A stretch of DNA of 64,000 nt from positions 1,860,001 through 1,924,000 of the forward strand of contig AP026798.1 of assembly GCA_033127725.1 (NCBI GenBank), written 5' to 3'. The first letter of the stretch is position 1, and each line of letters starts with the position of its first letter. The translations under genes and the position numbers were made by a program. This DNA comes from Bombiscardovia nodaiensis (GTDB lineage: Bacteria > Actinomycetota > Actinomycetes > Actinomycetales > Bifidobacteriaceae). Under the pieces are notes generated by a model that had not been told where the DNA came from, searched no databases, and worked only from the letters and a program-made list of their open reading frames with translations. Of this stretch, positions 1 through 64,000 are shown piece by piece.

Positions 1-38
1 AAGTAATAACTTCGGCACGGCTGACGCAAGGAGCGACA

Positions 39-200
39 ATGACGAGTTACGAAGCCAAGTGCGGTCTCAAGGCAACAGACGCAATGGTGGACAGCTGGGG
101 CCAAGAAGCCAACAAGAGCACCTATCATGGCCAAGTCGGACAGACTGTAGCGCGCAAAGAATTCCAACGGCCACTCCTGCATTCACAGCCTAAGGCTTAG
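39..200 (+). CDS. possible small protein, 53 residues, unrecognised
   Basis: An ATG at 39 follows an AAGGAG ribosome-binding site with good spacing and opens a frame of 53 codons closed by TAG. The product begins MTSYEAKCGLK and has no membrane segment or motif I recognise. It lies upstream of the ABC exporter on the same strand. The ribosome site is the only real support; the reading frame could be chance. No function is proposed. Confidence 0.3.
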   Translation: MTSYEAKCGLKATDAMVDSWGQEANKSTYHGQVGQTVARKEFQRPLLHSQPKA

Positions 201-226
201 TCCTACCCCATTCAATTATTGCCCTA

Positions 227-282
227 TGACAAATGTCACGGGTGGTGGCTGGGCTGGCGGGGAAGTCGTGACGGGGATCACG
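227..282. promoter_or_regulatory. two short palindromes upstream of the ABC exporter
   Basis: TGACA-AA-TGTCA (227-238) and CGTGA-n6-TCACG (267-282) lie between the small frame and the exporter ATPase start at 317. Their symmetry and position resemble operators for a dimeric repressor such as a TetR or GntR type, which often control drug-type ABC exporters. No regulator gene is visible next to them, so the role is inference. Confidence 0.3.
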
Positions 283-316
283 GGGTTGGACGGGGGGCGG
301 CTGCGATGATGGAGAT

Positions 317-1273
317 ATGGATACTACACAAACATTTGAACCGGCGCTGAGTGTCAGCAAGCTGGTGAAGCGGTACGGGGAGATGATGGCCCTGGACCAC
401 TTCGATTTGGACGTCAACCGCGGCGAAGTCTTCGGACTGCTGGGCCCCAACGGCTCTGGCAAGACCACCGCCATCAACTGCATTCTCTCCCTGCTCACTT
501 TCGACTCGGGCTCGGTGCGCATTTTCGGGCAGGAGATGGGCCCCTCGGCCTACGATTTGAAGCGCCGCATTGGCGTGGTACCGCAGAATGTGGCCGTTTT
601 CAACGAGCTGAGCGTGCAGGAGAATATCGACTACTTCTGCTCGCTCTACGTGCCCAAGAAAGCCGAGCGCGCAGGGCTGGTCGAGCAGGCCATCGATTTC
701 GTAGGCTTGGGCGACTTTCGTAAGTTCCGGCCCGGCAAGCTCTCGGGCGGCCTGTTGCGCCGACTCAACATCGCCTGCGGCATAGCCCACCAGCCAGACC
801 TCATCTTCTTCGACGAGCCCACGGTTGCCGTGGACCCCCAGAGCCGCAACTCGATTCTGGAGGGCATCGAACGCTTGAACGCCCAGGGCGCGACTGTGGT
901 CTACACCAGCCATTACATGGAGGAAGTCGAGCAGATCTGCACCCGCATCATGATTATGGACCACGGCCGCCGCATAGCGCTAGGTTCTGCGGACGAGCTC
1001 AAGGGCATGGTGGAGGCCGGCGAGCAAATTACGGTCGAAACGCTCGACCTGCAAGAGCCCACCTTGGCCCAGATTCGCGCCCTCCCCTTGGCCCAGTCCG
1101 CCGAATACAGCGGCACCGAGCTCACCATCCACTGCCGCCGTGGCGAGCATAACCTGCAAGACGTGCTCGCAATCCTGGAGGCCTCCGGCACGAACTATGG
1201 CCACCTGACCAGCCGCCCGCCGTCCCTGAACGACGTGTTCCTGGAACTGACCGGCAAGGAACTGCGCGACTGA
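317..1273 (+). CDS. ABC exporter ATP-binding protein, DrrA/CcmA type
   Basis: The 318-residue cytosolic ATPase should power the two ABC-2 permeases encoded directly downstream. Visible motifs in order: Walker A GPNGSGKT (43-50), Q-loop Q90, signature LSGGL (142-146; L in place of the usual Q, common in DrrA-like proteins), Walker B LIFFDE (162-167) and switch His199. About 100 residues follow the nucleotide-binding core, as usual for drug, lipid or lantibiotic exporters of this group. GGAG lies just before the ATG at 317 with short spacing. The first permease starts about 50 bases after the stop, so the three genes form an operon. The substrate cannot be told from sequence. Confidence 0.9.
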   Translation: MDTTQTFEPALSVSKLVKRYGEMMALDHFDLDVNRGEVFGLLGPNGSGKTTAINCILSLLTFDSGSVRIFGQEMGPSAYDLKRRIGVVPQNVAVFNELSVQENIDYFCSLYVPKKAERAGLVEQAIDFVGLGDFRKFRPGKLSGGLLRRLNIACGIAHQPDLIFFDEPTVAVDPQSRNSILEGIERLNAQGATVVYTSHYMEEVEQICTRIMIMDHGRRIALGSADELKGMVEAGEQITVETLDLQEPTLAQIRALPLAQSAEYSGTELTIHCRRGEHNLQDVLAILEASGTNYGHLTSRPPSLNDVFLELTGKELRD

Positions 1274-1324
1274 AACGCGCGCCAGCAGCCCAGCCGCCAG
1301 TCCGCCAACTCCCAAGGAGCACTT

Positions 1325-2560
1325 ATGTGGAACTCATTCATTATCAACGTCAAAACTTCGACGCGCAACTTTTCCAGCGTCTTCTGGACGCTCGCCTTCC
1401 CGATCATCCTGGCTTCCATGATTCTGGGGATGCTCTCGAACATAGAAGACGGCTACTCAGCCGACCCGCAGCCCTTCGCCGTGGTCTCTGATGCCAACTG
1501 GCAGGCCAATCCAGCCGCCGGTCAGCTCGTCTCTGCCATCTCAAAAGCGCCCAAGGCTGAGTCCGAAAGCAAGCAGGATTCCGACAGCGAGCAGCTGATT
1601 AAGCCCACTACGGTGGCCTCCACCAGCGAAGCCGCCAGCCGTCTGAACAAGAAGCAAGACATCGGTTACCTGTACGCGGGCCCGGACGGGCTGGTCAAAA
1701 TGGTCCTGTCCGACCAAGATGCCGCCGATATACAGACCGACGCGACCGCCAGCAAGGGCATCACGGTCTCCATTCTCTCCGCCTCTATCGGCCGCCTGAA
1801 CCAGACCTCTTCCGCCGTCGCCGCCCTGGCCAAGCAGAACCCTCGCCAGCTCGCTTCCCCCAGTTTCCAGGCCTTGGTCCAGTCCGGCGGGCAAACCTAC
1901 ACCCGGCAGATTCGCCTGACCCACATCAAGCCTTCGATGACCGCCCCCCACCTCCTCGCCGTGCTGGGTATGGCTTGCATGATTGGCGCGGGAGTAACGG
2001 TCTCGCTGATTGCCCGCACCCAGCCCAACCTCTCCCCGCTCGGCGCTCGTCGAGCCACGAGCCCGCAGCCCAAGTGGTTGCAGGCGGGAGGCGGCTTCCT
2101 GGCCTCCTGGCTCTTCTCTTTCATCAGCCTCCTGGTAGCTTACATCTTCATCCGCACGGTCTGCGGCGTGCAAACTGGCGGGCGTGACCCGGTAGCCATA
2201 CTGGCGATTGTGGTCGGCACCTTCATGGCCGCCTCCTTCGGCACCCTGCTTGGCGCGGTTCCCAAGATTCCCACCGAGGCTAAGGTGGGTCTGAACGTGG
2301 GCATTGACTGCACGCTGAGCATGTTCGCTGGGCTCTACGGCTCGGCCACGATGGACATCAGTTACGCCATCCAAGACCAAGCTCCCTTCCTCCACCTGCT
2401 CAACCCGGTCAAGCAAGTGGCCAATCTCTTTTACGACATCGTCTACTACGACAGCCTGGCACCCTTCGTCCGCACCTGCGGCGTGCTAGCTGTCATGAGC
2501 GCCGTCTTCCTCGCTGGCGCCGCCCTATTGCTCAGGAGGCAACGCTATGAGTACTTATAA
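1325..2560 (+). CDS. ABC-2 type transporter permease (first of pair)
   Basis: This 411-residue membrane protein has the ABC-2 layout: one N-terminal hydrophobic segment (about 15-37), a large extracytoplasmic domain of roughly 170 residues, then a cluster of about five membrane segments from residue 210 to the C-terminus. It should pair with the next gene to form the channel of the exporter driven by the upstream ATPase. AAGGAG precedes the ATG with good spacing. Its 3' end overlaps the second permease by 14 bases, suggesting translational coupling. The family includes YhgE/Pip-like and antibiotic-efflux permeases; the substrate is unknown. Confidence 0.85.
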   Translation: MWNSFIINVKTSTRNFSSVFWTLAFPIILASMILGMLSNIEDGYSADPQPFAVVSDANWQANPAAGQLVSAISKAPKAESESKQDSDSEQLIKPTTVASTSEAASRLNKKQDIGYLYAGPDGLVKMVLSDQDAADIQTDATASKGITVSILSASIGRLNQTSSAVAALAKQNPRQLASPSFQALVQSGGQTYTRQIRLTHIKPSMTAPHLLAVLGMACMIGAGVTVSLIARTQPNLSPLGARRATSPQPKWLQAGGGFLASWLFSFISLLVAYIFIRTVCGVQTGGRDPVAILAIVVGTFMAASFGTLLGAVPKIPTEAKVGLNVGIDCTLSMFAGLYGSATMDISYAIQDQAPFLHLLNPVKQVANLFYDIVYYDSLAPFVRTCGVLAVMSAVFLAGAALLLRRQRYEYL

Positions 2561-4034
2561 AACAGCCCTTCGCGTGGTTTGGGCCCACAAGTTCTACTTC
2601 CTGATTTACCTGGTAGGTATGAGCGCCATTATGCTCGTCATCGGCTTTTCCAACATGCAAGCCGCCGTCTCTGCCACGGCCTCCAGCTCGGTGGGCCGCT
2701 TCGAGCCCGCCCGCGCCAAAATTGCCCTGATTAACCGTGACAAGGCTAGCGAGGCGGGCCGCAACCTAGGCCAAGGCTTAGAAGATTACTTGAAAAAGTC
2801 ATCCGATTTAGTGGCGGTAGATGACGACCTTCAATCCTTGCAAGACGCGAACGTGTCTGGCAAGAGCGATTTGACCATCATCATTCCCTCTGGCTACGGG
2901 CAGCAATTCCTAGATAAACTCAACGAATCGCAATCCTCAAGCCAGCCAGGGTCCGCAGCCCTGCCCGAGGTGGAGACCGCCGCCTCCTATAATTCCAGCC
3001 GAGGCAGTCTGGCCCAGCTGCAAATAGATGCCTTCTTTGACGGCCTGCGCACGGCTTCGCTCACCGGACTTGGGCGAGCGCCGGGAGCTGCTCAGGCTGA
3101 GTCTGCCGCAACATCTGGCTCTGCGCCTGCGTCTAGCTTTGGCGCTGCCTCAACGTCTGCGCCTGCGTCTGCTTCCGCAAGCCCCGTAGCCTCGCACGCC
3201 CAGAGCCAAGCGCCTTCCCCAACCCCGCTCAGCCCCGCCGACCTCAAGTCAGCGGCCGCCTACACGGTGTCTCACTACGCCAGCAACCAGCCGGCCATCA
3301 AGGTGCAGACCACCAGCAAAAAGGACGCGAAGACTCTGGCCGCCGGTTTCGCAGGCACTATCAGTCTAGCCGCCTACCCGCTTATGACAGCCCTCACGGT
3401 CTGCGTGGCTATCCTCTTCGGTGCCTTCAACTCGCCCGACCGCCACCGCCGCCTCCTGTCCTCCCCGCTGCCCACCGCGGCCCTGGATTGGCAGGAGCTG
3501 CTAGCCGCTTTCATCCTGGCAGTGGTCTCCTGGGGCTACTACCTGCTGGCGGCCGTCGGCAGCACCACAGCGGCCGGTGGTTCCGTGGCCTCCCTGGGTT
3601 GGGGGCGGGTGTGGCTGAGCTTTGCGGCCATGTTCGTCTTCGCTCTGGCAGCGGCGGCCTTTGGTTTCATGCTCTCCCAGTTCAACCCCTCCTCCTCGGT
3701 GATTAACGCGGTGGGTGTCATCGCTGGCCTGCTGATTATGTTCACCTCCGGCGCTACCTCGGGCGGCTACCTGCCCACGTCCATGCAGACCATCGGCAAG
3801 CTCACCCCCGGCTGGTGGTACAACTCCGCGGTCACCGCAGCCATGGGCGTGGACTCCTCCGGCCAGAATGCAGCGACGGGCAGCACCGGCATCGGCTCCT
3901 GGTTGGCGCCCCTAGGCCTCATCGCCCTCTTCGCCCTAGCCTATATCTGCGTAGGGCTGATGGCCTCCCGCCTGACTCGCACCCGCTCCACCCTGGCAGC
4001 CGCCACCACCTCCGACCCCACCCTGGTCGGCTAA
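2547..4034 (+). CDS. ABC-2 type transporter permease (second of pair)
   Basis: This 495-residue permease has the same plan as its neighbour: N-terminal membrane segment (about 16-34), a long extracytoplasmic region, then C-terminal membrane segments beginning near residue 275. The extracytoplasmic region carries a low-complexity Ala/Ser/Pro stretch at about 175-235, probably a flexible linker. AGGAGG lies inside the end of the upstream gene, with the ATG at 2547. It is the last gene of the exporter operon; a strong stem-loop follows the stop. It presumably forms a heterodimeric channel with the upstream permease. Confidence 0.85.
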   Translation: MSTYKTALRVVWAHKFYFLIYLVGMSAIMLVIGFSNMQAAVSATASSSVGRFEPARAKIALINRDKASEAGRNLGQGLEDYLKKSSDLVAVDDDLQSLQDANVSGKSDLTIIIPSGYGQQFLDKLNESQSSSQPGSAALPEVETAASYNSSRGSLAQLQIDAFFDGLRTASLTGLGRAPGAAQAESAATSGSAPASSFGAASTSAPASASASPVASHAQSQAPSPTPLSPADLKSAAAYTVSHYASNQPAIKVQTTSKKDAKTLAAGFAGTISLAAYPLMTALTVCVAILFGAFNSPDRHRRLLSSPLPTAALDWQELLAAFILAVVSWGYYLLAAVGSTTAAGGSVASLGWGRVWLSFAAMFVFALAAAAFGFMLSQFNPSSSVINAVGVIAGLLIMFTSGATSGGYLPTSMQTIGKLTPGWWYNSAVTAAMGVDSSGQNAATGSTGIGSWLAPLGLIALFALAYICVGLMASRLTRTRSTLAAATTSDPTLVG

Positions 4035-4056
4035 CCCGCCCGGCAGCTCACCCTCT

Positions 4057-4098
4057 GGGGCGCAAGGACAGCAATCCCCATCCTTGCGCCCCAATTAT
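4057..4098 (+). terminator. terminator after the ABC exporter operon
   Basis: GGGGCGCAAGGA (4057-4068) and TCCTTGCGCCCC (4081-4092) form a perfect 12-bp stem with a 12-base loop, followed by AATTAT. It lies 22 bases after the second permease stop. The tail is not a pure T run. Confidence 0.7.
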
Positions 4099-4130
4099 CG
4101 GTTAAGCTGAGAGAACAGAAAGGAGTGAGC

Positions 4131-4319
4131 ATGAGTGCTATGGCTACTGCCGACAGCGATGCCCTGCACGACTTTGGGGGCCGCGCAGGCGACCTCGGCG
4201 GACAGCCCTACCCCAATCTCCGCCTCAATCCTAACTCACTTCACCTTATTCGGCCCCGCAAAGATCCCCAAGAGCGCCTCATCTGGCCCAGTGACCTAGA
4301 CGACGATGACGACGAATAA
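4131..4319 (+). CDS. small acidic protein, 62 residues
   Basis: AGAAAGGAG ends five bases before the ATG at 4131, which I prefer over a GTG at 4125 that falls inside the ribosome site. The product has no membrane segment, a Gly/Asp-containing N-terminal half, a central NPNSLHLIRPRKDPQERL stretch and an acidic tail ending DLDDDDDE. A terminator separates it from the exporter, so it has its own transcript. It converges with the small minus-strand gene at 4379-4516. The ribosome site, composition and compact length suggest a real gene. I do not recognise the family and propose no function. Confidence 0.6.
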   Translation: MSAMATADSDALHDFGGRAGDLGGQPYPNLRLNPNSLHLIRPRKDPQERLIWPSDLDDDDDE

Positions 4320-4378
4320 TCTGAGCAAGCCATAATCTTCTCACTTCTCAGATTTCAACCCAGGGTCCGTTCTTGCTC

Positions 4379-4516
4379 TTAGTCTTGACGCGCCCGAGCA
4401 GCCTGGATAAAATCCTCGCTGAAGGATTTTTCCAAAGACTGCCAATAAGCTTCTTGGTCTAGGCCGCGCCCAGTCGGCGCAGCAGCAAACTCAAGTACTT
4501 TCCTATCACTTACCAT
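4379..4516 (-). CDS. small protein, 45 residues, unrecognised
   Basis: On the minus strand AAGGGAGG stands at proper distance before an ATG at 4516, opening 45 codons closed by TAA. The protein begins MVSDRKVLEF and ends IQAARARQD; the second half (about 20-42) looks like one amphipathic helix. No membrane segment or known motif is seen. The strong ribosome site and balanced composition favour a true gene over chance. It stands alone in a gene-poor stretch and converges with the gene ending at 4319. It could be an orphan regulator, half of a lost toxin-antitoxin pair, or a remnant. Confidence 0.5.
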   Translation of the reverse strand: MVSDRKVLEFAAAPTGRGLDQEAYWQSLEKSFSEDFIQAARARQD

Positions 4517-4774
4517 GCTTCCCGCCTCCCTTAAGAATCCACCAAACCATCGATGCCCGAAACAATCTTCGCCCAGATCTACCAGTCTACGAACGAATTA
4601 CTGTATTGTACGTTACCGGAAGCAGAGTGCCAAGAGCAAAGAACCTGAGATAACCACTCCACCAATAGGAGCAAACTGGATAGTTAAAGAGGCACAAAGT
4701 ATGCTGCCAATGCCACTAACAACAGTCAATCTTGAGCCGCTGAGAATGCGGAAATGGGCGGCAATTTGCGGGGA

Positions 4775-4945
4775 TATACGCCAAAATGTGTGCGTTTTTG
4801 GGGGTGTGAGCCCTTGTGCCAGTGGGGCTGAGGGCTGTTAGTAAGTGGTTGAGGGGACTCTTAAGGGTGGCCAAAATGTGTGCGTTTTTCATGGGCTGAG
4901 CGCTTGTGTCAGTAGGTGTGAGCACTGTTCGTAAGTGCTGCCTCA
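4775..4945. repeat. imperfect 90-bp tandem direct repeat
   Basis: CCAAAATGTGTGCGTTTTT occurs at 4781 and again at 4871, exactly 90 bases apart. The following about 65 bases are also similar between copies (TGAGC.CTTGTG.CAGT, GTAAGTG.TTGAG). The first copy, with its leading TATACG, recurs inverted at 5150-5168. Confidence 0.8.
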
Positions 4946-5149
4946 ACCTCTAACGCATGCCAGCCCACCAATGGCCACTATGCCAGGCTACCTAGAACCA
5001 AACAACATGTCATACAAGTATCGTAACAGCTTCTTAACCCAGTATTTCTGCCGGTTCAGACCACTCAGCAGCCACACCTACAACCACCGATCAACACCAG
5101 CGCCAAGCAGTCAACCACAGCGCCGACGTAACCCTCCAAGAACTCATGT

Positions 5150-5168
5150 GCACACATTTTGGCGTATA
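5150..5168 (-). repeat. inverted third copy of the repeat core
   Basis: GCACACATTTTGGCGTATA is the exact reverse complement of the 19 bases at 4775-4793. The two arms face each other across about 360 bases, enclosing the second direct copy. Confidence 0.75.
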
Positions 5169-5445
5169 ACCCTAGGCATAACTGCGAAAAATGAATGAGC
5201 GGATGGCCCCAGAGGAGACATCCGCTATATGGGAGACCGCTACACACCTCTACGAATAAAAGCCGATCGAGTCGTTCCTCGTTCATCTACGTGTCAGAGT
5301 AGCAAATCATTGCCCGCTGACACGCAAATTTCCAAACATGCTGGCACTGATGCAAGCAATTTACCTCTCAGTCGAGGACACTGCCCATGAGGTTAGTGTA
5401 GAAAATGCTGATCAAAGTCAACGAATTAAAGCAAGAAAGCGGAAG

Positions 5446-6639
5446 CTAGAGGGAAAAGAGGCGGAGGAGGTGAGCGTTGAACCAGGGGTAGCCTAGGTCG
5501 AAGTTGACTAGGTGGCTGGATGCGAGCAGGCCTAGGAGGAGCCAGAGGAGGACGAGGCTGGCTAGAGCGGCGAGGAAGAATGTGGCCAGGTACAGCGCAG
5601 GTTTTCGGGCCAGGTGCTTGCGCGCGGCCCTTCGCCAGCTGCGGGCTGCGAGCGCGGTCGCTCCGATCGACAGGAGCAAGCCAATGAGCACCACGGCGTA
5701 CATGCGCCGGTCTACCTGCGCTGGTGACTGGAGCTGGCCGGGTTTGAGGGTTTGCGTGCTGACGAGACTGCCTTGCACGATGAGGCGTTTGTCGTTGACG
5801 TACCGGGGCCAGCAGGTCACGAGGGTCACTTGGCTACTCCCCTGCCGCGCCTGGAGGGCGTCCACCTGCTTGGGGCTGACGATACGGATGCGGTTGACTT
5901 GGTAGGTGAGTTCGCGGTCGAGCACTTGGATGCGGATGTGGTCGCCGGTTTGGACTTGGTCTAGGTGGTCGAAAATGACAGCGTTGCTCAGGCCTGAGTG
6001 CCCGGCGAGCACGGTGTTCATGCCTTCGAGATTGCTGGGTAGCGGGGTGCTAGCCAGGTGCTCAACCTGCTTGTCTGGTGCTGAGTGGCCGTCGCCGAAG
6101 TAGATTGGCTCGCTCAGACTGATGGAGGGGATGAAGAGTTGTCCGAGGACGGGCGAGCCGGTGAGGGCTTGCAGCTGCTGGTAGCCTTCGGGGATTTCGT
6201 AGGAGCTGGTCAGAAAGGGGTCCCTATTATATTGGGCTTTGAGAGCTCGATTGTAGGCGTCGATGGTCTGCTGGTCGGCGGCGAGCTGGGCTGGGCTCTT
6301 GCCGCGGATGCTTTGGCCGTAGGCCGCGCTTGCCTGCTGCCGGTTGAGGGCCGAGACCTGCTGGGCCACCACGAAATAGGACCAGCTAGCGTAGGCCAGG
6401 AGGAGGCAGATGAGGCTGACGAGACCCACTGCGGTAGTAAGGCGGCGGGAGGCTTGAGGGCTGAGTCGGCTATTGTTGCGGATTCTGCGTCTCTTATGCT
6501 TTCTGGAGTTCTCAGGGCTCTGACGGGTATGTGAGCTTGCGCTGGGTTGGCTGATATGGCGGGGTTGACTGGCGCTGGGCTGGCTGGCGCTATGAGCTGC
6601 CTGCCTGTACCGACGGGCTTTGGGGCGCTTGTGCTGCAT
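5446..6639 (-). CDS. class C (pilin-polymerising) sortase, second of locus 1
   Basis: Membrane transpeptidase that should join pilin subunits or anchor the pilus. The 397-residue protein has a basic, Ser/Gln-rich N-terminal tail of about 65 residues, a membrane segment (about 68-93), a class C lid motif DPF (140-142), catalytic His214 in LAGHSG, Cys276 in TLVTC and Arg285, then a C-terminal membrane segment with basic residues. GGAAGGAGG precedes the ATG at 6639. It follows the first sortase by about 30 bases and ends pilus locus 1. Two sortases in one locus may divide polymerisation and anchoring, or serve backbone and ancillary pilins; this is inference. Confidence 0.88.
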   Translation of the reverse strand: MQHKRPKARRYRQAAHSASQPSASQPRHISQPSASSHTRQSPENSRKHKRRRIRNNSRLSPQASRRLTTAVGLVSLICLLLAYASWSYFVVAQQVSALNRQQASAAYGQSIRGKSPAQLAADQQTIDAYNRALKAQYNRDPFLTSSYEIPEGYQQLQALTGSPVLGQLFIPSISLSEPIYFGDGHSAPDKQVEHLASTPLPSNLEGMNTVLAGHSGLSNAVIFDHLDQVQTGDHIRIQVLDRELTYQVNRIRIVSPKQVDALQARQGSSQVTLVTCWPRYVNDKRLIVQGSLVSTQTLKPGQLQSPAQVDRRMYAVVLIGLLLSIGATALAARSWRRAARKHLARKPALYLATFFLAALASLVLLWLLLGLLASSHLVNFDLGYPWFNAHLLRLFSL

Positions 6640-6669
6640 GGGGCCTCCTTCCGGGGCGAAGGCGCTGGG

Positions 6670-8097
6670 CTAGAGCTGTGTGGCTTGCGGGAGAATGTCG
6701 AAGAAGTAGATGATGTGCTGGTCGAACCAGGAGTAGCCCAGGTCGAAGATGGGTAGGAAGCCGGTGCGCATCATGAGCCCGAAGGCGGCCCAGGCGCAAA
6801 CGAGGGCCAGCAGGATGAGGGCACAGGCGGCGGCGAGTAGGAGGCGGCGGGAGCGCAGGAGTTGGGCTTGGCTGGCGCGCGAGTAGCGGAGGGTCCGCCA
6901 GATGGCCCGGCGCCGCCAGAAGGAGAGCTGGCTGGCTGACGGGGGGTCTTGCTCGGGCGCTTTGGTCTCTGACCGGTCTTGCGCCTGCGAACTTTGCCCT
7001 GGTGAATCTACCTCTGCCGGGCCCTGCGTTCGCGAGTTGCTCTCTCGTGCACCCGCCTCTCGCACATCTCGCGTTCGCGCACTGCTCGCTGGCGGACCGT
7101 GCGCTTGCGAGGTCTCGCTGGCAGAGCCTGCATCTGTTGCCGAATCGACGTCCACCGAATCGGACCGCTGCCCAGCCTTGCGGGCGTTGAGTTCGTGGGA
7201 GCACTCGCGGCGGCGGGCTAGCAGGAGCCAGGCGCCGATGGATGCCAGTAGGAGGGTGATCAGCAGGGCCCAGAGCACCCAGATGGGCACGCCGGGCGAG
7301 CGCGTGGGGGCCACGTTGTCGCCGATATATTCGCCGCGCACCAGGTAGCGGTGGCTGTTGATGCCGTAGGGGTAGCAGGTGAGGAGCGTGACCCAGTTTT
7401 TTCCGTATTCGGGCTGGATGGCGGAGGTATCGGTGGGCTCGATGATCTTGATCTGGTCCACCCGGTAGCTCATGTGCCGGTTGAGCACGGTGAGCTGGAA
7501 GATGTCGCCCTCTCGCAGCTGGGTGATGTTGTCGAAAAAGAGGTGACCGATGGAGCCCGTGTGACCGGTGAGGACGGGGTGCACGCTGGTTTGGGAGGTG
7601 GGCAGCTGGGTGGTGACGATGTGGCCGCCACCCTTGAGCAGGACTTGGTCGCTAGTGCCGTGGTAGATGGGCAGTTTCATCTGGATTTTGGGCGCTTCCA
7701 GGTAGGCCATCATGCCTTCGCCGTCCACGTTTAGGGTGTCCAGGTAGCGGTCGAGCGGCGGGGCCACGCCCTGATAAGTGAAGGGGTCTTTCAGGGTTGG
7801 GGTGCCCAGGTCTACGTTGTACTGCACAGCGTCGGCCCACATGCGCGCCACTTCTTGCGGGGTGAGCTTGGCCACTTGCCGCTCATAAGTGTTAATCGCT
7901 TGCGTCTGCTGCCGGTAGTTGGCGTAGTTGATGGCGAGCGGGTAGGTGAATATTCCTATGCCCAGGCAGACGAAGCAGAGTGTGACCAGGTTGAGAATCC
8001 AGTTGTGGGGGTGCTGGGAGCGGGCCAGGGAGGGGTCGCGCTCCAGGGCTTGGGCGATGACTGCGTCGGCCTGCTGCCGGGTTTTGCACTGAAACAT
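6670..8097 (-). CDS. class C sortase, first of locus 1, with long inter-membrane linker
   Basis: This 475-residue sortase has a membrane segment at about 34-55, lid DPF (104-106), catalytic His179 in LTGHTG, Cys241 in TLLTC and Arg250, then a second membrane segment near 272-297. Unusually, about 110 hydrophilic Ser/Glu/Ala/Arg-rich residues follow, then a further membrane segment near 420-450. Typical class C sortases stop after one C-terminal segment. GAGGAGGG sits just before the ATG at 8097, so I prefer that start over an in-frame GTG at 8112. It begins 11 bases after the surface protein stop and is surely cotranscribed with the pilin genes. Confidence 0.87.
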   Translation of the reverse strand: MFQCKTRQQADAVIAQALERDPSLARSQHPHNWILNLVTLCFVCLGIGIFTYPLAINYANYRQQTQAINTYERQVAKLTPQEVARMWADAVQYNVDLGTPTLKDPFTYQGVAPPLDRYLDTLNVDGEGMMAYLEAPKIQMKLPIYHGTSDQVLLKGGGHIVTTQLPTSQTSVHPVLTGHTGSIGHLFFDNITQLREGDIFQLTVLNRHMSYRVDQIKIIEPTDTSAIQPEYGKNWVTLLTCYPYGINSHRYLVRGEYIGDNVAPTRSPGVPIWVLWALLITLLLASIGAWLLLARRRECSHELNARKAGQRSDSVDVDSATDAGSASETSQAHGPPASSARTRDVREAGARESNSRTQGPAEVDSPGQSSQAQDRSETKAPEQDPPSASQLSFWRRRAIWRTLRYSRASQAQLLRSRRLLLAAACALILLALVCAWAAFGLMMRTGFLPIFDLGYSWFDQHIIYFFDILPQATQL

Positions 8098-8108
8098 AGG
8101 CGCCCTCC

Positions 8109-11100
8109 TCACCGGCCGGATGCACTTTCGGCTCCTTGGCTTTCTCCACCACCGCGCTCATGGGCCCAGCGCACCGTGTAAACGGCACCGCTGGTGAGTC
8201 CGAAGGCAAGTAAGAGCAGGGCGCTCACGGGACCCCAGGGCATGGCTCCTGTGGCAGGCAGCTCCCCCACCTGGCCTTCGAGGCCGTAAGTGACGGTGCA
8301 GGAGACCGCCAGGCCGGACTTGGCTGGCAGGTCAACCGTGGGCTGGAAGTAGGTGGAGACCTGGTAGGACACGTTGCTGGTGTCGGCGCTGGTCTGGTCG
8401 GCGGGCTGGGCCACGCTCGAATCGTTGGGCAGGGCTTTCAGGCTCAGCTGGTAGGGATGGATGGCACCGGACTGGCCCACGTACGAACCTTCACAGGTGA
8501 CCGGATGCTGCTTGCTGACGGTCATCATGGAGGCGCGCTCCTGCCGACCAGCTTTTGCCTTGGGCAGGCCGGTGGTGAAGGTGAGCGAGGAGGTCGGGTC
8601 CGTCACATCTAGCTTGGGCAGGTGGGGGCTGAGCGTGAAGGCGGTAGAGCTGCCGTCAAGTTTGAGCGAATCAGAGCTGGTGGAGGGTGCTTCGTCGGAG
8701 GCGTCAGTATTATATTTGACTTCGACCGGCTGGGCGAGCGGCCCGACTGACTCTTGCTGGGACATCTTGGCCACAATTCGCATGGACAGCCCCACATTCT
8801 GGTACTGGTAGTCCTCCACTTCGCCGGGCTGGACGAAATATTCGCGGTCAGCTGCCGACGAGAGGGGCTTGGGACCGTCGTAAGCGTGGGTGCTGTTGTC
8901 GGCGGGCACGGTGCTGCTCAGGAGCTGGGCCGGATCTCCGCCGTTGTTGGCCCACATGCTGTTGGTCATCAGGGCAAAACGGGCTTGAACTGGTCTGGCT
9001 TTGCCGGTGGGCAGGGCGGGCACGGTCAGGGTGGAGTAGGTTTCGGCTGGGTCTCCGGAGCCGTCGGCCTGGTTGCCAGCGTAGGCCGCATAGGCCAGCT
9101 GGGATTGCACGCTTGTCCATCCGCCCAGCCGCCCGGGAGCGGACGGACTCTGCCAGCCCAGGACCAGGCTAGGGGCCGCTTTGGCCGCGTCCTCGCCCGC
9201 CAGGCTACCGCTGACCTGGGCTTTGAGGCAGTAGGTGTAGCCCGAGAGGAGGGCCGCATCTTGCAGGGGAACGAGCGCGGTGTCGGCGTAAGTGGGGTTG
9301 GGCGCGCAGTAGGAGCTCACGTCTTGAGCTTGGTCGGCGGGCATGAGCACTTGTATGCCGTCGTCAGTTTGCGCGTGAGACAGGCCGATGGTGGGGTCTG
9401 CCTCCTGGGAGTTCGCGCCCGGATCGGGCCGGCCGTCTGCGTAGGTGCCCAGGTGCTTGCCCAGGTGGAGGTTGCTGAATTTCTTGAAAATATTGGTCAG
9501 CTGGTAGGGATTTTGGAAGTAGGGTCCTGCCTGCTGGCGGGTCGTTCTGAAGGGGCCGACGTTTGCGGGGTGCCCAGCACTCGCTGGGGTCGAACCGCTG
9601 GCGTCTCCCCAGCTGGCGGAACCGGTGGAGATAGCGAAGTTCACCTGCGGGTTCTCGAAGTAGGTGCCCACATCCACCTTGGCGTAGGTGCCCCACTGCG
9701 GGTTTCCGCCGTTCCAAGCGGGGTCTACGTGCCCAGTTTGGAGGTCGCCGTTCGCATCCAAGGGCGGGTTGGGGTCCACGTAGGGGAAGGGCAGGGCTCC
9801 CTGGCAGGGTTTGCCTTGCTCGCTGCTGGGCAGGGTGATGTCGCCGCTGGCGCAGACCACGGTGGGCGTATTGCTGGCGCCAGTCGGATCAGCTCCCGAG
9901 CCGCCGACGACTGATCCCCAGGTCTGGAAGGCGTTGGTATCGTGTATGCGCGGCTGCACCAGGCGCACATAGTAGCGGCCGTAGGAGGGAAGGATGAAGG
10001 AGTAGGAGCCGTCGGCGCTGGTCTGGGTGGCGCCGATGAGCGTACCTGCGCTGTCGTACAGGTTCATGGTCATACCCATGAGGCCCTCTTCGCTAAAGCT
10101 GCTGTAATCGGCCTTAGCCTGCGCATCTTCGTAGACTTTGCCCTTGACCACAATCAGCTCCTGGGCCGAGGCCGAGTCGCGGTTGCCGCCTGAGTCCGCA
10201 AGGGGATTCTGGATGGTGGTGGACCCGTAAGGCGTGGCGATTGCAGGATTATTGCTCGTGGTGAGAATATTCATCACGCCGTTCAGGGGGTTCACCCTGA
10301 CCGGGTACTTGGTCGCGTTCGTGGGCGAGGTGAAGGCCGAGCCATCGGCGGGCGTGAAGGTGCCCGACAGGGGGTAGTAACCGGTAAAGAGCAGGTTGCC
10401 GTTGTGGATGCCCATGCCGACTACGTAGTTGGGGGGCGCGCCGTAGCCACTGGGGGCGAAGGTCTGCCCGTGGCTGGTCTTGGTCAGCATGCTATAGCGC
10501 CAGGGATTTTCAGGCGAGCCATCGGTGATAGTCTTTTGCTGGCCGGAGTAGGTGGTGTTGGGCGCAATTTTAAGCAGCTCCGTAGTTCCAGCATTCGTGT
10601 AGGTGCCCGTGGTGCCGGCGTACACGTAGAAGTTGCCTGAGGCATCCAAACCCATGTCGGGGCTCGCCTGCAGCCCGTTGGAGTAGGTACACTTCGAGTC
10701 ATAGGAGCGCTTAGCTGCTTCGAATACCGCGTCCGCCCGACAGGCTGCACTCTGGTGTTCTTGATTGTAAATCGTGGCCGACAGCTGGTCTTGAGGCGGA
10801 GTAGTCATCCCCTTCTCCCAGTCGTTGGCCTGCACTGGGCCCGACAGCGAGAAGCTGCCGTTGGTGGGGTCCCAGATGCTGTAGGCAATACCGCCGTCGT
10901 TCTGCCGCACGGTGTTGCCGCCCACATTGATGATGTTGCCGCTGGTGGTGCCGTTCACATAGAGCAGGCCGGTCACCTGGTCCATCTCGCCGCCGGTCGC
11001 CTGGGTGTCGCCGGTAGCCGGGAAGCCGAATCGGCCGCCACCAGCGCCATCGTAGCCGCCGGGAGTGGGCATGCAAGTCCAGAAGATATTGGCACCAGTG

Positions 11101-11777
11101 TTGCTCGTGTCGTGCGGGTCCTGCCCTGCCGGGTAGTCGTCGAAACGTACTACGGGTGTGTACAGGCCGTTCTTGGCGTTGCTGATTGCCGAACAGTTCA
11201 GGCCTCCCACCGTAGAGCCACCGGCCCAGGACCAAGTGTAGAGGGAGAGCGTTCCGTTGGGGTTCCTGGCTTCGCCGCCGAAGGTGCCGATAGCTTGGGA
11301 GGTAAAAATGTATGTGGACGAGAAGGCGTTGCTGGCGCTGGGGGTTACCTTCGTGGGCTTGAGGTACATCGTTGCACTCAGACTCTGGCTGGTGGGCTGG
11401 CTGTTGCCGGAGTTGTGCTCGAAGGTGTTCTTCATAAAAATGGGATAGAGCTGGCCCACCATGCTGGCGCTAATGTTACCCGAAACACGCGAGTCTAAAT
11501 TATCCGTCGTCCAATAGGTGTGTTCTTTGCCGAGCGGGGAAGGCTGGCCTTGTTCGTCTTGGAAGACGGCCTGGAATCCGCTCACTGGCTGCCACTGGGT
11601 CAGCGGGGAAACCGGGGCCGAGTGGGCCAACTTGGGCACGCTCTCCTGCACGGCGGCAGAAGCCTTGAGCGGCTCTTGCCCCAGGCTTACGAGCGCTGCA
11701 CACAAAAGGCTTGTCACCAGCGTCAGGGCAAGTATGCTGCGCCTCAGGTTGCTGTTCACAAGCAACTTTGACCTCAT
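8109..11777 (-). CDS. large LPXTG surface protein, probable pilus tip/ancillary subunit
   Basis: A 1222-residue secreted protein with an N-terminal signal peptide (hydrophobic core about 13-33), a long extracellular part and a C-terminal sorting signal: LPATG (1173-1177), hydrophobic segment and basic tail. Around 550-620 lies an SdrD/Cna-B-like module (GKVYEDAQ then a turn-rich stretch), a fold often stabilised by isopeptide bonds. The N-terminal 500 residues are Gly/Thr/Asn-rich and resemble adhesin heads. The gene lies between the backbone pilin and two class C sortases, the usual place of a FimB-like tip protein. The ATG at 11777 follows a weak GGAG at 10-base spacing. The ligand is unknown. 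Confidence 0.82.
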   Translation of the reverse strand: MRSKLLVNSNLRRSILALTLVTSLLCAALVSLGQEPLKASAAVQESVPKLAHSAPVSPLTQWQPVSGFQAVFQDEQGQPSPLGKEHTYWTTDNLDSRVSGNISASMVGQLYPIFMKNTFEHNSGNSQPTSQSLSATMYLKPTKVTPSASNAFSSTYIFTSQAIGTFGGEARNPNGTLSLYTWSWAGGSTVGGLNCSAISNAKNGLYTPVVRFDDYPAGQDPHDTSNTGANIFWTCMPTPGGYDGAGGGRFGFPATGDTQATGGEMDQVTGLLYVNGTTSGNIINVGGNTVRQNDGGIAYSIWDPTNGSFSLSGPVQANDWEKGMTTPPQDQLSATIYNQEHQSAACRADAVFEAAKRSYDSKCTYSNGLQASPDMGLDASGNFYVYAGTTGTYTNAGTTELLKIAPNTTYSGQQKTITDGSPENPWRYSMLTKTSHGQTFAPSGYGAPPNYVVGMGIHNGNLLFTGYYPLSGTFTPADGSAFTSPTNATKYPVRVNPLNGVMNILTTSNNPAIATPYGSTTIQNPLADSGGNRDSASAQELIVVKGKVYEDAQAKADYSSFSEEGLMGMTMNLYDSAGTLIGATQTSADGSYSFILPSYGRYYVRLVQPRIHDTNAFQTWGSVVGGSGADPTGASNTPTVVCASGDITLPSSEQGKPCQGALPFPYVDPNPPLDANGDLQTGHVDPAWNGGNPQWGTYAKVDVGTYFENPQVNFAISTGSASWGDASGSTPASAGHPANVGPFRTTRQQAGPYFQNPYQLTNIFKKFSNLHLGKHLGTYADGRPDPGANSQEADPTIGLSHAQTDDGIQVLMPADQAQDVSSYCAPNPTYADTALVPLQDAALLSGYTYCLKAQVSGSLAGEDAAKAAPSLVLGWQSPSAPGRLGGWTSVQSQLAYAAYAGNQADGSGDPAETYSTLTVPALPTGKARPVQARFALMTNSMWANNGGDPAQLLSSTVPADNSTHAYDGPKPLSSAADREYFVQPGEVEDYQYQNVGLSMRIVAKMSQQESVGPLAQPVEVKYNTDASDEAPSTSSDSLKLDGSSTAFTLSPHLPKLDVTDPTSSLTFTTGLPKAKAGRQERASMMTVSKQHPVTCEGSYVGQSGAIHPYQLSLKALPNDSSVAQPADQTSADTSNVSYQVSTYFQPTVDLPAKSGLAVSCTVTYGLEGQVGELPATGAMPWGPVSALLLLAFGLTSGAVYTVRWAHERGGGESQGAESASGR

Positions 11778-11872
11778 AGGGATTCAGCTCCGGTGTACTA
11801 GTCAATGACTTGCCCGGGCCGCTCGCCACTTTGCTGGCAGCAGCGCTCGCAGGCAAAAAGAATGTATGGACC

Positions 11873-11916
11873 TGAAGGCCCGCAGCATCAACACTTGGTC
11901 GATACCAGGGCCTTCA
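11873..11916 (-). other. stem-loop between backbone pilin and tip gene
   Basis: TGAAGGCCC (11873-11881) and GGGCCTTCA (11908-11916) form a 9-bp stem with a 26-base loop just after the backbone pilin stop. No T run follows. It could be an mRNA processing site or partial terminator that keeps backbone transcript in excess of tip transcript, as pilus operons need; inference only. Confidence 0.4.
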
Positions 11917-11931
11917 CGTCGTGAGGGAAAA

Positions 11932-13848
11932 TCAGCGGGCTGAGGCTTGCGCCTTGCTGATCCTGTAGCGCACGCCCAGGGTGATACCCACTACGGCCAG
12001 GCCCAAAATCAGGAAGATAATGATACCCATGCTACCGGTGAGCGGTAGGCCGATGGGCGCCTGAGCAGCAGTGAAGTTCTTCATGCCTGCGGAGATGGCT
12101 TGGTTGTTGGCATCCTTGAAGTTCGCGGCCACGAGCGAGTCCTTGGCCCGATAGGTGTCGCCGAACAGGGTGCTGTCGAGCGCAGGCACCAGAGCGCCGA
12201 AGGCTGTGATCTCTTTGGCAGTTTTGCCCACATACTTGCTAAAGTCCACGCCCGCGAATTCGGTGCTGGGAGCCGTGTATCCCTTGGGGGCCGTGACCTC
12301 GACCAGGCTGAGCTTGCCGCCCGTGCTGGCCAGCCAGGGACTGTCAGCAACCGTGTCATCAGCCAGCAGGGAGTTGCCCGCGCTGTCTGTTGTGAAGTCG
12401 CTCGCCTTGAAGAAGGGCAGGCCAGTGAAGGTCACGATGCCCTTGTTGTTGGAGGTGGCGGTCACAAAATCGCCAGAGTTGCCAAAGCTGCCGTCTTTAA
12501 GCAGGAAGCTCGAACGGTCACTGGGGTCGCTCAAGCGGAATACAGCGCCTTCCAGGCCTTCAACGGACGAATCGTCGGTCTTTGCGAAGTTGAAACCGGC
12601 GGCGGAAGACCGAGCATCGGCAGCACCTTCCGGGTTCACCTTGCCGGCGGTGCCGTCGAAGACGTCGACGGTAGCGGTGTTCTGCAGGGTGCCAGCAGCA
12701 CCAGCCGCACTGTCACCTGCCGCCGTCACCGTGGCAGAATACGACACAGCGATGCGCACTTGCGCTGGGCAGGAGGCGATGGCTGCCTTGAAATTGTTGG
12801 CAGCACCGGTGGAAGGCCACAGGTCCACGGTCAAATACTTGACCCCAGTTCCCACGTTGCCGTCGCTAAAGAGCAGGGCGTCAGCATTGGCGGCGATTCG
12901 GCGAGGATCCTTGTCGCCATTGGTGTAGGTGTAGTCCTGGCCGGCGGCGAGCGGTGTGGAAGCTCCGCCCACACACTCCCAGCTCACAACCGGGTCAGCG
13001 TTCAAGTCCAGGCTGGAGGGAAGGCGGTCGGCTATGCGCACCTGCGGTTGTGTGGTCGCGCCGTCAATCTCGGAGACATCCAAGTAGCCGTCGCCGGCTT
13101 CGGCCTTGCCCGAGGTGTTGTCCTGGGGGTTGATGCCCTTGGCGGCGTCGTAGAGGCTCTCGGTCACCGTGTAGGTCAGCTTGTTGCCCGCCTGGGCAAT
13201 CTTGGAGCCGACTACCGCCTTGTTGACCTGGTTGCTGGAGACGTTCTTGGGGAAGACCGACAGCTTATACACGTAGCCTGCCACGTTGCCCGTGTTGAAG
13301 GTGTAGAAAGGCAGCCCGAAGAGGTTAGGCTGGGAAACTTTCACGCCCGCAGGCTTGTTGGACTCCTGGAGCACGTAGTACTGCACCTGCGAGAACTTGG
13401 CCCAATCCCACTGAATCCGGCCGTTACCGTCGGTCTTGGCCACTTTTTCTGCCGCGCCCACCGTGCCGCAGTTCACACTGGGAGCCGTGGACGTGCCAGC
13501 TGTGTCGGTGCTGGTGATAGAGAGATCGGATGCCTGGCAGCCCTGGTCGAGCGTGATAGGGAAGAGGGAGAATTCTACGCCCTGCAGTGGTGCGCTGCCG
13601 GCACTAATGAGCTGCGCGTCTTGAGCAGAACCCGTGGGCGTAATGCCCGCATTTGTCTGCTTGTATTTGGTGATGGTGAGTGAAACTGCTTGATCTGTTT
13701 TGAGAGAGCCAGCGATGAAATTATCGCCAGCGTTGAATGTGTCTGCTTGCGCCGTAGTGGGCAAAACTACCCCTACGCCAAGCATGCCTACGGCAAGACA
13801 GCCCGCTAGAGCTGCCCTACTGTATGCATGGTTCGTGTTGATAACCAC
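11932..13848 (-). CDS. major (backbone) pilin, FimA-like, LPLTG-anchored
   Basis: The 638-residue secreted pilin has a signal peptide ending near AQAD (about residue 36), a pilin-motif-like stretch YKLSVFPKN whose Lys201 would be the polymerisation lysine, E-box-like glutamates in YVLQESNKPAG (Glu162) and LSLVEVTAPKGY (near 525), and a sorting signal LPLTG (601-605) with hydrophobic segment and basic tail. These are the hallmarks of covalently polymerised Gram-positive pilins with Cna-B domains. Translation starts at GTG 13848, preceded by a GGGGG leader (AATCGGGGGT) also found before the backbone pilin of locus 2. It is first in the operon, which fits high expression. Confidence 0.87.
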   Translation of the reverse strand: MVINTNHAYSRAALAGCLAVGMLGVGVVLPTTAQADTFNAGDNFIAGSLKTDQAVSLTITKYKQTNAGITPTGSAQDAQLISAGSAPLQGVEFSLFPITLDQGCQASDLSITSTDTAGTSTAPSVNCGTVGAAEKVAKTDGNGRIQWDWAKFSQVQYYVLQESNKPAGVKVSQPNLFGLPFYTFNTGNVAGYVYKLSVFPKNVSSNQVNKAVVGSKIAQAGNKLTYTVTESLYDAAKGINPQDNTSGKAEAGDGYLDVSEIDGATTQPQVRIADRLPSSLDLNADPVVSWECVGGASTPLAAGQDYTYTNGDKDPRRIAANADALLFSDGNVGTGVKYLTVDLWPSTGAANNFKAAIASCPAQVRIAVSYSATVTAAGDSAAGAAGTLQNTATVDVFDGTAGKVNPEGAADARSSAAGFNFAKTDDSSVEGLEGAVFRLSDPSDRSSFLLKDGSFGNSGDFVTATSNNKGIVTFTGLPFFKASDFTTDSAGNSLLADDTVADSPWLASTGGKLSLVEVTAPKGYTAPSTEFAGVDFSKYVGKTAKEITAFGALVPALDSTLFGDTYRAKDSLVAANFKDANNQAISAGMKNFTAAQAPIGLPLTGSMGIIIFLILGLAVVGITLGVRYRISKAQASAR

Positions 13849-14233
13849 GATACAAAACCCCCGATTTGAATTATGAAGAGCGCAAACCCGAAACTCCCGA
13901 GTCTGCGCCCAATTGCGTACGCTATATAGTGCTGGAAATCAAAGCAGAACGCAACCTGGCCTGTCCGCCAAGAGCATAGTCGACTAGAAAACTAGAAAAA
14001 TATGGACTAAGCACCTATCCCCCAGCAGCCCAGTCATAGCAACACGCCGCGTACTACACCCAATACTGTGATATTGCTCAATCTTCCTGTTTGTGCAGAT
14101 TCTGCAAGAGCACCGTCTTGCGCTTTTACCGACGGGCGGCCGAGCTATCCTGCGCTCATCCGTTGAGCGCAGGAGCAAACGATTAAACGATGCAGGTAAG
14201 GGATCTCATGATACAGGCACCGCTGCGCACTCC
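13849..14233. other. intergenic region between pilus locus 1 and ddl
   Basis: No gene is seen. On the minus strand a TATATA element (13923-13928) about 75 bases before the pilin start is a plausible -10 of pilus operon 1, but no clear -35 is found. A 10-bp stem-loop at 14149-14173 lies just after the ddl stop (listed separately). Confidence 0.45.
14149..14173 (-). terminator. stem-loop downstream of ddl
   Basis: CCTGCGCTCA and TGAGCGCAGG form a perfect 10-bp stem with a 5-base loop about 60 bases after the ddl stop. No T tract follows on the minus strand, so it is a weak or factor-assisted terminator at best. Confidence 0.4.
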
Positions 14234-15448
14234 TCAGGATAGGACGCCGTCGATGAGCTGGGTGATGAGGCGGGAGTAGGGCAGGCCGGTGGCTTCCCAG
14301 GCTTTGGGGTACATGGAGATGGGGGTGAAACCAGGCATGGTGTTGATTTCGTTGACCATGACCTGGCCGTCGGGCAGCACAAAGCAATCCACGCGACTCA
14401 AGCCCCGGCCGTCCACGGCCTGGAAAGCGCGGGCTGCGGTCTGACGCACGGCTTGCAGGGTCTCTTCGGGCAGCTTGGCAGGCACCTCTACGTGCGAGGC
14501 AGCCGAATCCATGTACTTGCTGTCGAAGTCGTAGAAGGCGTCGTCAGCGGGCTTGTCGAGCACAATCTCGCCGGGCCAGGCAGTCTGCGGTTCCTGCCCC
14601 TCAACTGGGTCAAAGACCGCGCACTCGATTTCTCGCGCAGCAATGCCCTCCTCAATTAAAACCCGCCAGTCGTGCCGGGAAGCCTCGAACAGCGCCTGGG
14701 CCAAGTCTTTCGCGTTCTCAGACTCCACCTTAACCACGCCGAAGGAAGAGCCAGCCCGCGAAGGCTTGACGAAAACCGGATAGCGCAGGCCAGCCTCGCG
14801 CACCAGCCCCACCAGCTCATCGCCCGAAGCCTCAATAGACTCACCGCCAGCCAGAGTACGAGCGTCCACGGTAATGCCGGGAGCGACAGGAATGCCAGCA
14901 GCCTGCAGCAAAATCTTCGTAAAGTGCTTGTCCATGCAGGCAGCCGAAGCGAACACACCGCAGCCCACGTACGGCACGCCCATCATCTCCAGGAGTCCCT
15001 GAACCGTGCCATCCTCACCGAAGGGTCCGTGCAGAACGGGGAAGGCCGCATCAATATGGCCCAGGGAAGTCAATGCCTGCCTCTGGTCGTCGGGAACTTC
15101 GGCACCCGCGAACGAGACCACAGGCGAATCCGAGACCGCAGAAACCCTGGCAAGCAGCTCTGCGTGGCTGCCAGCATAAAATCCGTCTGCCCCGCGAGCA
15201 ATGTCAAGTAAGACTGGCCGCGCCTCGGCGCTCACCGTGACCTCAGGCAGGTGCTCGCCGCCCAAATCCCAGCCGCGCGGGTCCTCGCCGCCCACCAGCC
15301 AAAGGCCTTCGCGGGTAATTCCTACAGGAATCGGCTCAAAACGCTCACGGTCGATGGCCTTCAAAACGCCAGCTGCGGAAATGCAAGAAATAGGGTGCTC
15401 ATCTGCGCGCCCGCCGTATAGGACTACAATCCGCTGCTTCGCCGTCAT
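14234..15448 (-). CDS. ddl: D-alanine--D-alanine ligase
   Basis: Cytosolic ATP-grasp enzyme that joins two D-alanines for the peptidoglycan pentapeptide. The 404-residue protein starts VVLYGG near residue 8 (N-terminal Rossmann-like lobe), carries HGPFGEDGT around 155-165, and ends with the metal-binding SRVDCF and VNEINTMPGF motifs typical of Ddl; the latter is the usual signature. AAGGAGAGG precedes the ATG at 15448, so the in-frame extension upstream is not used. It is the last gene of the plsC-gpsA-ddl run, a conserved actinobacterial arrangement linking phospholipid and wall synthesis. It is somewhat longer than E. coli DdlB but normal for actinobacteria. Confidence 0.95.
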   Translation of the reverse strand: MTAKQRIVVLYGGRADEHPISCISAAGVLKAIDRERFEPIPVGITREGLWLVGGEDPRGWDLGGEHLPEVTVSAEARPVLLDIARGADGFYAGSHAELLARVSAVSDSPVVSFAGAEVPDDQRQALTSLGHIDAAFPVLHGPFGEDGTVQGLLEMMGVPYVGCGVFASAACMDKHFTKILLQAAGIPVAPGITVDARTLAGGESIEASGDELVGLVREAGLRYPVFVKPSRAGSSFGVVKVESENAKDLAQALFEASRHDWRVLIEEGIAAREIECAVFDPVEGQEPQTAWPGEIVLDKPADDAFYDFDSKYMDSAASHVEVPAKLPEETLQAVRQTAARAFQAVDGRGLSRVDCFVLPDGQVMVNEINTMPGFTPISMYPKAWEATGLPYSRLITQLIDGVLS

Positions 15449-15632
15449 GCTCGGCCTCTCCTTGACTCTGGCCCCGCCCTGCTGACCAGTCACTTGAGCC
15501 GACCGCACGCGAGACATTCTTCACAGTAGGATAGGTCGGACCCCGGTCAGTTTCCAGCGATTCGAGCGCATATCCACAAGCTCAGCACGCGCCGAGGAGC
15601 CGGGGCGCTGGCGAACCGACGAGCCGGGCAAC

Positions 15633-16631
15633 TCACTCGGCGGAGATCTCGCCCCCGAAGAGTTCGTCAATCATCCCGGCGCAATCCAAGCCTCGGTCCA
15701 GCACATGGCTCATAGCGGATGCTAAAGGCGTAGGCACGCCGAGCGAACGCCCGAGTCCGACCACTGCGTCAGTGGTGGGCACACCCTCGGCCACACCCTG
15801 ACTGGCTTGGGTGGCCTCGTCAATGCTCATGCCTCGCCCCAGGTTGAAACCGAAGGTGTAGTTACGGCTCAGGGAGGAAGCGCAGGTGGCCACCAGATCG
15901 CCCACGCCAGCCAGACCAGCAAAAGTCTTGGCCTGAGCTCCGGCAGCCTCTCCCAGGGCTGTCATCTCGGCCAGGCCCCGCGCCTGAATCATGGCAGCCG
16001 TGTTCTCCCCGTAGCCCGCCCCGCGCGACATGCCCACGGCGAGCGCGGTCACGTTCTTGAGCGACCCGCACATCTCCAGACCGATGACATCTGAGGAAAC
16101 AAAAGGCTTGAAATAAGGCGCCTGGCAGGCTTGTGCCACCCGCAAGGCGGTCTGCGGGCTGGTAGAGGCCACCACTGTGGCTGAGGGCTGGCGGGCAGCG
16201 ACTTCCTTGCTTAAATTCGGGCCTGAAACCGCGGCAAAACGTTCTTCGGGCAGGCCTAGGGCCTCCGTCACCACCTGGTCCATGCGCTTATCAGAGGCGC
16301 GCTCGATGCCCTTCATTAGGGAGACCACCAGGGTGCTCGGTTCGAGGAGCGGCTTGAAGTCCTGCAGGGCCTCGCGGGCGTGCTGGGCAGCGATGGCGAC
16401 AACCACTATCGAAGCACCGGAGACGGCCTGGGCCCTGTCGAGCGTGGCAGTCACCGCGTCTGGCAGACGGTCGATGGTGGGTGTGCGCTTAGGGTTACGA
16501 TGGTCGCGGTTGATGGCATCCACCACCTCGGGCTCTATGGCCCACATCTTCACTTGGTTGCCCGCGTCTGCCAGTACCTGCCCAAAGGTGGTGCCCCAGG
16601 CTCCTGCTCCTAGCACTGCGATGTTCGTCAT
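15633..16631 (-). CDS. gpsA: NAD(P)-dependent glycerol-3-phosphate dehydrogenase
   Basis: Cytosolic enzyme that reduces dihydroxyacetone phosphate to sn-glycerol-3-phosphate for phospholipid synthesis. The 332-residue protein opens with the nucleotide-binding GAGAWGTTF (7-15), has SLMKGIE in the first domain, the catalytic lysine in GSLKNV, and the GVGDLVAT and NYTFG segments typical of GpsA. AAGGAGAGGC stands before the ATG at 16631. It lies between plsC, which uses its product's acylated form, and ddl; gene gaps of 80 and 184 bases allow one transcript. Family length is normal and all core motifs are intact. Confidence 0.96.
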   Translation of the reverse strand: MTNIAVLGAGAWGTTFGQVLADAGNQVKMWAIEPEVVDAINRDHRNPKRTPTIDRLPDAVTATLDRAQAVSGASIVVVAIAAQHAREALQDFKPLLEPSTLVVSLMKGIERASDKRMDQVVTEALGLPEERFAAVSGPNLSKEVAARQPSATVVASTSPQTALRVAQACQAPYFKPFVSSDVIGLEMCGSLKNVTALAVGMSRGAGYGENTAAMIQARGLAEMTALGEAAGAQAKTFAGLAGVGDLVATCASSLSRNYTFGFNLGRGMSIDEATQASQGVAEGVPTTDAVVGLGRSLGVPTPLASAMSHVLDRGLDCAGMIDELFGGEISAE

Positions 16632-16711
16632 GCCTCTCCTTGACTCGTTGGAACGTACTGTGCTACCGGCCGACAGCTCTGTGCGCCGTAAGCAATGCAA
16701 GTGCTCCTATC

Positions 16712-17740
16712 CTATGCCCCTTGGCCGGTGCCTTCAAGTGGGGGTAAGTCGCGGGCCGCAGGGCGCTGGGCCAGACTGAGGTCGGCTCCGTCTAGGCTAC
16801 TGGCGGCTGCACCATACTGGTTGCTCTCCAGCGCTCGGGCCGGGTAGGTCTGGGCTGGCCGGGGCTTGCGGGTCATGGTCGGGTAGTCAAAATAGCCCTC
16901 GGCGGGCGGGTCAATGCCCCGAATTTCGGCCATAATCACTTCTAACCGTTCCCTCAGGCGTCGGCAGAGCTCGTCCACCGCCTCCTTGGGCGGCTCACTG
17001 GCCCAGGAGTCCATGTCGGCCAGAAGGTCCGAATAGTCCAGGGCGTGGTCGTAGCAGGTGACCACATTTTTGCGCGGCCAGGGCCACCAGTGGTTGATGG
17101 AGGCCGCCCCCCAGGTTACACAGGGAAAGAGCGGCACCATCCGCCCCAGGGCCTTGGAGGATTTGAGGGCGATAATGCCCACGCCCGGCTTTAAGGACAT
17201 GGGCCACTTGAGCGGATCGCGGGTCACGGTGCCTTCGGGCCAGATGGTCAGCGGCCGCCCGGAGGTGATGATCTTGATAGACTCGCCTTCGATTTCCTGC
17301 GCTTTGCCCGACCTTCGCGGCACCGGCTGCATGCCCACCAGCTGGAACCAGCGGCCAATCAACGGCCAGTGGGCCATCTCCGCCTTGGCCATGTAGCGGG
17401 GGCGGCGGCCCATGTGAAAGAGGGCCATCATGGGAATGAACACGTCAAATTGGGTCACATGTGTGGCGGCCGTGATGAAGGTACCTGTCTGCGGCACCTG
17501 CTCCAGCCCCCAAGCGTAGGTTTTGCAGGAGGCGCGGACCACCCGGGATGTGCCTTCGAGCAGGCGGTCGGTGGCCTTGGGATTCTGCTCGTCTATCTCC
17601 GCCTGATTCGGGGTGCGCGGACCCGTCGGATAGTAGCGGGTGGGGTCCACCAGCCGGTGGTGCTGGGCCAGTTGGGCCACTTGCTCGCTCGAAAGCGGCT
17701 CTACGGCTGAACGCGGTGACGGCTTACCTTTGGATACCAT
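16712..17740 (-). CDS. plsC: 1-acyl-sn-glycerol-3-phosphate acyltransferase family protein
   Basis: Membrane-associated acyltransferase that makes phosphatidic acid from lysophosphatidic acid. In the 342-residue protein the catalytic H(X)4D motif is seen as HVTQFD, the glycerol-phosphate binding region as MQPVPRRSGKAQE, and the third motif as WPEGTVTRDP. A tail of about 60 residues rich in Pro, Ala and Ser is not part of the catalytic fold. The ATG at 17740 has no strong ribosome site, so a short-leader or leaderless message is possible. It is first in the plsC-gpsA-ddl run, separated from murA by a stem-loop. Specific substrate preference is not certain. Confidence 0.88.
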   Translation of the reverse strand: MVSKGKPSPRSAVEPLSSEQVAQLAQHHRLVDPTRYYPTGPRTPNQAEIDEQNPKATDRLLEGTSRVVRASCKTYAWGLEQVPQTGTFITAATHVTQFDVFIPMMALFHMGRRPRYMAKAEMAHWPLIGRWFQLVGMQPVPRRSGKAQEIEGESIKIITSGRPLTIWPEGTVTRDPLKWPMSLKPGVGIIALKSSKALGRMVPLFPCVTWGAASINHWWPWPRKNVVTCYDHALDYSDLLADMDSWASEPPKEAVDELCRRLRERLEVIMAEIRGIDPPAEGYFDYPTMTRKPRPAQTYPARALESNQYGAAASSLDGADLSLAQRPAARDLPPLEGTGQGA

Positions 17741-17853
17741 GCTTCTATTGTGCCCCAAGGCCCGACGAGCACGCAAACCCGCAGGGCATTCGTTAACTTG
17801 TGTCAGCTCATAGTTCCTAGTCGCGCCTGGCCAAAACCTCTGCAATACATAGC

Positions 17854-17886
17854 AATGAGGGCAGTACCTTACGCACTGCCCTCATT
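17854..17886 (-). terminator. terminator between murA and plsC
   Basis: AATGAGGGCAGT (17854-17865) and ACTGCCCTCATT (17875-17886) form a perfect 12-bp stem with a 9-base loop about 30 bases after the murA stop. The T-poor tail on the minus strand is imperfect; the stem is nearly symmetrical and could act in both directions. Confidence 0.65.
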
Positions 17887-17915
17887 ATTTACTTGCAAAA
17901 GTAAAGTATTGAGCC

Positions 17916-19247
17916 CTAGTCGATATCAGCACCCAGAGCCACGAGCTTGTCACGGAAGTCCTCATAGCCGCGGTCAATGAGCGAAATACCGCGCACATCG
18001 GAGGGGCCCTGGGCGGTCAGAGCTGCAATCAAGTGGCTGAACCCACCGCGCAGGTCCGGCACGTCAATATCTTGCCCCTGCAAGGGTGTGGGGCCGAAGA
18101 TGACGGCTGAGTGTTCGAAGTTGCGCTGCTGGAAGCGGCAGGGCAAGGACCCCAAGCACTCCTTGTAGAGCTGAATGGTGGCCCCCATCTGCACCAGGGG
18201 CTTGGTGAAGCCAAAGCGGTTCTCGTAGACCGTCTCGTGCACAATCGACAGGCCCTTGGCCTGGGTCAGCGCCACCACCAGCGGCTGCTGCCAGTCGGTC
18301 ATGAAACCAGGGTGTACGTCAGTCTCGATGGCCACAGGCTTTAAGTCACCGCCCGGGTGCCAGAAGCGAATACCGTCGTCGCGCACGTCGAACTCGCCGC
18401 CAATCTTGCGGAACACGTTCAAGAAGGTCATCATGTCGGGCTGCTGGGCACCGCCCACGAAGATGTCGCCGTGCGTGGCCAGGGCCGCGGAAGCCCAGGA
18501 AGCTGCCTCAATCCGGTCGGGCAGGGCCGTGTGCCGGTAGCCCTTCAGAGCAGGAACGCCCTCAACGCGAATCGTGCGGTCCACGTCCACAGAAATCTGC
18601 GCGCCCATCTTCTGCAAGACAGCCACCAGGTCCATAATTTCTGGCTCCGTGGCAGCACCCGAAAGCTCGGTCTTGCCCTCGGCAAGTACGGCCGCCAGCA
18701 GGGTCTGCTCCGTAGCGCCAACGGAAGGGTAGGGCAGGTGAATTTTTGCCCCATGCAGCCCGTCTGGAGCCGTAATATGAATGCCAGCCTCGTGTTCCTT
18801 GTCCACCTTGGCGCCCAACTTACGCAGGGTATCCAGGTGGAAGTCGATAGGCCTGGAGCCAATCTTGCAGCCGCCCAGGGCCGGGATAAAGGCCTCACCC
18901 AGTCGGTGCAGGAGGGGGCCCGAGAAGAGGATGGGAATACGGGAAGAGCCGGAGAGCGTGTCCACGTCGGCCACATCGGCCAGCTCAACATGGGAGGCGT
19001 CAATCGTGACAACCCCGTCTTTGGCCTGCACATCCACTCCCACGCCATGCAAGCGCAGGAGGTCGGAAACCACCTGAACGTCGCGGATTTCCGGCACATT
19101 CTTCAAAACTGAAACATCGGGAGCCAGCAGGGCTGCCACCATAGCCTTAGAGACGAAGTTCTTGGCGCCGCGCACCTGGATGCTGCCGCCTAAAGGCTTG
19201 CCGCCTACGACGTGTAAGACGTCTTGCTGGGATTCCACTGTAGCCAT
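17916..19247 (-). CDS. murA: UDP-N-acetylglucosamine 1-carboxyvinyltransferase
   Basis: Cytosolic enzyme for the first committed step of peptidoglycan synthesis, transferring enolpyruvate from PEP to UDP-GlcNAc. The 443-residue protein has the EPSP-synthase fold with N-terminal GAKNFVSKAM and the active loop GGCKIGSRPIDFH. The loop has Cys where mycobacterial MurA has Asp; Cys is the target of fosfomycin, so a fosfomycin-sensitive active site is predicted. AGAGGAGCGGG precedes the ATG at 19247, giving a start eight codons inside the longest frame. It stands upstream of plsC-gpsA-ddl in the order known from bifidobacteria. Confidence 0.95.
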   Translation of the reverse strand: MATVESQQDVLHVVGGKPLGGSIQVRGAKNFVSKAMVAALLAPDVSVLKNVPEIRDVQVVSDLLRLHGVGVDVQAKDGVVTIDASHVELADVADVDTLSGSSRIPILFSGPLLHRLGEAFIPALGGCKIGSRPIDFHLDTLRKLGAKVDKEHEAGIHITAPDGLHGAKIHLPYPSVGATEQTLLAAVLAEGKTELSGAATEPEIMDLVAVLQKMGAQISVDVDRTIRVEGVPALKGYRHTALPDRIEAASWASAALATHGDIFVGGAQQPDMMTFLNVFRKIGGEFDVRDDGIRFWHPGGDLKPVAIETDVHPGFMTDWQQPLVVALTQAKGLSIVHETVYENRFGFTKPLVQMGATIQLYKECLGSLPCRFQQRNFEHSAVIFGPTPLQGQDIDVPDLRGGFSHLIAALTAQGPSDVRGISLIDRGYEDFRDKLVALGADID

Positions 19248-19460
19248 TCCCGCTCCTCTTGTGCGCGCCACGCACCCTCTTGAACCGGCGCGTGAAAACC
19301 GTACTACTTCAACTATTGCTCAGTTTGCCACAGGGACTGTAAGTGTCAGGTGAAAATGCGCGCGTAGCTCAATACGCTCCCAGCGCACCAGAGCGGGTTG
19401 CGCGGGAGCAGGCGCAGGAAGCCTCTGCTAGTTGGCAAGTGGCCCCTTATTTGCCGCCGG

Positions 19461-20600
19461 TCACAGACCCATTTGGGCACCGACAGGCGCGAATTCCAGT
19501 GCTGTAATTGCCACCTGCAGCACGAGATAGACAATGAACCACAAGCCCGCCCAAGAGCCGTAAATACCCTTGTAAGCACGATTGCTCTCAATAAAGGCGC
19601 GAATACGTACCCGGCCCAGGTAGACCACCAGAAGGCCCAGGAGAATGCCCACCACAATCATGGCCAAATTCGCCCAATCCTGAGCCTGCGTCGGCAACTT
19701 ATCAAGAATAAAGCCGAGCACATTGGAAATCACCAAATTGTTGACAATGTGCAGCAACATGGACCAGAAAATCGAGTACTCGCAGGCAACATAGCCTAGG
19801 ACCAAGCCGACGCAGAAGGCAAAGAGCCCCTGGGAGAGGTCGGCGTGGAAGAAGCCAAACATGGCGGCGGAGGTGACGATGGCGAAGACCTTGCCGTAGC
19901 GCTTCAAGGCATTCATAATCACGCCGCGGAAGATAATTTCCTCCACGATCGGCCCAAAGAAGGAGGCGTACACGAACATAGCCACCGTTCCAGAGGCCGC
20001 GTCAATGAGCTCGCTGGTAGTGGTGGCTTTGAACTGGAGGCGATCCAGCACCCAAGTAAAGCCCATGTCGTAGATGGACGAGATAGCCTGCCCAGTGAAG
20101 AGCAGGGCCACCGCACCCAGGAACACCCAGAGCGTCATCTGGTGCTCCCGCCGGTGGAAAATGCCCTCCGTACTAGTATCGGCAATCTGCGCCTTGTGCG
20201 TCAGCACCCAAAACACGAACGCCGTAGCCACGCAGGTGAGGTTCATGAGCCCCGCAGCAGGACCGTTGAGCTGGGAGAGCGCCGTGTCGATTGAGATAAC
20301 CTGCCGACGCATGCTCTGCAAAATAATTTGGAAGGCCACCGCCACCGCGGGCCCAATGAGCTGCATGACCACCAGGTACAAGATGAGAGAGCCGGCTTGT
20401 TGGTTCAAACTGGCGCGAATCCGAGCGAGAGGCACAACCGGCGCCGCCGGGACTACCGAGCGGACGGGCGTAGCAAGGACAGCAGCAGTTTGCGCCCCTG
20501 TGGCGCTACCAGCGCTACCAACAGCCAACCTGCGCTCAGCCCTTTGCGCATCGGGCTGCGTGCCCCCCTGCTCCTTCGAGGCCTTCTGTGGCCATTTCAT
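19461..20600 (-). CDS. CPBP-family intramembrane metalloprotease (CAAX protease-like), copy 1
   Basis: A 379-residue polytopic membrane protein. Three conserved membrane motifs are seen in order: EEIIFRG (E-E-x3-R), FGFFHAD (F-x3-H) and HIVNN (H-x3-N), the predicted zinc ligands of the Abi/CPBP family. Some members process peptides or give bacteriocin immunity, and others act on surface proteins. An acidic, Ala-rich cytosolic N-terminus of about 65 residues precedes the first membrane segment. GAGAGGGGCGG precedes the ATG. The next gene upstream is a paralogue of identical length, so the pair arose by duplication and may work together. The substrate is unknown. Confidence 0.85.
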   Translation of the reverse strand: MKWPQKASKEQGGTQPDAQRAERRLAVGSAGSATGAQTAAVLATPVRSVVPAAPVVPLARIRASLNQQAGSLILYLVVMQLIGPAVAVAFQIILQSMRRQVISIDTALSQLNGPAAGLMNLTCVATAFVFWVLTHKAQIADTSTEGIFHRREHQMTLWVFLGAVALLFTGQAISSIYDMGFTWVLDRLQFKATTTSELIDAASGTVAMFVYASFFGPIVEEIIFRGVIMNALKRYGKVFAIVTSAAMFGFFHADLSQGLFAFCVGLVLGYVACEYSIFWSMLLHIVNNLVISNVLGFILDKLPTQAQDWANLAMIVVGILLGLLVVYLGRVRIRAFIESNRAYKGIYGSWAGLWFIVYLVLQVAITALEFAPVGAQMGL

Positions 20601-20746
20601 AGCCGCCCCTCTCTATGTTGGTGAATCGTATACCTCTACCCTGCAAGTGCAATGAGAAGCGGCAAGTCCCCACGCGCCACCCTCTAGCTCTCTAGTTTAA
20701 CGCGACCCCGCCTACGCAACTGGCAGCAGCAACTGACGGGGCGGAT

Positions 20747-21886
20747 TTACTGGTAGAGCCGCCAAATAATGAGCGCAATTTGGATGGCGCACACCAGCAG
20801 GAACCAAGGCGTGGCCCAGCTGGCGTACAAGTTCGGCGCCCGGTCCCAGCTGCTGCGGAAACCGGCCAAAAGCCTGCGATTCACATACAAGGCCACCAGA
20901 GCCAGCACCACAACCAGTAGCCAAAAAACCCGCTGCCCCCAGACCGCGCCCATGGGGCTCAAACCCCACCATTTGCAGGACAGCACCAGCAGGTAGGGCA
21001 GGTAGGTGGCGGCGAGATTGCTGCCGATGTGCAGGAAAATGGGCCAGATGAGCGAGTACTCGCAGCCCAAGAAACCGAGAATCAACCCCAGCAGGAAGGC
21101 AAAAAAGCCCTGCATGAGGTTGCCGTGTAAGAGGGCAAAGAGGAAGGAGGAGGTGAGGACCGCAAAGAGCTTGCCGTAGCGCTTGAGGCTAGAGAGAATA
21201 GCGCCACGGAAGACCACTTCCTCTACCACCGGCCCCCACAGGCAGCTATAGAGGAGGAGGGGCAGGGAGAATCCGGGCGAGCTCAAGATGCCCAGCGCAG
21301 AAAAATCGGAGTCGCCCACGCGGCCAATCGTGGTTTGCACGCCCAAGTCGTAGAGCCTGGAGATAGCCTGGGCTGCGAGCGCCAAGACCACCACACTCAC
21401 AGCCACCTGCGCGCTCATGCGACGGGAGGAACGGTGGAAGACGCCGTAGGGGCCCGGATCGCACACCTGCGAGCGCCGGTAGACAATTGTAAAGCCGAAA
21501 GCCACAGCCGTGCTCACCAGGTAAATCACGACCAGCGACCACCCATTCAGGCTGGTAGCCGTGCGCTCAACCGAGAACACATGCGACTGAGACCAGCGGT
21601 AGAGGGTGACGAGGATAACCCCCAGCGCATACCCCACCAGCTGCATAGCAATCAAATATAAAAAAACAAAGACGGATTCGTTGTCCACCTGCCGCCGCAC
21701 AAGCTTGACAGCGACTTTCGACAGCGCCCGACGTGGGCCGGCAGAAGCGCTCGAGTCCAGGCTCAATTCCTGGCTCGGGTCTGGGAAGTTAGCAGCAGCA
21801 TCTTGGCTGAGCCCCTGCTCAGGGTTGGCATGACGCAAGCGCTGGCGCTCAAGCCCAGCAGCATTCCTTGCGTGCTTACCCTTCAT
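20747..21886 (-). CDS. CPBP-family intramembrane metalloprotease, copy 2
   Basis: Paralogue of the next gene downstream, also 379 residues, with the same order of motifs: EEVVFRG, FALLHGN and HIGSN. The stretch SLKRYGKLFAVLTSS matches copy 1 closely (ALKRYGKVFAIVTSA), while the N- and C-terminal parts have diverged. All three predicted metal-binding motifs are kept, so neither copy looks decayed. Only a weak GATGGGA stands before the ATG at 21886. It diverges from the IclR regulator at 22143 across 256 bases, so that regulator may control it; this is inference. Confidence 0.83.
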   Translation of the reverse strand: MKGKHARNAAGLERQRLRHANPEQGLSQDAAANFPDPSQELSLDSSASAGPRRALSKVAVKLVRRQVDNESVFVFLYLIAMQLVGYALGVILVTLYRWSQSHVFSVERTATSLNGWSLVVIYLVSTAVAFGFTIVYRRSQVCDPGPYGVFHRSSRRMSAQVAVSVVVLALAAQAISRLYDLGVQTTIGRVGDSDFSALGILSSPGFSLPLLLYSCLWGPVVEEVVFRGAILSSLKRYGKLFAVLTSSFLFALLHGNLMQGFFAFLLGLILGFLGCEYSLIWPIFLHIGSNLAATYLPYLLVLSCKWWGLSPMGAVWGQRVFWLLVVVLALVALYVNRRLLAGFRSSWDRAPNLYASWATPWFLLVCAIQIALIIWRLYQ

Positions 21887-22142
21887 ACGTTCCCATCACT
21901 CACGGCTCCGCCCATGCGAGAGCTCTGGGCCTGTACTGCGTGCAAGCCGCGGCACCAGTTTACCAGCTATTTGCGGCAAACCTGCCGTTTTGCAGCGCTT
22001 TTTGCCAACAATATCGCCAGCCAGCAGCTTCGAGCCCCGGCCCAATGCCCGAAAGTCTGCTCGGCATTTGTAACGAGCATATTGCGGGCGGTAACAATTT
22101 GGACTTCAAGTGTTCACATAGTGAGACCTACGATTAGAGAGT

Positions 22143-23000
22143 ATGGCACAATCTTCACAATCTTCAGCTGCATACCATACCTTCTTCCACGATGCGCGAG
22201 ACGACGTGGGCCCGCAACATATATGGCCTGATGAGGCAGAGTCGGCGGCCAGTATGCAAACGGGCGTAGGCGTGCTCGACAAGGCCGTCAGAATTTTAGA
22301 GGCCCTCCAGTCCGGCTCCGTGAGCTTGGGACAACTCGTCAAAGCCACAGGCCTGGCCCGGCCCACTGTGCACCGCCTTGCCACAGCCCTCGAGCAGCAT
22401 CGCTTCGTGTGCCGAGACGAGCAGGGACACTACACGCTTGGCTCGCGCTTTGGGGAATTAGCAGCCGCCGCTGGCGAAGACCGCCTCTTGAACGCTGCCG
22501 GTCCCATCTTGCACACCTTACGCAATCGCACTGGCGAGTCCGCCCAAATTTTCCGGCGCGAAGGCGACCACCGTATCTGCATAGCCTGCGACGACCGACC
22601 CAGCGGCCTGCGCAATTCCATTCCGACTGGCGCCGTGCTGCCCATGCACGCCGGGGCTGCCGCGCAGATTTTGCTTGCCTGGGACGCCCCCGAGCGCATC
22701 CACCAGGTGCTCCACCACGCACACTTCAACGCCAGTCGGCTCAACGAAGTGCGCAAACGCGGGTGGGCCGAGTCTGTCAACGAAAACGAACAGGGCGTCT
22801 GCTCCATAGCAGCGCCGATTCGCAACGCCACAGGCCAGGTGATGGCAGCCATCTCCATCTCCGGTCCCCTCGAGCGGATGAGCCAGGCACCCGGCCGCCA
22901 CTACGCTCCCCTAGTGATGGCTGCAGGCAGGTACCTGAGCGATGCCCTCAAGCGGGCTTCCTCTGGCCTGACAGAAGGCAAAGGCAGCAGCAGCCTCTAG
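22143..23000 (+). CDS. IclR-family regulator, LtbR/NdgR/AreB-like
   Basis: A 285-residue DNA-binding protein. The winged helix-turn-helix lies at about 42-100 (VLDKAVRILEAL, then LVKATGLARPTVHRLATAL), followed by an IclR effector domain with TGESAQIFRR, RPSGLRNSIPTGA and LPMHAGAAAQILLAW. This wording is typical of the actinobacterial LtbR/NdgR group, which controls leuCD and other amino-acid genes. The N-terminal 38 residues lack conservation; a second start at the Met before GVGVLDKAVR is possible. No leuC or leuD gene is next to it here. Its last four bases overlap the convergent phosphoesterase gene. Confidence 0.88.
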   Translation: MAQSSQSSAAYHTFFHDARDDVGPQHIWPDEAESAASMQTGVGVLDKAVRILEALQSGSVSLGQLVKATGLARPTVHRLATALEQHRFVCRDEQGHYTLGSRFGELAAAAGEDRLLNAAGPILHTLRNRTGESAQIFRREGDHRICIACDDRPSGLRNSIPTGAVLPMHAGAAAQILLAWDAPERIHQVLHHAHFNASRLNEVRKRGWAESVNENEQGVCSIAAPIRNATGQVMAAISISGPLERMSQAPGRHYAPLVMAAGRYLSDALKRASSGLTEGKGSSSL

Positions 23001-24496
23001 TCCTTCTTGCAACGCGAGCCCAGCGATGTAGCCAGACTTGCCACGAGTGTGGCCAAGCCGCCAGCTACGATGCCTGGCTTACGCAGCAAATCAAAAGCCT
23101 CACCCTTCGAGGTAGGCATGTAGCTCATAGCAAACGTGTAGGCCTTGTGCGAGCTGGGTCGGCCCACGATTTGCCCAAACTCCAGGAGCTGTGTGCGCGG
23201 GCTGTAGGGGTGGCGAATATCGAACTCAAAGAGGCGGGCAGCGCGCTTGGCGGGCGGAGGTCCGTATGAGCCGAAACCGCAAGTGGGAGTAGCACCTAGA
23301 GTCACACCGTCGACAGGGCCCACGAAGCCGTTGCGGTGGTCATGGCCAGCGAAGAGGGCAAAGTAGCCGTTCTTCTTCAATATAGCGAACTCGCCGCTGT
23401 CGTGGTCCGGGCAGGAGACGCCCTCACCCAAGAAGGAACCTGGCAGGGTTTTCGACTCGTCGAGCACAAAACAGGCGGCATCAAAGGAACGATAGCCCTG
23501 AATCGCGTGAGCCGTGGTGGCTGGGACCGGCTGCAGGAGCCGATAAAACTGCGGCAGAGGCATGTGCTGAAAGACCATAGATGGACGGCCCAACTGAGCG
23601 GGAACCTGCCCCAGAAAGTCCAGGGCCCGCCTTGAAGGAGCCCCATAACCGCCCTGCTTGGCGTAGTCCCCGGAGTCAACCAAGACCAGGCTCAAGACCG
23701 GCTCACGGCCCTCCCCGTCGGCCACCGGCAGCGCGAAGGTGCCCGGCTCGCAGGCGTAACCCTCCTGGCGGTCCAGACCGGAGGCAGGCAGGGGGCGCGG
23801 GTGTCCAGGTTGGGCGGCCGCAGTAGCCTCTGGATTCAAACAGCCCGGAAACTCCCGGTAGATAGCGTCCATCTGGTCGGTGTCGAGCCCGCACTGGAAG
23901 TCGTGGTTGCCATAGGTCACCGCAAAGGGGATGCCGCGCTCCACCAGTGGAGCCACGATCTGCTCGATGGTATGGCGGACGGCTTCGGCACTGGCCTGAA
24001 GTTCCTGCTCCCTGCGGCGGTCGGCCGTCAGCTGTATGTCCTGGCTGCTGTCCTTGCTCTCGCTGCTCTCGCCGTTTGCAGCGCCCGAACCCGTGTCGTC
24101 GCCCAATTCGCCCCGTTTGGGCCCGCTAGAGAGCCCCTGAATGGTCTGCCCCACCCAGCGCCCCATCGACAGGCCAGCCGAGTAGACCGAATCGAGCGGC
24201 GTAGACCAGCGGCGCTTGCGGAAGGTTTTTTCGTAAGCCGTGTCGTAGCCAGCAATTTGGTTGCCAGTGAAGACGACCAGGTCGGGCCGGGCAGCATCGC
24301 AGGCCGCTGCAATCAGGCGAACCGTGTCGGGCGAGACCTTGGGCCCCTCCTGCACATCGGCCAGTTGGAGCACGCGAAACTTGCCGGAATGGTGGAATTG
24401 CAGGCGCCCCAGCCGGGCAGAAATCGAGAGCGGCCGTCCGTCTTCGTTGGCGGCGGCAACTTGCTGGGCTTTCAAAAGGTAGTGTGCTTGACTCAT
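22997..24496 (-). CDS. calcineurin-like metallophosphoesterase, Dcr2-type
   Basis: A 499-residue phosphoesterase. The motifs are LADVQE (Asp47, with Gln where Asp-x-His is usual), FTGNQ (Asn79 where the metal-bridging Asp of GD is usual), YGNHD (196-199) and GHDH near residue 405. The core is interrupted at about 115-170 by a Ser/Glu/Gly-rich insertion. A hydrophobic helix at the C-terminus (GGLATLVASLATSLG) may hold it at the membrane. No signal peptide is seen. The two changed ligands may reflect a subfamily with different metal use. The substrate is unknown. It is convergent with the IclR gene and separated by about 70 bases from the response regulator. Confidence 0.82.
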   Translation of the reverse strand: MSQAHYLLKAQQVAAANEDGRPLSISARLGRLQFHHSGKFRVLQLADVQEGPKVSPDTVRLIAAACDAARPDLVVFTGNQIAGYDTAYEKTFRKRRWSTPLDSVYSAGLSMGRWVGQTIQGLSSGPKRGELGDDTGSGAANGESSESKDSSQDIQLTADRRREQELQASAEAVRHTIEQIVAPLVERGIPFAVTYGNHDFQCGLDTDQMDAIYREFPGCLNPEATAAAQPGHPRPLPASGLDRQEGYACEPGTFALPVADGEGREPVLSLVLVDSGDYAKQGGYGAPSRRALDFLGQVPAQLGRPSMVFQHMPLPQFYRLLQPVPATTAHAIQGYRSFDAACFVLDESKTLPGSFLGEGVSCPDHDSGEFAILKKNGYFALFAGHDHRNGFVGPVDGVTLGATPTCGFGSYGPPPAKRAARLFEFDIRHPYSPRTQLLEFGQIVGRPSSHKAYTFAMSYMPTSKGEAFDLLRKPGIVAGGLATLVASLATSLGSRCKKD

Positions 24497-24568
24497 ACCC
24501 TAACCCTACTTCACCCACCCCCGCCCCGCCAAGCGCTGCCCACTCTCAGCTCGCCGCGAAGCTGCCAG

Positions 24569-25180
24569 TCACAAGAGGTCATAAGCCGCAGCCACAGCCG
24601 CAGTACGGTCGCTCACACCTAACTTGGCAAAGAGGCGGGAAAAATACGTTTTTACCGTAGTCTCACTGATGAACAGACGACCCGCAATTTGCCGGTTAGT
24701 GAGTCCCTGGGCCGCCAGGCGCAACACTTGGACTTCCTGCTGGGACAGGGTTGGCTGGGGGCCAGCCTGTAAACTTGTCGCCATCACCTGGGCCGCCTGC
24801 GGGTCCAGCACAGTGCGCCCAGAGACCGTGTCTCGTATGGCTTGAGCCAGAACGGCAGGCTCCACATCTTTGAGCAGGTAGCCGTTGGCACCGGCTTCAA
24901 TCGCAGGCAAAATGTCAGTATCTGAGTCGTAGGTGGTCAAAATGAGCACTTTGGGAGCCTGCTGCAAGCTGAGCACCCGCTTGGTCACCTCCGGGCCGTT
25001 CATGTCCGGCATACGCAAGTCAAGCAGGAGGAGGTCGGGCACCTGCTCTCGCACGGCAGCCACGGCTTCGGCACCGCTGCTCGCCTCGGCCACGATATCC
25101 AGGTCGGCGTGTCGGGCCAGGATTGAACGAATACCCTCGCGCACCATCGGATGGTCGTCGGCCATAACGATACGAATCAT
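24569..25180 (-). CDS. NarL/FixJ-family response regulator
   Basis: A 203-residue regulator. The receiver domain has acidic residues Asp8-Asp9, phosphoacceptor Asp54 in LLLDLRMPD, and a conserved Lys late in the domain. A LuxR-type helix-turn-helix follows at about 140-200 (LSQQEVQVLRLAAQGLTNRQIA). It should be phosphorylated by the kinase encoded just upstream, whose stop overlaps this start as ATGA, so the two are translationally coupled. Such pairs in Gram-positives often control efflux pumps or wall-stress genes; the DHA2 exporter next in line upstream is a candidate target. Confidence 0.93.
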   Translation of the reverse strand: MIRIVMADDHPMVREGIRSILARHADLDIVAEASSGAEAVAAVREQVPDLLLLDLRMPDMNGPEVTKRVLSLQQAPKVLILTTYDSDTDILPAIEAGANGYLLKDVEPAVLAQAIRDTVSGRTVLDPQAAQVMATSLQAGPQPTLSQQEVQVLRLAAQGLTNRQIAGRLFISETTVKTYFSRLFAKLGVSDRTAAVAAAYDLL

Positions 25181-26568
25181 TGCTGCCTCCTCTTCTTCTC
25201 CTGCTTCTCCTGCCTGTCCTGCACGACCGGCGAAATAGCGCCGCCCCTGGCACTCGTGAGCCCGTCAGCCGGTGCGCTGCCGAGAGGAAATACTGCCGTA
25301 ATCGTAGTACCTTCCCCCGGCGCAGACTCAATGCTCAGCTGCCCGCCCGTCTCGTAAGCCCGCTTGTGCATATCCTGCAAGCCGTAGCCATGACCCGCCT
25401 GCTGGCCCTGCCGCCGCTGGTCCAGCACGCGCCCCGGGTCAAAGCCCTGACCGTTGTCCTGAATAGTCAACAGGAGACGCGCATGAGCTTGCGGGCCTTC
25501 CACCTGCAATACCAGACGAACCTGGCTGGCGTGGGCATGGTGGACCACATTGGTCACCGCCTCCTGCGTAATGCGCAATAGAGCCACTTCCTGCCTGCGC
25601 TCCAGGGGCGGCAGCTGGCTCAGCAGGTCGCGCTCAACTGCAATCGAACTCTCGCGGGTCGCTCGCTCCAGAGACCGGTTCAGGGCGGTCAGCAGATCCT
25701 TCCCGTCCAAATCAGCGGGCTCCGAACCCGCAATCATCCGTCTGGTGTCGTCCAAGCTGGTCTGAGAGAGCTCGCTGATCATCGTCAGGTGGCGGGTAGC
25801 CTGGAGCATATCATCGCTGACTTCCGCTCTGGCAGCGCGGCTCAGCGCCAAAATTGATGCCAGGGATTGAGCAATCGTGTCATGCATCTCCCGGGCCACG
25901 CGCTCGCGCTCAGCTGCCGCGCCCTCCTGCCGACTCAGCTCTTTAATCATCTCCTGCTGCCGTTCCAGCTGGTCCAAAAGCTGCTGGTTACGGGCGTTCG
26001 TAATGGCGAGCACGTCAAAAGACTTGCCGATGAGAGCAGAGAAGACCACGGTCACGGCAAATAGCATCAGCGAGGAAGGCAGGTCCAGTCCAAAAATACG
26101 CAAACCAACAAATGCCATCAGGCCAAAACCGGCGTTGAGGGCCGTCACGATGGCCAGGGCCGGCAAGTAAGCAAAGGCAATAAAGAGCTGTGGAATGACG
26201 AAAATTTGCGCCAGAATTGCTATGTGATTGAGCCAAGTCGCCGCGAGGGTACAGGCCAGGGCAATCCCCGCAAAACACCAGCCCCTAGCGCCGGTCTTGC
26301 TCACCTGCTCCATGTTCGCAGCGCCCGGCCTGGCATAAACCCGATTCAAAATTGAACTCAGGTAAAACCCGCAGGGCAAGGCAATCAGCAGGGCAGCGAG
26401 GCAGCGATTGGCTAGCGGCGCCGCAGAAAATGCGAAGGAGACCACCAGCACGCAGGCCAGCTCAATCAGAAAGTACCAGTTCCAAGTCACATGAACCTTG
26501 CGCCGCTGGGTCAGCGTCCGAAAGCTTCCAGAGCGCCAATCCGCCGCTTCCTTGCCCATTTGACCCAT
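25177..26568 (-). CDS. sensor histidine kinase, NarL-partner type (HisKA_3)
   Basis: A 463-residue membrane kinase. Five or six membrane segments fill the first 190 residues, then a short coiled region, the HisKA_3 dimerisation helix with phospho-acceptor His in REMHDTIAQS, and an HATPase domain with DNGQGFDPG and GHGYGLQDM. There is no large extracytoplasmic loop, so it probably senses something within the membrane, like DesK- or LiaS-type kinases. AAAGAGAGG precedes the ATG at 26568. A TACACT -10-like element lies about 30 bases upstream, and four 12-bp repeats lie just beyond it. Confidence 0.92.
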   Translation of the reverse strand: MGQMGKEAADWRSGSFRTLTQRRKVHVTWNWYFLIELACVLVVSFAFSAAPLANRCLAALLIALPCGFYLSSILNRVYARPGAANMEQVSKTGARGWCFAGIALACTLAATWLNHIAILAQIFVIPQLFIAFAYLPALAIVTALNAGFGLMAFVGLRIFGLDLPSSLMLFAVTVVFSALIGKSFDVLAITNARNQQLLDQLERQQEMIKELSRQEGAAAERERVAREMHDTIAQSLASILALSRAARAEVSDDMLQATRHLTMISELSQTSLDDTRRMIAGSEPADLDGKDLLTALNRSLERATRESSIAVERDLLSQLPPLERRQEVALLRITQEAVTNVVHHAHASQVRLVLQVEGPQAHARLLLTIQDNGQGFDPGRVLDQRRQGQQAGHGYGLQDMHKRAYETGGQLSIESAPGEGTTITAVFPLGSAPADGLTSARGGAISPVVQDRQEKQEKKRRQQ

Positions 26569-26591
26569 ATTCGGCCTCTCTTTTGCTCTTT

Positions 26592-26602
26592 CTGCCAGTG
26601 TA
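26592..26602 (-). promoter_or_regulatory. possible -10 region of the two-component operon
   Basis: On the minus strand TACACTGGCAG lies about 24 bases before the kinase start. The same TAYACTGGCAG string occurs upstream of the RCC1 gene and of the ThiY-like gene. No good -35 is seen, as expected for an activator-dependent promoter. Confidence 0.4.
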
Positions 26603-26640
26603 TGCTCGAATGAATTCTTATAGTGATGCCTAGCTTGATA

Positions 26641-26688
26641 CTCAGATTCACACTCAGACTAATGCTCAGATTTACACTCAGCTTCACA
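26641..26688 (-). repeat. four tandem 12-bp repeats upstream of the kinase gene
   Basis: CTCAGATTCACA, CTCAGACTAATG, CTCAGATTTACA and CTCAGCTTCACA follow each other without gaps, each starting CTCAG; a weaker fifth copy precedes them. They lie 73-120 bases before the kinase start, just upstream of its likely promoter, on one helix face every 12 bases. They may bind the response regulator (inference). Confidence 0.75.
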
Positions 26689-26719
26689 CGAACCGCTTTT
26701 TTACCCCGCAGAGAACTCT

Positions 26720-28408
26720 TCACGCCTCCGACGCAATAGCCCCTGAAACTTCTTCGCTGACCAGCAGATTCCCGTGCTTGCTCGGGTAGACCAAGGCTAG
26801 AAACACAAAGACCACCGACAGACAGGCCATAGCTAGAAACACCTTACCTGAGCCGGTCGCATAGGAGGCGCGCACCACCTCCATAACGGCCTTGCGCACC
26901 CCCGCAGGCAGCGAAGCTAGTTGGGAGGAAGCACCGCCAGAAGCGCCTGAGCCCACGGAATTTGCTATGGAGCGGGCCTGGTCTACACTCACGCCATACT
27001 TGCTTAAGCCCCAGTGGATGTCTTGAGCAAAATAATGGGTACACAAGGGTCCCAGCACAGCCATTCCGAGCGCGCCGCCGAAGTTTTTGAAAGTCTGATT
27101 GATGGCGGTCACCTCCCCGTAGGAGGCACCGATGGCACGGTTGACTGTGTCGGTTGACGAGGGAGAGAACATGAAGCCAATGCCTGCGCCCGCTACCACC
27201 ATGGCCAGGGAGAGCCAGAGCGTGTTAGTTGGCAGCCCTTTGTCCAGAGAGCCAGCGGTGACGGACATCCACGCAAAGCCGGCGGTGGCAACGATACCGG
27301 CAAGCAGGAGAACCGGTTTCATGCCGCTCTTGCTGAACAGGCGAGCGCCGAAGAGGGCAGAAACCAGGTAGCCAAAGAAGAAGTAGAGAATAAAAAGGCT
27401 GGTCATCAGAGTGCTACGGTTGAGGGCCAGCAGGCCGTACACGCTCAGGAAGTACATAATAGGCTGGAAAATCACCGCGGCAACCAACATAGCGAATTGA
27501 GAAATATTGAAAGGCTTGCTGGCAAACACACCGAGCTTGATAACCGGGTGACTTTGGCGCACATCCCAGGCGATGAAGAGGGTGAAGAGGAGGACAGACG
27601 CTCCTAAACCGCCAATAATGCGCCAGTCGGACCAGCCAAGCGACTGCCCCTGCTGGAGGGACACAATCAGAGCCACCATCGCTGTGCCAACCAGCAGGCC
27701 GCCCAACCAATCCACGCTCAGCCAATCGATACGACGCTGGTCCTCGCCTGGCTGACCATCTGCAGGAATCATCAGAGCAATCATGACGATGGCGGCGACG
27801 GCCAGGGGCAGGTTGATGAAGAAAATATCCCGCCAGGAGTGGGTGACCAGCCAGGATCCCAGAATCGGGCCCAAGCAAGTCATAGCGCCCGTAACAGCGA
27901 AAAAGAGCGCCATATTCTTAGCTCGGAAGGCGGGTGCCGAGTAGGAAAAAAGGATGCCGATGGCAGCTGGAAACATCATGGCGGAACCCACGCCCTGCAG
28001 GGCCCGAGCGGCGAGCATGAGCGTCAGTGCCGAAGATGTGGCCGGCACCAGAGCGCAAGCCAGAGAACCCAGGGCAAAGAGGAAAGTGCCTGTGAGCATA
28101 ATCTTCTTGTAACCCAGGGCATCGGAAAGGTGCCCGCATATGGGGAAAGCCGCAGCCGCCGCCAGCATGTACGCATTCACCACCCACTGGATGCCGCCCG
28201 CCGTGAACCCGAGCCCGGACTGCACCGCCTGGCTGGAGAGCGAGACGATGGTGGAATCAATATTGGTCATCGACACCGCAATAATGAGCCCAGCGAGAAT
28301 GAGTGAAAGTTTCTTGCTGCTCATACCCGCTCTCCCGCTCTCGGAATCGCCAGCTCCCCGCCGAATCTGAGCCTTCTTCAAACCTACAGCCATACTGCTA
28401 TCTCGCAT
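26720..28408 (-). CDS. MFS drug/proton antiporter, DHA2 (EmrB/QacA) family
   Basis: A 562-residue inner-membrane exporter with about 14 membrane segments. A cytosolic N-terminus of about 35 residues precedes the first segment. DHA2 features seen: ALGYKKIMLTGTFLFALGS (motif A region), LAARALQGVGSAMMFPA, and the motif C region TGAMTCLGPILGSWLV. A large loop before the last segment is rich in Ser, Gly and Ala. AAGGTGAGG precedes the ATG at 28408. It lies just upstream of the two-component genes on the same strand, with 150 bases between, so it may be part of a drug or envelope-stress response with them. Substrates are unknown. Confidence 0.9.
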   Translation of the reverse strand: MRDSSMAVGLKKAQIRRGAGDSESGRAGMSSKKLSLILAGLIIAVSMTNIDSTIVSLSSQAVQSGLGFTAGGIQWVVNAYMLAAAAAFPICGHLSDALGYKKIMLTGTFLFALGSLACALVPATSSALTLMLAARALQGVGSAMMFPAAIGILFSYSAPAFRAKNMALFFAVTGAMTCLGPILGSWLVTHSWRDIFFINLPLAVAAIVMIALMIPADGQPGEDQRRIDWLSVDWLGGLLVGTAMVALIVSLQQGQSLGWSDWRIIGGLGASVLLFTLFIAWDVRQSHPVIKLGVFASKPFNISQFAMLVAAVIFQPIMYFLSVYGLLALNRSTLMTSLFILYFFFGYLVSALFGARLFSKSGMKPVLLLAGIVATAGFAWMSVTAGSLDKGLPTNTLWLSLAMVVAGAGIGFMFSPSSTDTVNRAIGASYGEVTAINQTFKNFGGALGMAVLGPLCTHYFAQDIHWGLSKYGVSVDQARSIANSVGSGASGGASSQLASLPAGVRKAVMEVVRASYATGSGKVFLAMACLSVVFVFLALVYPSKHGNLLVSEEVSGAIASEA

Positions 28409-28750
28409 CGCCTCACCTTTCGACCGCAGCCGCGCAAGCATCGCAGCCGCCTACACCGTAGGTGCACCAACCCCGCCCGCCGAGCGCGCTAATTCCTGTG
28501 CTGCCTACCTTGAAACACTTCCGAGCCTAAAAGCGTCCGCCACAATCGCCTGTCATCCACCCCGCCCAACCCTGTCCCCCATTCGGACGACAAGCTGCCG
28601 GACTTCCTGCAACTTAAATTGGAAAGCAAAAATGTTACCTGGGGCACACTTTTGGGGCGCAGAGTTGCACGGCAGGCGAAATGGGCGCGTTTTTGCACGG
28701 CCGACTTGGTATATTGGGAGCGTTCCTACTTTTGAGAGGTTGAGTCGTTT
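28409..28750. other. divergent intergenic region between the DHA2 exporter and the polyprenyl synthase
   Basis: No gene is seen. Near the right end lie GGCACACTTTTGG (about 28648), two TTGCAC copies, GCGAAATGGGCG and an extended -10 element TGGTATATT (28707-28715) about 36 bases before the synthase start. Similar CACTTTTGG and TTGCAC elements precede the GtrA gene near 63.66 kb. Confidence 0.45.
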
Positions 28751-29692
28751 ATGATGCACGAGCAAAAGGCGCTGCTAGACGCTGATTTGCAGCAAGTGGT
28801 GAAGCGGCTGAACAGCGAAGAAACCTCCGTCGAGCCCTACCGTGAGGACTACCGCCGCCTGCTCAAGAACCACGGCAAAATGATTCGCGCCTCCCTCCTG
28901 CTCATCTTCGCCCGCGCCCACGAAGGCAGCCCCAGCCAGCCCCTGGCTTTCGAGAGCCCAGTAGTGACCGGCGCCGCAGCCATCGAAATGCTCCACCTGG
29001 CCACGCTGGTCCACGACGACGTGCTCGACGAGGCCAACACCCGCCGGGGCGAGCCCACGGTCCACACCATTCGCGGCAACAAAGCAGCCATCTACCTGGG
29101 CGACTTGATCCTCTCGCGCTACATGGAGATTATGGCCGAAATTGCCCCTTCCACCGACTTCATCCGCGAGCAGGCGGGCACGGTCTGCGAGATTGTGGGC
29201 GGCGAGCTCCTGCAAGAGTCCGCCCGAGGCAACACGTCCGTCACCCGCGCCTACTACGAGCGCGCTATCGGCGGCAAAACCGCAGCCCTCTTCCGCCTGG
29301 CCTGCACCACCGGCGTCAAACTGGGTGCCGACTCCCCCTCCCCCGAGCTCCTGCCCGCAGCGCACGACTTCGGCCAGCACCTGGGCATGGCCTTCCAAAT
29401 CATCGACGACATTGGCGACTTCGACGTGGCCCACGACTCCGGCAAGCCCAAGCTGGAAGACATCCGCGACCAGATTTATACCCTCCCCGTCATCCTGGGC
29501 CTAGAGTCCGACCCCTCCTTCCAGCCGATAGTAGAGCTCCACGACCCCCTCCGCGTCCTGGACTACCTGCAAGCCCACCCCCAGCTCATCGAAGCCGCCA
29601 AAGACGCAGCCCGTCAAGAGATCACCCAAGCCCAGCAGGCCCTAGAGGGCGCCCCCTCAACCCCAGCGTCGCCGCCCTCCTTAAGGCCCTAG
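28751..29692 (+). CDS. polyprenyl (isoprenyl) diphosphate synthase with apparent 3' frameshift
   Basis: Chain-elongating prenyltransferase that condenses isopentenyl diphosphate with an allylic diphosphate to make a long prenyl chain, for undecaprenyl- or quinone-type products. Both Asp-rich motifs are seen: DDVLD (89-93) and DDIGD (219-223), plus GKMIRASLLL and KTAALFRLA. As read, the 313-residue protein ends in an unusual Pro/Ser tail. One extra C in the C5 run at 29652-29656 would instead give a family-like ending NPSVAALLKALARKLAAQV stopping at 29718 (322 residues). Either a real frameshift or a sequencing error is possible; the active site is untouched. Its product could supply quinone side chains for the ndh-cyd respiratory chain (inference). 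Confidence 0.88.
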   Translation: MMHEQKALLDADLQQVVKRLNSEETSVEPYREDYRRLLKNHGKMIRASLLLIFARAHEGSPSQPLAFESPVVTGAAAIEMLHLATLVHDDVLDEANTRRGEPTVHTIRGNKAAIYLGDLILSRYMEIMAEIAPSTDFIREQAGTVCEIVGGELLQESARGNTSVTRAYYERAIGGKTAALFRLACTTGVKLGADSPSPELLPAAHDFGQHLGMAFQIIDDIGDFDVAHDSGKPKLEDIRDQIYTLPVILGLESDPSFQPIVELHDPLRVLDYLQAHPQLIEAAKDAARQEITQAQQALEGAPSTPASPPSLRP

Positions 29693-29718
29693 CCCGCAAG
29701 CTCGCCGCCCAGGTATGA

Positions 29719-30159
29719 GTTTGCCCGCTTACTGGCAGATTTGTTACTGATTTGCTTGCATAGCATTCGCCGCACTCACATACTCGCGATATTTACGAGC
29801 GTATCGTCAGTACGCTCGCAGCAGGCCACCACCCGACTCATCCGCTGAACTACAAGCCTGTCAGCGGCTCCGCCCATGTTCAACGAATAAGTGCAGCACC
29901 TTCTTTTGCATTAGTTTTCTATATCATCACCAACAAATCCAAGCGCTTCGTTTCCTTATTCATCCAGCCACGGGCCGAACTTACAGGTTCAGGCACGCTG
30001 CTATACTGGCAGTATATTGCGTCCAAGGCCCTGAGTTGGGGAACCAGAGTCTCCTGCGGGCGCACAAGGGGAATACAGGAGAATACAACGGAACTACAGG
30101 AAACGGCCCAAGTTGGACAACGTCGCCTACCGTTGTGCATCTTGAGGAGACTGACCACC
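29719..30159. other. intergenic region upstream of the RCC1 gene
   Basis: No gene is seen. A stem CGAGCGTA/TACGCTCG at 29796-29818 may end the synthase transcript. TATACTGGCAGTATA at 30002-30016 is a perfect 15-base palindrome that includes a TATACT -10-like element, about 150 bases before the RCC1 start; it could be promoter and operator at once. The leader after it is purine-rich, with several ATACAGGA-like strings. Confidence 0.45.
30002..30016 (+). promoter_or_regulatory. palindromic -10-like element before the RCC1 gene
   Basis: TATACTGGCAGTATA is symmetric around a central G and contains TATACT. TATACTGGCAGTA recurs at 56938-56950 before the ThiY-like gene. The symmetry suggests a repressor-binding promoter or coincidence of a strong -10 with a shared start-site context. 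Confidence 0.4.
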
Positions 30160-33100
30160 ATGCACCACACTCGTTCGCTCAACGCCACCATCCTCACAAT
30201 GGCTATGATCCTCACGATATCCTGGGGGGGGGGCTACCCAAGCTGCGCACGCTAACCCGCCCCTCAACCGCGGCACACCTACCAGTGAAACTGTAGACGG
30301 TTTCACCCTAAGCCCCACCAAAGGCCCCGCTAACATAAACGGCAACCACGCCACCATCACCCCACCACCCACTGTAGAACGCTTTACACAAATCAAAGCA
30401 GGCAACGCACACGTTCTCGCCCTCGGAGACGACGGCAACACTTACGCCTGGGGTTGGAACGATGCTGGGCAGCTCGGCGACGGCACCTACACCGACAGCG
30501 CCCTGCCTATACGCGTCAAAACGCCAGCTGGAGTACGCTTCACTAAAATCGACACAAGCCAGTCGCACAACCTCGCCATCGGCACCGACGGCCACATCTA
30601 CAGCTGGGGATACAACGGCTACGGCCAAGTCGGCGACGGCACTGTCGTCGCCTACCGGACTAAACCCGTACGTGTGCTCGACCCTGTAGGCGAACCCAAC
30701 CACACCTGGGTCGCTATCAGCGCAGGTTACGTTCAAAGCCTCGCCCTCGACAGTGACGGCCACATCTACAGCTGGGGAAATAACCAGTACGGTGAACTTG
30801 GCGACGGCACCAACACTGACAAACACTCACCTGTGCGCGTCGTCGACCCAGCACGCCAGCCCAACACCACCTGGGCCTCCATCGAAGCTGGTGACATGCA
30901 CAGTCTCGCCATCGACACCAACGGCCACGCCTGGGCCTGGGGCCGAAATGACTTAGGCCATCTCGGCGAAGCCTCCGGCACCAACCAGAACACACCCGTA
31001 CGCGTCTTCGACCCATTCGGCCACTACAACACCACCTGGATCTCTCTGAACGCAAACAACTCCCACAACCTCGCCATCGACAGCACACACCACCTCTACA
31101 GCTGGGGAAACAACGCCAACTACCAGCTTGGCGACGGCACCACCACCACCAGAAGCTGGCCAGTTAGCGTCCAGACCCCGGCGGGTAAACCCAACATCAC
31201 CTGGGCCGCCGCCAGCCCAGGGGGCGCATACAGCATCGCCCTCGACACCGACGGCCACGCCTACGGCTGGGGTTACAACGGTTTCGGCCAGCTCGGCAAC
31301 AACACCACCACTAACGGAACCACACCCGCTCGTGTCTTGGACCCAGCAGGTAAACCCAACATCACCTGGAAAACCATCAGCTCTGGGGGGCACCACGTCG
31401 TCGCCCTCGATAATGACGGCCACGCCTACGCATGGGGAAACAACGACTCTGGGCAGCTGGGCGACGGAACCACCACCGACCGGCACATTCCAGTACCAGT
31501 GATAATGCCCAGATACACTATCACCGATGTCAACGTCGGCGGCACTACCATTAGCGCCAGCGACAGGACCATCAACCCCACCACCGGCGTCTGGGATATC
31601 ACCATGCCCAACCATGTCCCCGCCACAGTCGATGTCGCCGTCACCTACCGGCTGGACGGCATAGACGGCAGCGGCAACTTCATCACTGGTAACCAGACCG
31701 GCATCGTCACCCTCCACTACACCTACTCCGCCACAAACGCCGTCAAGTTCAGTCTCGGCGACGCGGCCGGTAAGACCACTAGCCCGGTGCCAGCGGACCA
31801 GTGGGTCTATTCCGATGATGCGCAGCCAATCTACCAGCCTGACACTAATCCAACCTGGAGCGGTCATCGGTTCGTGGGCTGGTTCCAGGCCGACGGTAGC
31901 CACTGGGATTTCACCACTCCCGTCACGGCCAGCATGACATTGAAGGCGGGATGGGATGGCACACCCACGTTCACCATGGAACCGCACAACGGGCCAGTCT
32001 CGGGCGGCACGCCAGTGCGAGTCACGGTCAACCCATCGTCCTCAGGTCTTCGGTTCACGCAGGTGGCAGCCGGTTCCGACTTCACCCTGGCCTTGGGCAC
32101 CGACGGGCACGTATACGCCTGGGGCGCGAATAATACGGGCCAGTTAGGCCAAAACGACACTGCCGCCCGCACTGGGCCGGTCGAGGTCCGTCTGCCGGCA
32201 GACAAGGTATTCACCACGGTGGCAGCAGGCAGCCAACAGGGCTTCGCTGTAAGCGCTCAGGGCCAGGTGTACGCCTGGGGCGCAAACTCGGGCCAGCTGG
32301 GCGACGGCACCGCTACCGACCGCGCCACACCCGTCGTGTTCGTCTTGCCTACAGGCGTCAAAGCCGTAAGCGTGGCGGCAGGCAGCAACCACAGCCTGGT
32401 CCTGGCTGACAACGGCCACATCTACACCGCCGGACTCAACAGCGACGGCCAGCTCGGGCTGGGCGACACTACCACCCGGACGACCCCCGCCGACCTGGCC
32501 CCACCAGTAAACCACAGCTACAAGGCCGTGGCCGCCGGTGCCAGTCACAGCCTCGCCCTACTCGACGACGGCAGCATACGAGCCTGGGGCAACAACGCCA
32601 ACGGACAACTCGGCAACAACACCATTACAGGCTCCACTGCGCCGGTGGAGACCACCCTGCCCGCAGGCACCACCGCCGCACAAGTCACGGCAGGAGGAGA
32701 CACCAGCGGTCTCATCGACTCCACCGGGCGCGCTTGGACCTGGGGCAACAACGCCAATGGACAGCTTGGCCTGGGCGACACTGCCAACCGCACCGTACCC
32801 ACTGTGGTCAGCGGACTGCCCAGCACCGTCAGCCGTATCAGTATGGGCGGCACACACTCCCTGGCCGTCAGCAGCAACAACCTGTACGCCTGGGGCAACA
32901 ACACCTACGGCCAACTCGGTACCGGTGACACTACTGCCCGCACGGCACCGACCACGATCACCCTGCCTGGCAACGCCACACCCGCCTGGCCCCGAGCTGG
33001 CAGCACGCACAGCATCTCCAGCACCACCGACGGTGCCGCCCACACCTGGGGAGACAATCGCAGCCGTCAACTGGGTGACCCCGCAGCAGGCAGCCAACGC

Positions 33101-33493
33101 AGCAGGCCAAAAAAGATTGCCATAGCCGATCCAACAGTGACCAAACTGCAATTCGACACACCCAGCTACACCGTTGCAACCTCTTACGACAGCAGCACAG
33201 GCACGTGGACCGCCAGCACTCCCGCCCATCCCGAAGGACAAGTGCCCGTCACGCTCACCTGGACCATCGCAGGGCGCCCCCAGCCAAACGCCAGCATCGA
33301 CGGAGGATTCAACTACTACATCCATCTCACCCTGCCCAAGGCCGGAGTCATTCCCCTCCAGCAATGGAGCGGAGGAGGCCTCCTCGTGGCCAGCGCCCTA
33401 GCCGCCCTCACCTACGGCGGCCACGCAATCGCCAAGCGCAAAACCCACCCCGGCCGCCACAGCCAGCACTCCCCGAGCGCAGCCAGCAAGTAA
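30160..33493 (+). CDS. secreted RCC1 double-propeller protein, phase-variable, in OFF frame here
   Basis: The ATG at 30160 follows GAGGAGA and encodes a signal peptide (MHHTRSLNATILTMAMILTI), but the frame then runs into TAA at 30253-30255. The mature protein is open in another frame from about 30224 to 33493. The two join if the G10 run at 30224-30233 loses one G: the result is 1110 residues with an Ala-His-Ala signal cleavage site. Domains after joining: seven RCC1 blades (first propeller), a TIG-like and a Listeria-Bacteroides repeat-like region (about 31.5-32.0 kb), seven more RCC1 blades, a small beta domain, then LPKAG, a membrane segment and a basic tail, a possible non-canonical sorting signal. 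An internal GTG (30674) without a signal peptide would cut two blades. A ligand-binding surface role is inference. Confidence 0.82.
30224..30233 (+). repeat. homopolymeric G10 tract within the signal-peptide region
   Basis: Ten consecutive G, far above chance and longer than any other single-base run noticed in the window. It lies between the hydrophobic core and the predicted cleavage site. Length 9 (or 12) puts the RCC1 gene in frame; 10 and 11 do not. Confidence 0.92.
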
Positions 33494-33519
33494 GTAAGCA
33501 AGCACGGAAAGTAAAGTAC

Positions 33520-33558
33520 AGTAAGGGCGACCAACTCATTCGGTTGGTCGCCCTTACT
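33520..33558 (+). terminator. strong terminator between the RCC1 gene and higA
   Basis: AGTAAGGGCGACCAAC (33520-33535) and GTTGGTCGCCCTTACT (33543-33558) form a perfect 16-bp stem with a 7-base loop. Pyrimidine-rich sequence follows. It lies between two convergent genes and probably serves both. Confidence 0.8.
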
Positions 33559-33570
33559 GCTCCTTAACTC

Positions 33571-33903
33571 CTACACACCGGCGGAATGCTTCTGGGAGGG
33601 AAAAGTGACCTCGAACTGACCGCCAAGAGCGTGCATCGCGCCTAGAACGGTGCTGAAAGCTGGGTCGCCATGCGCGCTTAAGGACTTGTACACGCCCTGC
33701 CGCGTGCGCTGCGTGTCTTGGGCAATGTCGGAAACCTTCTTCCGCGCTCTCGCCGCCGTACCCAGAGCGCGCGCAAAGAAGGCAGCACCGTCCCTGGGGT
33801 TTGCCAGCTCGTTCGCTTCCTCTAAGGCAGCGCTGAGATAGTCGCTAATCTCTTCCTCGGTCTGCAGGTAGTCCTCAGGCCTAAATTCACTAACCGCTGT
33901 CAT
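33571..33903 (-). CDS. higA: HigA-type addiction-module antitoxin, solitary
   Basis: A 110-residue DNA-binding antitoxin. The helix-turn-helix lies at about 55-90 (VSDIAQDTQRTRQGVYKSLS) and the ending PAFSTVLGAMHALGGQFEV is typical of antidote proteins paired with RelE/HigB-like toxins. GAGGTGAAGGT precedes the ATG at 33903. Its start overlaps the stop of the truncated toxin frame as in intact higBA pairs, where the toxin comes first. Without a toxin it may persist as an autoregulated repressor or as protection against related toxins. A palindrome at 34011-34034 upstream could be its operator. Confidence 0.85.
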   Translation of the reverse strand: MTAVSEFRPEDYLQTEEEISDYLSAALEEANELANPRDGAAFFARALGTAARARKKVSDIAQDTQRTRQGVYKSLSAHGDPAFSTVLGAMHALGGQFEVTFPSQKHSAGV

Positions 33904-33980
33904 ACCTTCACCTCGTTTTTCAAGGCTTTCGCCCTAGCAATATCGCTCTGCTGGCTCCCGTTCACTTCGCTCTCTTTCAT
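33900..33980 (-). pseudogene. C-terminal remnant of a HigB/RelE-like toxin
   Basis: In the frame upstream of the antitoxin, the last 26 codons from an ATG at 33980 read NGSQQSDIARAKALKNEV near the end. This matches the conserved HigB ending, where a (K/G)-S-T-Q-x-x-D-I-x-x-A-K pattern is usual. The stop overlaps the antitoxin start. Upstream the frame closes at a TGA around 34026 and no further toxin sequence is seen in any frame, so most of the toxin gene has been deleted. Confidence 0.6.
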
Positions 33981-34010
33981 TACCCACCGAATGTGAGAAG
34001 GTTTTTGGTA

Positions 34011-34034
34011 AAGGTGTCAAAAAATGACACCTTT
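34011..34034. promoter_or_regulatory. 10-bp palindrome upstream of the toxin-antitoxin remnant
   Basis: AAAGGTGTCA-AAAA-TGACACCTTT is a perfect inverted repeat about 110 bases upstream of higA. Toxin-antitoxin operons are autoregulated at such palindromes. It could also be a stem-loop terminator of a lost upstream gene. Confidence 0.5.
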
Positions 34035-34232
34035 AACTCTTACCTTCTACCTTGGGCCGCATAGGGTGTTTGACAGGTGGAGTCAACTCCAATTCTGCGC
34101 TCTTGCAAGCGAGCAGAGCGGAATCTGCCGCATGGAGAACCGGAAGCTACTGCCTTTGACTTTGGACAATTGCCATTACGGAAACAGGTGGGCCTACTGC
34201 AGCATGAAAGGCGAAGGAGGGGGACTGCGGGC

Positions 34233-36188
34233 TCAGGCGGGATTGAGGTCGCCTACGTCTAGCTGGTAGAGCTGGCGGAAACGGGAGTTGTCGCGGTAGA
34301 GCTGAGCGGGGTTGCCTTGCATGGCGATGTGGCCGTCTTCCAGGAAGATAACCTGGTCGGCGTCCTCTAGGCCCTGCAGGTGGTGGGTGACCCACAGGAG
34401 GGTGCGCCCTGCCGTGGCCTTGACAATCATCTCCATGAGCTCGCGCTCAGTGACCGGATCCAAGCCAATCGTGGGCTCGTCCAGCAGGACGATAGGCGTA
34501 TCTTTTAAGACGATACGGGCCAGGGCCAAGCGCTGGCGCTGACCGCCAGAGAAGCGAGCTCCCCCCTCCTCTACGGGCGTATCGAGCCCCAGAGGTAGAG
34601 CGCGCACCGCATCAGCCATCTGCACAGCCTCCAGAGCCTGCCAAATCTGCTCGTCGGAGGCCCCGGGAGACCCCAGACGGATGTTGGAAGCGATGGTGGT
34701 GTTGAAGAGGAAGGGCTGCTGGTTCAGGTAGCCAAAGAGCTGGGGGCGCTCGTCTTGCAGGGCGGCGATGGGCTGCCCGTTCACCAGAATCTGCCCCTGC
34801 TCGGGTCGCAAATCACCCAGGAGCAACTGCAGGATAGTCGTCTTGCCCTCGCCAGAAGGACCCAGCAGGGCCACCTTCTGACCGGCGGCTACATGCAGGT
34901 TAAAGTCACTCAGGAGCGTGGGCTGGCCTGGGCCGTAAGCAAATGACACATGTTGGAAGTCAATCGACTCCAACGGACCCTGGAACTTGACCTGCTCTAC
35001 GGGCGCAGCCTGCCGACTCTCCACGCGCTCGCTCAAGCCGTTCAAGTGATTGAGTGAATCCGTGTAGAGCGGCACCTCGGCGAAGGCCTGGGCCACCACA
35101 ATGAAGCAGTCAATCAACGGGAAGAGGGAGAGCACCACGGCGGCCGCATAGTCGGCGATGGAGTCGGAGGAGGTCATGAACAGCTGCCCGCCCACAATCA
35201 GGACCACAGCCATGAGAGCAAAAATCATCTGGATAGCAAAGTTCCGCCAGCGTTCGAAGCGCTTCTGCTCCACCTGGCTGTCCATAATGCGGCCAAACTG
35301 GCTGGAGCCGGTGCCCGCAAACTCCTGGCCCCGGTGGGTAATAACCCAGTCGGACAGGCCCAGGTAGCTCTCGGTCACCTGCGTGTACTCGTCCTGCTGC
35401 TGGGCCTTCTCCAGGGCGTAGTGGCCGTCGGAGAAGACGAGCGACATGAGCGGCAGAAGGACCAAAATCAGCGCGAAGAGGAGGAAGAGCAGGAGGGAGG
35501 AAGACCAGGAGAAAACGCCGACCGCGATAGTGACAACCACCCACATAATGTAGGCCACGACCGTGGGGAAAATAGTACGCAGGTAGAAGTTCTCCAGGTG
35601 GTCCAGGTCGTCGGCCAGCACGGAGAGCACGGTACCGGTGCGCTCATGCTCACTCAGGAAGGAAGCGTCCTTCGAAAGGGTGCGGTAGAGCTGAACACGC
35701 AGCTTGGAGACCACTTTCAGGACCCAGTCATGGCTGCGGGTGCGCTCCAGGTACTTAAAGACCGGGCGGCCAATGCCAAAAGCGCGGGTCAGAACGATAG
35801 GCACGTAGACCACGAAAATATTGAAGGGGCGGCGGGCTGACCGGCTGATCAGGAAGCCAGAGGTGAACATGAGCCCAGCAGCGCACACGAACGTGAGCGT
35901 ACCCAGGAAGAAGATGAGGGCCAGGAGGCCGCGATTCTGCTTTAAGTAGGGCCAGAACCAGTGATCCTTGTGCCAGACGCTCAAGTACTTGGCAGAGAGG
36001 GCCTTCCTACTGCTCGCAGATGAGCTTGCAGGAGTGCTTGAGGCAGCGTTTCCAGTACTGCTGCTGCCAGCGCTCGGTGCGGTCTGAGATGCAGCGCTGC
36101 CTACGCTGCCACTCTTGCTCTCGGGCACTCCAGCCCCGGAGCGCTGGCCCTTGGCGGCCGCGGACAGGCTTTCAGTCGAGGTATCCAT
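34233..36188 (-). CDS. cydC: thiol reductant ABC exporter, CydC subunit
   Basis: One half of the CydDC exporter, which moves cysteine/glutathione-type thiols outward and is needed to assemble cytochrome bd. The 651-residue protein has a Ser/Ala-rich N-terminal tail (about 1-75), six membrane segments, then an ATPase domain with Walker A GPSGEGKTT, signature FSGGQRQRLALARIV and Walker B IVLLDEPTIGLD, ending with an HHLQGL switch. It overlaps cydD by 17 bases and is the last gene of ndh-cydABDC. The long N-terminal tail is unusual for CydC. The ATG at 36188 follows GGGAGG at about 11-base spacing. Confidence 0.92.
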   Translation of the reverse strand: MDTSTESLSAAAKGQRSGAGVPESKSGSVGSAASQTAPSAGSSSTGNAASSTPASSSASSRKALSAKYLSVWHKDHWFWPYLKQNRGLLALIFFLGTLTFVCAAGLMFTSGFLISRSARRPFNIFVVYVPIVLTRAFGIGRPVFKYLERTRSHDWVLKVVSKLRVQLYRTLSKDASFLSEHERTGTVLSVLADDLDHLENFYLRTIFPTVVAYIMWVVVTIAVGVFSWSSSLLLFLLFALILVLLPLMSLVFSDGHYALEKAQQQDEYTQVTESYLGLSDWVITHRGQEFAGTGSSQFGRIMDSQVEQKRFERWRNFAIQMIFALMAVVLIVGGQLFMTSSDSIADYAAAVVLSLFPLIDCFIVVAQAFAEVPLYTDSLNHLNGLSERVESRQAAPVEQVKFQGPLESIDFQHVSFAYGPGQPTLLSDFNLHVAAGQKVALLGPSGEGKTTILQLLLGDLRPEQGQILVNGQPIAALQDERPQLFGYLNQQPFLFNTTIASNIRLGSPGASDEQIWQALEAVQMADAVRALPLGLDTPVEEGGARFSGGQRQRLALARIVLKDTPIVLLDEPTIGLDPVTERELMEMIVKATAGRTLLWVTHHLQGLEDADQVIFLEDGHIAMQGNPAQLYRDNSRFRQLYQLDVGDLNPA

Positions 36189-38025
36189 GAATCTGGTTGC
36201 CTCCCATCTGTGCTATGAGCTGATCCAAAGGACCGCCCTGGCCAATCAAATCTGAGGGCTTGCCCTGGGAGACAATCCGCCCCTGGTCCAGCATGATGAC
36301 CTGGTCCACGTCGGCCAGCCAGTGCAGGCGGTGGGTGGCGAAAATCACCAGATGGTCCTCCATAATCGGCAGCAGGGTCTGCTTCAAGTCGTACTCGGTT
36401 TCAATGTCGAGGTGGGCCGTGGGCTCGTCGAAGAGGAGAATCTCGCGCGACTTATCCAGCAGGACTCGGGCCAGGGCAATACGCTGGGCCTGGCCGCCGG
36501 AAATGCCCCGGTGCCCCTCCCCTATCTGTGTGTCGAGCCCCTCAGGCAGGATGGCCAGCCAGTCGTCCAAACCGGCTTCTTGGGCTGCTTTGAGGACCTG
36601 CTCGCTGCTGGCATCCGGAAGGTAGAAGCGGATATTTTCGTCAATGCTGCCGGAGAAGATATAGGGGGTCTGAGGAATGTAGGCAATGTGGCGCTGCCAG
36701 GCGGGCGCGTTGAAATGCTTGAGCTCATGGCCGTCGAGCGAGATAGAGCCGGACGAGGGCTGGTTGAAGCCCGCCAGAAGCTGCACAAGCGTGGACTTAC
36801 CAGCGCCCGAGCGGCCAATCACGGCAATCTTGCTCATACCGGTAATCTCGACAGACAAGTCGCTCAAGGCTGGCGGAATATCGGCAGAGCCCGCAGCAGC
36901 AGCGGCTTCGGCAGTGGACTTTTTCGGCGCGGCCGGATCCTTGCTGGAGGAGACGGCCTTGCCCGCCGGAACTAGCGCGTCTGCCTGCTGCTGGGTGGGG
37001 TAAGTGAAGTTGACCTGCTTGAGGCTCAGGTGACTGCTCGCGGTCCAACCGGCCCAGTCCAGGTCGTCATCTTGGTCGGGCTCCGGGCGGTTCAGGAGCT
37101 CCTCCATGTCTTGCAGGGCGTTCTTGCCGTCGAGCGTGGCATGGTAATCATCGCCAAACTGGCGGATGGGCAGGAAGTAGTCGGGGGCCAGAATCAGCGC
37201 CAACAGGGAGGGGAAGAGGGTCATAGTACCGTTTACCAGACGGTTGCCCAGGAACACGGCCATCATAGCGATGGCGAGCGTGGTGAAGAAGTCGAGGGCG
37301 AAAGTAGAGGTCAAGGCCACACGAATGACGGACATAGTCCGCTTGCGGAAGCGGTCTGAGACCGAGTAAATCTCATCCTCGTACTCGTCGGAAATACCCA
37401 GCATTTTTAAGGTGGGCAGGCCCAGAATCGTGTCCACAAAGCGAGTGTTGAGCTTGCGGAATTGGGCGTACTGCTTGTTGGACCGGTCGCGCGCCGCCAG
37501 GCCCAAAATAGCTAGGAAGAAGAAGAGGAGGGGCAGCATACACAGCAGAATAATGCCGCTCAAGGTGCTCTGCGACCAGATGACCACCAGAGTGATGATG
37601 GGGATGAACACCATGTCCATCATCTTGGGCAAGACCGTTTGAATGTAAGTTTTTACTTCGTCGAGACCATCAATCAGCATGGTGACGGCCGAGCCTGTCC
37701 CCCGCTGCGTCAGTGCCGCGGGTCCCAGACGAAAGATTTTAGACTGCACTTGCGGGCGCAAATCGCGCACCATGCTGTCTGCGTACGAGCTCGCCAGCTT
37801 CTGCTTGGCAACCTCGCACAAGTGCCTGCACACAAAGGCCAGAACGAACGTGAGCGTCGGAATCAGCAGTGAGGACATGGCCCTGCGATGCCAGATCTGC
37901 ACCAGCGCCCAGGTCAGACCAAAAGCCTGACCTGAGATAGCGAGACCTTGCACGATTGAGAGGACTGCCAGCGCCAGCATCTGACGTCTGATACCGGCAA
38001 ACCGGAAGAGACTCTTATCAATCAA
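36172..38025 (-). CDS. cydD: thiol reductant ABC exporter, CydD subunit
   Basis: Partner of CydC in the heterodimeric exporter for cytochrome bd maturation. The 617-residue protein has six membrane segments in the first 310 residues and an ATPase domain with Walker A GRSGAGKST, signature ISGGQAQRIALARVL and Walker B EILLFDEPTAHLD. A low-complexity Ala/Lys/Ser linker (about 355-385) interrupts the start of the ATPase domain. Translation begins at TTG 38025; the nearby ATG is out of frame and closes at once. GAGG lies about 10 bases before the TTG. It follows cydB after about 50 bases. Confidence 0.92.
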   Translation of the reverse strand: MIDKSLFRFAGIRRQMLALAVLSIVQGLAISGQAFGLTWALVQIWHRRAMSSLLIPTLTFVLAFVCRHLCEVAKQKLASSYADSMVRDLRPQVQSKIFRLGPAALTQRGTGSAVTMLIDGLDEVKTYIQTVLPKMMDMVFIPIITLVVIWSQSTLSGIILLCMLPLLFFFLAILGLAARDRSNKQYAQFRKLNTRFVDTILGLPTLKMLGISDEYEDEIYSVSDRFRKRTMSVIRVALTSTFALDFFTTLAIAMMAVFLGNRLVNGTMTLFPSLLALILAPDYFLPIRQFGDDYHATLDGKNALQDMEELLNRPEPDQDDDLDWAGWTASSHLSLKQVNFTYPTQQQADALVPAGKAVSSSKDPAAPKKSTAEAAAAAGSADIPPALSDLSVEITGMSKIAVIGRSGAGKSTLVQLLAGFNQPSSGSISLDGHELKHFNAPAWQRHIAYIPQTPYIFSGSIDENIRFYLPDASSEQVLKAAQEAGLDDWLAILPEGLDTQIGEGHRGISGGQAQRIALARVLLDKSREILLFDEPTAHLDIETEYDLKQTLLPIMEDHLVIFATHRLHWLADVDQVIMLDQGRIVSQGKPSDLIGQGGPLDQLIAQMGGNQIHGYLD

Positions 38026-38076
38026 GAGACATACCTCACTAGCTGATAGCGACGGTTATGACAACCTTGCTGCTGC

Positions 38077-39117
38077 TTACTTGGCTGCGACAGCCGGACG
38101 CACGTCGGTCATGCTGACATCGTCAGACACGATCCGCTTGCGCTGGATGAAGTAGGACCAAATAATGTAGATCAGCACGATAGGCAGGAAGATGCACAAC
38201 ACTACGGTCATGACCTTCAGGGAGTAGGGCGAACCAGAAGCGTCCTGAATCAGGATGCTCTTGGCAGGATCGTCCGCAATCATCACGCGCGGGAAGATGC
38301 CGTTGAAAATCCAAGCGATCAGAGCCATGAGCGTAATTCCAGAGGAGGCGAAGGCGAAACCGCCCCGCTTCTTCATTGCTGAGACATGGCCGCAAATTGT
38401 AGCGCCGAGCACCACAACGGTCAGCAGCCAGGTCGAGATTGGACGCTTGCTGTAGAAGTCGGTCATGAACATGGAGAGGATGACGAAGACCACCAGAGCC
38501 GGGTAGGCAATCCAGTAGAGCTTCTCCGTGGTGTTGAGCATCCGGCGGGAATCCCCTGGGCCCAACTTCAGGCTCAGGAAGTGCAGGCCGTGGATGAAGC
38601 AGAAGAAGACCACTGCAATGCCACCGACGACCGAGAGCCAGTTGAATACGCCGAAGAAACCAACCCAAGCGTTGCCTTTGTCGTCCATAGGAACACCCTG
38701 GATGAAGGAGGTCAGCATCATGCCCAGGAAGAAGGGTGCGAACAGACTGCCGATGAAGTTGGCCCACTGCCACACATTGCGCTCTTTGTCGGTGATGGCG
38801 CGGGAGGCGAACTCGAAGGAGACGCCGCGGATAATCAGCGCAACCAGCACCAGGAAGAGCAGGATGTAATAGCCGGAGAAGAGGGAGGCGTACCACAGGG
38901 GGAAGGCCGCAAACATAGCGCCACCAGCTGTAATCAGCCAGACCTCGTTGCCGTCCCAGTGGGGGCCGATAGCCCTCATAAAGAGGGTACGCTCGTCACC
39001 GTCACGCGCAATAAAGCGGGTGGCCATGCCCACACCAAAGTCGAAGCCCTCCAGCAGGAGGAATCCGGCGAAGAGGAGGCCGATGACGCAGAACCACATA
39101 CCTTGTAGGAAGCTCAT
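38077..39117 (-). CDS. cydB: cytochrome bd ubiquinol/menaquinol oxidase subunit II
   Basis: Membrane subunit of the oxygen-reducing bd oxidase, supporting the heme-bearing CydA. The 346-residue protein has about eight membrane segments and the typical opening FCVIGLLFAGFLLLEGFDFG, with WDGNEVWLITAGGAMFAAFP, a stretch conserved in CydB. Its ATG overlaps the cydA stop by four bases (ATGA), so the two are translationally coupled and made in equal amounts. Length is normal for the family. Confidence 0.96.
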   Translation of the reverse strand: MSFLQGMWFCVIGLLFAGFLLLEGFDFGVGMATRFIARDGDERTLFMRAIGPHWDGNEVWLITAGGAMFAAFPLWYASLFSGYYILLFLVLVALIIRGVSFEFASRAITDKERNVWQWANFIGSLFAPFFLGMMLTSFIQGVPMDDKGNAWVGFFGVFNWLSVVGGIAVVFFCFIHGLHFLSLKLGPGDSRRMLNTTEKLYWIAYPALVVFVILSMFMTDFYSKRPISTWLLTVVVLGATICGHVSAMKKRGGFAFASSGITLMALIAWIFNGIFPRVMIADDPAKSILIQDASGSPYSLKVMTVVLCIFLPIVLIYIIWSYFIQRKRIVSDDVSMTDVRPAVAAK

Positions 39118-40601
39118 GCTAATGCCACCTTCCTTTCAGTAGAAGCAGCAATCTTGCTAGGCTTGTCTCCATTGTCTTGCTCGTAGAAGGGGCCTTGGTG
39201 AAGGACTCGACGGGTGTAGAAGATCATGACGGAGCCCATCAGCAAGAAGAGCAGGAAGTAGATAATGCAAGAGAAGAGGACCTTGCCGGACGTGCTCGTA
39301 GGCGAGACAGCGTCGGCGATGGTCTGGTAGCCGTAGACAATCCACGGATAGCGGCCCATCTCGGTAATCATCCAGCCAGAGGTGGTGGCCAGGAAGGGAG
39401 CGAAGGTCAAAATACCCATAATCCACAGCTTCCAACGGCTCTTCCACATGGTGTTTTTCTTCTTGCGGGTAAACCACAGGACCAGAATCGACACGAGCGC
39501 GAAGCCGAAGCCAATGCCCACCATCAGGCGGAAAACCCAGAAGAGGACAGTTGTCGGCAGGTAATAGTTCATATCCTTACCGAACTTGGCATCGTACTTC
39601 TCGTGAAGCTCCTTGTTGACAGTGTTCATGCCCTTGACCTTGCCGGAGTCCTTGCCGTAGTACAGCTTGGAACCAGCGCCGGGTACATCTACGGAGCTCT
39701 CGGTCTTGTGGTCCTTTTCGTTCATCAGAGCGACGAGCTGCCAGGGAGCGGGATCGCCGGTATCCTCGTAGATACCTTCGATGGCGGCCAACTTCATTGG
39801 TTGATCGTACACAATGAACTTACCCTGATAATCGCCGAAGAGAATGGCGAAGCAGGCACCGACGAGGCCGATGACAGCACCGACGCGCAGGGACTTGGTG
39901 AACAGGCTCACCTTGGCGGTCTGCTCGCCGTCAGCTTCAACGGCGGCCACATCCTTCTTGTTCTTGATGTGCATACGCAGCAGGCTCCAAGCCGAGCAGC
40001 CCATAACCACAAAGGCACCGGTGCACACGGCAGCGGAGAGGACGTGCGGGAACTCGACCCACAGCTGCGGGTTGGAGATTAGATCCTTGAAAGACCTGAG
40101 ACGAGCGTGACCCGTCTCCTGGTTGATCTCGAAGGCCACGGGGTGCTGCATGAAGGAATTTGCCGTCAAAATCCAGATAGCAGAGAGGATAGAGCCAGCG
40201 TTGGTCAGCCAGATAAAGACCATGTGCCAGACCGGCTTGAACCTATCCCAGGTAAACATCCACACACCAATGAAGGTCGACTCCAAGAAGAAGGCGACGA
40301 GCGCTTCAATAGCCAGGGGCGCTCCGAAGATGTCCCCCATGAAGCGTGAGTAGTTCGACCAATTCATGCCGAACTGGAACTCCTGAATAATACCTGTGAC
40401 GACGCCGACAGCGAAGGCGAGCAAGAATACCTTGCCCCAGAACTTCGTCATCGTCTTATACACTTCCTTCTTCGTGATCACATACATGGTCTCCATAATG
40501 GCCACGGCAAGACCTATACCGATAGTCATAGGTACGAAGAAGAAATGGTAGATTGTCGTCATCGCGAACTGTAATCGCGACAATGTCAATACGCTTGGCA
40601 T
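39114..40601 (-). CDS. cydA: cytochrome bd oxidase subunit I
   Basis: Heme-carrying catalytic subunit, which oxidises quinol and reduces oxygen to water. The 495-residue protein keeps His19 (heme b595/d-side ligand position), a central PHVLSAAVCTG segment and TEMGRYPWIVYG, the conserved Met/GRxPW region of the quinol site. The periplasmic Q-loop is short, as in Gram-positive CydA. AAGGAAG precedes the ATG at 40601. It follows the ndh gene after 53 bases and is the second gene of the operon. Cytochrome bd is rare in bifidobacteria and suggests oxygen removal or aerobic respiration. Confidence 0.96.
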   Translation of the reverse strand: MPSVLTLSRLQFAMTTIYHFFFVPMTIGIGLAVAIMETMYVITKKEVYKTMTKFWGKVFLLAFAVGVVTGIIQEFQFGMNWSNYSRFMGDIFGAPLAIEALVAFFLESTFIGVWMFTWDRFKPVWHMVFIWLTNAGSILSAIWILTANSFMQHPVAFEINQETGHARLRSFKDLISNPQLWVEFPHVLSAAVCTGAFVVMGCSAWSLLRMHIKNKKDVAAVEADGEQTAKVSLFTKSLRVGAVIGLVGACFAILFGDYQGKFIVYDQPMKLAAIEGIYEDTGDPAPWQLVALMNEKDHKTESSVDVPGAGSKLYYGKDSGKVKGMNTVNKELHEKYDAKFGKDMNYYLPTTVLFWVFRLMVGIGFGFALVSILVLWFTRKKKNTMWKSRWKLWIMGILTFAPFLATTSGWMITEMGRYPWIVYGYQTIADAVSPTSTSGKVLFSCIIYFLLFLLMGSVMIFYTRRVLHQGPFYEQDNGDKPSKIAASTERKVALA

Positions 40602-40654
40602 TTTCTTCCTTCCCTTCTCTCTTTCTTGGACGATTAATGAGAAACCTGGCCGAA

Positions 40655-41830
40655 TTAGTTACTTTCCAGCATGGTCTTCACATCGGCCAGTTCTAGTACA
40701 GAACGGTCATTGACAATTTTTTTGACCGCTCCCACCTTGAGTCCTTTGAGCTTCCACTGGCCCATGACGTTAATCTGAGCCACGCCGCTGAAAGGTCCCA
40801 AGGAGCAGACCGTTCCCAAGCCCTTAAATGCAAACTTCTGGCTTGGCCGCCCAGCCAGCCGCGCTGCCACGTTGCTGGCGGCACAGTCTGCTTGAGCGAT
40901 TGAAATCTGAGCAGTGGTCGGGTAGAGACGGCCGCTTTGCGGGTCCGTGACTGCACTGACATCACCGATCAGAAACTCTTCAGGGTTCCCCTTGACACTG
41001 AGGTCATCTTGTACGAGAACCCGATTGCGCTTGGACTCGTATCCGGAAGCGGGAATCACTGCGCTGCCCTTAACTCCGGTGGTCCAAATAATGGAGTGCG
41101 CCTCAAAAACACGATCTTTGCTGATGACCCGGTTGGGCTGAATAGCCGTAATAGGGGTAGACGTGTAGAAGTTGACGCCGTGCTTGACCAGGTAAGACTT
41201 GGCCCAGTCGGCCAGCTTCGGGTCAAACATGGGCAAAATTTTGTCGGCTGCCTCGATGCAGCTGATCTTCACGCTGTCGACCGGAAAACGGTAGAGCTTA
41301 GCCAGCTTGGGCAACTGATGAACGAGCTCACCCATGTACTCGATGGAGGTGAAACCAGCCCCGCAGACCACGATGCTCAAATCCCGTGCATCTTGGCTGC
41401 TGTGGTAGCGGCCCAGCATCTCTTCCACATGCTGGCGGACCGCAAGCGCCGTTTGCACATTGACCAGCGGCAGGCTGTTGGCTTCTACTCCCTCAATGCC
41501 GTAGGACTCTGACTCGAAGCCGAGGGCGTTCAGCAGGTAGTCATAGGCTATAGGCTTGCGATTGGCGAGCTCAACCCGCTTCTTAGCCCGATCAATGCGC
41601 TCAACCCGGTCAATCACGCACTCGACTCCACGCGGGAGCGCGTCGGTGATGGGGAAAGCGATGTCCACTGCTTCTTTTGTGCCCGCAGCGAGCTGGTGGA
41701 GTTGGGTGGACTGATAATGATAAGGGTTCTCATTAACTAAGATAACGTGCGCGCCCGTGCGAGCAGAGGCTAGCTTCCGGGCGGCTCTCAAGCCCGCGTA
41801 GCCACCGCCTACAATCACAATCGTCGTCAT
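40655..41830 (-). CDS. ndh: type II NADH:quinone dehydrogenase (NDH-2)
   Basis: Non-pumping membrane-bound flavoprotein that passes electrons from NADH to quinone. The 391-residue protein has FAD-binding GGGYAGLRAA (7-16), a second dinucleotide motif GAGFTSIEYMGEL for NADH, and a C-terminal EEFLIGDVSAV typical of this superfamily. GGTGGGAG precedes the ATG at 41830, chosen over an upstream frame extension. A good promoter lies upstream (listed). With cydABDC it makes a minimal chain from NADH to oxygen; the quinone is presumably menaquinone-type, but no biosynthetic genes lie in the window apart from a polyprenyl synthase. Confidence 0.93.
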   Translation of the reverse strand: MTTIVIVGGGYAGLRAARKLASARTGAHVILVNENPYHYQSTQLHQLAAGTKEAVDIAFPITDALPRGVECVIDRVERIDRAKKRVELANRKPIAYDYLLNALGFESESYGIEGVEANSLPLVNVQTALAVRQHVEEMLGRYHSSQDARDLSIVVCGAGFTSIEYMGELVHQLPKLAKLYRFPVDSVKISCIEAADKILPMFDPKLADWAKSYLVKHGVNFYTSTPITAIQPNRVISKDRVFEAHSIIWTTGVKGSAVIPASGYESKRNRVLVQDDLSVKGNPEEFLIGDVSAVTDPQSGRLYPTTAQISIAQADCAASNVAARLAGRPSQKFAFKGLGTVCSLGPFSGVAQINVMGQWKLKGLKVGAVKKIVNDRSVLELADVKTMLESN

Positions 41831-41935
41831 AAACTCCCACCTTTTGCTTACGCTTCGCTGTCGTAGCAATTAGGCACGCGCTAGCGCTAGGCTGTGCCAC
41901 GCCAGCAGCAGCCTAGCCACTGTAGATACACTCCT

Positions 41936-41965
41936 AGTATATAAGAACGTGAAGGTTTTGAACAA
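41936..41965 (-). promoter_or_regulatory. promoter of the ndh-cydABDC operon
   Basis: On the minus strand TTGTTC (41960-41965) is followed after 18 bases by TATACT (41936-41941). It lies about 105 bases before the ndh start. Both hexamers are close to the major sigma consensus. Confidence 0.6.
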
Positions 41966-42030
41966 TAAAGTTTTCCCGAAACGCGCGAATAGGCAGAAAA
42001 TTGTTATCAATCCCACATTTCAGTAGCCTT

Positions 42031-43095
42031 CTACCTTCTATGCGGGCGGCGCAATCCATCCGCATCCGTCCTCAAACCACTGTCATGACAGGGGTAGATC
42101 TGCCGGGGACGCAGCAGGAGCAGTAGCCCGCCCAGCAGAGCCACCAGCAGCCCTACCCGCAAGGCCTGCAGGAGAGCGTCCTGCTGCATGACCAGATAGG
42201 TACTCTTTTCCGCCCCCCGGTCGCGCTCGGCCCGGATGACCAACCGCCTGGTGTTGACCCCGTAAGGCGTGCAGGTCATGAGCGTGAGCAGGTCGCTGCC
42301 CGGCACAATCCGGTACAAGTGCGTGTCGTCCGGGTTGATCACCTCAACGCTTTGAACCCGATAGGCCAGCGTCCGCCCGAGCGTATGCATATAGACCAAG
42401 TCGCCGGTCTCCAGCTCGTCCAAGCGCGTGAACAAGAGAGAGCCGACCAGGCCCCGGTGCCCGGACACCACCGCGTTCGTTGAAGGACCGCCAACCGGCA
42501 GACTCGTGCCATACAGGTGGCCCACACCCTTGACGAGCACATCATCCCTGGTGCCGTGGTAGACCGGCAGCCGTATCGATACTTTTGGTATCTCCACCGA
42601 GCCCATAATCCCCTCACCCATGTTGAGCAGGGACCGGTAGCGCTGGTCAGAGCGGGAGCTGCTGGCCTGCTCTCCGGGCAGAAAGGGGTCTACACTCTCG
42701 CCCAGCTCAGCCTGCTTGGAAGCGGCGAGCTCCTGGTTGTAAGCCTGCGCCGCCGCAAATTCTCGGGACAGGCGCTCACGCGGCCAGTTGGCAATCTGCG
42801 CCTCGGCTTCGTTGAGCGCCCGCGTCTCCTGCTCTTGGTGCACGTACTGCACAACCGGAATCCAGGCCACCACGGCCAGCGAGAGGGCAAAACACAGCAA
42901 AATAGAGCATTTGAGCAGAAAGTCAATCCGGTCAGACTGCCTGCTCTCAGCGCTCTGCGACCCACCAGCGAGCACCACCTCGAAACTTGGAAAACGCTCC
43001 GAAGGTGAGCCCTGCCCAACGGCTCCCACCGCCTGGTCACTAGCAGGTTCGCGGCCCACCGGAGACGGGTTACCCCGCCCTACCTGTTTGGGCAC
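42031..43095 (-). CDS. class C sortase of pilus locus 2
   Basis: Membrane transpeptidase that should polymerise the LPATG pilin encoded upstream. The 354-residue protein has an N-terminal cytosolic tail, membrane segment (about 60-82), lid DPF (136-138), catalytic His213 in VSGHRG, Cys275 in TLMTC and Arg283/284, then a C-terminal membrane segment and basic tail. GGAGG lies six bases before GTG 43095, which I take as start over a longer in-frame extension. It is the last gene of the tip-backbone-sortase operon, the classical order for bifidobacterial and Actinomyces fimbriae. Confidence 0.9.
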   Translation of the reverse strand: MPKQVGRGNPSPVGREPASDQAVGAVGQGSPSERFPSFEVVLAGGSQSAESRQSDRIDFLLKCSILLCFALSLAVVAWIPVVQYVHQEQETRALNEAEAQIANWPRERLSREFAAAQAYNQELAASKQAELGESVDPFLPGEQASSSRSDQRYRSLLNMGEGIMGSVEIPKVSIRLPVYHGTRDDVLVKGVGHLYGTSLPVGGPSTNAVVSGHRGLVGSLLFTRLDELETGDLVYMHTLGRTLAYRVQSVEVINPDDTHLYRIVPGSDLLTLMTCTPYGVNTRRLVIRAERDRGAEKSTYLVMQQDALLQALRVGLLVALLGGLLLLLRPRQIYPCHDSGLRTDADGLRRPHRR

Positions 43096-43193
43096 TATGC
43101 ACCTCCAGCTCAAGAACTTACTGCGCAGAACCCGCCTGCCCTAGCCAGCTTTCGACCGGCGAGCGCAGACGGGTCCGTCATCAGCTCACGAAA

Positions 43194-45062
43194 TCAACGA
43201 CTCATTGGCTTACGGCGGCGGCGCAAGATCATCAGCACCGTACCGGCCAGAGCCAGCACAAGAGCGATGATGAGCGCCAGAATAATGCCCGCGCCACCAG
43301 TAGCTGGTAGCTGGGAGATGGAGGTGACGTTGTTGACCACCACCGCGCCGTCAGACTCATAGTGGTTGCTGGAGCTGCCGGGAGCGGCCGCAGCCTGTGC
43401 CACCAGACCCCAGCCGTCGCGCCCGTTGGAGAAGACGGGGTTGGTCAGGTCGTCGTGTCCGGCACCACCCAGGCCTACGACTTCCTTGTAGGAGGGCTTG
43501 AAGGTCTGCGAATACCCCTGGGGAGCCGTGGACTCGCTGACCGTGTAGGTTCCCGTACCCAGGCCGTCGATGTGCAACTGACCCTTGGGCACCACAGCCG
43601 TAGGGCTGGCATCGCTCGACACTTCAATCTCGGTCGTGCCGCTCGCCTGGTCCTGCGCGAGCTTGTAGCTGCCGGGAATAGGATTGTTGGATGCGTCCTT
43701 GACCTGCGTAAAGGTCAGCGCCCTGCCGTCCTTGCTCAGGCTGAACTTGGCGCCCGTAAGGACCGCCTGATCCACCTTAGCCTTCTTGATCAGCGAGAAG
43801 GCGTAGGTGTAGACCGAGACTGAGGCTGCCTTGGCGGTGGCAGTGGTGGTGGGGTTCTGCGGATCGTTGGAATAGACCACTGACAGGTTGTTGCTGAGCT
43901 TGCCAGCCGTGGCAGCCAAATTGACCTGCATCCAATAGTCCACGTAGATGTTCTTGCCAAAGGCAAACGCAGGGTCGCTGATGCCGGTGAAGTCAACGGT
44001 CAAAGCACCTGAAGCGACGGATGCCGAGTACAGGTTGGCAGCTACTGCCGTGGCGCCTGAACCGTAGCTGCTGCCCACGCTCACGCTCAACTCCTTGCCA
44101 GTCGTGTCCGGCGCGAGCGGAGTCAAAGAGGAGTCAGGCGTGTCCACCATCTTGTAGGTGTAGGAACTGAAGCCCGTCGTCAGAGGCACTGAGGCGGTGA
44201 TGCGATAGTGTACAAAGTCACCTATCGATACGGAAGCATCCTGCCCGGCGGCGAGCACAATCTCCTTGCTAATCGTAGGAACGTTGTTCTTGAGCTTGAT
44301 GACCCCCAAGTCGCTGTTGGGCGCAGTTTCGCCCTTGAACTTGGTGTAGCCGCCAACTGCCGTGCCCACCAACATGGGGATGGACATGGTGTCGCGCTGG
44401 GCTTGGTCAGTCGTGTTGCCCCGGGCCGTGGTGTCAATCACCACATAGAGCCCTTGAGCCAGGCCACTAAAGGTCACGCTGGCATCCGCGTCGGCGGCCA
44501 CCGTGGCTGCAGCCTGGTTCTTTTGAGCTGCCGGCAGTCCAGCGAGCGCCGTGGCAAAGTCAGCGTGAGCAGCTAGGGCCGTCACAAAGTCGCGCAGGTG
44601 ACCAGCCCAAGCCTTGGACTGGCTGTTGGAAGTGATGTCACCAGTGGGCGCATGGGGTGTGGTGGACTCGAAACCGAGCCAGAGCGCGGCAGCCTGACCT
44701 ACCGGGTTGCCCGCATACGCATCGTTGACGCTCGTCTGTCCGGCTGCTGTCAGTGCGGCCTGGGCAGCAGTTTTGATAGCAGGCGCTGTGCCCACCGACA
44801 CCGATGTCAGCACAGCTGGGTTGGCCGTAGTGTCTGCCGTCGCATCCACATATTCGCCAATCTGCACCGCGCTAAAGGTGTGGCCGTTCATGCTGGAACC
44901 CTTGCCCTGCACGGTAATGCTGCCCGAGCTGGCAGAGACGTCAACTACGCTGTCGTCCGCCTGCGCAGGTCGTGCGCTCACGCTCCACGCCAGCAGCCCT
45001 AAAGCTGTAGCTATGCAGGCTATGCTAGCCACAGCCTTACTTCTGATACTAGAATTACTCAT
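43194..45062 (-). CDS. major (backbone) pilin of locus 2, LPATG-anchored
   Basis: The 622-residue secreted pilin has a signal peptide (hydrophobic core about 9-28, ending ARPAQA), two or three Cna-B/Ig-like domains, an E-box-like YTVSESTAPQGYSQTF and a sorting signal LPATG (585-589) with hydrophobic segment and Arg-rich tail. GVIKLKNNVPTISKEIV matches the linker segment common to FimA-type fimbrial subunits. GGGGGTAAGAA precedes the ATG, and the AATCGGGGGT leader matches that of the locus 1 pilin. It lies between tip and sortase genes. A clear YPKN pilin lysine motif is not seen, so the polymerisation lysine is uncertain. Confidence 0.86.
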   Translation of the reverse strand: MSNSSIRSKAVASIACIATALGLLAWSVSARPAQADDSVVDVSASSGSITVQGKGSSMNGHTFSAVQIGEYVDATADTTANPAVLTSVSVGTAPAIKTAAQAALTAAGQTSVNDAYAGNPVGQAAALWLGFESTTPHAPTGDITSNSQSKAWAGHLRDFVTALAAHADFATALAGLPAAQKNQAAATVAADADASVTFSGLAQGLYVVIDTTARGNTTDQAQRDTMSIPMLVGTAVGGYTKFKGETAPNSDLGVIKLKNNVPTISKEIVLAAGQDASVSIGDFVHYRITASVPLTTGFSSYTYKMVDTPDSSLTPLAPDTTGKELSVSVGSSYGSGATAVAANLYSASVASGALTVDFTGISDPAFAFGKNIYVDYWMQVNLAATAGKLSNNLSVVYSNDPQNPTTTATAKAASVSVYTYAFSLIKKAKVDQAVLTGAKFSLSKDGRALTFTQVKDASNNPIPGSYKLAQDQASGTTEIEVSSDASPTAVVPKGQLHIDGLGTGTYTVSESTAPQGYSQTFKPSYKEVVGLGGAGHDDLTNPVFSNGRDGWGLVAQAAAAPGSSSNHYESDGAVVVNNVTSISQLPATGGAGIILALIIALVLALAGTVLMILRRRRKPMSR

Positions 45063-45193
45063 TTCTTACCCCCGATTAAAGGCGCAGTCATACGCTGCGC
45101 TCGTTCAAACCTTGTACGGACCGACTTCCAGGCGCTTAGGGGTAGATTCAGTGAATTCACCGCCGCTGTGCGCCGGAGTGTCCTCCGTGTTCT

Positions 45194-47899
45194 CTATGGA
45201 CGCATCTGCAGGTTGGCCGGCCCCCTTCGCTTGTGTGTAAATGTGAGTAAACAAGCCGTTGAGCCCAGGGCCGCAAGCAGCCCACAGCTCACCAGGAATA
45301 AGGGCACATCGTTGCCGCCGGTAGTGGGCAGCACTCGTATGTGGGGATTTTGTCTGAAGTCGTATGGCAGCTCGGCTGATTCGTTACCAGCGCTGTCTTT
45401 GAGCGTAACCAAGGCGGTGCCGTTGGGCATGTCGTCTCTGGGGAGCGGAACGTGCCAGGAGCCGGAAGACTGGGAATGGTAGCCCTGCGCATAGTCGGTG
45501 GTAGTACCGTCGGGCCATTTGATGCGGATAGCCACATCGGATTCATGGCCTCCAGCTGCACCCGGCAAGCCGTTGAGAGCAGTGCCCAGCACGCCCCGGT
45601 GGTCCGCTCTCACGTCGGCCGCCTGCGCCGGAGTCATGTCTACCTGCTGGCTCATCTGCCCAGGCGGCGAAGCGACTTGCGCCGGATTGATAATCACTGC
45701 CCGGAAGAGCCAGTTGCTATCTACAACCTCTTGTGGCAAGAATTTGCTCGGCGCTAGGTCGATGGACCACGTCCAGCTGCCCTGTGCAGGGCCCGTGTAC
45801 TCCAGGGTCGCCAGCACAATGCTCTGGTCGGCCGCAGCGGGCGAGCTGGCATAGATGTTGAGCTGGGAGTGCGGGTGGCGGACAGTTGCAACCCCTGAGA
45901 TGCGCACCACAGAGCCAGTGGGCAGCGCTCCCAGGACCGTGTGAGGCACATTGACCGCCTGTATGTGCGGGGCAGTATCTGGCACGATGTAAAACGTTAC
46001 ATCAGCACTATTCGAGGCTTCGGAGATCAGATTGGTGCCCGTGTCATGCTCAATCACCTGAGCCCAGTAGCGGGTGTGACCCTTGCGCGGATGAGCCGGG
46101 TCAGCAGGGTCGTCTGCCTCCACATTGTGCCCGTCGGCGTTCGTATCTGATATGCTCCAGACCGCCGACGCAGCCACATGCTGACTGCCAACTAGAATCG
46201 CGCTGCCCGGATGCAACTCGTCCTCCCGGTAGAGCTCAATATCGTACCCATGCACGCCCATCTCGCCTTTAACGGCCGGCGCGCGCCCAGTGATCGTAGG
46301 CTTCAGCGTAGGCGAATAGGCCTGAGTCCACTGCTGGTCAATCGTGGGAGGGTCGGGCTTGGGCAGTTCAAACTTGTAATAGGCCGTGTCCACTGTCCAA
46401 CCCCTGGCAATGCGCGCATCAATCTGCTCCTGGCTCATGCTGGCATCTATACCGTGGTCAGGGTTAAAGGCCTGCTTGATCGGGTCGGCCTGGCAGCCGG
46501 TAGTACTGCCGTCCGCATTAGTAGAAATAGGCCATGCCACGAGCTTGAAGTAGCCATCGAGCCCGTCAGTATCTTTGGCTAGTTTAAAGTCAATCGAACC
46601 ATCCGAACGCTGGGCGGCACCGCTCGCAAGCAGGTTGTTCGGGGTGTGAGCGCCGTTCGTAGGAGCGTTGTAGGCAGGCGTGTCAGCCAGGCTGGTAGGA
46701 CCCAAGTAGCTCGGCAAGTCTATGGACGAGGGAGTTTGCCCGCTCGACTGCTGGTCGGTCGGCGTCAGTTGGGAGACCGGCACCCACTGCGTGCCGTCCT
46801 TTAATCCCACCCACTGGTAGTAGAAGGAGGTGGTGGTCGAGCACGGGTAGGGTTTGTAGGTGCCGGCATCGTAGTAAGTCTTGTCGTAGCCAGGACTAGA
46901 GAAGAAGACAAAGAAGGAACGCGGCGGCGCCACACCCTCGTCAAAGTGCTGGTTGAGCGGCGAACCATTGGCATAGTTGTAGCTCACATCCAAGCCATAG
47001 TCGGTCACCAGCCCCCAATTAGCCTGGTTCAAGCTCCACAGCTGCGGGTAACCATCCCAGCCAATGAAGGAGATAGGACCGTTGGACTGGCCGCCGCTCA
47101 CAGCGTCAGTGTAGAGCTGCACGGGCGCACCCTCGCCAATGTTCACGCCGCTGTCGCTAAATTGCGAATCTGAGCCAAGAAAATAGGTGTCGCCATAGAT
47201 CGCCCCAGGCTCGCGGGCAGCGGCAGGAGTATCGAGCCAGTAACCGGAATCTTGCCCTATGAAGGCATAAATATATTGGGGGAAGTACACGCCGCCCGCC
47301 TGGCTGGAATCAGGCTTTTTGATGCCAGTATCAGGAGCGTTATACACGTATGCCACGTCGGCTTCCAAGGAAATGGTTAGATAGTCAGAAGAGCCGGAGT
47401 GAACCACATTGTGTATGGTGTAAAACTGGTCCCGATTCTTAGCCCATTGCTGAGCTCCCGAAGAGCCATTGGCAATGCTGCTCTGGTCAAGCGTGCGCAA
47501 GTACATCACCCTATACCAGTACTTCGCTCCCTCATGCCCGCCGTAGTAGGAGTATAAAAACGTCAGACCGCCGCAAGCGTTATTCGTTGTCCGATTCACG
47601 GCCTTACCGCCAGGTGCCACCGACCCGCCGCAAGCAGGATCAACTGAGCCCCGCGGCACCCGCAGAACGAAATCCAGCCTGATCTCGTCTTCGTTAATAT
47701 TGATGCGGTTGTTATACGCTAAGAGCTTATACAGTTCGACTTTCTGCCCGGGAGCAGCGCGAAGTGTTGGCTCTTGCGCATTCGCCGGGCGCACGGCAAG
47801 GAGCGAAGCTGCGAGAGGACTGGCCAGCATAAAAAGGACGCTGAGGAGGGCAAGAATCCTACGACCAGAAGAGTATGAGGGCATGCGGTAGCTATACAA
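45194..47899 (-). CDS. LPTTG surface protein, probable pilus tip/adhesin of locus 2
   Basis: A 901-residue secreted protein with signal peptide (core about 13-33, cleavage near PANAQ), a large aromatic- and Tyr-rich head of about 480 residues, two Ig-like domains with repeated PTITGRAP and VVRISGVATV style starts (about 500-800), and sorting signal LPTTG (857-861). The place before the backbone pilin and sortase fits a FimB-like tip adhesin. AGGGGGC lies seven bases before TTG 47899, so I favour this start; an ATG five codons later is the alternative. It shares no obvious domain with the tip protein of locus 1, so the two pili likely bind different targets. Confidence 0.82.
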   Translation of the reverse strand: MYSYRMPSYSSGRRILALLSVLFMLASPLAASLLAVRPANAQEPTLRAAPGQKVELYKLLAYNNRININEDEIRLDFVLRVPRGSVDPACGGSVAPGGKAVNRTTNNACGGLTFLYSYYGGHEGAKYWYRVMYLRTLDQSSIANGSSGAQQWAKNRDQFYTIHNVVHSGSSDYLTISLEADVAYVYNAPDTGIKKPDSSQAGGVYFPQYIYAFIGQDSGYWLDTPAAAREPGAIYGDTYFLGSDSQFSDSGVNIGEGAPVQLYTDAVSGGQSNGPISFIGWDGYPQLWSLNQANWGLVTDYGLDVSYNYANGSPLNQHFDEGVAPPRSFFVFFSSPGYDKTYYDAGTYKPYPCSTTTSFYYQWVGLKDGTQWVPVSQLTPTDQQSSGQTPSSIDLPSYLGPTSLADTPAYNAPTNGAHTPNNLLASGAAQRSDGSIDFKLAKDTDGLDGYFKLVAWPISTNADGSTTGCQADPIKQAFNPDHGIDASMSQEQIDARIARGWTVDTAYYKFELPKPDPPTIDQQWTQAYSPTLKPTITGRAPAVKGEMGVHGYDIELYREDELHPGSAILVGSQHVAASAVWSISDTNADGHNVEADDPADPAHPRKGHTRYWAQVIEHDTGTNLISEASNSADVTFYIVPDTAPHIQAVNVPHTVLGALPTGSVVRISGVATVRHPHSQLNIYASSPAAADQSIVLATLEYTGPAQGSWTWSIDLAPSKFLPQEVVDSNWLFRAVIINPAQVASPPGQMSQQVDMTPAQAADVRADHRGVLGTALNGLPGAAGGHESDVAIRIKWPDGTTTDYAQGYHSQSSGSWHVPLPRDDMPNGTALVTLKDSAGNESAELPYDFRQNPHIRVLPTTGGNDVPLFLVSCGLLAALGSTACLLTFTHKRRGPANLQMRP

Positions 47900-48287
47900 C
47901 TGCGAGCCCCCTCCCCAGAGTGCTTGAGCAGATCGCTAGAGCCTGCAAGAAACCTCAACGCCAGCAGCGAGGAATCATCTCAGTCTCAGAGACGAACTAC
48001 ATTCTTGTGTACTTCTCCCCCGAGTTATTCTTCGTCAGTGCTTGTACGGAGGCACATCCCAGTATACTAGACGCCGCCGATGGCCGTGTTCCGCATCAAA
48101 CTGCGCCGAGCAGGGAACTCGCGCAGGATAGCTGCCGGGCTAGCGAGGACAGCGACGGCAGCTCAGTCGCGCGGCCAGACCTACCCGCGTCGGGTGTGCT
48201 GGAGTCTGCGGAACGCATATACTGACTAACAGGGGATACTCGTTGGCGAGAGGAGCAGACCTCCTTTCTGAAGAAAAGGCAACTACC
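47900..48287. other. divergent region between pilus locus 2 and a small membrane protein gene
   Basis: No gene is seen. On the plus strand two TATACT -10-like elements occur at 48063-48068 (with TTGTAC 15 bases upstream) and 48218-48223; the second is about 60 bases before the next gene. No convincing promoter for the pilus operon was found on the minus strand. TCTCAGTCTCAGAGA near 47980 is partly palindromic. Confidence 0.4.
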
Positions 48288-48752
48288 ATGAATGATTTCG
48301 TCCAGCTCCACTCCGGCATGAATATAAGGACGGCTCTCCAGATGTCCTTATGCGGCTTACTCATAGGCGTAGGCGTTGTCACCTGGATCTTTTTGCCTGA
48401 TTCCCTCTCCGCCTGGAAACCCGTGGGAATCGTCATCTCCGTTGCTGCCGCCGTGGGTGAATTTATCATCCTCATGCGCAGCTCCAAGCACGAAAGCAAC
48501 AATGATATTGTGCAGCACGCCTACGGATTCGACCCTCTTGACGGCGAATTCTACAAGCGCAACCAGGCATTTGTGGACCAGGCCCTCAAATTCGCTCAGC
48601 CCGGCGAATACCAGCTGAGCCTGGTGGACGCCGAGAGCGGGGAAAACCGCCAGTTCGTAGCCGTAGTGGACCCCACGCAAACCATGCGCCTGTATGAGGG
48701 CGACACGCCGAGCGACATCAATATCGTCGAGCCCCAGCCGCGCGAGCAGTAA
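48288..48752 (+). CDS. small two-segment membrane protein
   Basis: The 154-residue protein has two membrane segments near the N-terminus (about 15-35 and 40-60, SLCGLLIGVGVVTWIFL and VGIVISVAAAVGEFIIL) and a soluble C-terminal domain of about 90 residues with a basic/acidic mix. AAAAGG precedes the ATG at 48288; an in-frame TTG at 48243 lacks a ribosome site. A TATACT element about 65 bases upstream may be its promoter. The soluble part (EYQLSLVDAESGENRQFVAVVD) looks like a compact beta domain. I do not recognise the family. Confidence 0.7.
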   Translation: MNDFVQLHSGMNIRTALQMSLCGLLIGVGVVTWIFLPDSLSAWKPVGIVISVAAAVGEFIILMRSSKHESNNDIVQHAYGFDPLDGEFYKRNQAFVDQALKFAQPGEYQLSLVDAESGENRQFVAVVDPTQTMRLYEGDTPSDINIVEPQPREQ

Positions 48753-48842
48753 TCGAAGTTCCGGCACAGCGCCCACGACGCTACCCGCTTCAAATCCCCT
48801 AGCGTCACACCGAACGTACTTGCAGCCCCCTCACTCTTGGCC

Positions 48843-48872
48843 TTGGCTATTGAGGGCAGTTCGCTGTATAAT
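48843..48872 (+). promoter_or_regulatory. sigma-70-like promoter upstream of the aldo/keto reductase
   Basis: TTGGCT (48843-48848), an 18-base spacer and a perfect TATAAT (48867-48872). The coding start is about 165 bases downstream, so the leader would be long. Confidence 0.5.
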
Positions 48873-49036
48873 AGGTCTATTCTCTGTGCGAGCGCGCCGT
48901 CTGAGGCGTAATCTTGCTCCTCCAAAATCCTTTTTATCCTTTTCCCTAGGGATCAGTGCGCCCTCAGTGAGAAAGCAAGAGATGCGGAAGGCCCGAGCCG
49001 GGCAGGGAACAGCGAACTGACAGAAATGAGGACCAT

Positions 49037-50026
49037 ATGAAGTACACGAAACTTGGGAGCTCAGAGTTGACCGTCTCCCGCATCTGCATGGGGTGTATGG
49101 GCTTTGGTGACCCCCAGGCCGGGCAGCACCACTGGACCTTGCGCGAAGAGGAGTCGCAGGCCGTCATCAAGCAGGGCCTGGAGGCCGGTATCAACTTTTT
49201 CGACACGGCCTCCGCCTACCAGGGCGGCTCCAGCGAGCGCTTCCTGGGCCGGGCCCTGAAGGACTTCACCAAGCGGGAGGACGTGGTTGTGGCCACTAAG
49301 TTCATGCCCCGTTCCGCCGACGACATGGCAGCCGGTGTCTCGGCAGGCGAGCACATCCGCCGGTCGCTGGATGCCAGCCTGGAGCACCTGGGCATGGACT
49401 ACGTAGACCTGTACATCTACCACATGTGGGACTACCAGACCTCCATGGAGGAGGTTCTGGCCGGGCTGGACAGCGTGGTGCGCGCCGGCAAGGCCCGCTA
49501 CATCGGCATCTCCAACTGCTACGCCTGGCAGCTGGCCCAGATTAACGCCCTGGCAGGGGCTGAGGGCTTTCCCCGCTTCGTGTCCGTGCAAGGTCACTAC
49601 AACCTGATCTTCCGCGAGGAGGAGCGCGAGATGGTCCCCCTGTGCCGCAAGGACAACATCGCCCTGACCCCCTACAGCGCCCTGGCTGCTGGCCGCCTGT
49701 CCAAGCGGGCCGGGCAGAGCTCGGAGCGACTGAAGGAAGACGCGTACGCCAGGTCCAAGTACGACAAGACCCACGACCAGGACCAAGTGATTATCGACCG
49801 GGTGACCCAGCTGGCCGACCGCCTGGGAGTAAGCATGACCGAGGTCTCCCTGGCCTGGCTCCTCACCAAAGTCACCTCCCCGGTAGTAGGCATGACCAAG
49901 CCCAGCCACATCGAAGGCGCAGTCAAAGCCGTAGACCTAGAGCTGAGCCCCGAAGACATCGCCTGGCTAGAGGAGCCCTACCTCCCCCACGCCCTAGTAG
50001 GTCTCATGGCCGAAAACAAGGCCTGA
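49037..50026 (+). CDS. aldo/keto reductase
   Basis: Cytosolic NADPH-dependent carbonyl reductase of the YhdN/Kv-beta-like AKR group. The 329-residue (beta/alpha)8 protein keeps the catalytic tetrad: Asp56 and Tyr61 (DTASAY), Lys88 (VATKF) and His129 (YIYHMWD). C-terminal LAWLLTKVTSPVVGMTKPSHIEGAV is typical of cofactor-binding AKR. GAGG precedes the ATG at 49037. Codon bias is strongly GC-ending, suggesting high expression. It stands alone, with its own promoter and a downstream stem-loop. The substrate could be a sugar, aldehyde or quinone-type carbonyl. Confidence 0.93.
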   Translation: MKYTKLGSSELTVSRICMGCMGFGDPQAGQHHWTLREEESQAVIKQGLEAGINFFDTASAYQGGSSERFLGRALKDFTKREDVVVATKFMPRSADDMAAGVSAGEHIRRSLDASLEHLGMDYVDLYIYHMWDYQTSMEEVLAGLDSVVRAGKARYIGISNCYAWQLAQINALAGAEGFPRFVSVQGHYNLIFREEEREMVPLCRKDNIALTPYSALAAGRLSKRAGQSSERLKEDAYARSKYDKTHDQDQVIIDRVTQLADRLGVSMTEVSLAWLLTKVTSPVVGMTKPSHIEGAVKAVDLELSPEDIAWLEEPYLPHALVGLMAENKA

Positions 50027-50051
50027 GTCACTCAAAAGCGCAAGCAATCTA

Positions 50052-50083
50052 CCGGAGAAGCAGCAAACTAGCCACTTCTCCGG
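50052..50083 (+). terminator. stem-loop after the aldo/keto reductase
   Basis: CCGGAGAAG (50052-50060) and CTTCTCCGG (50075-50083) form a 9-bp stem with a 14-base loop, 26 bases after the stop. The tail is CGCGCTTTCTC, so termination strength is uncertain. Confidence 0.5.
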
Positions 50084-50200
50084 CGCGCTTTCTCATGCTG
50101 TGCGTCGATAAAGTAGGTCCCGATTCAAAGCCCCTGTGCTAGACGAGATCCTAGCAACAGCAAAGTCTGCTTCAGTCACTACCCCCTAATACGCGCAACC

Positions 50201-51253
50201 TCAGAATTGGTCGCACATGGTGCCAGTGATGGCACAAGCCTTGCGGTTCATCTCTTTGCGGTACTCGGGATCAGTGTCGTAACGCTGCTTTTTTTGGCGA
50301 CCTTCCTGACAGTAGGAATCGCAGAGCGAATCAATATCAGGAGCGGGAGCGGGAGCGGGAGCGGGAGCGGGAGCGGGAGCAGCAGGAGCTGCGGGGGCAG
50401 ACGAGCGACTGTAGGCCTTGCTAGTACTAGAAGAAGAATTGCTATTGGCCCCACGCTGAGCCTGAGCTGCGGCCGCTTGCTCAGCAGCGGCCTGAGCTGC
50501 TTGAGCTGCCTCAGCTGCCTGCCGGTCAGCTTCTTCCTTTGCGCTCTTCGAGTTGTTGACAGCTTTAATTTGCTCTTCTATCGCTTGGACAGCCTTATGC
50601 TGCTCATCCACACTCGCCTTATTCTTACCCTGCACGGCCTTGGCTTGGTCCAGAGCAGTCTTCAACGCGTCACGAGTGGCATTGTCAGCCACCTGACCAT
50701 CAGTCGCAGCCAAGAGCTGGTCACCATCACCAATTGTTTTGTTCAGACGGCTCTTGGCAGTCTTATCAATATCAGCTTGAATGGTTCTGCCCGCATCTGA
50801 CAGCTTGGCAGACTGGGATTTAATGGTTTTAGTCTGAGTATTGATGGCACCCGTTGTCTTGTCCAGATCCTCCCGGGAAGCTGAAGCGTCACAAGATACA
50901 CTATGCCCGGCAGTCTTGAGCGTCTTGTCGGCGGCAGCGAGCTCGTCCTTGTAAGAAGCTAGGACCTTGCCGTCAGAAACATCAGTGTCGGTAGTGGTTT
51001 GAGCCAGCTTACTGGCGTCAGCAAACTTGGTCTTAAAATCGGAACGAACTGAGGAGAACGTCTTTTGCGTATCTGCACAAGCGGTCTGCGCCTGCTGGTG
51101 ACCGTATGCACGGTAGCCAAACAATCCTCCCAAGCACAAGGCGACAAGTACGATGACTGCCAGCCCAATCAGCAGGAAGCGCTTGTGCCCTTTCGCCTGA
51201 ACGGCCTCGGCTTCTTTACCCATGCTCGCAGATATATGGTCGTTGTTGTTCAT
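50201..51253 (-). CDS. single-pass membrane protein with coiled coil and Pro-Ala repeat
   Basis: The 350-residue protein has a short cytosolic N-terminus, one membrane segment (about 27-48, FLLIGLAVIVLVALCLGGLFG), a long extracellular helical region (about 50-255) rich in Lys, Asp, Thr and Ala, an Ala/Gln coiled coil (240-270), a (Pro-Ala)n stalk encoded by a 6-bp repeat, and a C-terminal module with Cys pairs (LCDSYCQEG ... ACAITGTMCDQF). This is the layout of a wall-spanning anchored protein with a disulfide-bonded tip domain. AGGGGATT precedes the ATG. A role in wall sensing or surface binding is possible; the family is not recognised. Confidence 0.75.
   Translation of the reverse strand: MNNNDHISASMGKEAEAVQAKGHKRFLLIGLAVIVLVALCLGGLFGYRAYGHQQAQTACADTQKTFSSVRSDFKTKFADASKLAQTTTDTDVSDGKVLASYKDELAAADKTLKTAGHSVSCDASASREDLDKTTGAINTQTKTIKSQSAKLSDAGRTIQADIDKTAKSRLNKTIGDGDQLLAATDGQVADNATRDALKTALDQAKAVQGKNKASVDEQHKAVQAIEEQIKAVNNSKSAKEEADRQAAEAAQAAQAAAEQAAAAQAQRGANSNSSSSTSKAYSRSSAPAAPAAPAPAPAPAPAPAPDIDSLCDSYCQEGRQKKQRYDTDPEYRKEMNRKACAITGTMCDQF
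50341..50382. repeat. GAGCGG microsatellite encoding Pro-Ala repeat
   Basis: Six perfect tandem copies of GAGCGG followed by GAGCAG. On the minus strand it encodes alternating Ala and Pro. Copy-number change would lengthen or shorten the stalk in steps of two residues without shifting the frame. Confidence 0.9.
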
Positions 51254-51339
51254 AATCCCCTACAGCCTATCCCCTAATTCTCATATTCTTCGCAGTTACC
51301 GTTATAGCAGCTAGCATCCCTAACCATTGGCTGGATGCA

Positions 51340-51385
51340 AAAACGGAAAATCCGCGGCTTCCAATCGCTGGAATGCCGCGGATTT
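51340..51385 (-). terminator. terminator of the tRNA transcript
   Basis: GCCGCGGATTT/AAATCCGCGGC form an 11-bp stem (51375-51385 with 51348-51358), followed on the minus strand by TTCCGTTTTTG. It lies 10 bases after tRNA-Gln and fits an intrinsic terminator. Confidence 0.8.
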
Positions 51386-51395
51386 CACTACTCTG

Positions 51396-51467
51396 CTGGG
51401 GTACCTGGACTCGAACCAAGAATGGATGAACCAGAATCACCTGTGTTGCCAATTACACCATACCCCA
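51396..51467 (-). tRNA. tRNA-Gln (CTG)
   Basis: Cloverleaf on the minus strand: acceptor TGGGGTA with TACCCCA, anticodon stem GGTGA/TCATC, loop TTCTGGT giving anticodon CTG, T-loop TTCGAGT, discriminator G; 72 bases, CCA not encoded. It follows tRNA-Glu by 45 bases and a terminator follows it. Confidence 0.95.
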
Positions 51468-51512
51468 ATGGACTCGTAAGCGCTGCTTGGTGCAGCTCCT
51501 ACCAGACCGTCG

Positions 51513-51585
51513 TACCCCCGACCGGATTTGGACCGGTGTTGGCGCCGTGAGAGGGCGTAGTCCTAGACCGCTAGACGACGGGGGC
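51513..51585 (-). tRNA. tRNA-Glu (CTC)
   Basis: Cloverleaf on the minus strand: acceptor GCCCCCG with CGGGGGT (last pair G-U), anticodon stem CGCC/GGCG, loop CTCTCAC giving anticodon CTC, T-loop TCCAAAT, discriminator A; 73 bases, CCA not encoded. It lies between gltX and tRNA-Gln on the same strand. Confidence 0.94.
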
Positions 51586-51649
51586 TTACCTATTCGCCGC
51601 GCCGTAACCCGGTTCAATGGGTCACGAACACAACGAATAGAAGTATATG

Positions 51650-53179
51650 TTACGCAAGGTGCTTACGCAAGTTGCTCAGCCGCCGGAGTGTCGTATCCTT
51701 GCCGATGATTTCCAAGGATTCGAAGAGCGGAGGTGAGACCCTACGGCCCGAAACCGCTACTCGCACAGGGCCAAAGGCCAGGCGGGGCTTGTAACCGCCC
51801 TCGTCGACCAGGGCCTGGGTCAGGAGCTCGTGCAGGTGATCGGTGGTCCAATCGCCGTCAGCTACCGGCGAAAGCGCCTGTTCAGCCAGCTCCAGCACAG
51901 CGGGCGCAGACTCCTTGAGCTGCTTGCGGGCGTCTGGATCGGGCTCCAGGTAGTCCTCCTGGCTCAAAAGGGAGCCTATCATGCCGGACACCTCGCCCAG
52001 GAGCCGCACGCGGGGCTGCACGAGGGGGGCCGCAGCGCTCAGCACTTCCCGCTCGCGGGGGCTCAGCTCCTCCCAGCTGTCGGTAGAAACCACGCCGTCG
52101 CGCTGCAAGTAGGGCAGGGACCGGTTCAGGAAGTCTTGGGGCTCCAACATGCGAATGTGCTCAGCGTTGATAGCTATGGCCTTGTCGATGTCGAAGTGGG
52201 CCGGATTGGCCTTCACTTGGCGGATGTCGAACTTCTCGACCATCTCGTCCATGGAGAACACGTCGCGGTCCGGGCCAATAGACCAACCGAGCAGGGCCAG
52301 GTAGTTGAGCAGGCCTTCGCGGATGAAGCCGTGCTCCCGGTGGAGGAAGAGGTTGGACTCAGGGTCGCGCTTGGAGAGCTTCTTCTTGCCTTCGCCCATC
52401 ACGTAGGGCATGTGGCCAAAGAGTGGCATCTCCTGGGCGATGCCGAGCTCAATCAGATAGCGGTAGAGCACCACCTGGCGGGGGGTGGAGGAGAGTAGGT
52501 CCTCGCCGCGCAGGACCACGTTAATGCGCATGAGCGCGTCGTCCACCGGGTTGGTCAGCGTGTAGAGGGGGTCGCCGTTGGGGCGCACAATCACGTAGTC
52601 GGGCACCGAGCCAGCCTTGAACTCAATGCGGCCGCGAATCAGGTCGTCAAAGGCAATGTCCTCGTCTGGCATCTTAATGCGCAGGGCTGGCTTGCGGCCT
52701 TCAGCGCGGAAAGCGGCCCTTTGCTCCTCGCTCAGATTCCGGTCGTAACCGTCGTAGCCAAAGGCCTTGGGGCGGCCAGCGGCCAGGTTGCGGGCCTCAA
52801 TCTCCTCAGCCGTGGAGTATGACTCATAGGCGTAACCGGCTTGCAGGAGCTTGGCTGCCACATCCTGGTAAATATCGCCGCGCTCGGACTGCCGGTAGGG
52901 CGCGTCCGGGCCGCCCACTTCCACTCCCTCGTCCCAGTCCAACCCCAACCAGCGCAGGGCGTCCAGAATCTGCTGGTAGCTCTCCTCGCTGTCTCGGGCC
53001 GCATCCGTGTCTTCGATGCGGAAAATCAGCTTGCCGTGGGAATGCCGGGCCTGGGCCCAGTTGAAGAGGGCCGTACGCACCATGCCTACGTGCGGGGTGC
53101 CCGTTGGTGAGGGGCAGAAGCGCACGCGCAGGTCAGACGGGAGTTCGGGTTTCGCATTATTGTCTTGCTCTTGACTCAT
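51650..53179 (-). CDS. gltX: glutamyl-tRNA synthetase
   Basis: Cytosolic class I synthetase that charges tRNA-Glu. The 509-residue protein has the HIGH-type motif in [18 protein letters not shown] (His30-Met33), [13 protein letters not shown] active-site segment [11 protein letters not shown], and the KMSKS-type motif in [12 protein letters not shown] (near 268), then an alpha-helical anticodon-binding domain. In organisms without GlnRS it also misacylates tRNA-Gln for GatCAB. tRNA-Glu and tRNA-Gln lie directly downstream on the same strand, so all three may be linked. AGGGTGT precedes the ATG. Confidence 0.96.
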
Positions 53180-53233
53180 ACACCCTATTGTGCCCCGGCA
53201 ACCCGACGTTCGCGGGGGTCGGCTTGGGCGTCT

Positions 53234-53950
53234 TCAGCCTCGCGCCTGTTCCTGCTCGCGCTCCTTGCTGTAGTGCTCGGGAATGAAGCGGGTCTGGTCA
53301 TGCAACTTGGACCAAATTACTGGCTCACCGGCCTCTAGCGAGCGCGGCACGTCGATAATGCGCTGGTTGGAAGAACCCCTGAACTGCAGGAGCGTATTTT
53401 TCTCAGTTTCGATGTAGCGCCCGTCTACCAGCACGTCCACGTACGAGAGCAGCTCGGACTTGTCGGGCGTCTCCCCCGGGCGCATGAGCTCCTCCCAGGT
53501 GTAGCCGGTCCAGCACCAGATGTCCTTGCTGTGCCCGAATTCGCGGCGGATGCGCTGGGAGAGCTGCAGAAGCATGGGCGTGTTGAGCAGGGGCTCGCCG
53601 CCCAAGTAAGTAATGCCCTGCACATACGAGAGGGAGAGGTCTTTGATGATTTGGTCCTCCAGCTCCTGCGTGTAGGGATGGCCTGCTTGGAAGTCCCAGA
53701 TGGAGGCGTTGTAGCAGTTTTCGCAGCGGAAGGGGCAGCCGGAGACGTAGATAGAGCAGCGGATGCCTTCGCCGTCGGTCATGACCAGGCGCTTATAGTC
53801 GGCCACAATGCCCCGGCTGAGCTGGCGCCCGTCCCACTGCCCGGCCTTGGGATTGTTGGTCAGGGGGCTGGGGACGCTGGGTCCTCGGCCGGTCTCGCCC
53901 GCCGCAAAATCCCTGTGCGAATGCTGAGTTGCCACAAACCCTTGGGTCAT
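53234..53950 (-). CDS. nrdG: anaerobic ribonucleotide reductase activating protein
   Basis: Radical SAM enzyme that makes the glycyl radical in NrdD. The 238-residue protein carries the CX3CX2C cluster motif in GCPFRCENCYNAS (Cys72, Cys76, Cys79), followed by LGGEPLLN typical of SAM binding. AAAAGGAGCGG precedes the ATG at 53950, so the longer frame upstream is not used. It lies downstream of nrdD on the same strand after about 220 bases without a gene, and should fall under the same NrdR control. Its C-terminus (KEREQEQARG) is basic and longer than usual. Confidence 0.95.
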   Translation of the reverse strand: MTQGFVATQHSHRDFAAGETGRGPSVPSPLTNNPKAGQWDGRQLSRGIVADYKRLVMTDGEGIRCSIYVSGCPFRCENCYNASIWDFQAGHPYTQELEDQIIKDLSLSYVQGITYLGGEPLLNTPMLLQLSQRIRREFGHSKDIWCWTGYTWEELMRPGETPDKSELLSYVDVLVDGRYIETEKNTLLQFRGSSNQRIIDVPRSLEAGEPVIWSKLHDQTRFIPEHYSKEREQEQARG

Positions 53951-54169
53951 AGCTCTACCGCTCCTTTTCTTGGATCCACGCCGGAAGGCACTACTACTAA
54001 CTGCGTCGCTGACCAGCTTGCCCAGCTTCCCGGCTGACCCCAGCTTGCCCCTGCCCCATCTGCCCCGACATAGCAATCGCGGGCCGCCGACCTTGCGTCA
54101 GCAGAACCCGCGACTACTTCATTTCATATTCACCATCTGCACGCTCGAACTGCTAGCGCTCTGCCAGGC

Positions 54170-56581
54170 TCACTCGGCCTTGTCGTCGAACCACTCCTTG
54201 GAGGAGCCGTCCTGCAGGACCACATGACCAGTCTGGCCTTCCATATGCTTGACACGGTGGGCAATTTCCTCGTGGCGGCCGTGAACCATGGGACGCTGGA
54301 CGGGGTTGCCCAGGTAGCCGCAGGTGCGCTTGGTTACGTTGCACTTCTCGGGGTCGTCATTGCCGCACTCGGGGCACTTGAAGCCCTCTTCGGTGGGCTC
54401 GAAGTCGCCCTCGTAGCCGCAGACAAAGCAGTGGTCGATGGGCGTGTTGGTGCCCAGGTAGCCAATGCCAATGTCGTAAGCGTAGTCCCAGACTGCTTCC
54501 AAGGCCTTGGGATTGGCCTGGAGGGAGGGGAACTCACAGTAGTTGATGAAGCCACCCGAAGCCAAGTAGGGGAAGTCGCGCTCGTAGGAGAGCTTCTCCA
54601 TGGGGGTGGGGCGCAGCCAGACTGGGTAGTGGAAGGAGTTGGTGTAGAAGTCATGGTCGGTCACGCCTTCGACCTCGCCGAACTTCTCCTTGTCGAGCCT
54701 GCAGAAGCGGTCAGTCAGGGATTCCGCGGGTGTGGAGTAGACCGAGTAGTGGTAGCGCTCAGCCTTCTCCCACTGCTTGCACAGCTGGCTCATCCGGCGC
54801 ACGATGGACAGGGCGAACTCTTTGCCCTCCGGGTCCCAGGAGTGATCCTTCATCCAGCCCTTGCCGAAGAAGACGGACGTAGCTTCGTACAGGCCAATGT
54901 AGCCCAGGGAAATGGTGGAACGCGAGTTGCGGAAGAGCGTGTCCACTGAATCGGTGGGCTTCAAGCGGCCAAAAGCGCCGAACTGGTAGAGGGTAGGCGC
55001 GTTGATAGGCGTGGCCTGCTTGCAGCGCATAATGCGGAATTGCAAGGCGTGGTGGGCCACTTCCATCCGCTGGTCAAAGAGCTTCCAGAAGCGATCCTTG
55101 TCGCCGCGAGATTCCAGGGCGATGCGCGGAATATTCACCGTCACCACGCCCAGGTTCATGCGGCCCTCTTCCTCGTCTTCGCCAGTTTCGGGGTTGATCC
55201 AGCCCTGGAGGAAGGAGCGGCAGCCCATGGGCGCCTTGAAGGAACCGGTAATCTTGACCAGGTTCTCGTAGAAGACCACATCCGGGTACATGCGCTTGGT
55301 GGAGCACTCGAGCGCCAGCTGCTTCATGTCGTAGTTGGGGTCACCCTCGTCTGCATTCAGACCGTGCTTGATGGTGAAGACCAGCTTGGGGAAGATGGCG
55401 GTGTGGCGATCCTTGCCCAGGCCGCGGATACGAATTAGGAAGATGGCGCGCTGAATTTCCTTGGCGAACCAGGATGTGCCCAGGCCAAAGCCGACCGTCA
55501 CGAAGGGGGTCTGTCCGTTGGAGACGCGGTTGGAGTTAATCTGATACTCCATGGTCTGCATGGCATCGTAGATGGCCTTGCGGGTCAAAATCTTGGCGTA
55601 AATCTGGCGCTGGCGCACAATGGCGGGCGCATCCAAGTCGAAGGGTGCGTCCTCGCCCAGGGTAGGGCGGTCTTCCAGGTGGAGCCAGTCGGACTCGCGG
55701 GCCTTCAAGCCGCGAACCACTTCTTTGGCAATCTCAATGGGCTCTTCGTCTGGCAAAACGGCCTCAGCCATCTTGTAGTTCTTCTCGTAGTCCAGCTTGG
55801 CGTACTTTTCCAGCATTTCGTCGGCGCGATTCACGGTCTGGCCGCCGTACTGGGAGCCCGCAATATCCTTGATAATCTGAGTAATTTGCGTGGCAGCCGT
55901 GCCGATGGACTTGGGGGAGTCCATCATGGCGTTGCCCAGCTCGAAGCCGTGCTCCAGCATGTCGCCAAAGTCGGGCAGGGAGCAGTTGGTCTCAGCTGTG
56001 AAGGGCGAGTAATCAGCGTCGTGGAAGTGAATGTCACCCTTCAGGTGGGCGTTGGCCACATCCTTGGGCAGCATTTTCAGGGCCGAAGCCTTGGAAACCG
56101 CACCAGCCAGGAGGTCACGCTGGGTGGCGTAGACGTTGGCGTCCTTGTTGGCGTTCTCGCGCACCAGGGACTCGTCCTTGGAGGTCAGCCGGTGAACGGC
56201 CTCGTTCACATCGGTGGCCTTGGCGCGGTCGATGTCGCGGTTCAGGCGGTACTCGGTGTAGGCGCGGGCGATGTTGTAATAGTGAGCGTTCACCAAGGCG
56301 TGCTCTACCAGGGTCTGAATATCTTCAATCTTGACCGGGTTGGTGTAGCGGTCGTGAATTTCTGACTGCACAGCCAGGGCCATAGCGCGAATCTGCTGCT
56401 TGACCTCAGGGTCCACTTCAACGTCAGCATCCTTGAACGCAGCTTCAACAGCGTTCATAATGTTCACGGGGTCGAAGTCAACGATTCGCCCATCGCGCTT
56501 CTCAACCAGGATGCCATCGGTAGCATCGGACGCCGCAGCAGTCTCGCTACGTGTCGGCTCAGTCATCACCTGCGTATCCAT
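54170..56581 (-). CDS. nrdD: anaerobic ribonucleoside-triphosphate reductase
   Basis: Oxygen-sensitive class III reductase that makes dNTPs from NTPs. The 803-residue protein begins with an ATP-cone allosteric domain (VEKRDGRIVDFD), has the catalytic barrel with conserved Cys residues, a zinc site of two Cys pairs (CFVCGYEG ... CPECGNDD), and the glycyl-radical motif RTCGYLG near the C-terminus. GGAGG lies about 10 bases before the ATG at 56581; a further ATG upstream is possible but leaves the conserved domain. Two NrdR boxes 31 bases apart lie upstream. Together with the bd oxidase genes it shows a lifestyle with both anoxic and oxic phases. Confidence 0.96.
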   Translation of the reverse strand: MDTQVMTEPTRSETAAASDATDGILVEKRDGRIVDFDPVNIMNAVEAAFKDADVEVDPEVKQQIRAMALAVQSEIHDRYTNPVKIEDIQTLVEHALVNAHYYNIARAYTEYRLNRDIDRAKATDVNEAVHRLTSKDESLVRENANKDANVYATQRDLLAGAVSKASALKMLPKDVANAHLKGDIHFHDADYSPFTAETNCSLPDFGDMLEHGFELGNAMMDSPKSIGTAATQITQIIKDIAGSQYGGQTVNRADEMLEKYAKLDYEKNYKMAEAVLPDEEPIEIAKEVVRGLKARESDWLHLEDRPTLGEDAPFDLDAPAIVRQRQIYAKILTRKAIYDAMQTMEYQINSNRVSNGQTPFVTVGFGLGTSWFAKEIQRAIFLIRIRGLGKDRHTAIFPKLVFTIKHGLNADEGDPNYDMKQLALECSTKRMYPDVVFYENLVKITGSFKAPMGCRSFLQGWINPETGEDEEEGRMNLGVVTVNIPRIALESRGDKDRFWKLFDQRMEVAHHALQFRIMRCKQATPINAPTLYQFGAFGRLKPTDSVDTLFRNSRSTISLGYIGLYEATSVFFGKGWMKDHSWDPEGKEFALSIVRRMSQLCKQWEKAERYHYSVYSTPAESLTDRFCRLDKEKFGEVEGVTDHDFYTNSFHYPVWLRPTPMEKLSYERDFPYLASGGFINYCEFPSLQANPKALEAVWDYAYDIGIGYLGTNTPIDHCFVCGYEGDFEPTEEGFKCPECGNDDPEKCNVTKRTCGYLGNPVQRPMVHGRHEEIAHRVKHMEGQTGHVVLQDGSSKEWFDDKAE

Positions 56582-56674
56582 ATCGCTCGTTCCTCCAGCG
56601 GGCCAAAAGCCCTTCTCAACCCGCGTAACTACGCTCATGTTGTTTGTTTTGCTCCTTAAGCTTACCACGAGAAA

Positions 56675-56721
56675 ACACAATATCTAGGGTCACGGAGAAA
56701 TATCATCACTATATCTAGTTC
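56675..56721 (-). promoter_or_regulatory. two NrdR boxes upstream of nrdD-nrdG
   Basis: ACACAATATCTAGGGT (56675-56690) and TCACTATATCTAGTTC (56706-56721) both fit the published NrdR consensus acaCwAtATaTwGtgt in their cores. Their starts are 31 bases apart, about three helical turns, the usual spacing for paired NrdR boxes. They lie about 95 bases before the nrdD start, so NrdR repression in response to ATP/dATP is expected. Confidence 0.85.
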
Positions 56722-56937
56722 TTCGCCCCAGAGAGTGAGTACGACGAATAAACAAAAAAGTTCTTTCCCCCAAACAATCGGCTCTGCCACAAGGAAAGTG
56801 TCAGCAGAAGGTTCAAAAGGTACACAGACAACACGCGCGCGGGCCGACGACACGCCGTCCGATGTCGAGACCACCCCCCTATCGACCCGTGCCCACCCAC
56901 TTCCTGGCAGCATAAGCGCAATCTCCTAGGACTCTCT

Positions 56938-57127
56938 TATACTGGCAGTAGCTTCGCGCGGTTGGTGGCAGCAGCCGCGTCCAGACATGAATACGATAGC
57001 GCTCTACCCAGTAAGCGGGAGCGAGCGCTAGCGATTCGAGACATCGCGCGGGCTCCTCACCTTCCCGTCCAGCGGCTCGACATCGCGCCAACGTGCATTT
57101 GAGCACGGAAAGCAAGGTGATTGGCAG
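56938..57127 (+). promoter_or_regulatory. promoter element and long leader of the ThiY-like operon
   Basis: TATACTGGCAGTA (56938-56950) contains a -10-like TATACT. The leader of about 175 bases then holds a stem TAGCGCTC/GAGCGCTA (56997-57030). I looked for the THI-box core of a TPP riboswitch and did not see it. Whether the leader is regulatory is unknown. Confidence 0.4.
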
Positions 57128-58249
57128 ATGAGCATAGTAGGCGATATTCCAACAGAGCAGGGGCCCCAGCAGACCGGCGTTCGGCAGGTATTGGGCTGGC
57201 TGACCAAGGCCTTGGCCCTGGCTAGCGCAGGAGCATTGACGCTCTCCCTAGCCGCCTGCGGAAAGGCCGGCAGCACAAACCAGGCGAGCCAAAATTCCGA
57301 GAGCGCCGACGAAATTGCTTTCATGCTGGATTGGACCCCCAACACCAACCACGTCGGCATCTACGTAGCCCAGGAGCAGGGCTACTACAAGGACGCGGGC
57401 GTCAAGGTTAAGATCCTGCCCACCGCCCAGGCCGGAGCCGAGACCTCCGTCGAGAACGGCGTGGCGGACGTGGGCTTTTCCAAACTGAGCAACCTGGCCG
57501 CCTTCAACGCGAAAGGCTCCCACCTACAGCTGGTCTTCAACCTGGGCCAGCACTCCATCGCCCGCTGGTGCTCCCTGGCCTCGCGGACCGACATTGCCAC
57601 CCCTAAAGACTTCGACGGCAAGACGTTCGTGAGCTTCGGCTCGGCCGAGCAAACCGCCGTGGTCCAGGCCATGATTCGCAATGCAGGCGGCAAGGGCGAC
57701 TTCAAGCGCGCCACCTCCGGCACCAACACCTTCGCCACCCTGACCAGCGGCAAGGGCGATTTCGCAGGCTTTTACGTCACTTGGGAGGGTGTCCAATCCG
57801 ACCTCAAGGGCCCCAAGCTCCACTGCTTCGTCCAGTCCGACTGGGGAGTTCCCGGCAACCCCGACCAAACAGGATTCGCCGTCAAAGCCTCCTGGCTCAA
57901 GGACTCCAAGCACCGCCAGGCCCTCAAAAAATTCGTGCAGGCCACCAAGCGTGGCTACGCCTGGTCCCTGGCCCACCCCGACCAGGCCGCCAAAATTCTG
58001 GTCAAGCAGACTCCCACGGCCCACATCGACCCCCTGCAAGCCAGCACATCTATGGATCGCATCGTCAAGGATGGCTACTGGACCGCCGGGCCCGGGCAGA
58101 CCAGCATCTCCGGCGCCGTCAACATGCAAGATGCCCAGACCTACCTGGACTTCCAATACCAGGCCGGCTCCTACCAGGACGGCAAGGGCAAGCCCCTGCA
58201 GCGAGCGCCGCAAGCCAGGGATCTGTGGACTGACGAGTTCGTCAAATGA
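57128..58249 (+). CDS. ABC transporter substrate-binding lipoprotein, ThiY/NMT1-like
   Basis: Extracellular solute-binding lipoprotein. The 373-residue protein has a signal peptide with lipobox LAAC (lipid Cys44) and an NMT1/THI5-type binding domain opening LDWTPNTNHVGIYVAQEQGYY, with GVADVGFSKLSNLAA after it. This group binds hydroxymethylpyrimidine-type thiamine precursors or related ring compounds, such as riboflavin, in other bacteria. The N-terminus before the hydrophobic core (about 25 residues) is long for a signal peptide. AAGGTG precedes the ATG. It overlaps the permease gene as ATGA. The exact ligand is not certain. Confidence 0.85.
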   Translation: MSIVGDIPTEQGPQQTGVRQVLGWLTKALALASAGALTLSLAACGKAGSTNQASQNSESADEIAFMLDWTPNTNHVGIYVAQEQGYYKDAGVKVKILPTAQAGAETSVENGVADVGFSKLSNLAAFNAKGSHLQLVFNLGQHSIARWCSLASRTDIATPKDFDGKTFVSFGSAEQTAVVQAMIRNAGGKGDFKRATSGTNTFATLTSGKGDFAGFYVTWEGVQSDLKGPKLHCFVQSDWGVPGNPDQTGFAVKASWLKDSKHRQALKKFVQATKRGYAWSLAHPDQAAKILVKQTPTAHIDPLQASTSMDRIVKDGYWTAGPGQTSISGAVNMQDAQTYLDFQYQAGSYQDGKGKPLQRAPQARDLWTDEFVK

Positions 58250-59118
58250 CCCCACAAACCTCCTCTCCGCAAACACGGTCCAGCCCCCAGCAGCCAGCTG
58301 CAGTCGGTCGCGTCCCTTCCAGTCGCCGCCCTGCCCACCGCCCTGCTCGCCACATGCTCCGCCGCCTCTTGGCTCCCCTGCTGGCCCTGGCGGCCCTGCT
58401 GGCCCTCTGGCAGGCTTGGGTCTCCTGGGGAGGCATATCCGAGCGGGTGCTCTCCTCCCCCAGCCAGATTGCCCAAGCCACGCTCGACACCTGGCCCGAC
58501 CTGATGGAAGCCACTAGCATCACGGCCCTCGAGGGGTTCCTGGGCTTCCTCCTGGCCACCGGACTGGGCCTGCTCCTGGGCATCGGCCTCTACTGCTGGC
58601 AGACCTTCCACGACGCTTTCTACCCGCTCATCGCCGCCGCGCAAATGGTGCCGCTCATCACGATTGCGCCGCTCTTTATTATCTGGTTCGGCTTCGAGCC
58701 CGTGGGCAAGGTGGTCATCGTCGCAGTCTTCGGCCTCTTCCCCATCGCCATCCAGACCTACCGGGGGCTCAAAGCCGTGCCGGGCTTTTACCAGGACGTG
58801 GCGCTCACCTGCGGGGCCACGCGCGCTTGGACCCTCTGGCACGTCAAGCTGCGCGTGGCTGCCGGGCAAATGTTCTCCGGCCTGCGTATTTCCGCCGCCT
58901 ACGTGTTTGCCACGGCCTCCACAGCCGAATATTTGGGCGCGCAAAACGGCCTGGGCATTTGGCTCCAGTCCGCTTTTAATTCCTTCCAGACCCCGCTGAT
59001 TTTCTCGGCCACGCTGGTGATTGTCGTTTTGACGGCAATTCTCCTGGGCCTCATTGCCCTGGTGGAGACCCTGACCATCGGCGGCACGGACGAGAGCTTG
59101 TTCCAGGCTGACGAATAG
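58246..59118 (+). CDS. ABC transporter permease, ThiX/SsuC-like
   Basis: Membrane permease for the binding protein encoded upstream. The 290-residue protein has about six membrane segments and the cytosolic EAA-type loop TCGATRAWTLWHVKLRVAAG, the contact for an ATPase. A hydrophilic N-terminal stretch rich in Pro, Ser and Arg (about 1-35) precedes the first segment. It is coupled to the binding protein by a four-base overlap. No ATPase gene follows: the next gene encodes a DUF805 protein. The ATPase must be encoded elsewhere or shared. Substrate as for the binding protein. Confidence 0.86.
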   Translation: MTPQTSSPQTRSSPQQPAAVGRVPSSRRPAHRPARHMLRRLLAPLLALAALLALWQAWVSWGGISERVLSSPSQIAQATLDTWPDLMEATSITALEGFLGFLLATGLGLLLGIGLYCWQTFHDAFYPLIAAAQMVPLITIAPLFIIWFGFEPVGKVVIVAVFGLFPIAIQTYRGLKAVPGFYQDVALTCGATRAWTLWHVKLRVAAGQMFSGLRISAAYVFATASTAEYLGAQNGLGIWLQSAFNSFQTPLIFSATLVIVVLTAILLGLIALVETLTIGGTDESLFQADE

Positions 59119-59304
59119 GGAAAGTCCTGGCCCACTGTGGGGCGGAAACTACCGCTCCCGGGCAAGAACTGCGCAGCGAGCAAATTGTTCCACCCAATTC
59201 ACAATAATCTGCCATACTAGTAGGTGTTAGCATTCGGCCGGCTCAGTGAAGGGGCAGGCCGCACATAGCGATCGAAGATGGTCGAGCGAATAAGGAAGTG
59301 GCGT

Positions 59305-60264
59305 ATGACGCAATTCAACGAAGACCCGCAGGAGGCTGGAGGGCCCAGCAACCCTTCAAATCAGCAGGGAACTACAGGCAACCAAGCCGTGTCAAACGAG
59401 CAGGCACCCGCCTTCGGTCAGCAGGCAAGTAACCAGCAGGGGCAGGCACCACAAACACCTCAGGCGCCTCAAGCACCTCAGGCCCAGCCGCAAATGCCTC
59501 AGGCACCACAAGCCCCACAAGCTCAGCCTCAGCCTCAGTACGGCCAGGCAGCGCCAGTGCAGGGCTATGGGCAGCCAGTGCAACAGCCACAGCCAACCTA
59601 CGGTCAAGGCGCGCCGCAGCCCCAGTACGGCCAGCAAACCCAGTATGGTCAGCCGCCCGTCGCTCAGCCCAGCTACCCCCAGGTGGCACCCGTATTCAAT
59701 GGGCAGATGGGCGAAAATGGCCAGCCCGTACTCACCCAGCCCTGGTATGGCATCTCCTTCATCGCAGCTATCAAGCGCTTTTTCACCAAGTACGCCGACT
59801 TCAGCGGCCGCGCTTCCAAGGGCGAGTTCTGGTGGTCCATCCTCTTTATTTTCTTGGTGTCCGTAGTCTTGGGCATCATCACCGCACCCCTGCACAGTAC
59901 GGATGTGAGCAACATCGTTGGCTACATTTGGGACCTGATAGTGCTCGTTCCCGTACTGGCCGTTACTACCCGCCGCGTGCACGATGCCAATATGTCTGGC
60001 TGGTGGACAGCTCTACCCGCTGTCCTCTTCATTGGCGGAGCGGCCATAGCCTCGAACGTTGCCTCGGGCATTGACCCCGACATTATTATGAACCAAGATG
60101 TCACAGCTATGGACCCCTCCCAGGTCATGACCATGGGTTGGAGCGGCATGGCTGCTTTTGCCGGGCTGATTATCTGGATCATCTTCGGTGTTCGTGCTTC
60201 CAACCCACAGGGCGCTCACTTCGACAAGAACATCCCCTCGCAGCCCATGCAGCCCATGCAGTGA
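59305..60264 (+). CDS. DUF805 membrane protein with Gln/Pro-rich N-terminus
   Basis: The 319-residue protein has an unstructured N-terminal half (about 1-140) with repeated QAPQAPQ and QPQYGQ units, then a DUF805 domain (from about 155) that starts YADFSGRASKGEFWWSI and has three or four membrane segments, with VPVLAVTTRRVHDANMSGWW, the family's conserved R-R-x-H-D-x-x-x-S-G-W pattern. AAGGAAG precedes the ATG at 59305. A strong terminator follows. DUF805 proteins are of unknown function; the Pro/Gln tail may bind envelope or divisome partners (inference). Confidence 0.87.
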   Translation: MTQFNEDPQEAGGPSNPSNQQGTTGNQAVSNEQAPAFGQQASNQQGQAPQTPQAPQAPQAQPQMPQAPQAPQAQPQPQYGQAAPVQGYGQPVQQPQPTYGQGAPQPQYGQQTQYGQPPVAQPSYPQVAPVFNGQMGENGQPVLTQPWYGISFIAAIKRFFTKYADFSGRASKGEFWWSILFIFLVSVVLGIITAPLHSTDVSNIVGYIWDLIVLVPVLAVTTRRVHDANMSGWWTALPAVLFIGGAAIASNVASGIDPDIIMNQDVTAMDPSQVMTMGWSGMAAFAGLIIWIIFGVRASNPQGAHFDKNIPSQPMQPMQ

Positions 60265-60306
60265 CGCGCGAGACATGAGCGGCCAGCAGGAGTGACAGCC
60301 GCTCAC

Positions 60307-60360
60307 AAATCAGGGTGGTTGGTCAGTATATAAGCTGACCAACCACCCTGATTTCGTTTG
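60307..60360 (+). terminator. strong terminator after the DUF805 gene
   Basis: A perfect 20-bp stem (60307-60326 with 60335-60354) and an 8-base loop, followed by TTTCGTTTG. One of the strongest stems in the window. Confidence 0.88.
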
Positions 60361-60442
60361 TACTGCTACTGCTTGCGCATATCCTCCACGCCGTGTACCC
60401 GTCCGAGGAGGGCTGGTATGCGACTAGGCAACTGAGCCAGCC

Positions 60443-61315
60443 CTAAAGCTCTACTGGCGTCTTGTTCGGATCCTCGGGCACATGGGCGAACTTAGCTTGC
60501 AGGGCCTCACGGCTCTTGCGCTCGTCCTCCTCCTTGGCCTTGCGCTGCGCCTCTTCGGGGTCCCAAAGCAGGTCCGCCTGGTGCTGCTCCCACTCCTCTT
60601 TCGCCGCAGAGCCCAGGATCCGCGCCAAGCTCGTCAGCCCATCATCGCCCGGCTCCAGCTTGAGGAGCTCCAGCAGAAGGTCGTCGCCCAGATAGCAGCG
60701 AGGAATCTCTAAGCGCTCATTGAACTCATTGACCACGAGCAAGATGGGCAAGGCCGCGCGCACCCGCTCAGGGCCCGCTCCCACAGCCTGCCCGAGGGCA
60801 GCTCCCAACTGGATAGAGGCCGCCAACCGCTGGGCGATAATGGCCGGATCGACCGACGCTTCCACCTCTTGCGGGCACCAAGTCGCCAGGGCTGCCTCTA
60901 CTACCTGCTGGGCCTGCTGGCTCTCAGCCTCACTCCAGCCGGCCTCCAAGCGTTCTACCGCCTGCTGGACCTGGTCAAAGTCCACCGTCCGCGAGAACCC
61001 TGCCAAGCCATCGTAGGCATCATTAGCTGCCAGCAGGGCTTCCACTATCTCCTGCGGGCGTCCGGGAATCTCATCGGCCCCCTCGTACACAAACTCAGCG
61101 TCCGGGATGGTCACATCGAGCCCAGTCATCAGCCGGGCCAAGGCGCGAGTGAGGCGCACCTGCAAGTTTTCGCCGTATTTCGCGTCGTTGTCCAGCTGGG
61201 TGGCATCGGTCAGGGGCCACAGCTCAATCAGCTGCGCTCCCGCCTGCCCGGCTCCCTGCATCTCGTCTACCTGCGCCAGCTGAGCATTCATCTGGTTATC
61301 ACTTTCGAGTGTCAT
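60443..61315 (-). CDS. hypothetical soluble protein, 290 residues
   Basis: AAGGAGGG precedes the ATG at 61315, which opens a 290-residue acidic protein with no signal peptide or membrane segment. It is mostly alpha-helical by composition (many Ala, Glu, Gln, Leu), with a charged C-terminal helix (about 250-280: EEAQRKAKEEDERKSREALQ). Local stretches such as RCYLGDDLLLELLKLEPGDDG are well formed. It lies downstream of the histidine phosphatase on the same strand with about 90 bases between. I do not recognise the family. Codon use is like its neighbours, so it is probably an expressed resident gene. Confidence 0.75.
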   Translation of the reverse strand: MTLESDNQMNAQLAQVDEMQGAGQAGAQLIELWPLTDATQLDNDAKYGENLQVRLTRALARLMTGLDVTIPDAEFVYEGADEIPGRPQEIVEALLAANDAYDGLAGFSRTVDFDQVQQAVERLEAGWSEAESQQAQQVVEAALATWCPQEVEASVDPAIIAQRLAASIQLGAALGQAVGAGPERVRAALPILLVVNEFNERLEIPRCYLGDDLLLELLKLEPGDDGLTSLARILGSAAKEEWEQHQADLLWDPEEAQRKAKEEDERKSREALQAKFAHVPEDPNKTPVEL

Positions 61316-61401
61316 ACGCCCTCCTTGGCCTGATGGGTGATTGCGTCTGCGGACCTGCCACAATCCCAACGTCTATAGCCCATCATAGGCCATCTTAGGG
61401 C

Positions 61402-62061
61402 CTACTGGACTCCACCTGCGGGGTCCGCATATGTGATACCCAACACCTTTTGCGTACTGGAGTCGAAGGTGATGGACGTGATTGAGGCCAGAGCCGCGTG
61501 CCTTAAGAACATATTGTGCTCGGGCCTGCCGGTCTCCAACAGGTGGCGGAGGGTCCAAATGGGCGACTCGTGGCTGACGACCAGAATCTGCTGACCCGGA
61601 TAGCGCGCGACTTGCTCGTAGGTAAAGTCGGTCATCCGGCTGGCAATGGACCGGTAGGACTCCCCCCAAGACGGCTTCATCAGGTTCGTCAGGAGCCGCC
61701 AGTTCCCGTCGCGCCAGAGGGCTCCATCGCCCCGGCCTATGCGCTTGCCCCGAAAGTTGTTGCCGGCCTCAATCAGCCGCTGGTCAAACTGCACGCTCAG
61801 CGGCTTCTCCTGCCGGACTCGCCGGGCCTGGTTGACGGCCTGGCAGACGATGTCCGCAGTCTCTTTTGTGCGGTCCAAGGGCGAAGAGTAGATGGCTGCC
61901 AGCGACTGTGTGGCGGGGTTCTCGGCTACGAACTGGGCCGTAGCCTGGGCCATCCGCACCCCGCGCTCAGACAGGTGAAATCCCGGCAGGCGCTCGTAGA
62001 GGACGTGCTCGGGGTTGTAGACCTGCCCGTGGCGAACAAAGTGAATCGTCGTAGCTGGCAA
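61402..62061 (-). CDS. histidine phosphatase (phosphoglycerate mutase-like) family protein
   Basis: Cytosolic phosphatase of the 2H/RHG superfamily. The 219-residue protein has the RHG signature early (HFVRHGQVYNPE), LSERGVRMAQ, the SPLDRTKETAD motif with the second Arg, and the late catalytic VSHESPI. These are complete, so an active enzyme is expected, acting on small phosphorylated metabolites rather than clearly as a glycolytic mutase. It starts at TTG 62061, with AAAAGGAG seven bases before; no ATG is in frame nearby. It lies upstream of the hypothetical gene on the same strand. Confidence 0.9.
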   Translation of the reverse strand: MPATTIHFVRHGQVYNPEHVLYERLPGFHLSERGVRMAQATAQFVAENPATQSLAAIYSSPLDRTKETADIVCQAVNQARRVRQEKPLSVQFDQRLIEAGNNFRGKRIGRGDGALWRDGNWRLLTNLMKPSWGESYRSIASRMTDFTYEQVARYPGQQILVVSHESPIWTLRHLLETGRPEHNMFLRHAALASITSITFDSSTQKVLGITYADPAGGVQ

Positions 62062-62223
62062 AAGCTGCTCCTTTTTATCTTGTGAACGCTCACAAATACT
62101 GCCAACGTTCAGCGTGTCGTCGTCTCAATCAACTAAAGTTTTGCACGGATTGCTTAAGGCCACAAGTCACATCCAATCCATCTGCCGTCTTTCTCAACTC
62201 ACCCCGCTGGTGAAAGGAATCTG

Positions 62224-63549
62224 ATGCCCAGCCAGGTCATCGCCGCCGTTAAAGAGGCAGGCCACCGCATTTTAGGCGGTTACGCAGAACTCTTGCACAT
62301 GCCAGGTACCGCCCGTTACGCCGTGGGTGCCGTCATCGCGTCCATGCCAGCCCCCATGGTAGGCATGACCATCACCATTTCGGTGCAGCACTCCTATGGC
62401 TCTTACTCGCTCGCAGGCGCTCTGACCGCCACCCAAGCCATTTCCATGGCCGTAGTGGGCCCTGTCCTGGGCAAGTTGGTCGACAAGTTCGGCCAGCGCC
62501 GCACCGCCATCCCCACCATGATCGTCTGGATGGTCGCCGCCGCCAGCCTGATTACCGCCATCACCCTGCGCGCCCCAGCCTGGGTGCTCTACTGCCTGGC
62601 GCCGTTCATGGCCGCCATCCCGCCTTGGGGAGCTATGAGCCGCCGCCGCTGGACCATGCTTTTGAAGGGCGACCGCGTCCGCACTGAGCGGGCCCTGTCC
62701 CTGTGCGGCGTGTTCGACGAAGCCATGTGGGTGGTGGGCAACCCCCTGGCCTCGATTCTGGCCGTCTACTCGGGAATCCTGGCCTTCGCCTTCACCGGTG
62801 CCTGCGTGCTCATCGGCGCCATCATGTTCCTGGGAGCCATGGGCACCGAGCCGCCCTCCCAGAGCGAGCTGGCCCGCCGCGAGGGCATTACCCGCAAGGA
62901 GTACCGCGCCAAGCAGGAGGCCCTCCAGGCCGAGCTCCAGGGCGCCAAAGGCAAGTCCTCCTTCTGGAGCGCCGGCCTGATTGCCGTGTGTGTCACCTGG
63001 TTCGGCCTGGGTGCCTTCCAGTCCGCGGCCTCCATCTCGATTATTTCCTTCGCCACCGAGCAGGGCATGAAGCAGATGACCGGCTTCGTTTTCGCCTGCT
63101 TCTCCTTCTCCTCCCTGATTGGCGCCCTCCTGTACGGGGCCAAGAGCTGGACGATTCCGCTGTGGAAGCGCTTCTACTTCTGCCTGCTCGTGGTCAACTT
63201 GGGCATTGCCTCCTTCCTCTTTGCCCACAATTTGTGGACGATCATGATCATCTACCTGCTCATCGGCGTCTGCCAGTCCCCCACCTGGATCAACGGCAAC
63301 CAGCTCATGCTCCACCTGGTGCCGCCCATCCGCTTTACCGAGGGCATGGCCTGGCTCAACGCCATGAACTCCATCGGCTCCTCCGCGGGCTCAGCCATAG
63401 CGGGCGTGTTCATTGACCACTACGGCTCCCGCGGCGGCTTCGGCGTGGTCTCGACCCTGGCCCTGACCAGCCTGCTGATTGCCTTCGTGGGCTTCAAACA
63501 GATTCGCACCTCCACCGAGCAGCCCGACTTAACGCTCCTGTCAGCCTAA
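62224..63549 (+). CDS. MFS transporter, 12-segment type
   Basis: A 441-residue membrane transporter with about 12 membrane segments. It has LGKLVDKFGQRRTAI after segment two (motif A-like) and a central cytosolic loop of about 45 residues (ARREGITRKEYRAKQEALQAEL) between halves. The overall plan resembles efflux permeases of the YcnB/NarK-distant groups rather than DHA2. GAAAGGAA precedes the ATG at 62224. Strong GC-ending codon use suggests good expression. An 18-bp tandem duplication spans its stop codon. The substrate is unknown. Confidence 0.88.
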   Translation: MPSQVIAAVKEAGHRILGGYAELLHMPGTARYAVGAVIASMPAPMVGMTITISVQHSYGSYSLAGALTATQAISMAVVGPVLGKLVDKFGQRRTAIPTMIVWMVAAASLITAITLRAPAWVLYCLAPFMAAIPPWGAMSRRRWTMLLKGDRVRTERALSLCGVFDEAMWVVGNPLASILAVYSGILAFAFTGACVLIGAIMFLGAMGTEPPSQSELARREGITRKEYRAKQEALQAELQGAKGKSSFWSAGLIAVCVTWFGLGAFQSAASISIISFATEQGMKQMTGFVFACFSFSSLIGALLYGAKSWTIPLWKRFYFCLLVVNLGIASFLFAHNLWTIMIIYLLIGVCQSPTWINGNQLMLHLVPPIRFTEGMAWLNAMNSIGSSAGSAIAGVFIDHYGSRGGFGVVSTLALTSLLIAFVGFKQIRTSTEQPDLTLLSA

Positions 63550-63568
63550 GCGCTCCTGTCAGCCTGAG
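63533..63568 (+). repeat. 18-bp tandem duplication over the MFS stop codon
   Basis: CGCTCCTGTCAGCCTAAG is followed directly by CGCTCCTGTCAGCCTGAG; they differ at one base. The TAA stop lies in the first copy. In the second copy the same base is G (TGA in another reading), so a duplication with later change is likely. Confidence 0.75.
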
Positions 63569-63702
63569 CGCCCTGCCGGAAGCTCATTCCTGCATACGTT
63601 CGCAAGGCTGGGCCCGGTCTGGCGGCCGCGCAAATGGGTGAATATGGCAAGAAGAACGCACTTTTGGTCCGGCTTGCACATGCCTTGCTGTAACATGCCA
63701 CT

Positions 63703-64000
63703 GTGCGAAAACTGATTCAACAGCTGGCGAAGTTCGGTGTCGTAGGTGTGATTGCCTTCATCATCGACATTGGCGTGATGAACCTCATTATTCACTTCCA
63801 TGTGAGCAACATCATCGCCTCCACCGTCTCCTTCCTCGTCTCCCTGGCCTTCAACTACCTGGCCAGCATGAAGTACGTCTTCACCCACCGCGACGACATG
63901 GCCCGGTGGATGGAAGTGGTGGTGTTCTTCGTCTCCTCCGCCATCGGCCTGGGCATCAACGAAGTGGTCATCTGGCTAGGCACCTCCATGCTCCCAGCCA
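63703..64000 (+). CDS. GtrA-family membrane protein, partial (cut by window edge)
   Basis: Starting at GTG 63703 the first 99 codons are in the window. They read KFGVVGVIAFIIDIGVMNLI, then a second segment and FNYLASMKYVF, the GtrA family pattern of four short membrane segments. GtrA-like proteins help flip polyprenyl-linked sugars or assist wall glycosylation. TAACAT stands just before the GTG and no ribosome site is seen, so the message may be leaderless. The rest lies beyond the window. Confidence 0.85.
   Translation, partial: MRKLIQQLAKFGVVGVIAFIIDIGVMNLIIHFHVSNIIASTVSFLVSLAFNYLASMKYVFTHRDDMARWMEVVVFFVSSAIGLGINEVVIWLGTSMLPA

Follow-up and report, generated by a model that had tools for sequence, protein, structure and literature searches.

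A G10 tract between signal peptide and RCC1 body: a probable slippage switch in a surface-protein family of Bombiscardovia

In Bombiscardovia nodaiensis, a gene for a large RCC1-repeat protein is split by a run of ten G from the signal-peptide reading frame that precedes it. The question is whether this tract is a switch on a surface protein, or whether the broken frame has some other origin. The window analysed here is a stretch of 64,000 nucleotides (positions 1,860,001-1,924,000 of a chromosome of 2,288,291 bases, in a genome that also holds a 3,292-base contig). The initial annotation of this stretch read the tract as a phase-variable switch, here in the OFF state. The first half of that reading receives good support from comparison with other genes and genomes, while the OFF state is not established.

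The RCC1 locus and its G tract

The features of the locus are collected in Table 1. The arrangement originally described is there in the sequence: the frame from ATG 30160 starts like a signal peptide and terminates at TAA 30253-30255, and the G10 tract splits it from the RCC1 frame. The Ala-His-Ala site claimed with it is equally present, in the RCC1 frame. Pfam finds RCC1 in 13 stretches of the body (E 1.1e-153). Initiation at the earliest possible in-frame start of this body, a GTG, would give an RCC1 product without a signal peptide.

Table 1 Features of the RCC1 locus, in positions of the window
Feature	Position	Strand	Basis
Promoter-like site, TG ahead of second hexamer	29980..30007	+	consensus match, weak
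Ribosome-binding site GAGGAG, 10 nt 5' of the ATG	30144..30149	+	sequence
Signal-peptide reading frame as assembled, 31 codons and stop	30160..30255	+	sequence
Open frame of RCC1 surface protein, 1094 residues	30209..33493	+	ORF; Pfam RCC1
G10 tract, proposed slippage switch	30224..30233	+	sequence; recurrence in family
Ala-His-Ala, signal-peptidase-type site in RCC1 frame	30245..30253	+	sequence pattern
GTG, earliest possible in-frame start of RCC1 frame	30674..30676	+	scan for ATG/GTG/TTG
Flg_new (Listeria-Bacteroides repeat) domain, slightly below Pfam cut-off	31823..31948	+	25.1 bits, cut-off 27
LPKAG, sorting-motif-like, then hydrophobic segment and basic tail	33332..33346	+	sequence
Inverted repeat of 18 pairs, terminator-like read on the - strand	33518..33560	.	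inverted-repeat scan

The signals flanking the gene are at chance level. The promoter-like site was found once against 0.8 expected from shuffles, and terminator-like inverted repeats numbered four against 3.7 expected, which is not above shuffles. The repeat listed in Table 1 sits between the RCC1 gene and a convergent open frame at 33571-33903, perhaps as a shared terminator.

Apart from the G10 tract, the window has no run of at least seven G or C. A long G run is by itself unsurprising, because 89 of 100 shuffles matched or exceeded the observed number of G8 matches. What stands out is the placement of the tract and its recurrence, and not the length of the run.

The leader family and its relatives

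Across the whole genome, on both strands, there are 53 runs of eight or more G (2 G8, 7 G9, 38 G10, 2 G11, 3 G12 and 1 G13). The lengths peak at G10, where chance numbers would be expected to fall off with length; this reading is taken from the whole-genome count as it stands, unshuffled. All 53 tracts were tested, and 27 of them end a signal-like leader of a large surface protein; a first count, which covered 24 chosen stretches, had given the same 27. The window gene is thus a member of a large family, which is invisible from a single window.

The layout of the family is strongly conserved. Each of the 27 tracts lies 53-64 bases 3' of an ATG with a ribosome site, the distance being exactly 56 in 21 of them, and the body that follows is open for at least 1.4 kb. 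The bodies comprise 21 with RCC1, five with leucine-rich repeats (LRR) and one with Flg_new repeats. An A-x-A site (by a simple pattern) is present in 21/27 members and an LPx[A/T]G motif (also by pattern) in 17/27, where the fetched stretch truncates five of the 27; signal peptides and anchors were judged from the sequence rather than by a prediction program. Near-identical leaders occur on unlike bodies, as with MRVKHT..SAALVALSM at 1508305 (RCC1) and 1513029 (LRR). The pattern ATGC-N(47-55)-CYTK-G8 has 21 matches in this genome, and the reversed control pattern has none. Twenty of the 27 tracts are in frame, and 26 of the 27 are G10, irrespective of frame.

Not all paralogues carry the tract. 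A motif scan of the fetched stretches gave 38 RCC1 open frames, 21 with a tract and 17 without; some of the 38 are fragments of a single gene or run off the stretch. One of them (L065), with its tract 563 nt into the open frame, was counted by hand as tract-bearing. Two tractless paralogues, at 543520 and 1683543, retain the leader sequence L-G-G-G in mixtures of GGA and GGT codons, the latter also keeping a G6. In the bodies of the family, GGG makes up 302 of 2860 Gly codons (10.6%), and three in a row therefore seem to reflect the DNA itself and not codon use.

A further candidate at 243245 (G12, with 777 nt open) fits mechanically, and was set aside as a chance match on account of a leader that is not signal-like and a body without RCC1. 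Some other tracts deserve a record of their own. The RCC1 gene at 1625702-1629200 (L076) is a family member with an out-of-frame tract that is also broken in mid-gene, leaving two open frames, one of 594 residues and one of 597. At 606404 (L041) a G10 lies upstream of, and not within, a gene starting MKQIVKKKWLAGAISFAAAGAMVIGA, and might be a promoter-spacing switch. The sites at 1728653 and 1932316 (L087, L088) are near-identical and have G10, and 2078891 (L091) has a similar flank and G10; the other strand there possibly holds another switched gene.

The initial annotation had suggested comparing orthologues for a G tract at the same site. Such tracts are found in 27 genes here and in at least 39 of Bombiscardovia apis. 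The layout pattern has matches in 6 of 189 Bifidobacteriaceae genomes, four of the six belonging to the same genus, with no control matches. It matches once in each of two small genomes of another genus of the family (G147:C28:10510 and G148:C5:136548). In B. apis the fetched stretches contain 38 fitting tracts, 30 of them G11 and eight G10, with 9/38 in frame. Thirty further exact G10/G11 tracts of this species yielded one extra RCC1 member, at 1279932 (G11, out of frame), and a site at 470360 (TTG start, out of frame) is a doubtful candidate. Both lie outside the 38-tract count and the 131-tract count given below, and the family in B. apis has a size of at least 39 tracts.

A second layout is found in other bee-type bifidobacteria. 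Here the tract is 3' of the likely cleavage site and 5' of the sequence GRQTPRV or a close variant. It is present in 11 of 27 genomes of the genus, with 79 tracts of 11-17 G (14 G11, 51 G12, 7 G13, 4 G14, 2 G15 and 1 G17) and no control matches. At least two RCC1 motifs are found in 46 of the 79 bodies; among the 33 without them, the stretch ends inside 30 and leaves three uncut. A leader could be assigned to 66 tracts, 17 of them in frame; the remaining 13, which have none under the looser rule (the stricter rule left 65/79 unassigned), enter no frame count. Taken over both layouts, 131 tracts from 13 genomes are assigned, and 46 of them are in frame (20/27, 9/38 and 17/66).

Tract length varies inside single genomes of the second layout, from 12 to 17 G in one (G007) and from 11 to 14 G in another (G019); the latter has 13 tracts, of which 11 are assigned, six in frame and five out. 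Outside the 131, two tracts of B. actinocoloniiforme are G13 out of frame and G12 in frame, and five sites of B. xylocopae (G026) with 12-13 G include one in frame, one out and three without a clear body; in contig L010 of B. xylocopae no family tract was seen. The comparison spans species and paralogues, and across it the anatomy, the recurrence, and the variation in length and frame are directly observed.

Several further observations were made in these genomes. The B. actinocoloniiforme proteins from several assemblies appeared mosaic by eye, and are unfit to serve as alleles. Two scans of viral contigs with the tract flanks, for strain-level variants, gave no match. In one genome (G011) most of the tracts read fall outside the surface-protein family. 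Two of its G14 tracts, at 835475 (L185) and 2084835 (L188) of contig C1, closely follow the lipobox-like Cys of what look like substrate-binding lipoproteins; one of the two is in frame and the other out, and switching may reach transport lipoproteins.

Tract lengths, frame states and alternative explanations

What can be read from the lengths is limited by how they are distributed. Reciprocal-best pairing of B. nodaiensis with B. apis gives ten pairs, of which seven are G10 in frame in the one against G11 out of frame in the other; in six of these seven, the next 150 nt after the tract align without gaps, and the seventh has two single-base gaps. Over the whole genomes, exact G10/G11 counts are 38/2 in B. 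nodaiensis and 22/46 in B. apis. The shift from 10 to 11 is not restricted to the family, since the tracts outside it move too (12/1 in B. nodaiensis and 14/14 in B. apis, with the two extra candidates removed). The uniform lengths point to a technical or genome-wide effect, and not to independent switching. The shift reflects either consensus calling or a slippage balance common to the whole genome. On both readings the loci lack independence, and the seven ortholog differences therefore do not count as seven separate events. The proportion in frame in B. nodaiensis (20/27) exceeds one third (p 2e-5) and is not the outcome of free drift, and that in B. apis (9/38) is no different from one third (p 0.23).

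The strongest alternative is that the frame break at this locus is a homopolymer error of assembly or consensus, and that the sequenced culture itself has an in-frame gene. B. apis KimH and B. nodaiensis Kim37-2 are isolates from carpenter bees in Japan with one chromosome each, and a plasmid in Kim37-2 only (PMC10433979); as described in that article, both were sequenced by PacBio Sequel or RSII, and the source genome is probably PacBio-only. The one-base offset in modal tract length between the two Bombiscardovia assemblies, within and outside the family, is what such an effect would give, and Penno et al. caution that G-tract lengths in databases may be wrong (PMC9187656). An error of this kind is a serious possibility for the window gene, if on balance a doubtful one. 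It would account for one locus, but not for 27 tracts at one site, for 11-17 G elsewhere, or for mixed lengths within a genome, and it is compatible with the switch itself. It does bear on the state of the gene. Calls of ON or OFF at single loci are unsafe, because the source is probably PacBio-only and the modal length is shifted between 10 and 11. With 26/27 tracts at G10 whatever their frame here, and 30/38 at G11 in B. apis, the window gene is not callable as OFF, and that part of the original claim is dropped. The proposal of a switch made by changes in tract length keeps the support of the 27 genes here, of the at least 39 in B. apis, of the second layout, of the variation in length and frame, of the largely intact bodies behind out-of-frame tracts, of the mixed Gly codons in two paralogues, and of the proven B. 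breve case.

Long G runs can slip during transcription and translation. The tract might thus act without any change in the DNA, through slippage of RNA polymerase or ribosomal frameshifting, to give a constant mixture of in-frame and out-of-frame product. This fits the uniform DNA length across loci, but it is hard to reconcile with genomic lengths that span 11 to 17 within one family. In B. breve, moreover, chromosomal joining of the two frames led to pili being made, while the parent had none (PMC9187656). We consider this explanation unlikely, and a change of length in the DNA remains the preferred one.

Less probable again is that the window copy is a pseudogene, locked in its out-of-frame state. 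It is out of frame as assembled, and among the matches listed for its protein (120 of 5334) there is no relative above 45% identity apart from itself; yet the body is intact over its full length, with all its RCC1 stretches and LPKAG, and so are the ribosome site and leader. More generally, the bodies of out-of-frame genes are similar in length to those in frame, with medians of 3216.5 against 3237 nt in one comparison (n = 6 and 16 uncut) and 3218 against 3278.5 nt in the other (n = 27 and 8). Some copies may nevertheless be decaying, since 5/33 uncut out-of-frame bodies are shorter than 2000 nt, against 0/24 in frame.

Finally, the family leaders, read from the ATG, do run into a Gly stretch, but that the export machinery requires Gly-Gly-Gly where the signal peptide ends, the G run being a codon accident kept by duplication, is very improbable given the low share of GGG codons, the two paralogues that write the same peptide in other codons, and the second layout, where the tract is 3' of the likely cleavage site. 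A main role as a recombination hot spot or as a G-quadruplex was also weighed, but is not the favoured reading.

The proposed switch and known systems

We consider it very probable that the G10 tract, one of 27 such copies, turns a large RCC1 surface protein ON and OFF by slippage during replication; the protein is probably anchored by sortase. Good support for a multigene family of phase-variable surface proteins comes from the sequence comparisons above. Gain or loss of a G in the tract would move the signal peptide into or out of the frame of the body. In frame, the protein would be exported, cleaved after Ala-x-Ala and anchored via LPKAG; out of frame, only a short peptide would be made, and the body would be neither translated nor exported. 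Each gene would switch separately, so that the cells of one clone would come to differ in the set of surface proteins they show. Export and anchoring of the window protein are predicted from its motifs, and we infer that tract lengths change in living cells, at a switching rate fast enough to matter. The use of the switch is probably adhesion, or interaction with host and phage in the bee gut, B. nodaiensis being probably a bee-gut symbiont.

The repair genes are of interest here. No match to MutS was found in the B. nodaiensis genome by a search that matched 11 of 14 known genomes as a positive control, and NucS is present in one copy. NucS repair is described as leaving indels uncorrected (PMC8228993), and slipped loops may therefore escape repair; polymerase proofreading may remove many of them, according to the same article.

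A bolder proposal is that a single leader, together with its G-tract switch, has been passed among surface proteins of different types: RCC1, LRR and Flg_new proteins in the Bombiscardovia of carpenter bees, with 27 and at least 39 copies, and, in the second layout, proteins of other bee-type bifidobacteria. Possibly no larger homologous family of surface proteins with independent switching is known, and this one would belong to an insect symbiont; gene conversion or a genome-wide balance of slippage would keep the whole set of each genome at a single modal length. We put this forward tentatively, as a suggestion that may well not hold.

Phase variation in many members would make each clone a mixed population; comparisons of strains by gene content would miss real variation, and ON/OFF state would confound tests of single members. 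Microbiota-free bees would then offer a model for what a commensal gains from switching its surface. The slippage mechanism is already known in bifidobacterial pili, and the RCC1 family is already known in bee bifidobacteria, where it was described in 2012 without an assigned function. No report joining this family with a G-tract switch, in 27 to at least 39 copies, was found in the open-licence literature, a body of work that has most subscription journals outside it.

The Opa proteins of Neisseria are outer-membrane barrels, and their repeat is located in the leader. They form a multicopy surface family whose copies are switched singly by repeats, with 11-12 genes in the gonococcus and four in the meningococcus (PMC5953494). 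They differ from the Bombiscardovia family in having pentamer CTTCT repeats and fewer copies, and in belonging to unrelated bacteria; the window gene has a homopolymer and an RCC1 body, with neither CTTCT repeats nor an outer-membrane barrel, and the likeness is an analogy of working only, with no kinship.

A parallel in the repeat itself is given by the contingency loci of Campylobacter, which are likewise poly-G and numerous within a genome; the tracts are mostly of 9-10, and C. jejuni is reported to have 18-39 phase-variable genes (PMC6321876). As expected of a contingency gene, a long repeat is found where it would set expression, and its length differs among related genes, with both states seen across species and paralogues. 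The Campylobacter loci, however, belong to many different homology groups, whereas in Bombiscardovia one leader is common to one surface family.

In the protein body, the nearest relatives are the surface proteins of bee bifidobacteria with RCC1 repeats, Flg_new and LPxTG (PMC3447821, PMC4449606), which number 7-24 RCC1 genes per genome, many in tandem and diversifying (PMC4449606). The architecture and the host group are the same, and the window gene has the features of this family, with a Flg_new score just short of the cut-off and LPKAG in place of LPxTG. The main texts of these two articles contain neither 'phase variation' nor 'frameshift', that of PMC4449606 does not contain 'poly-g', and no description of a switch was found in them.

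In mechanism, the nearest system is that of B. breve UCC2003, from the same bacterial family, where (in Bbr_0113 and Bbr_1889) a signal-peptide frame, a G-tract and an LPXTG body frame control sortase-dependent pili, slippage having been shown to govern their display (PMC9187656). The G-tracts of bifidobacterial pili have 8-13 G (Table 1 of PMC9187656). In both cases a signal peptide and an anchored body lie in two frames parted by a G-tract, and by sequence the window gene has the tract between a Sec signal frame and the frame of a sortase-anchored body, as in the type described by Penno et al. in 2022. It is not, however, the first gene of a pilus operon: the body is RCC1 and not pilin by Pfam, no pilus operon with its own sortase is present at the locus, and the long open frames that follow it run on the other strand. 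B. breve has one or two pilus clusters per genome, whereas Bombiscardovia has 27 single genes (at least 39 in B. apis) with RCC1, LRR or Flg_new bodies. Slippage switching in bifidobacteria, so far a matter of one or two pili, would with the present family reach dozens of genes, in an insect symbiont whose genome has no MutS match.
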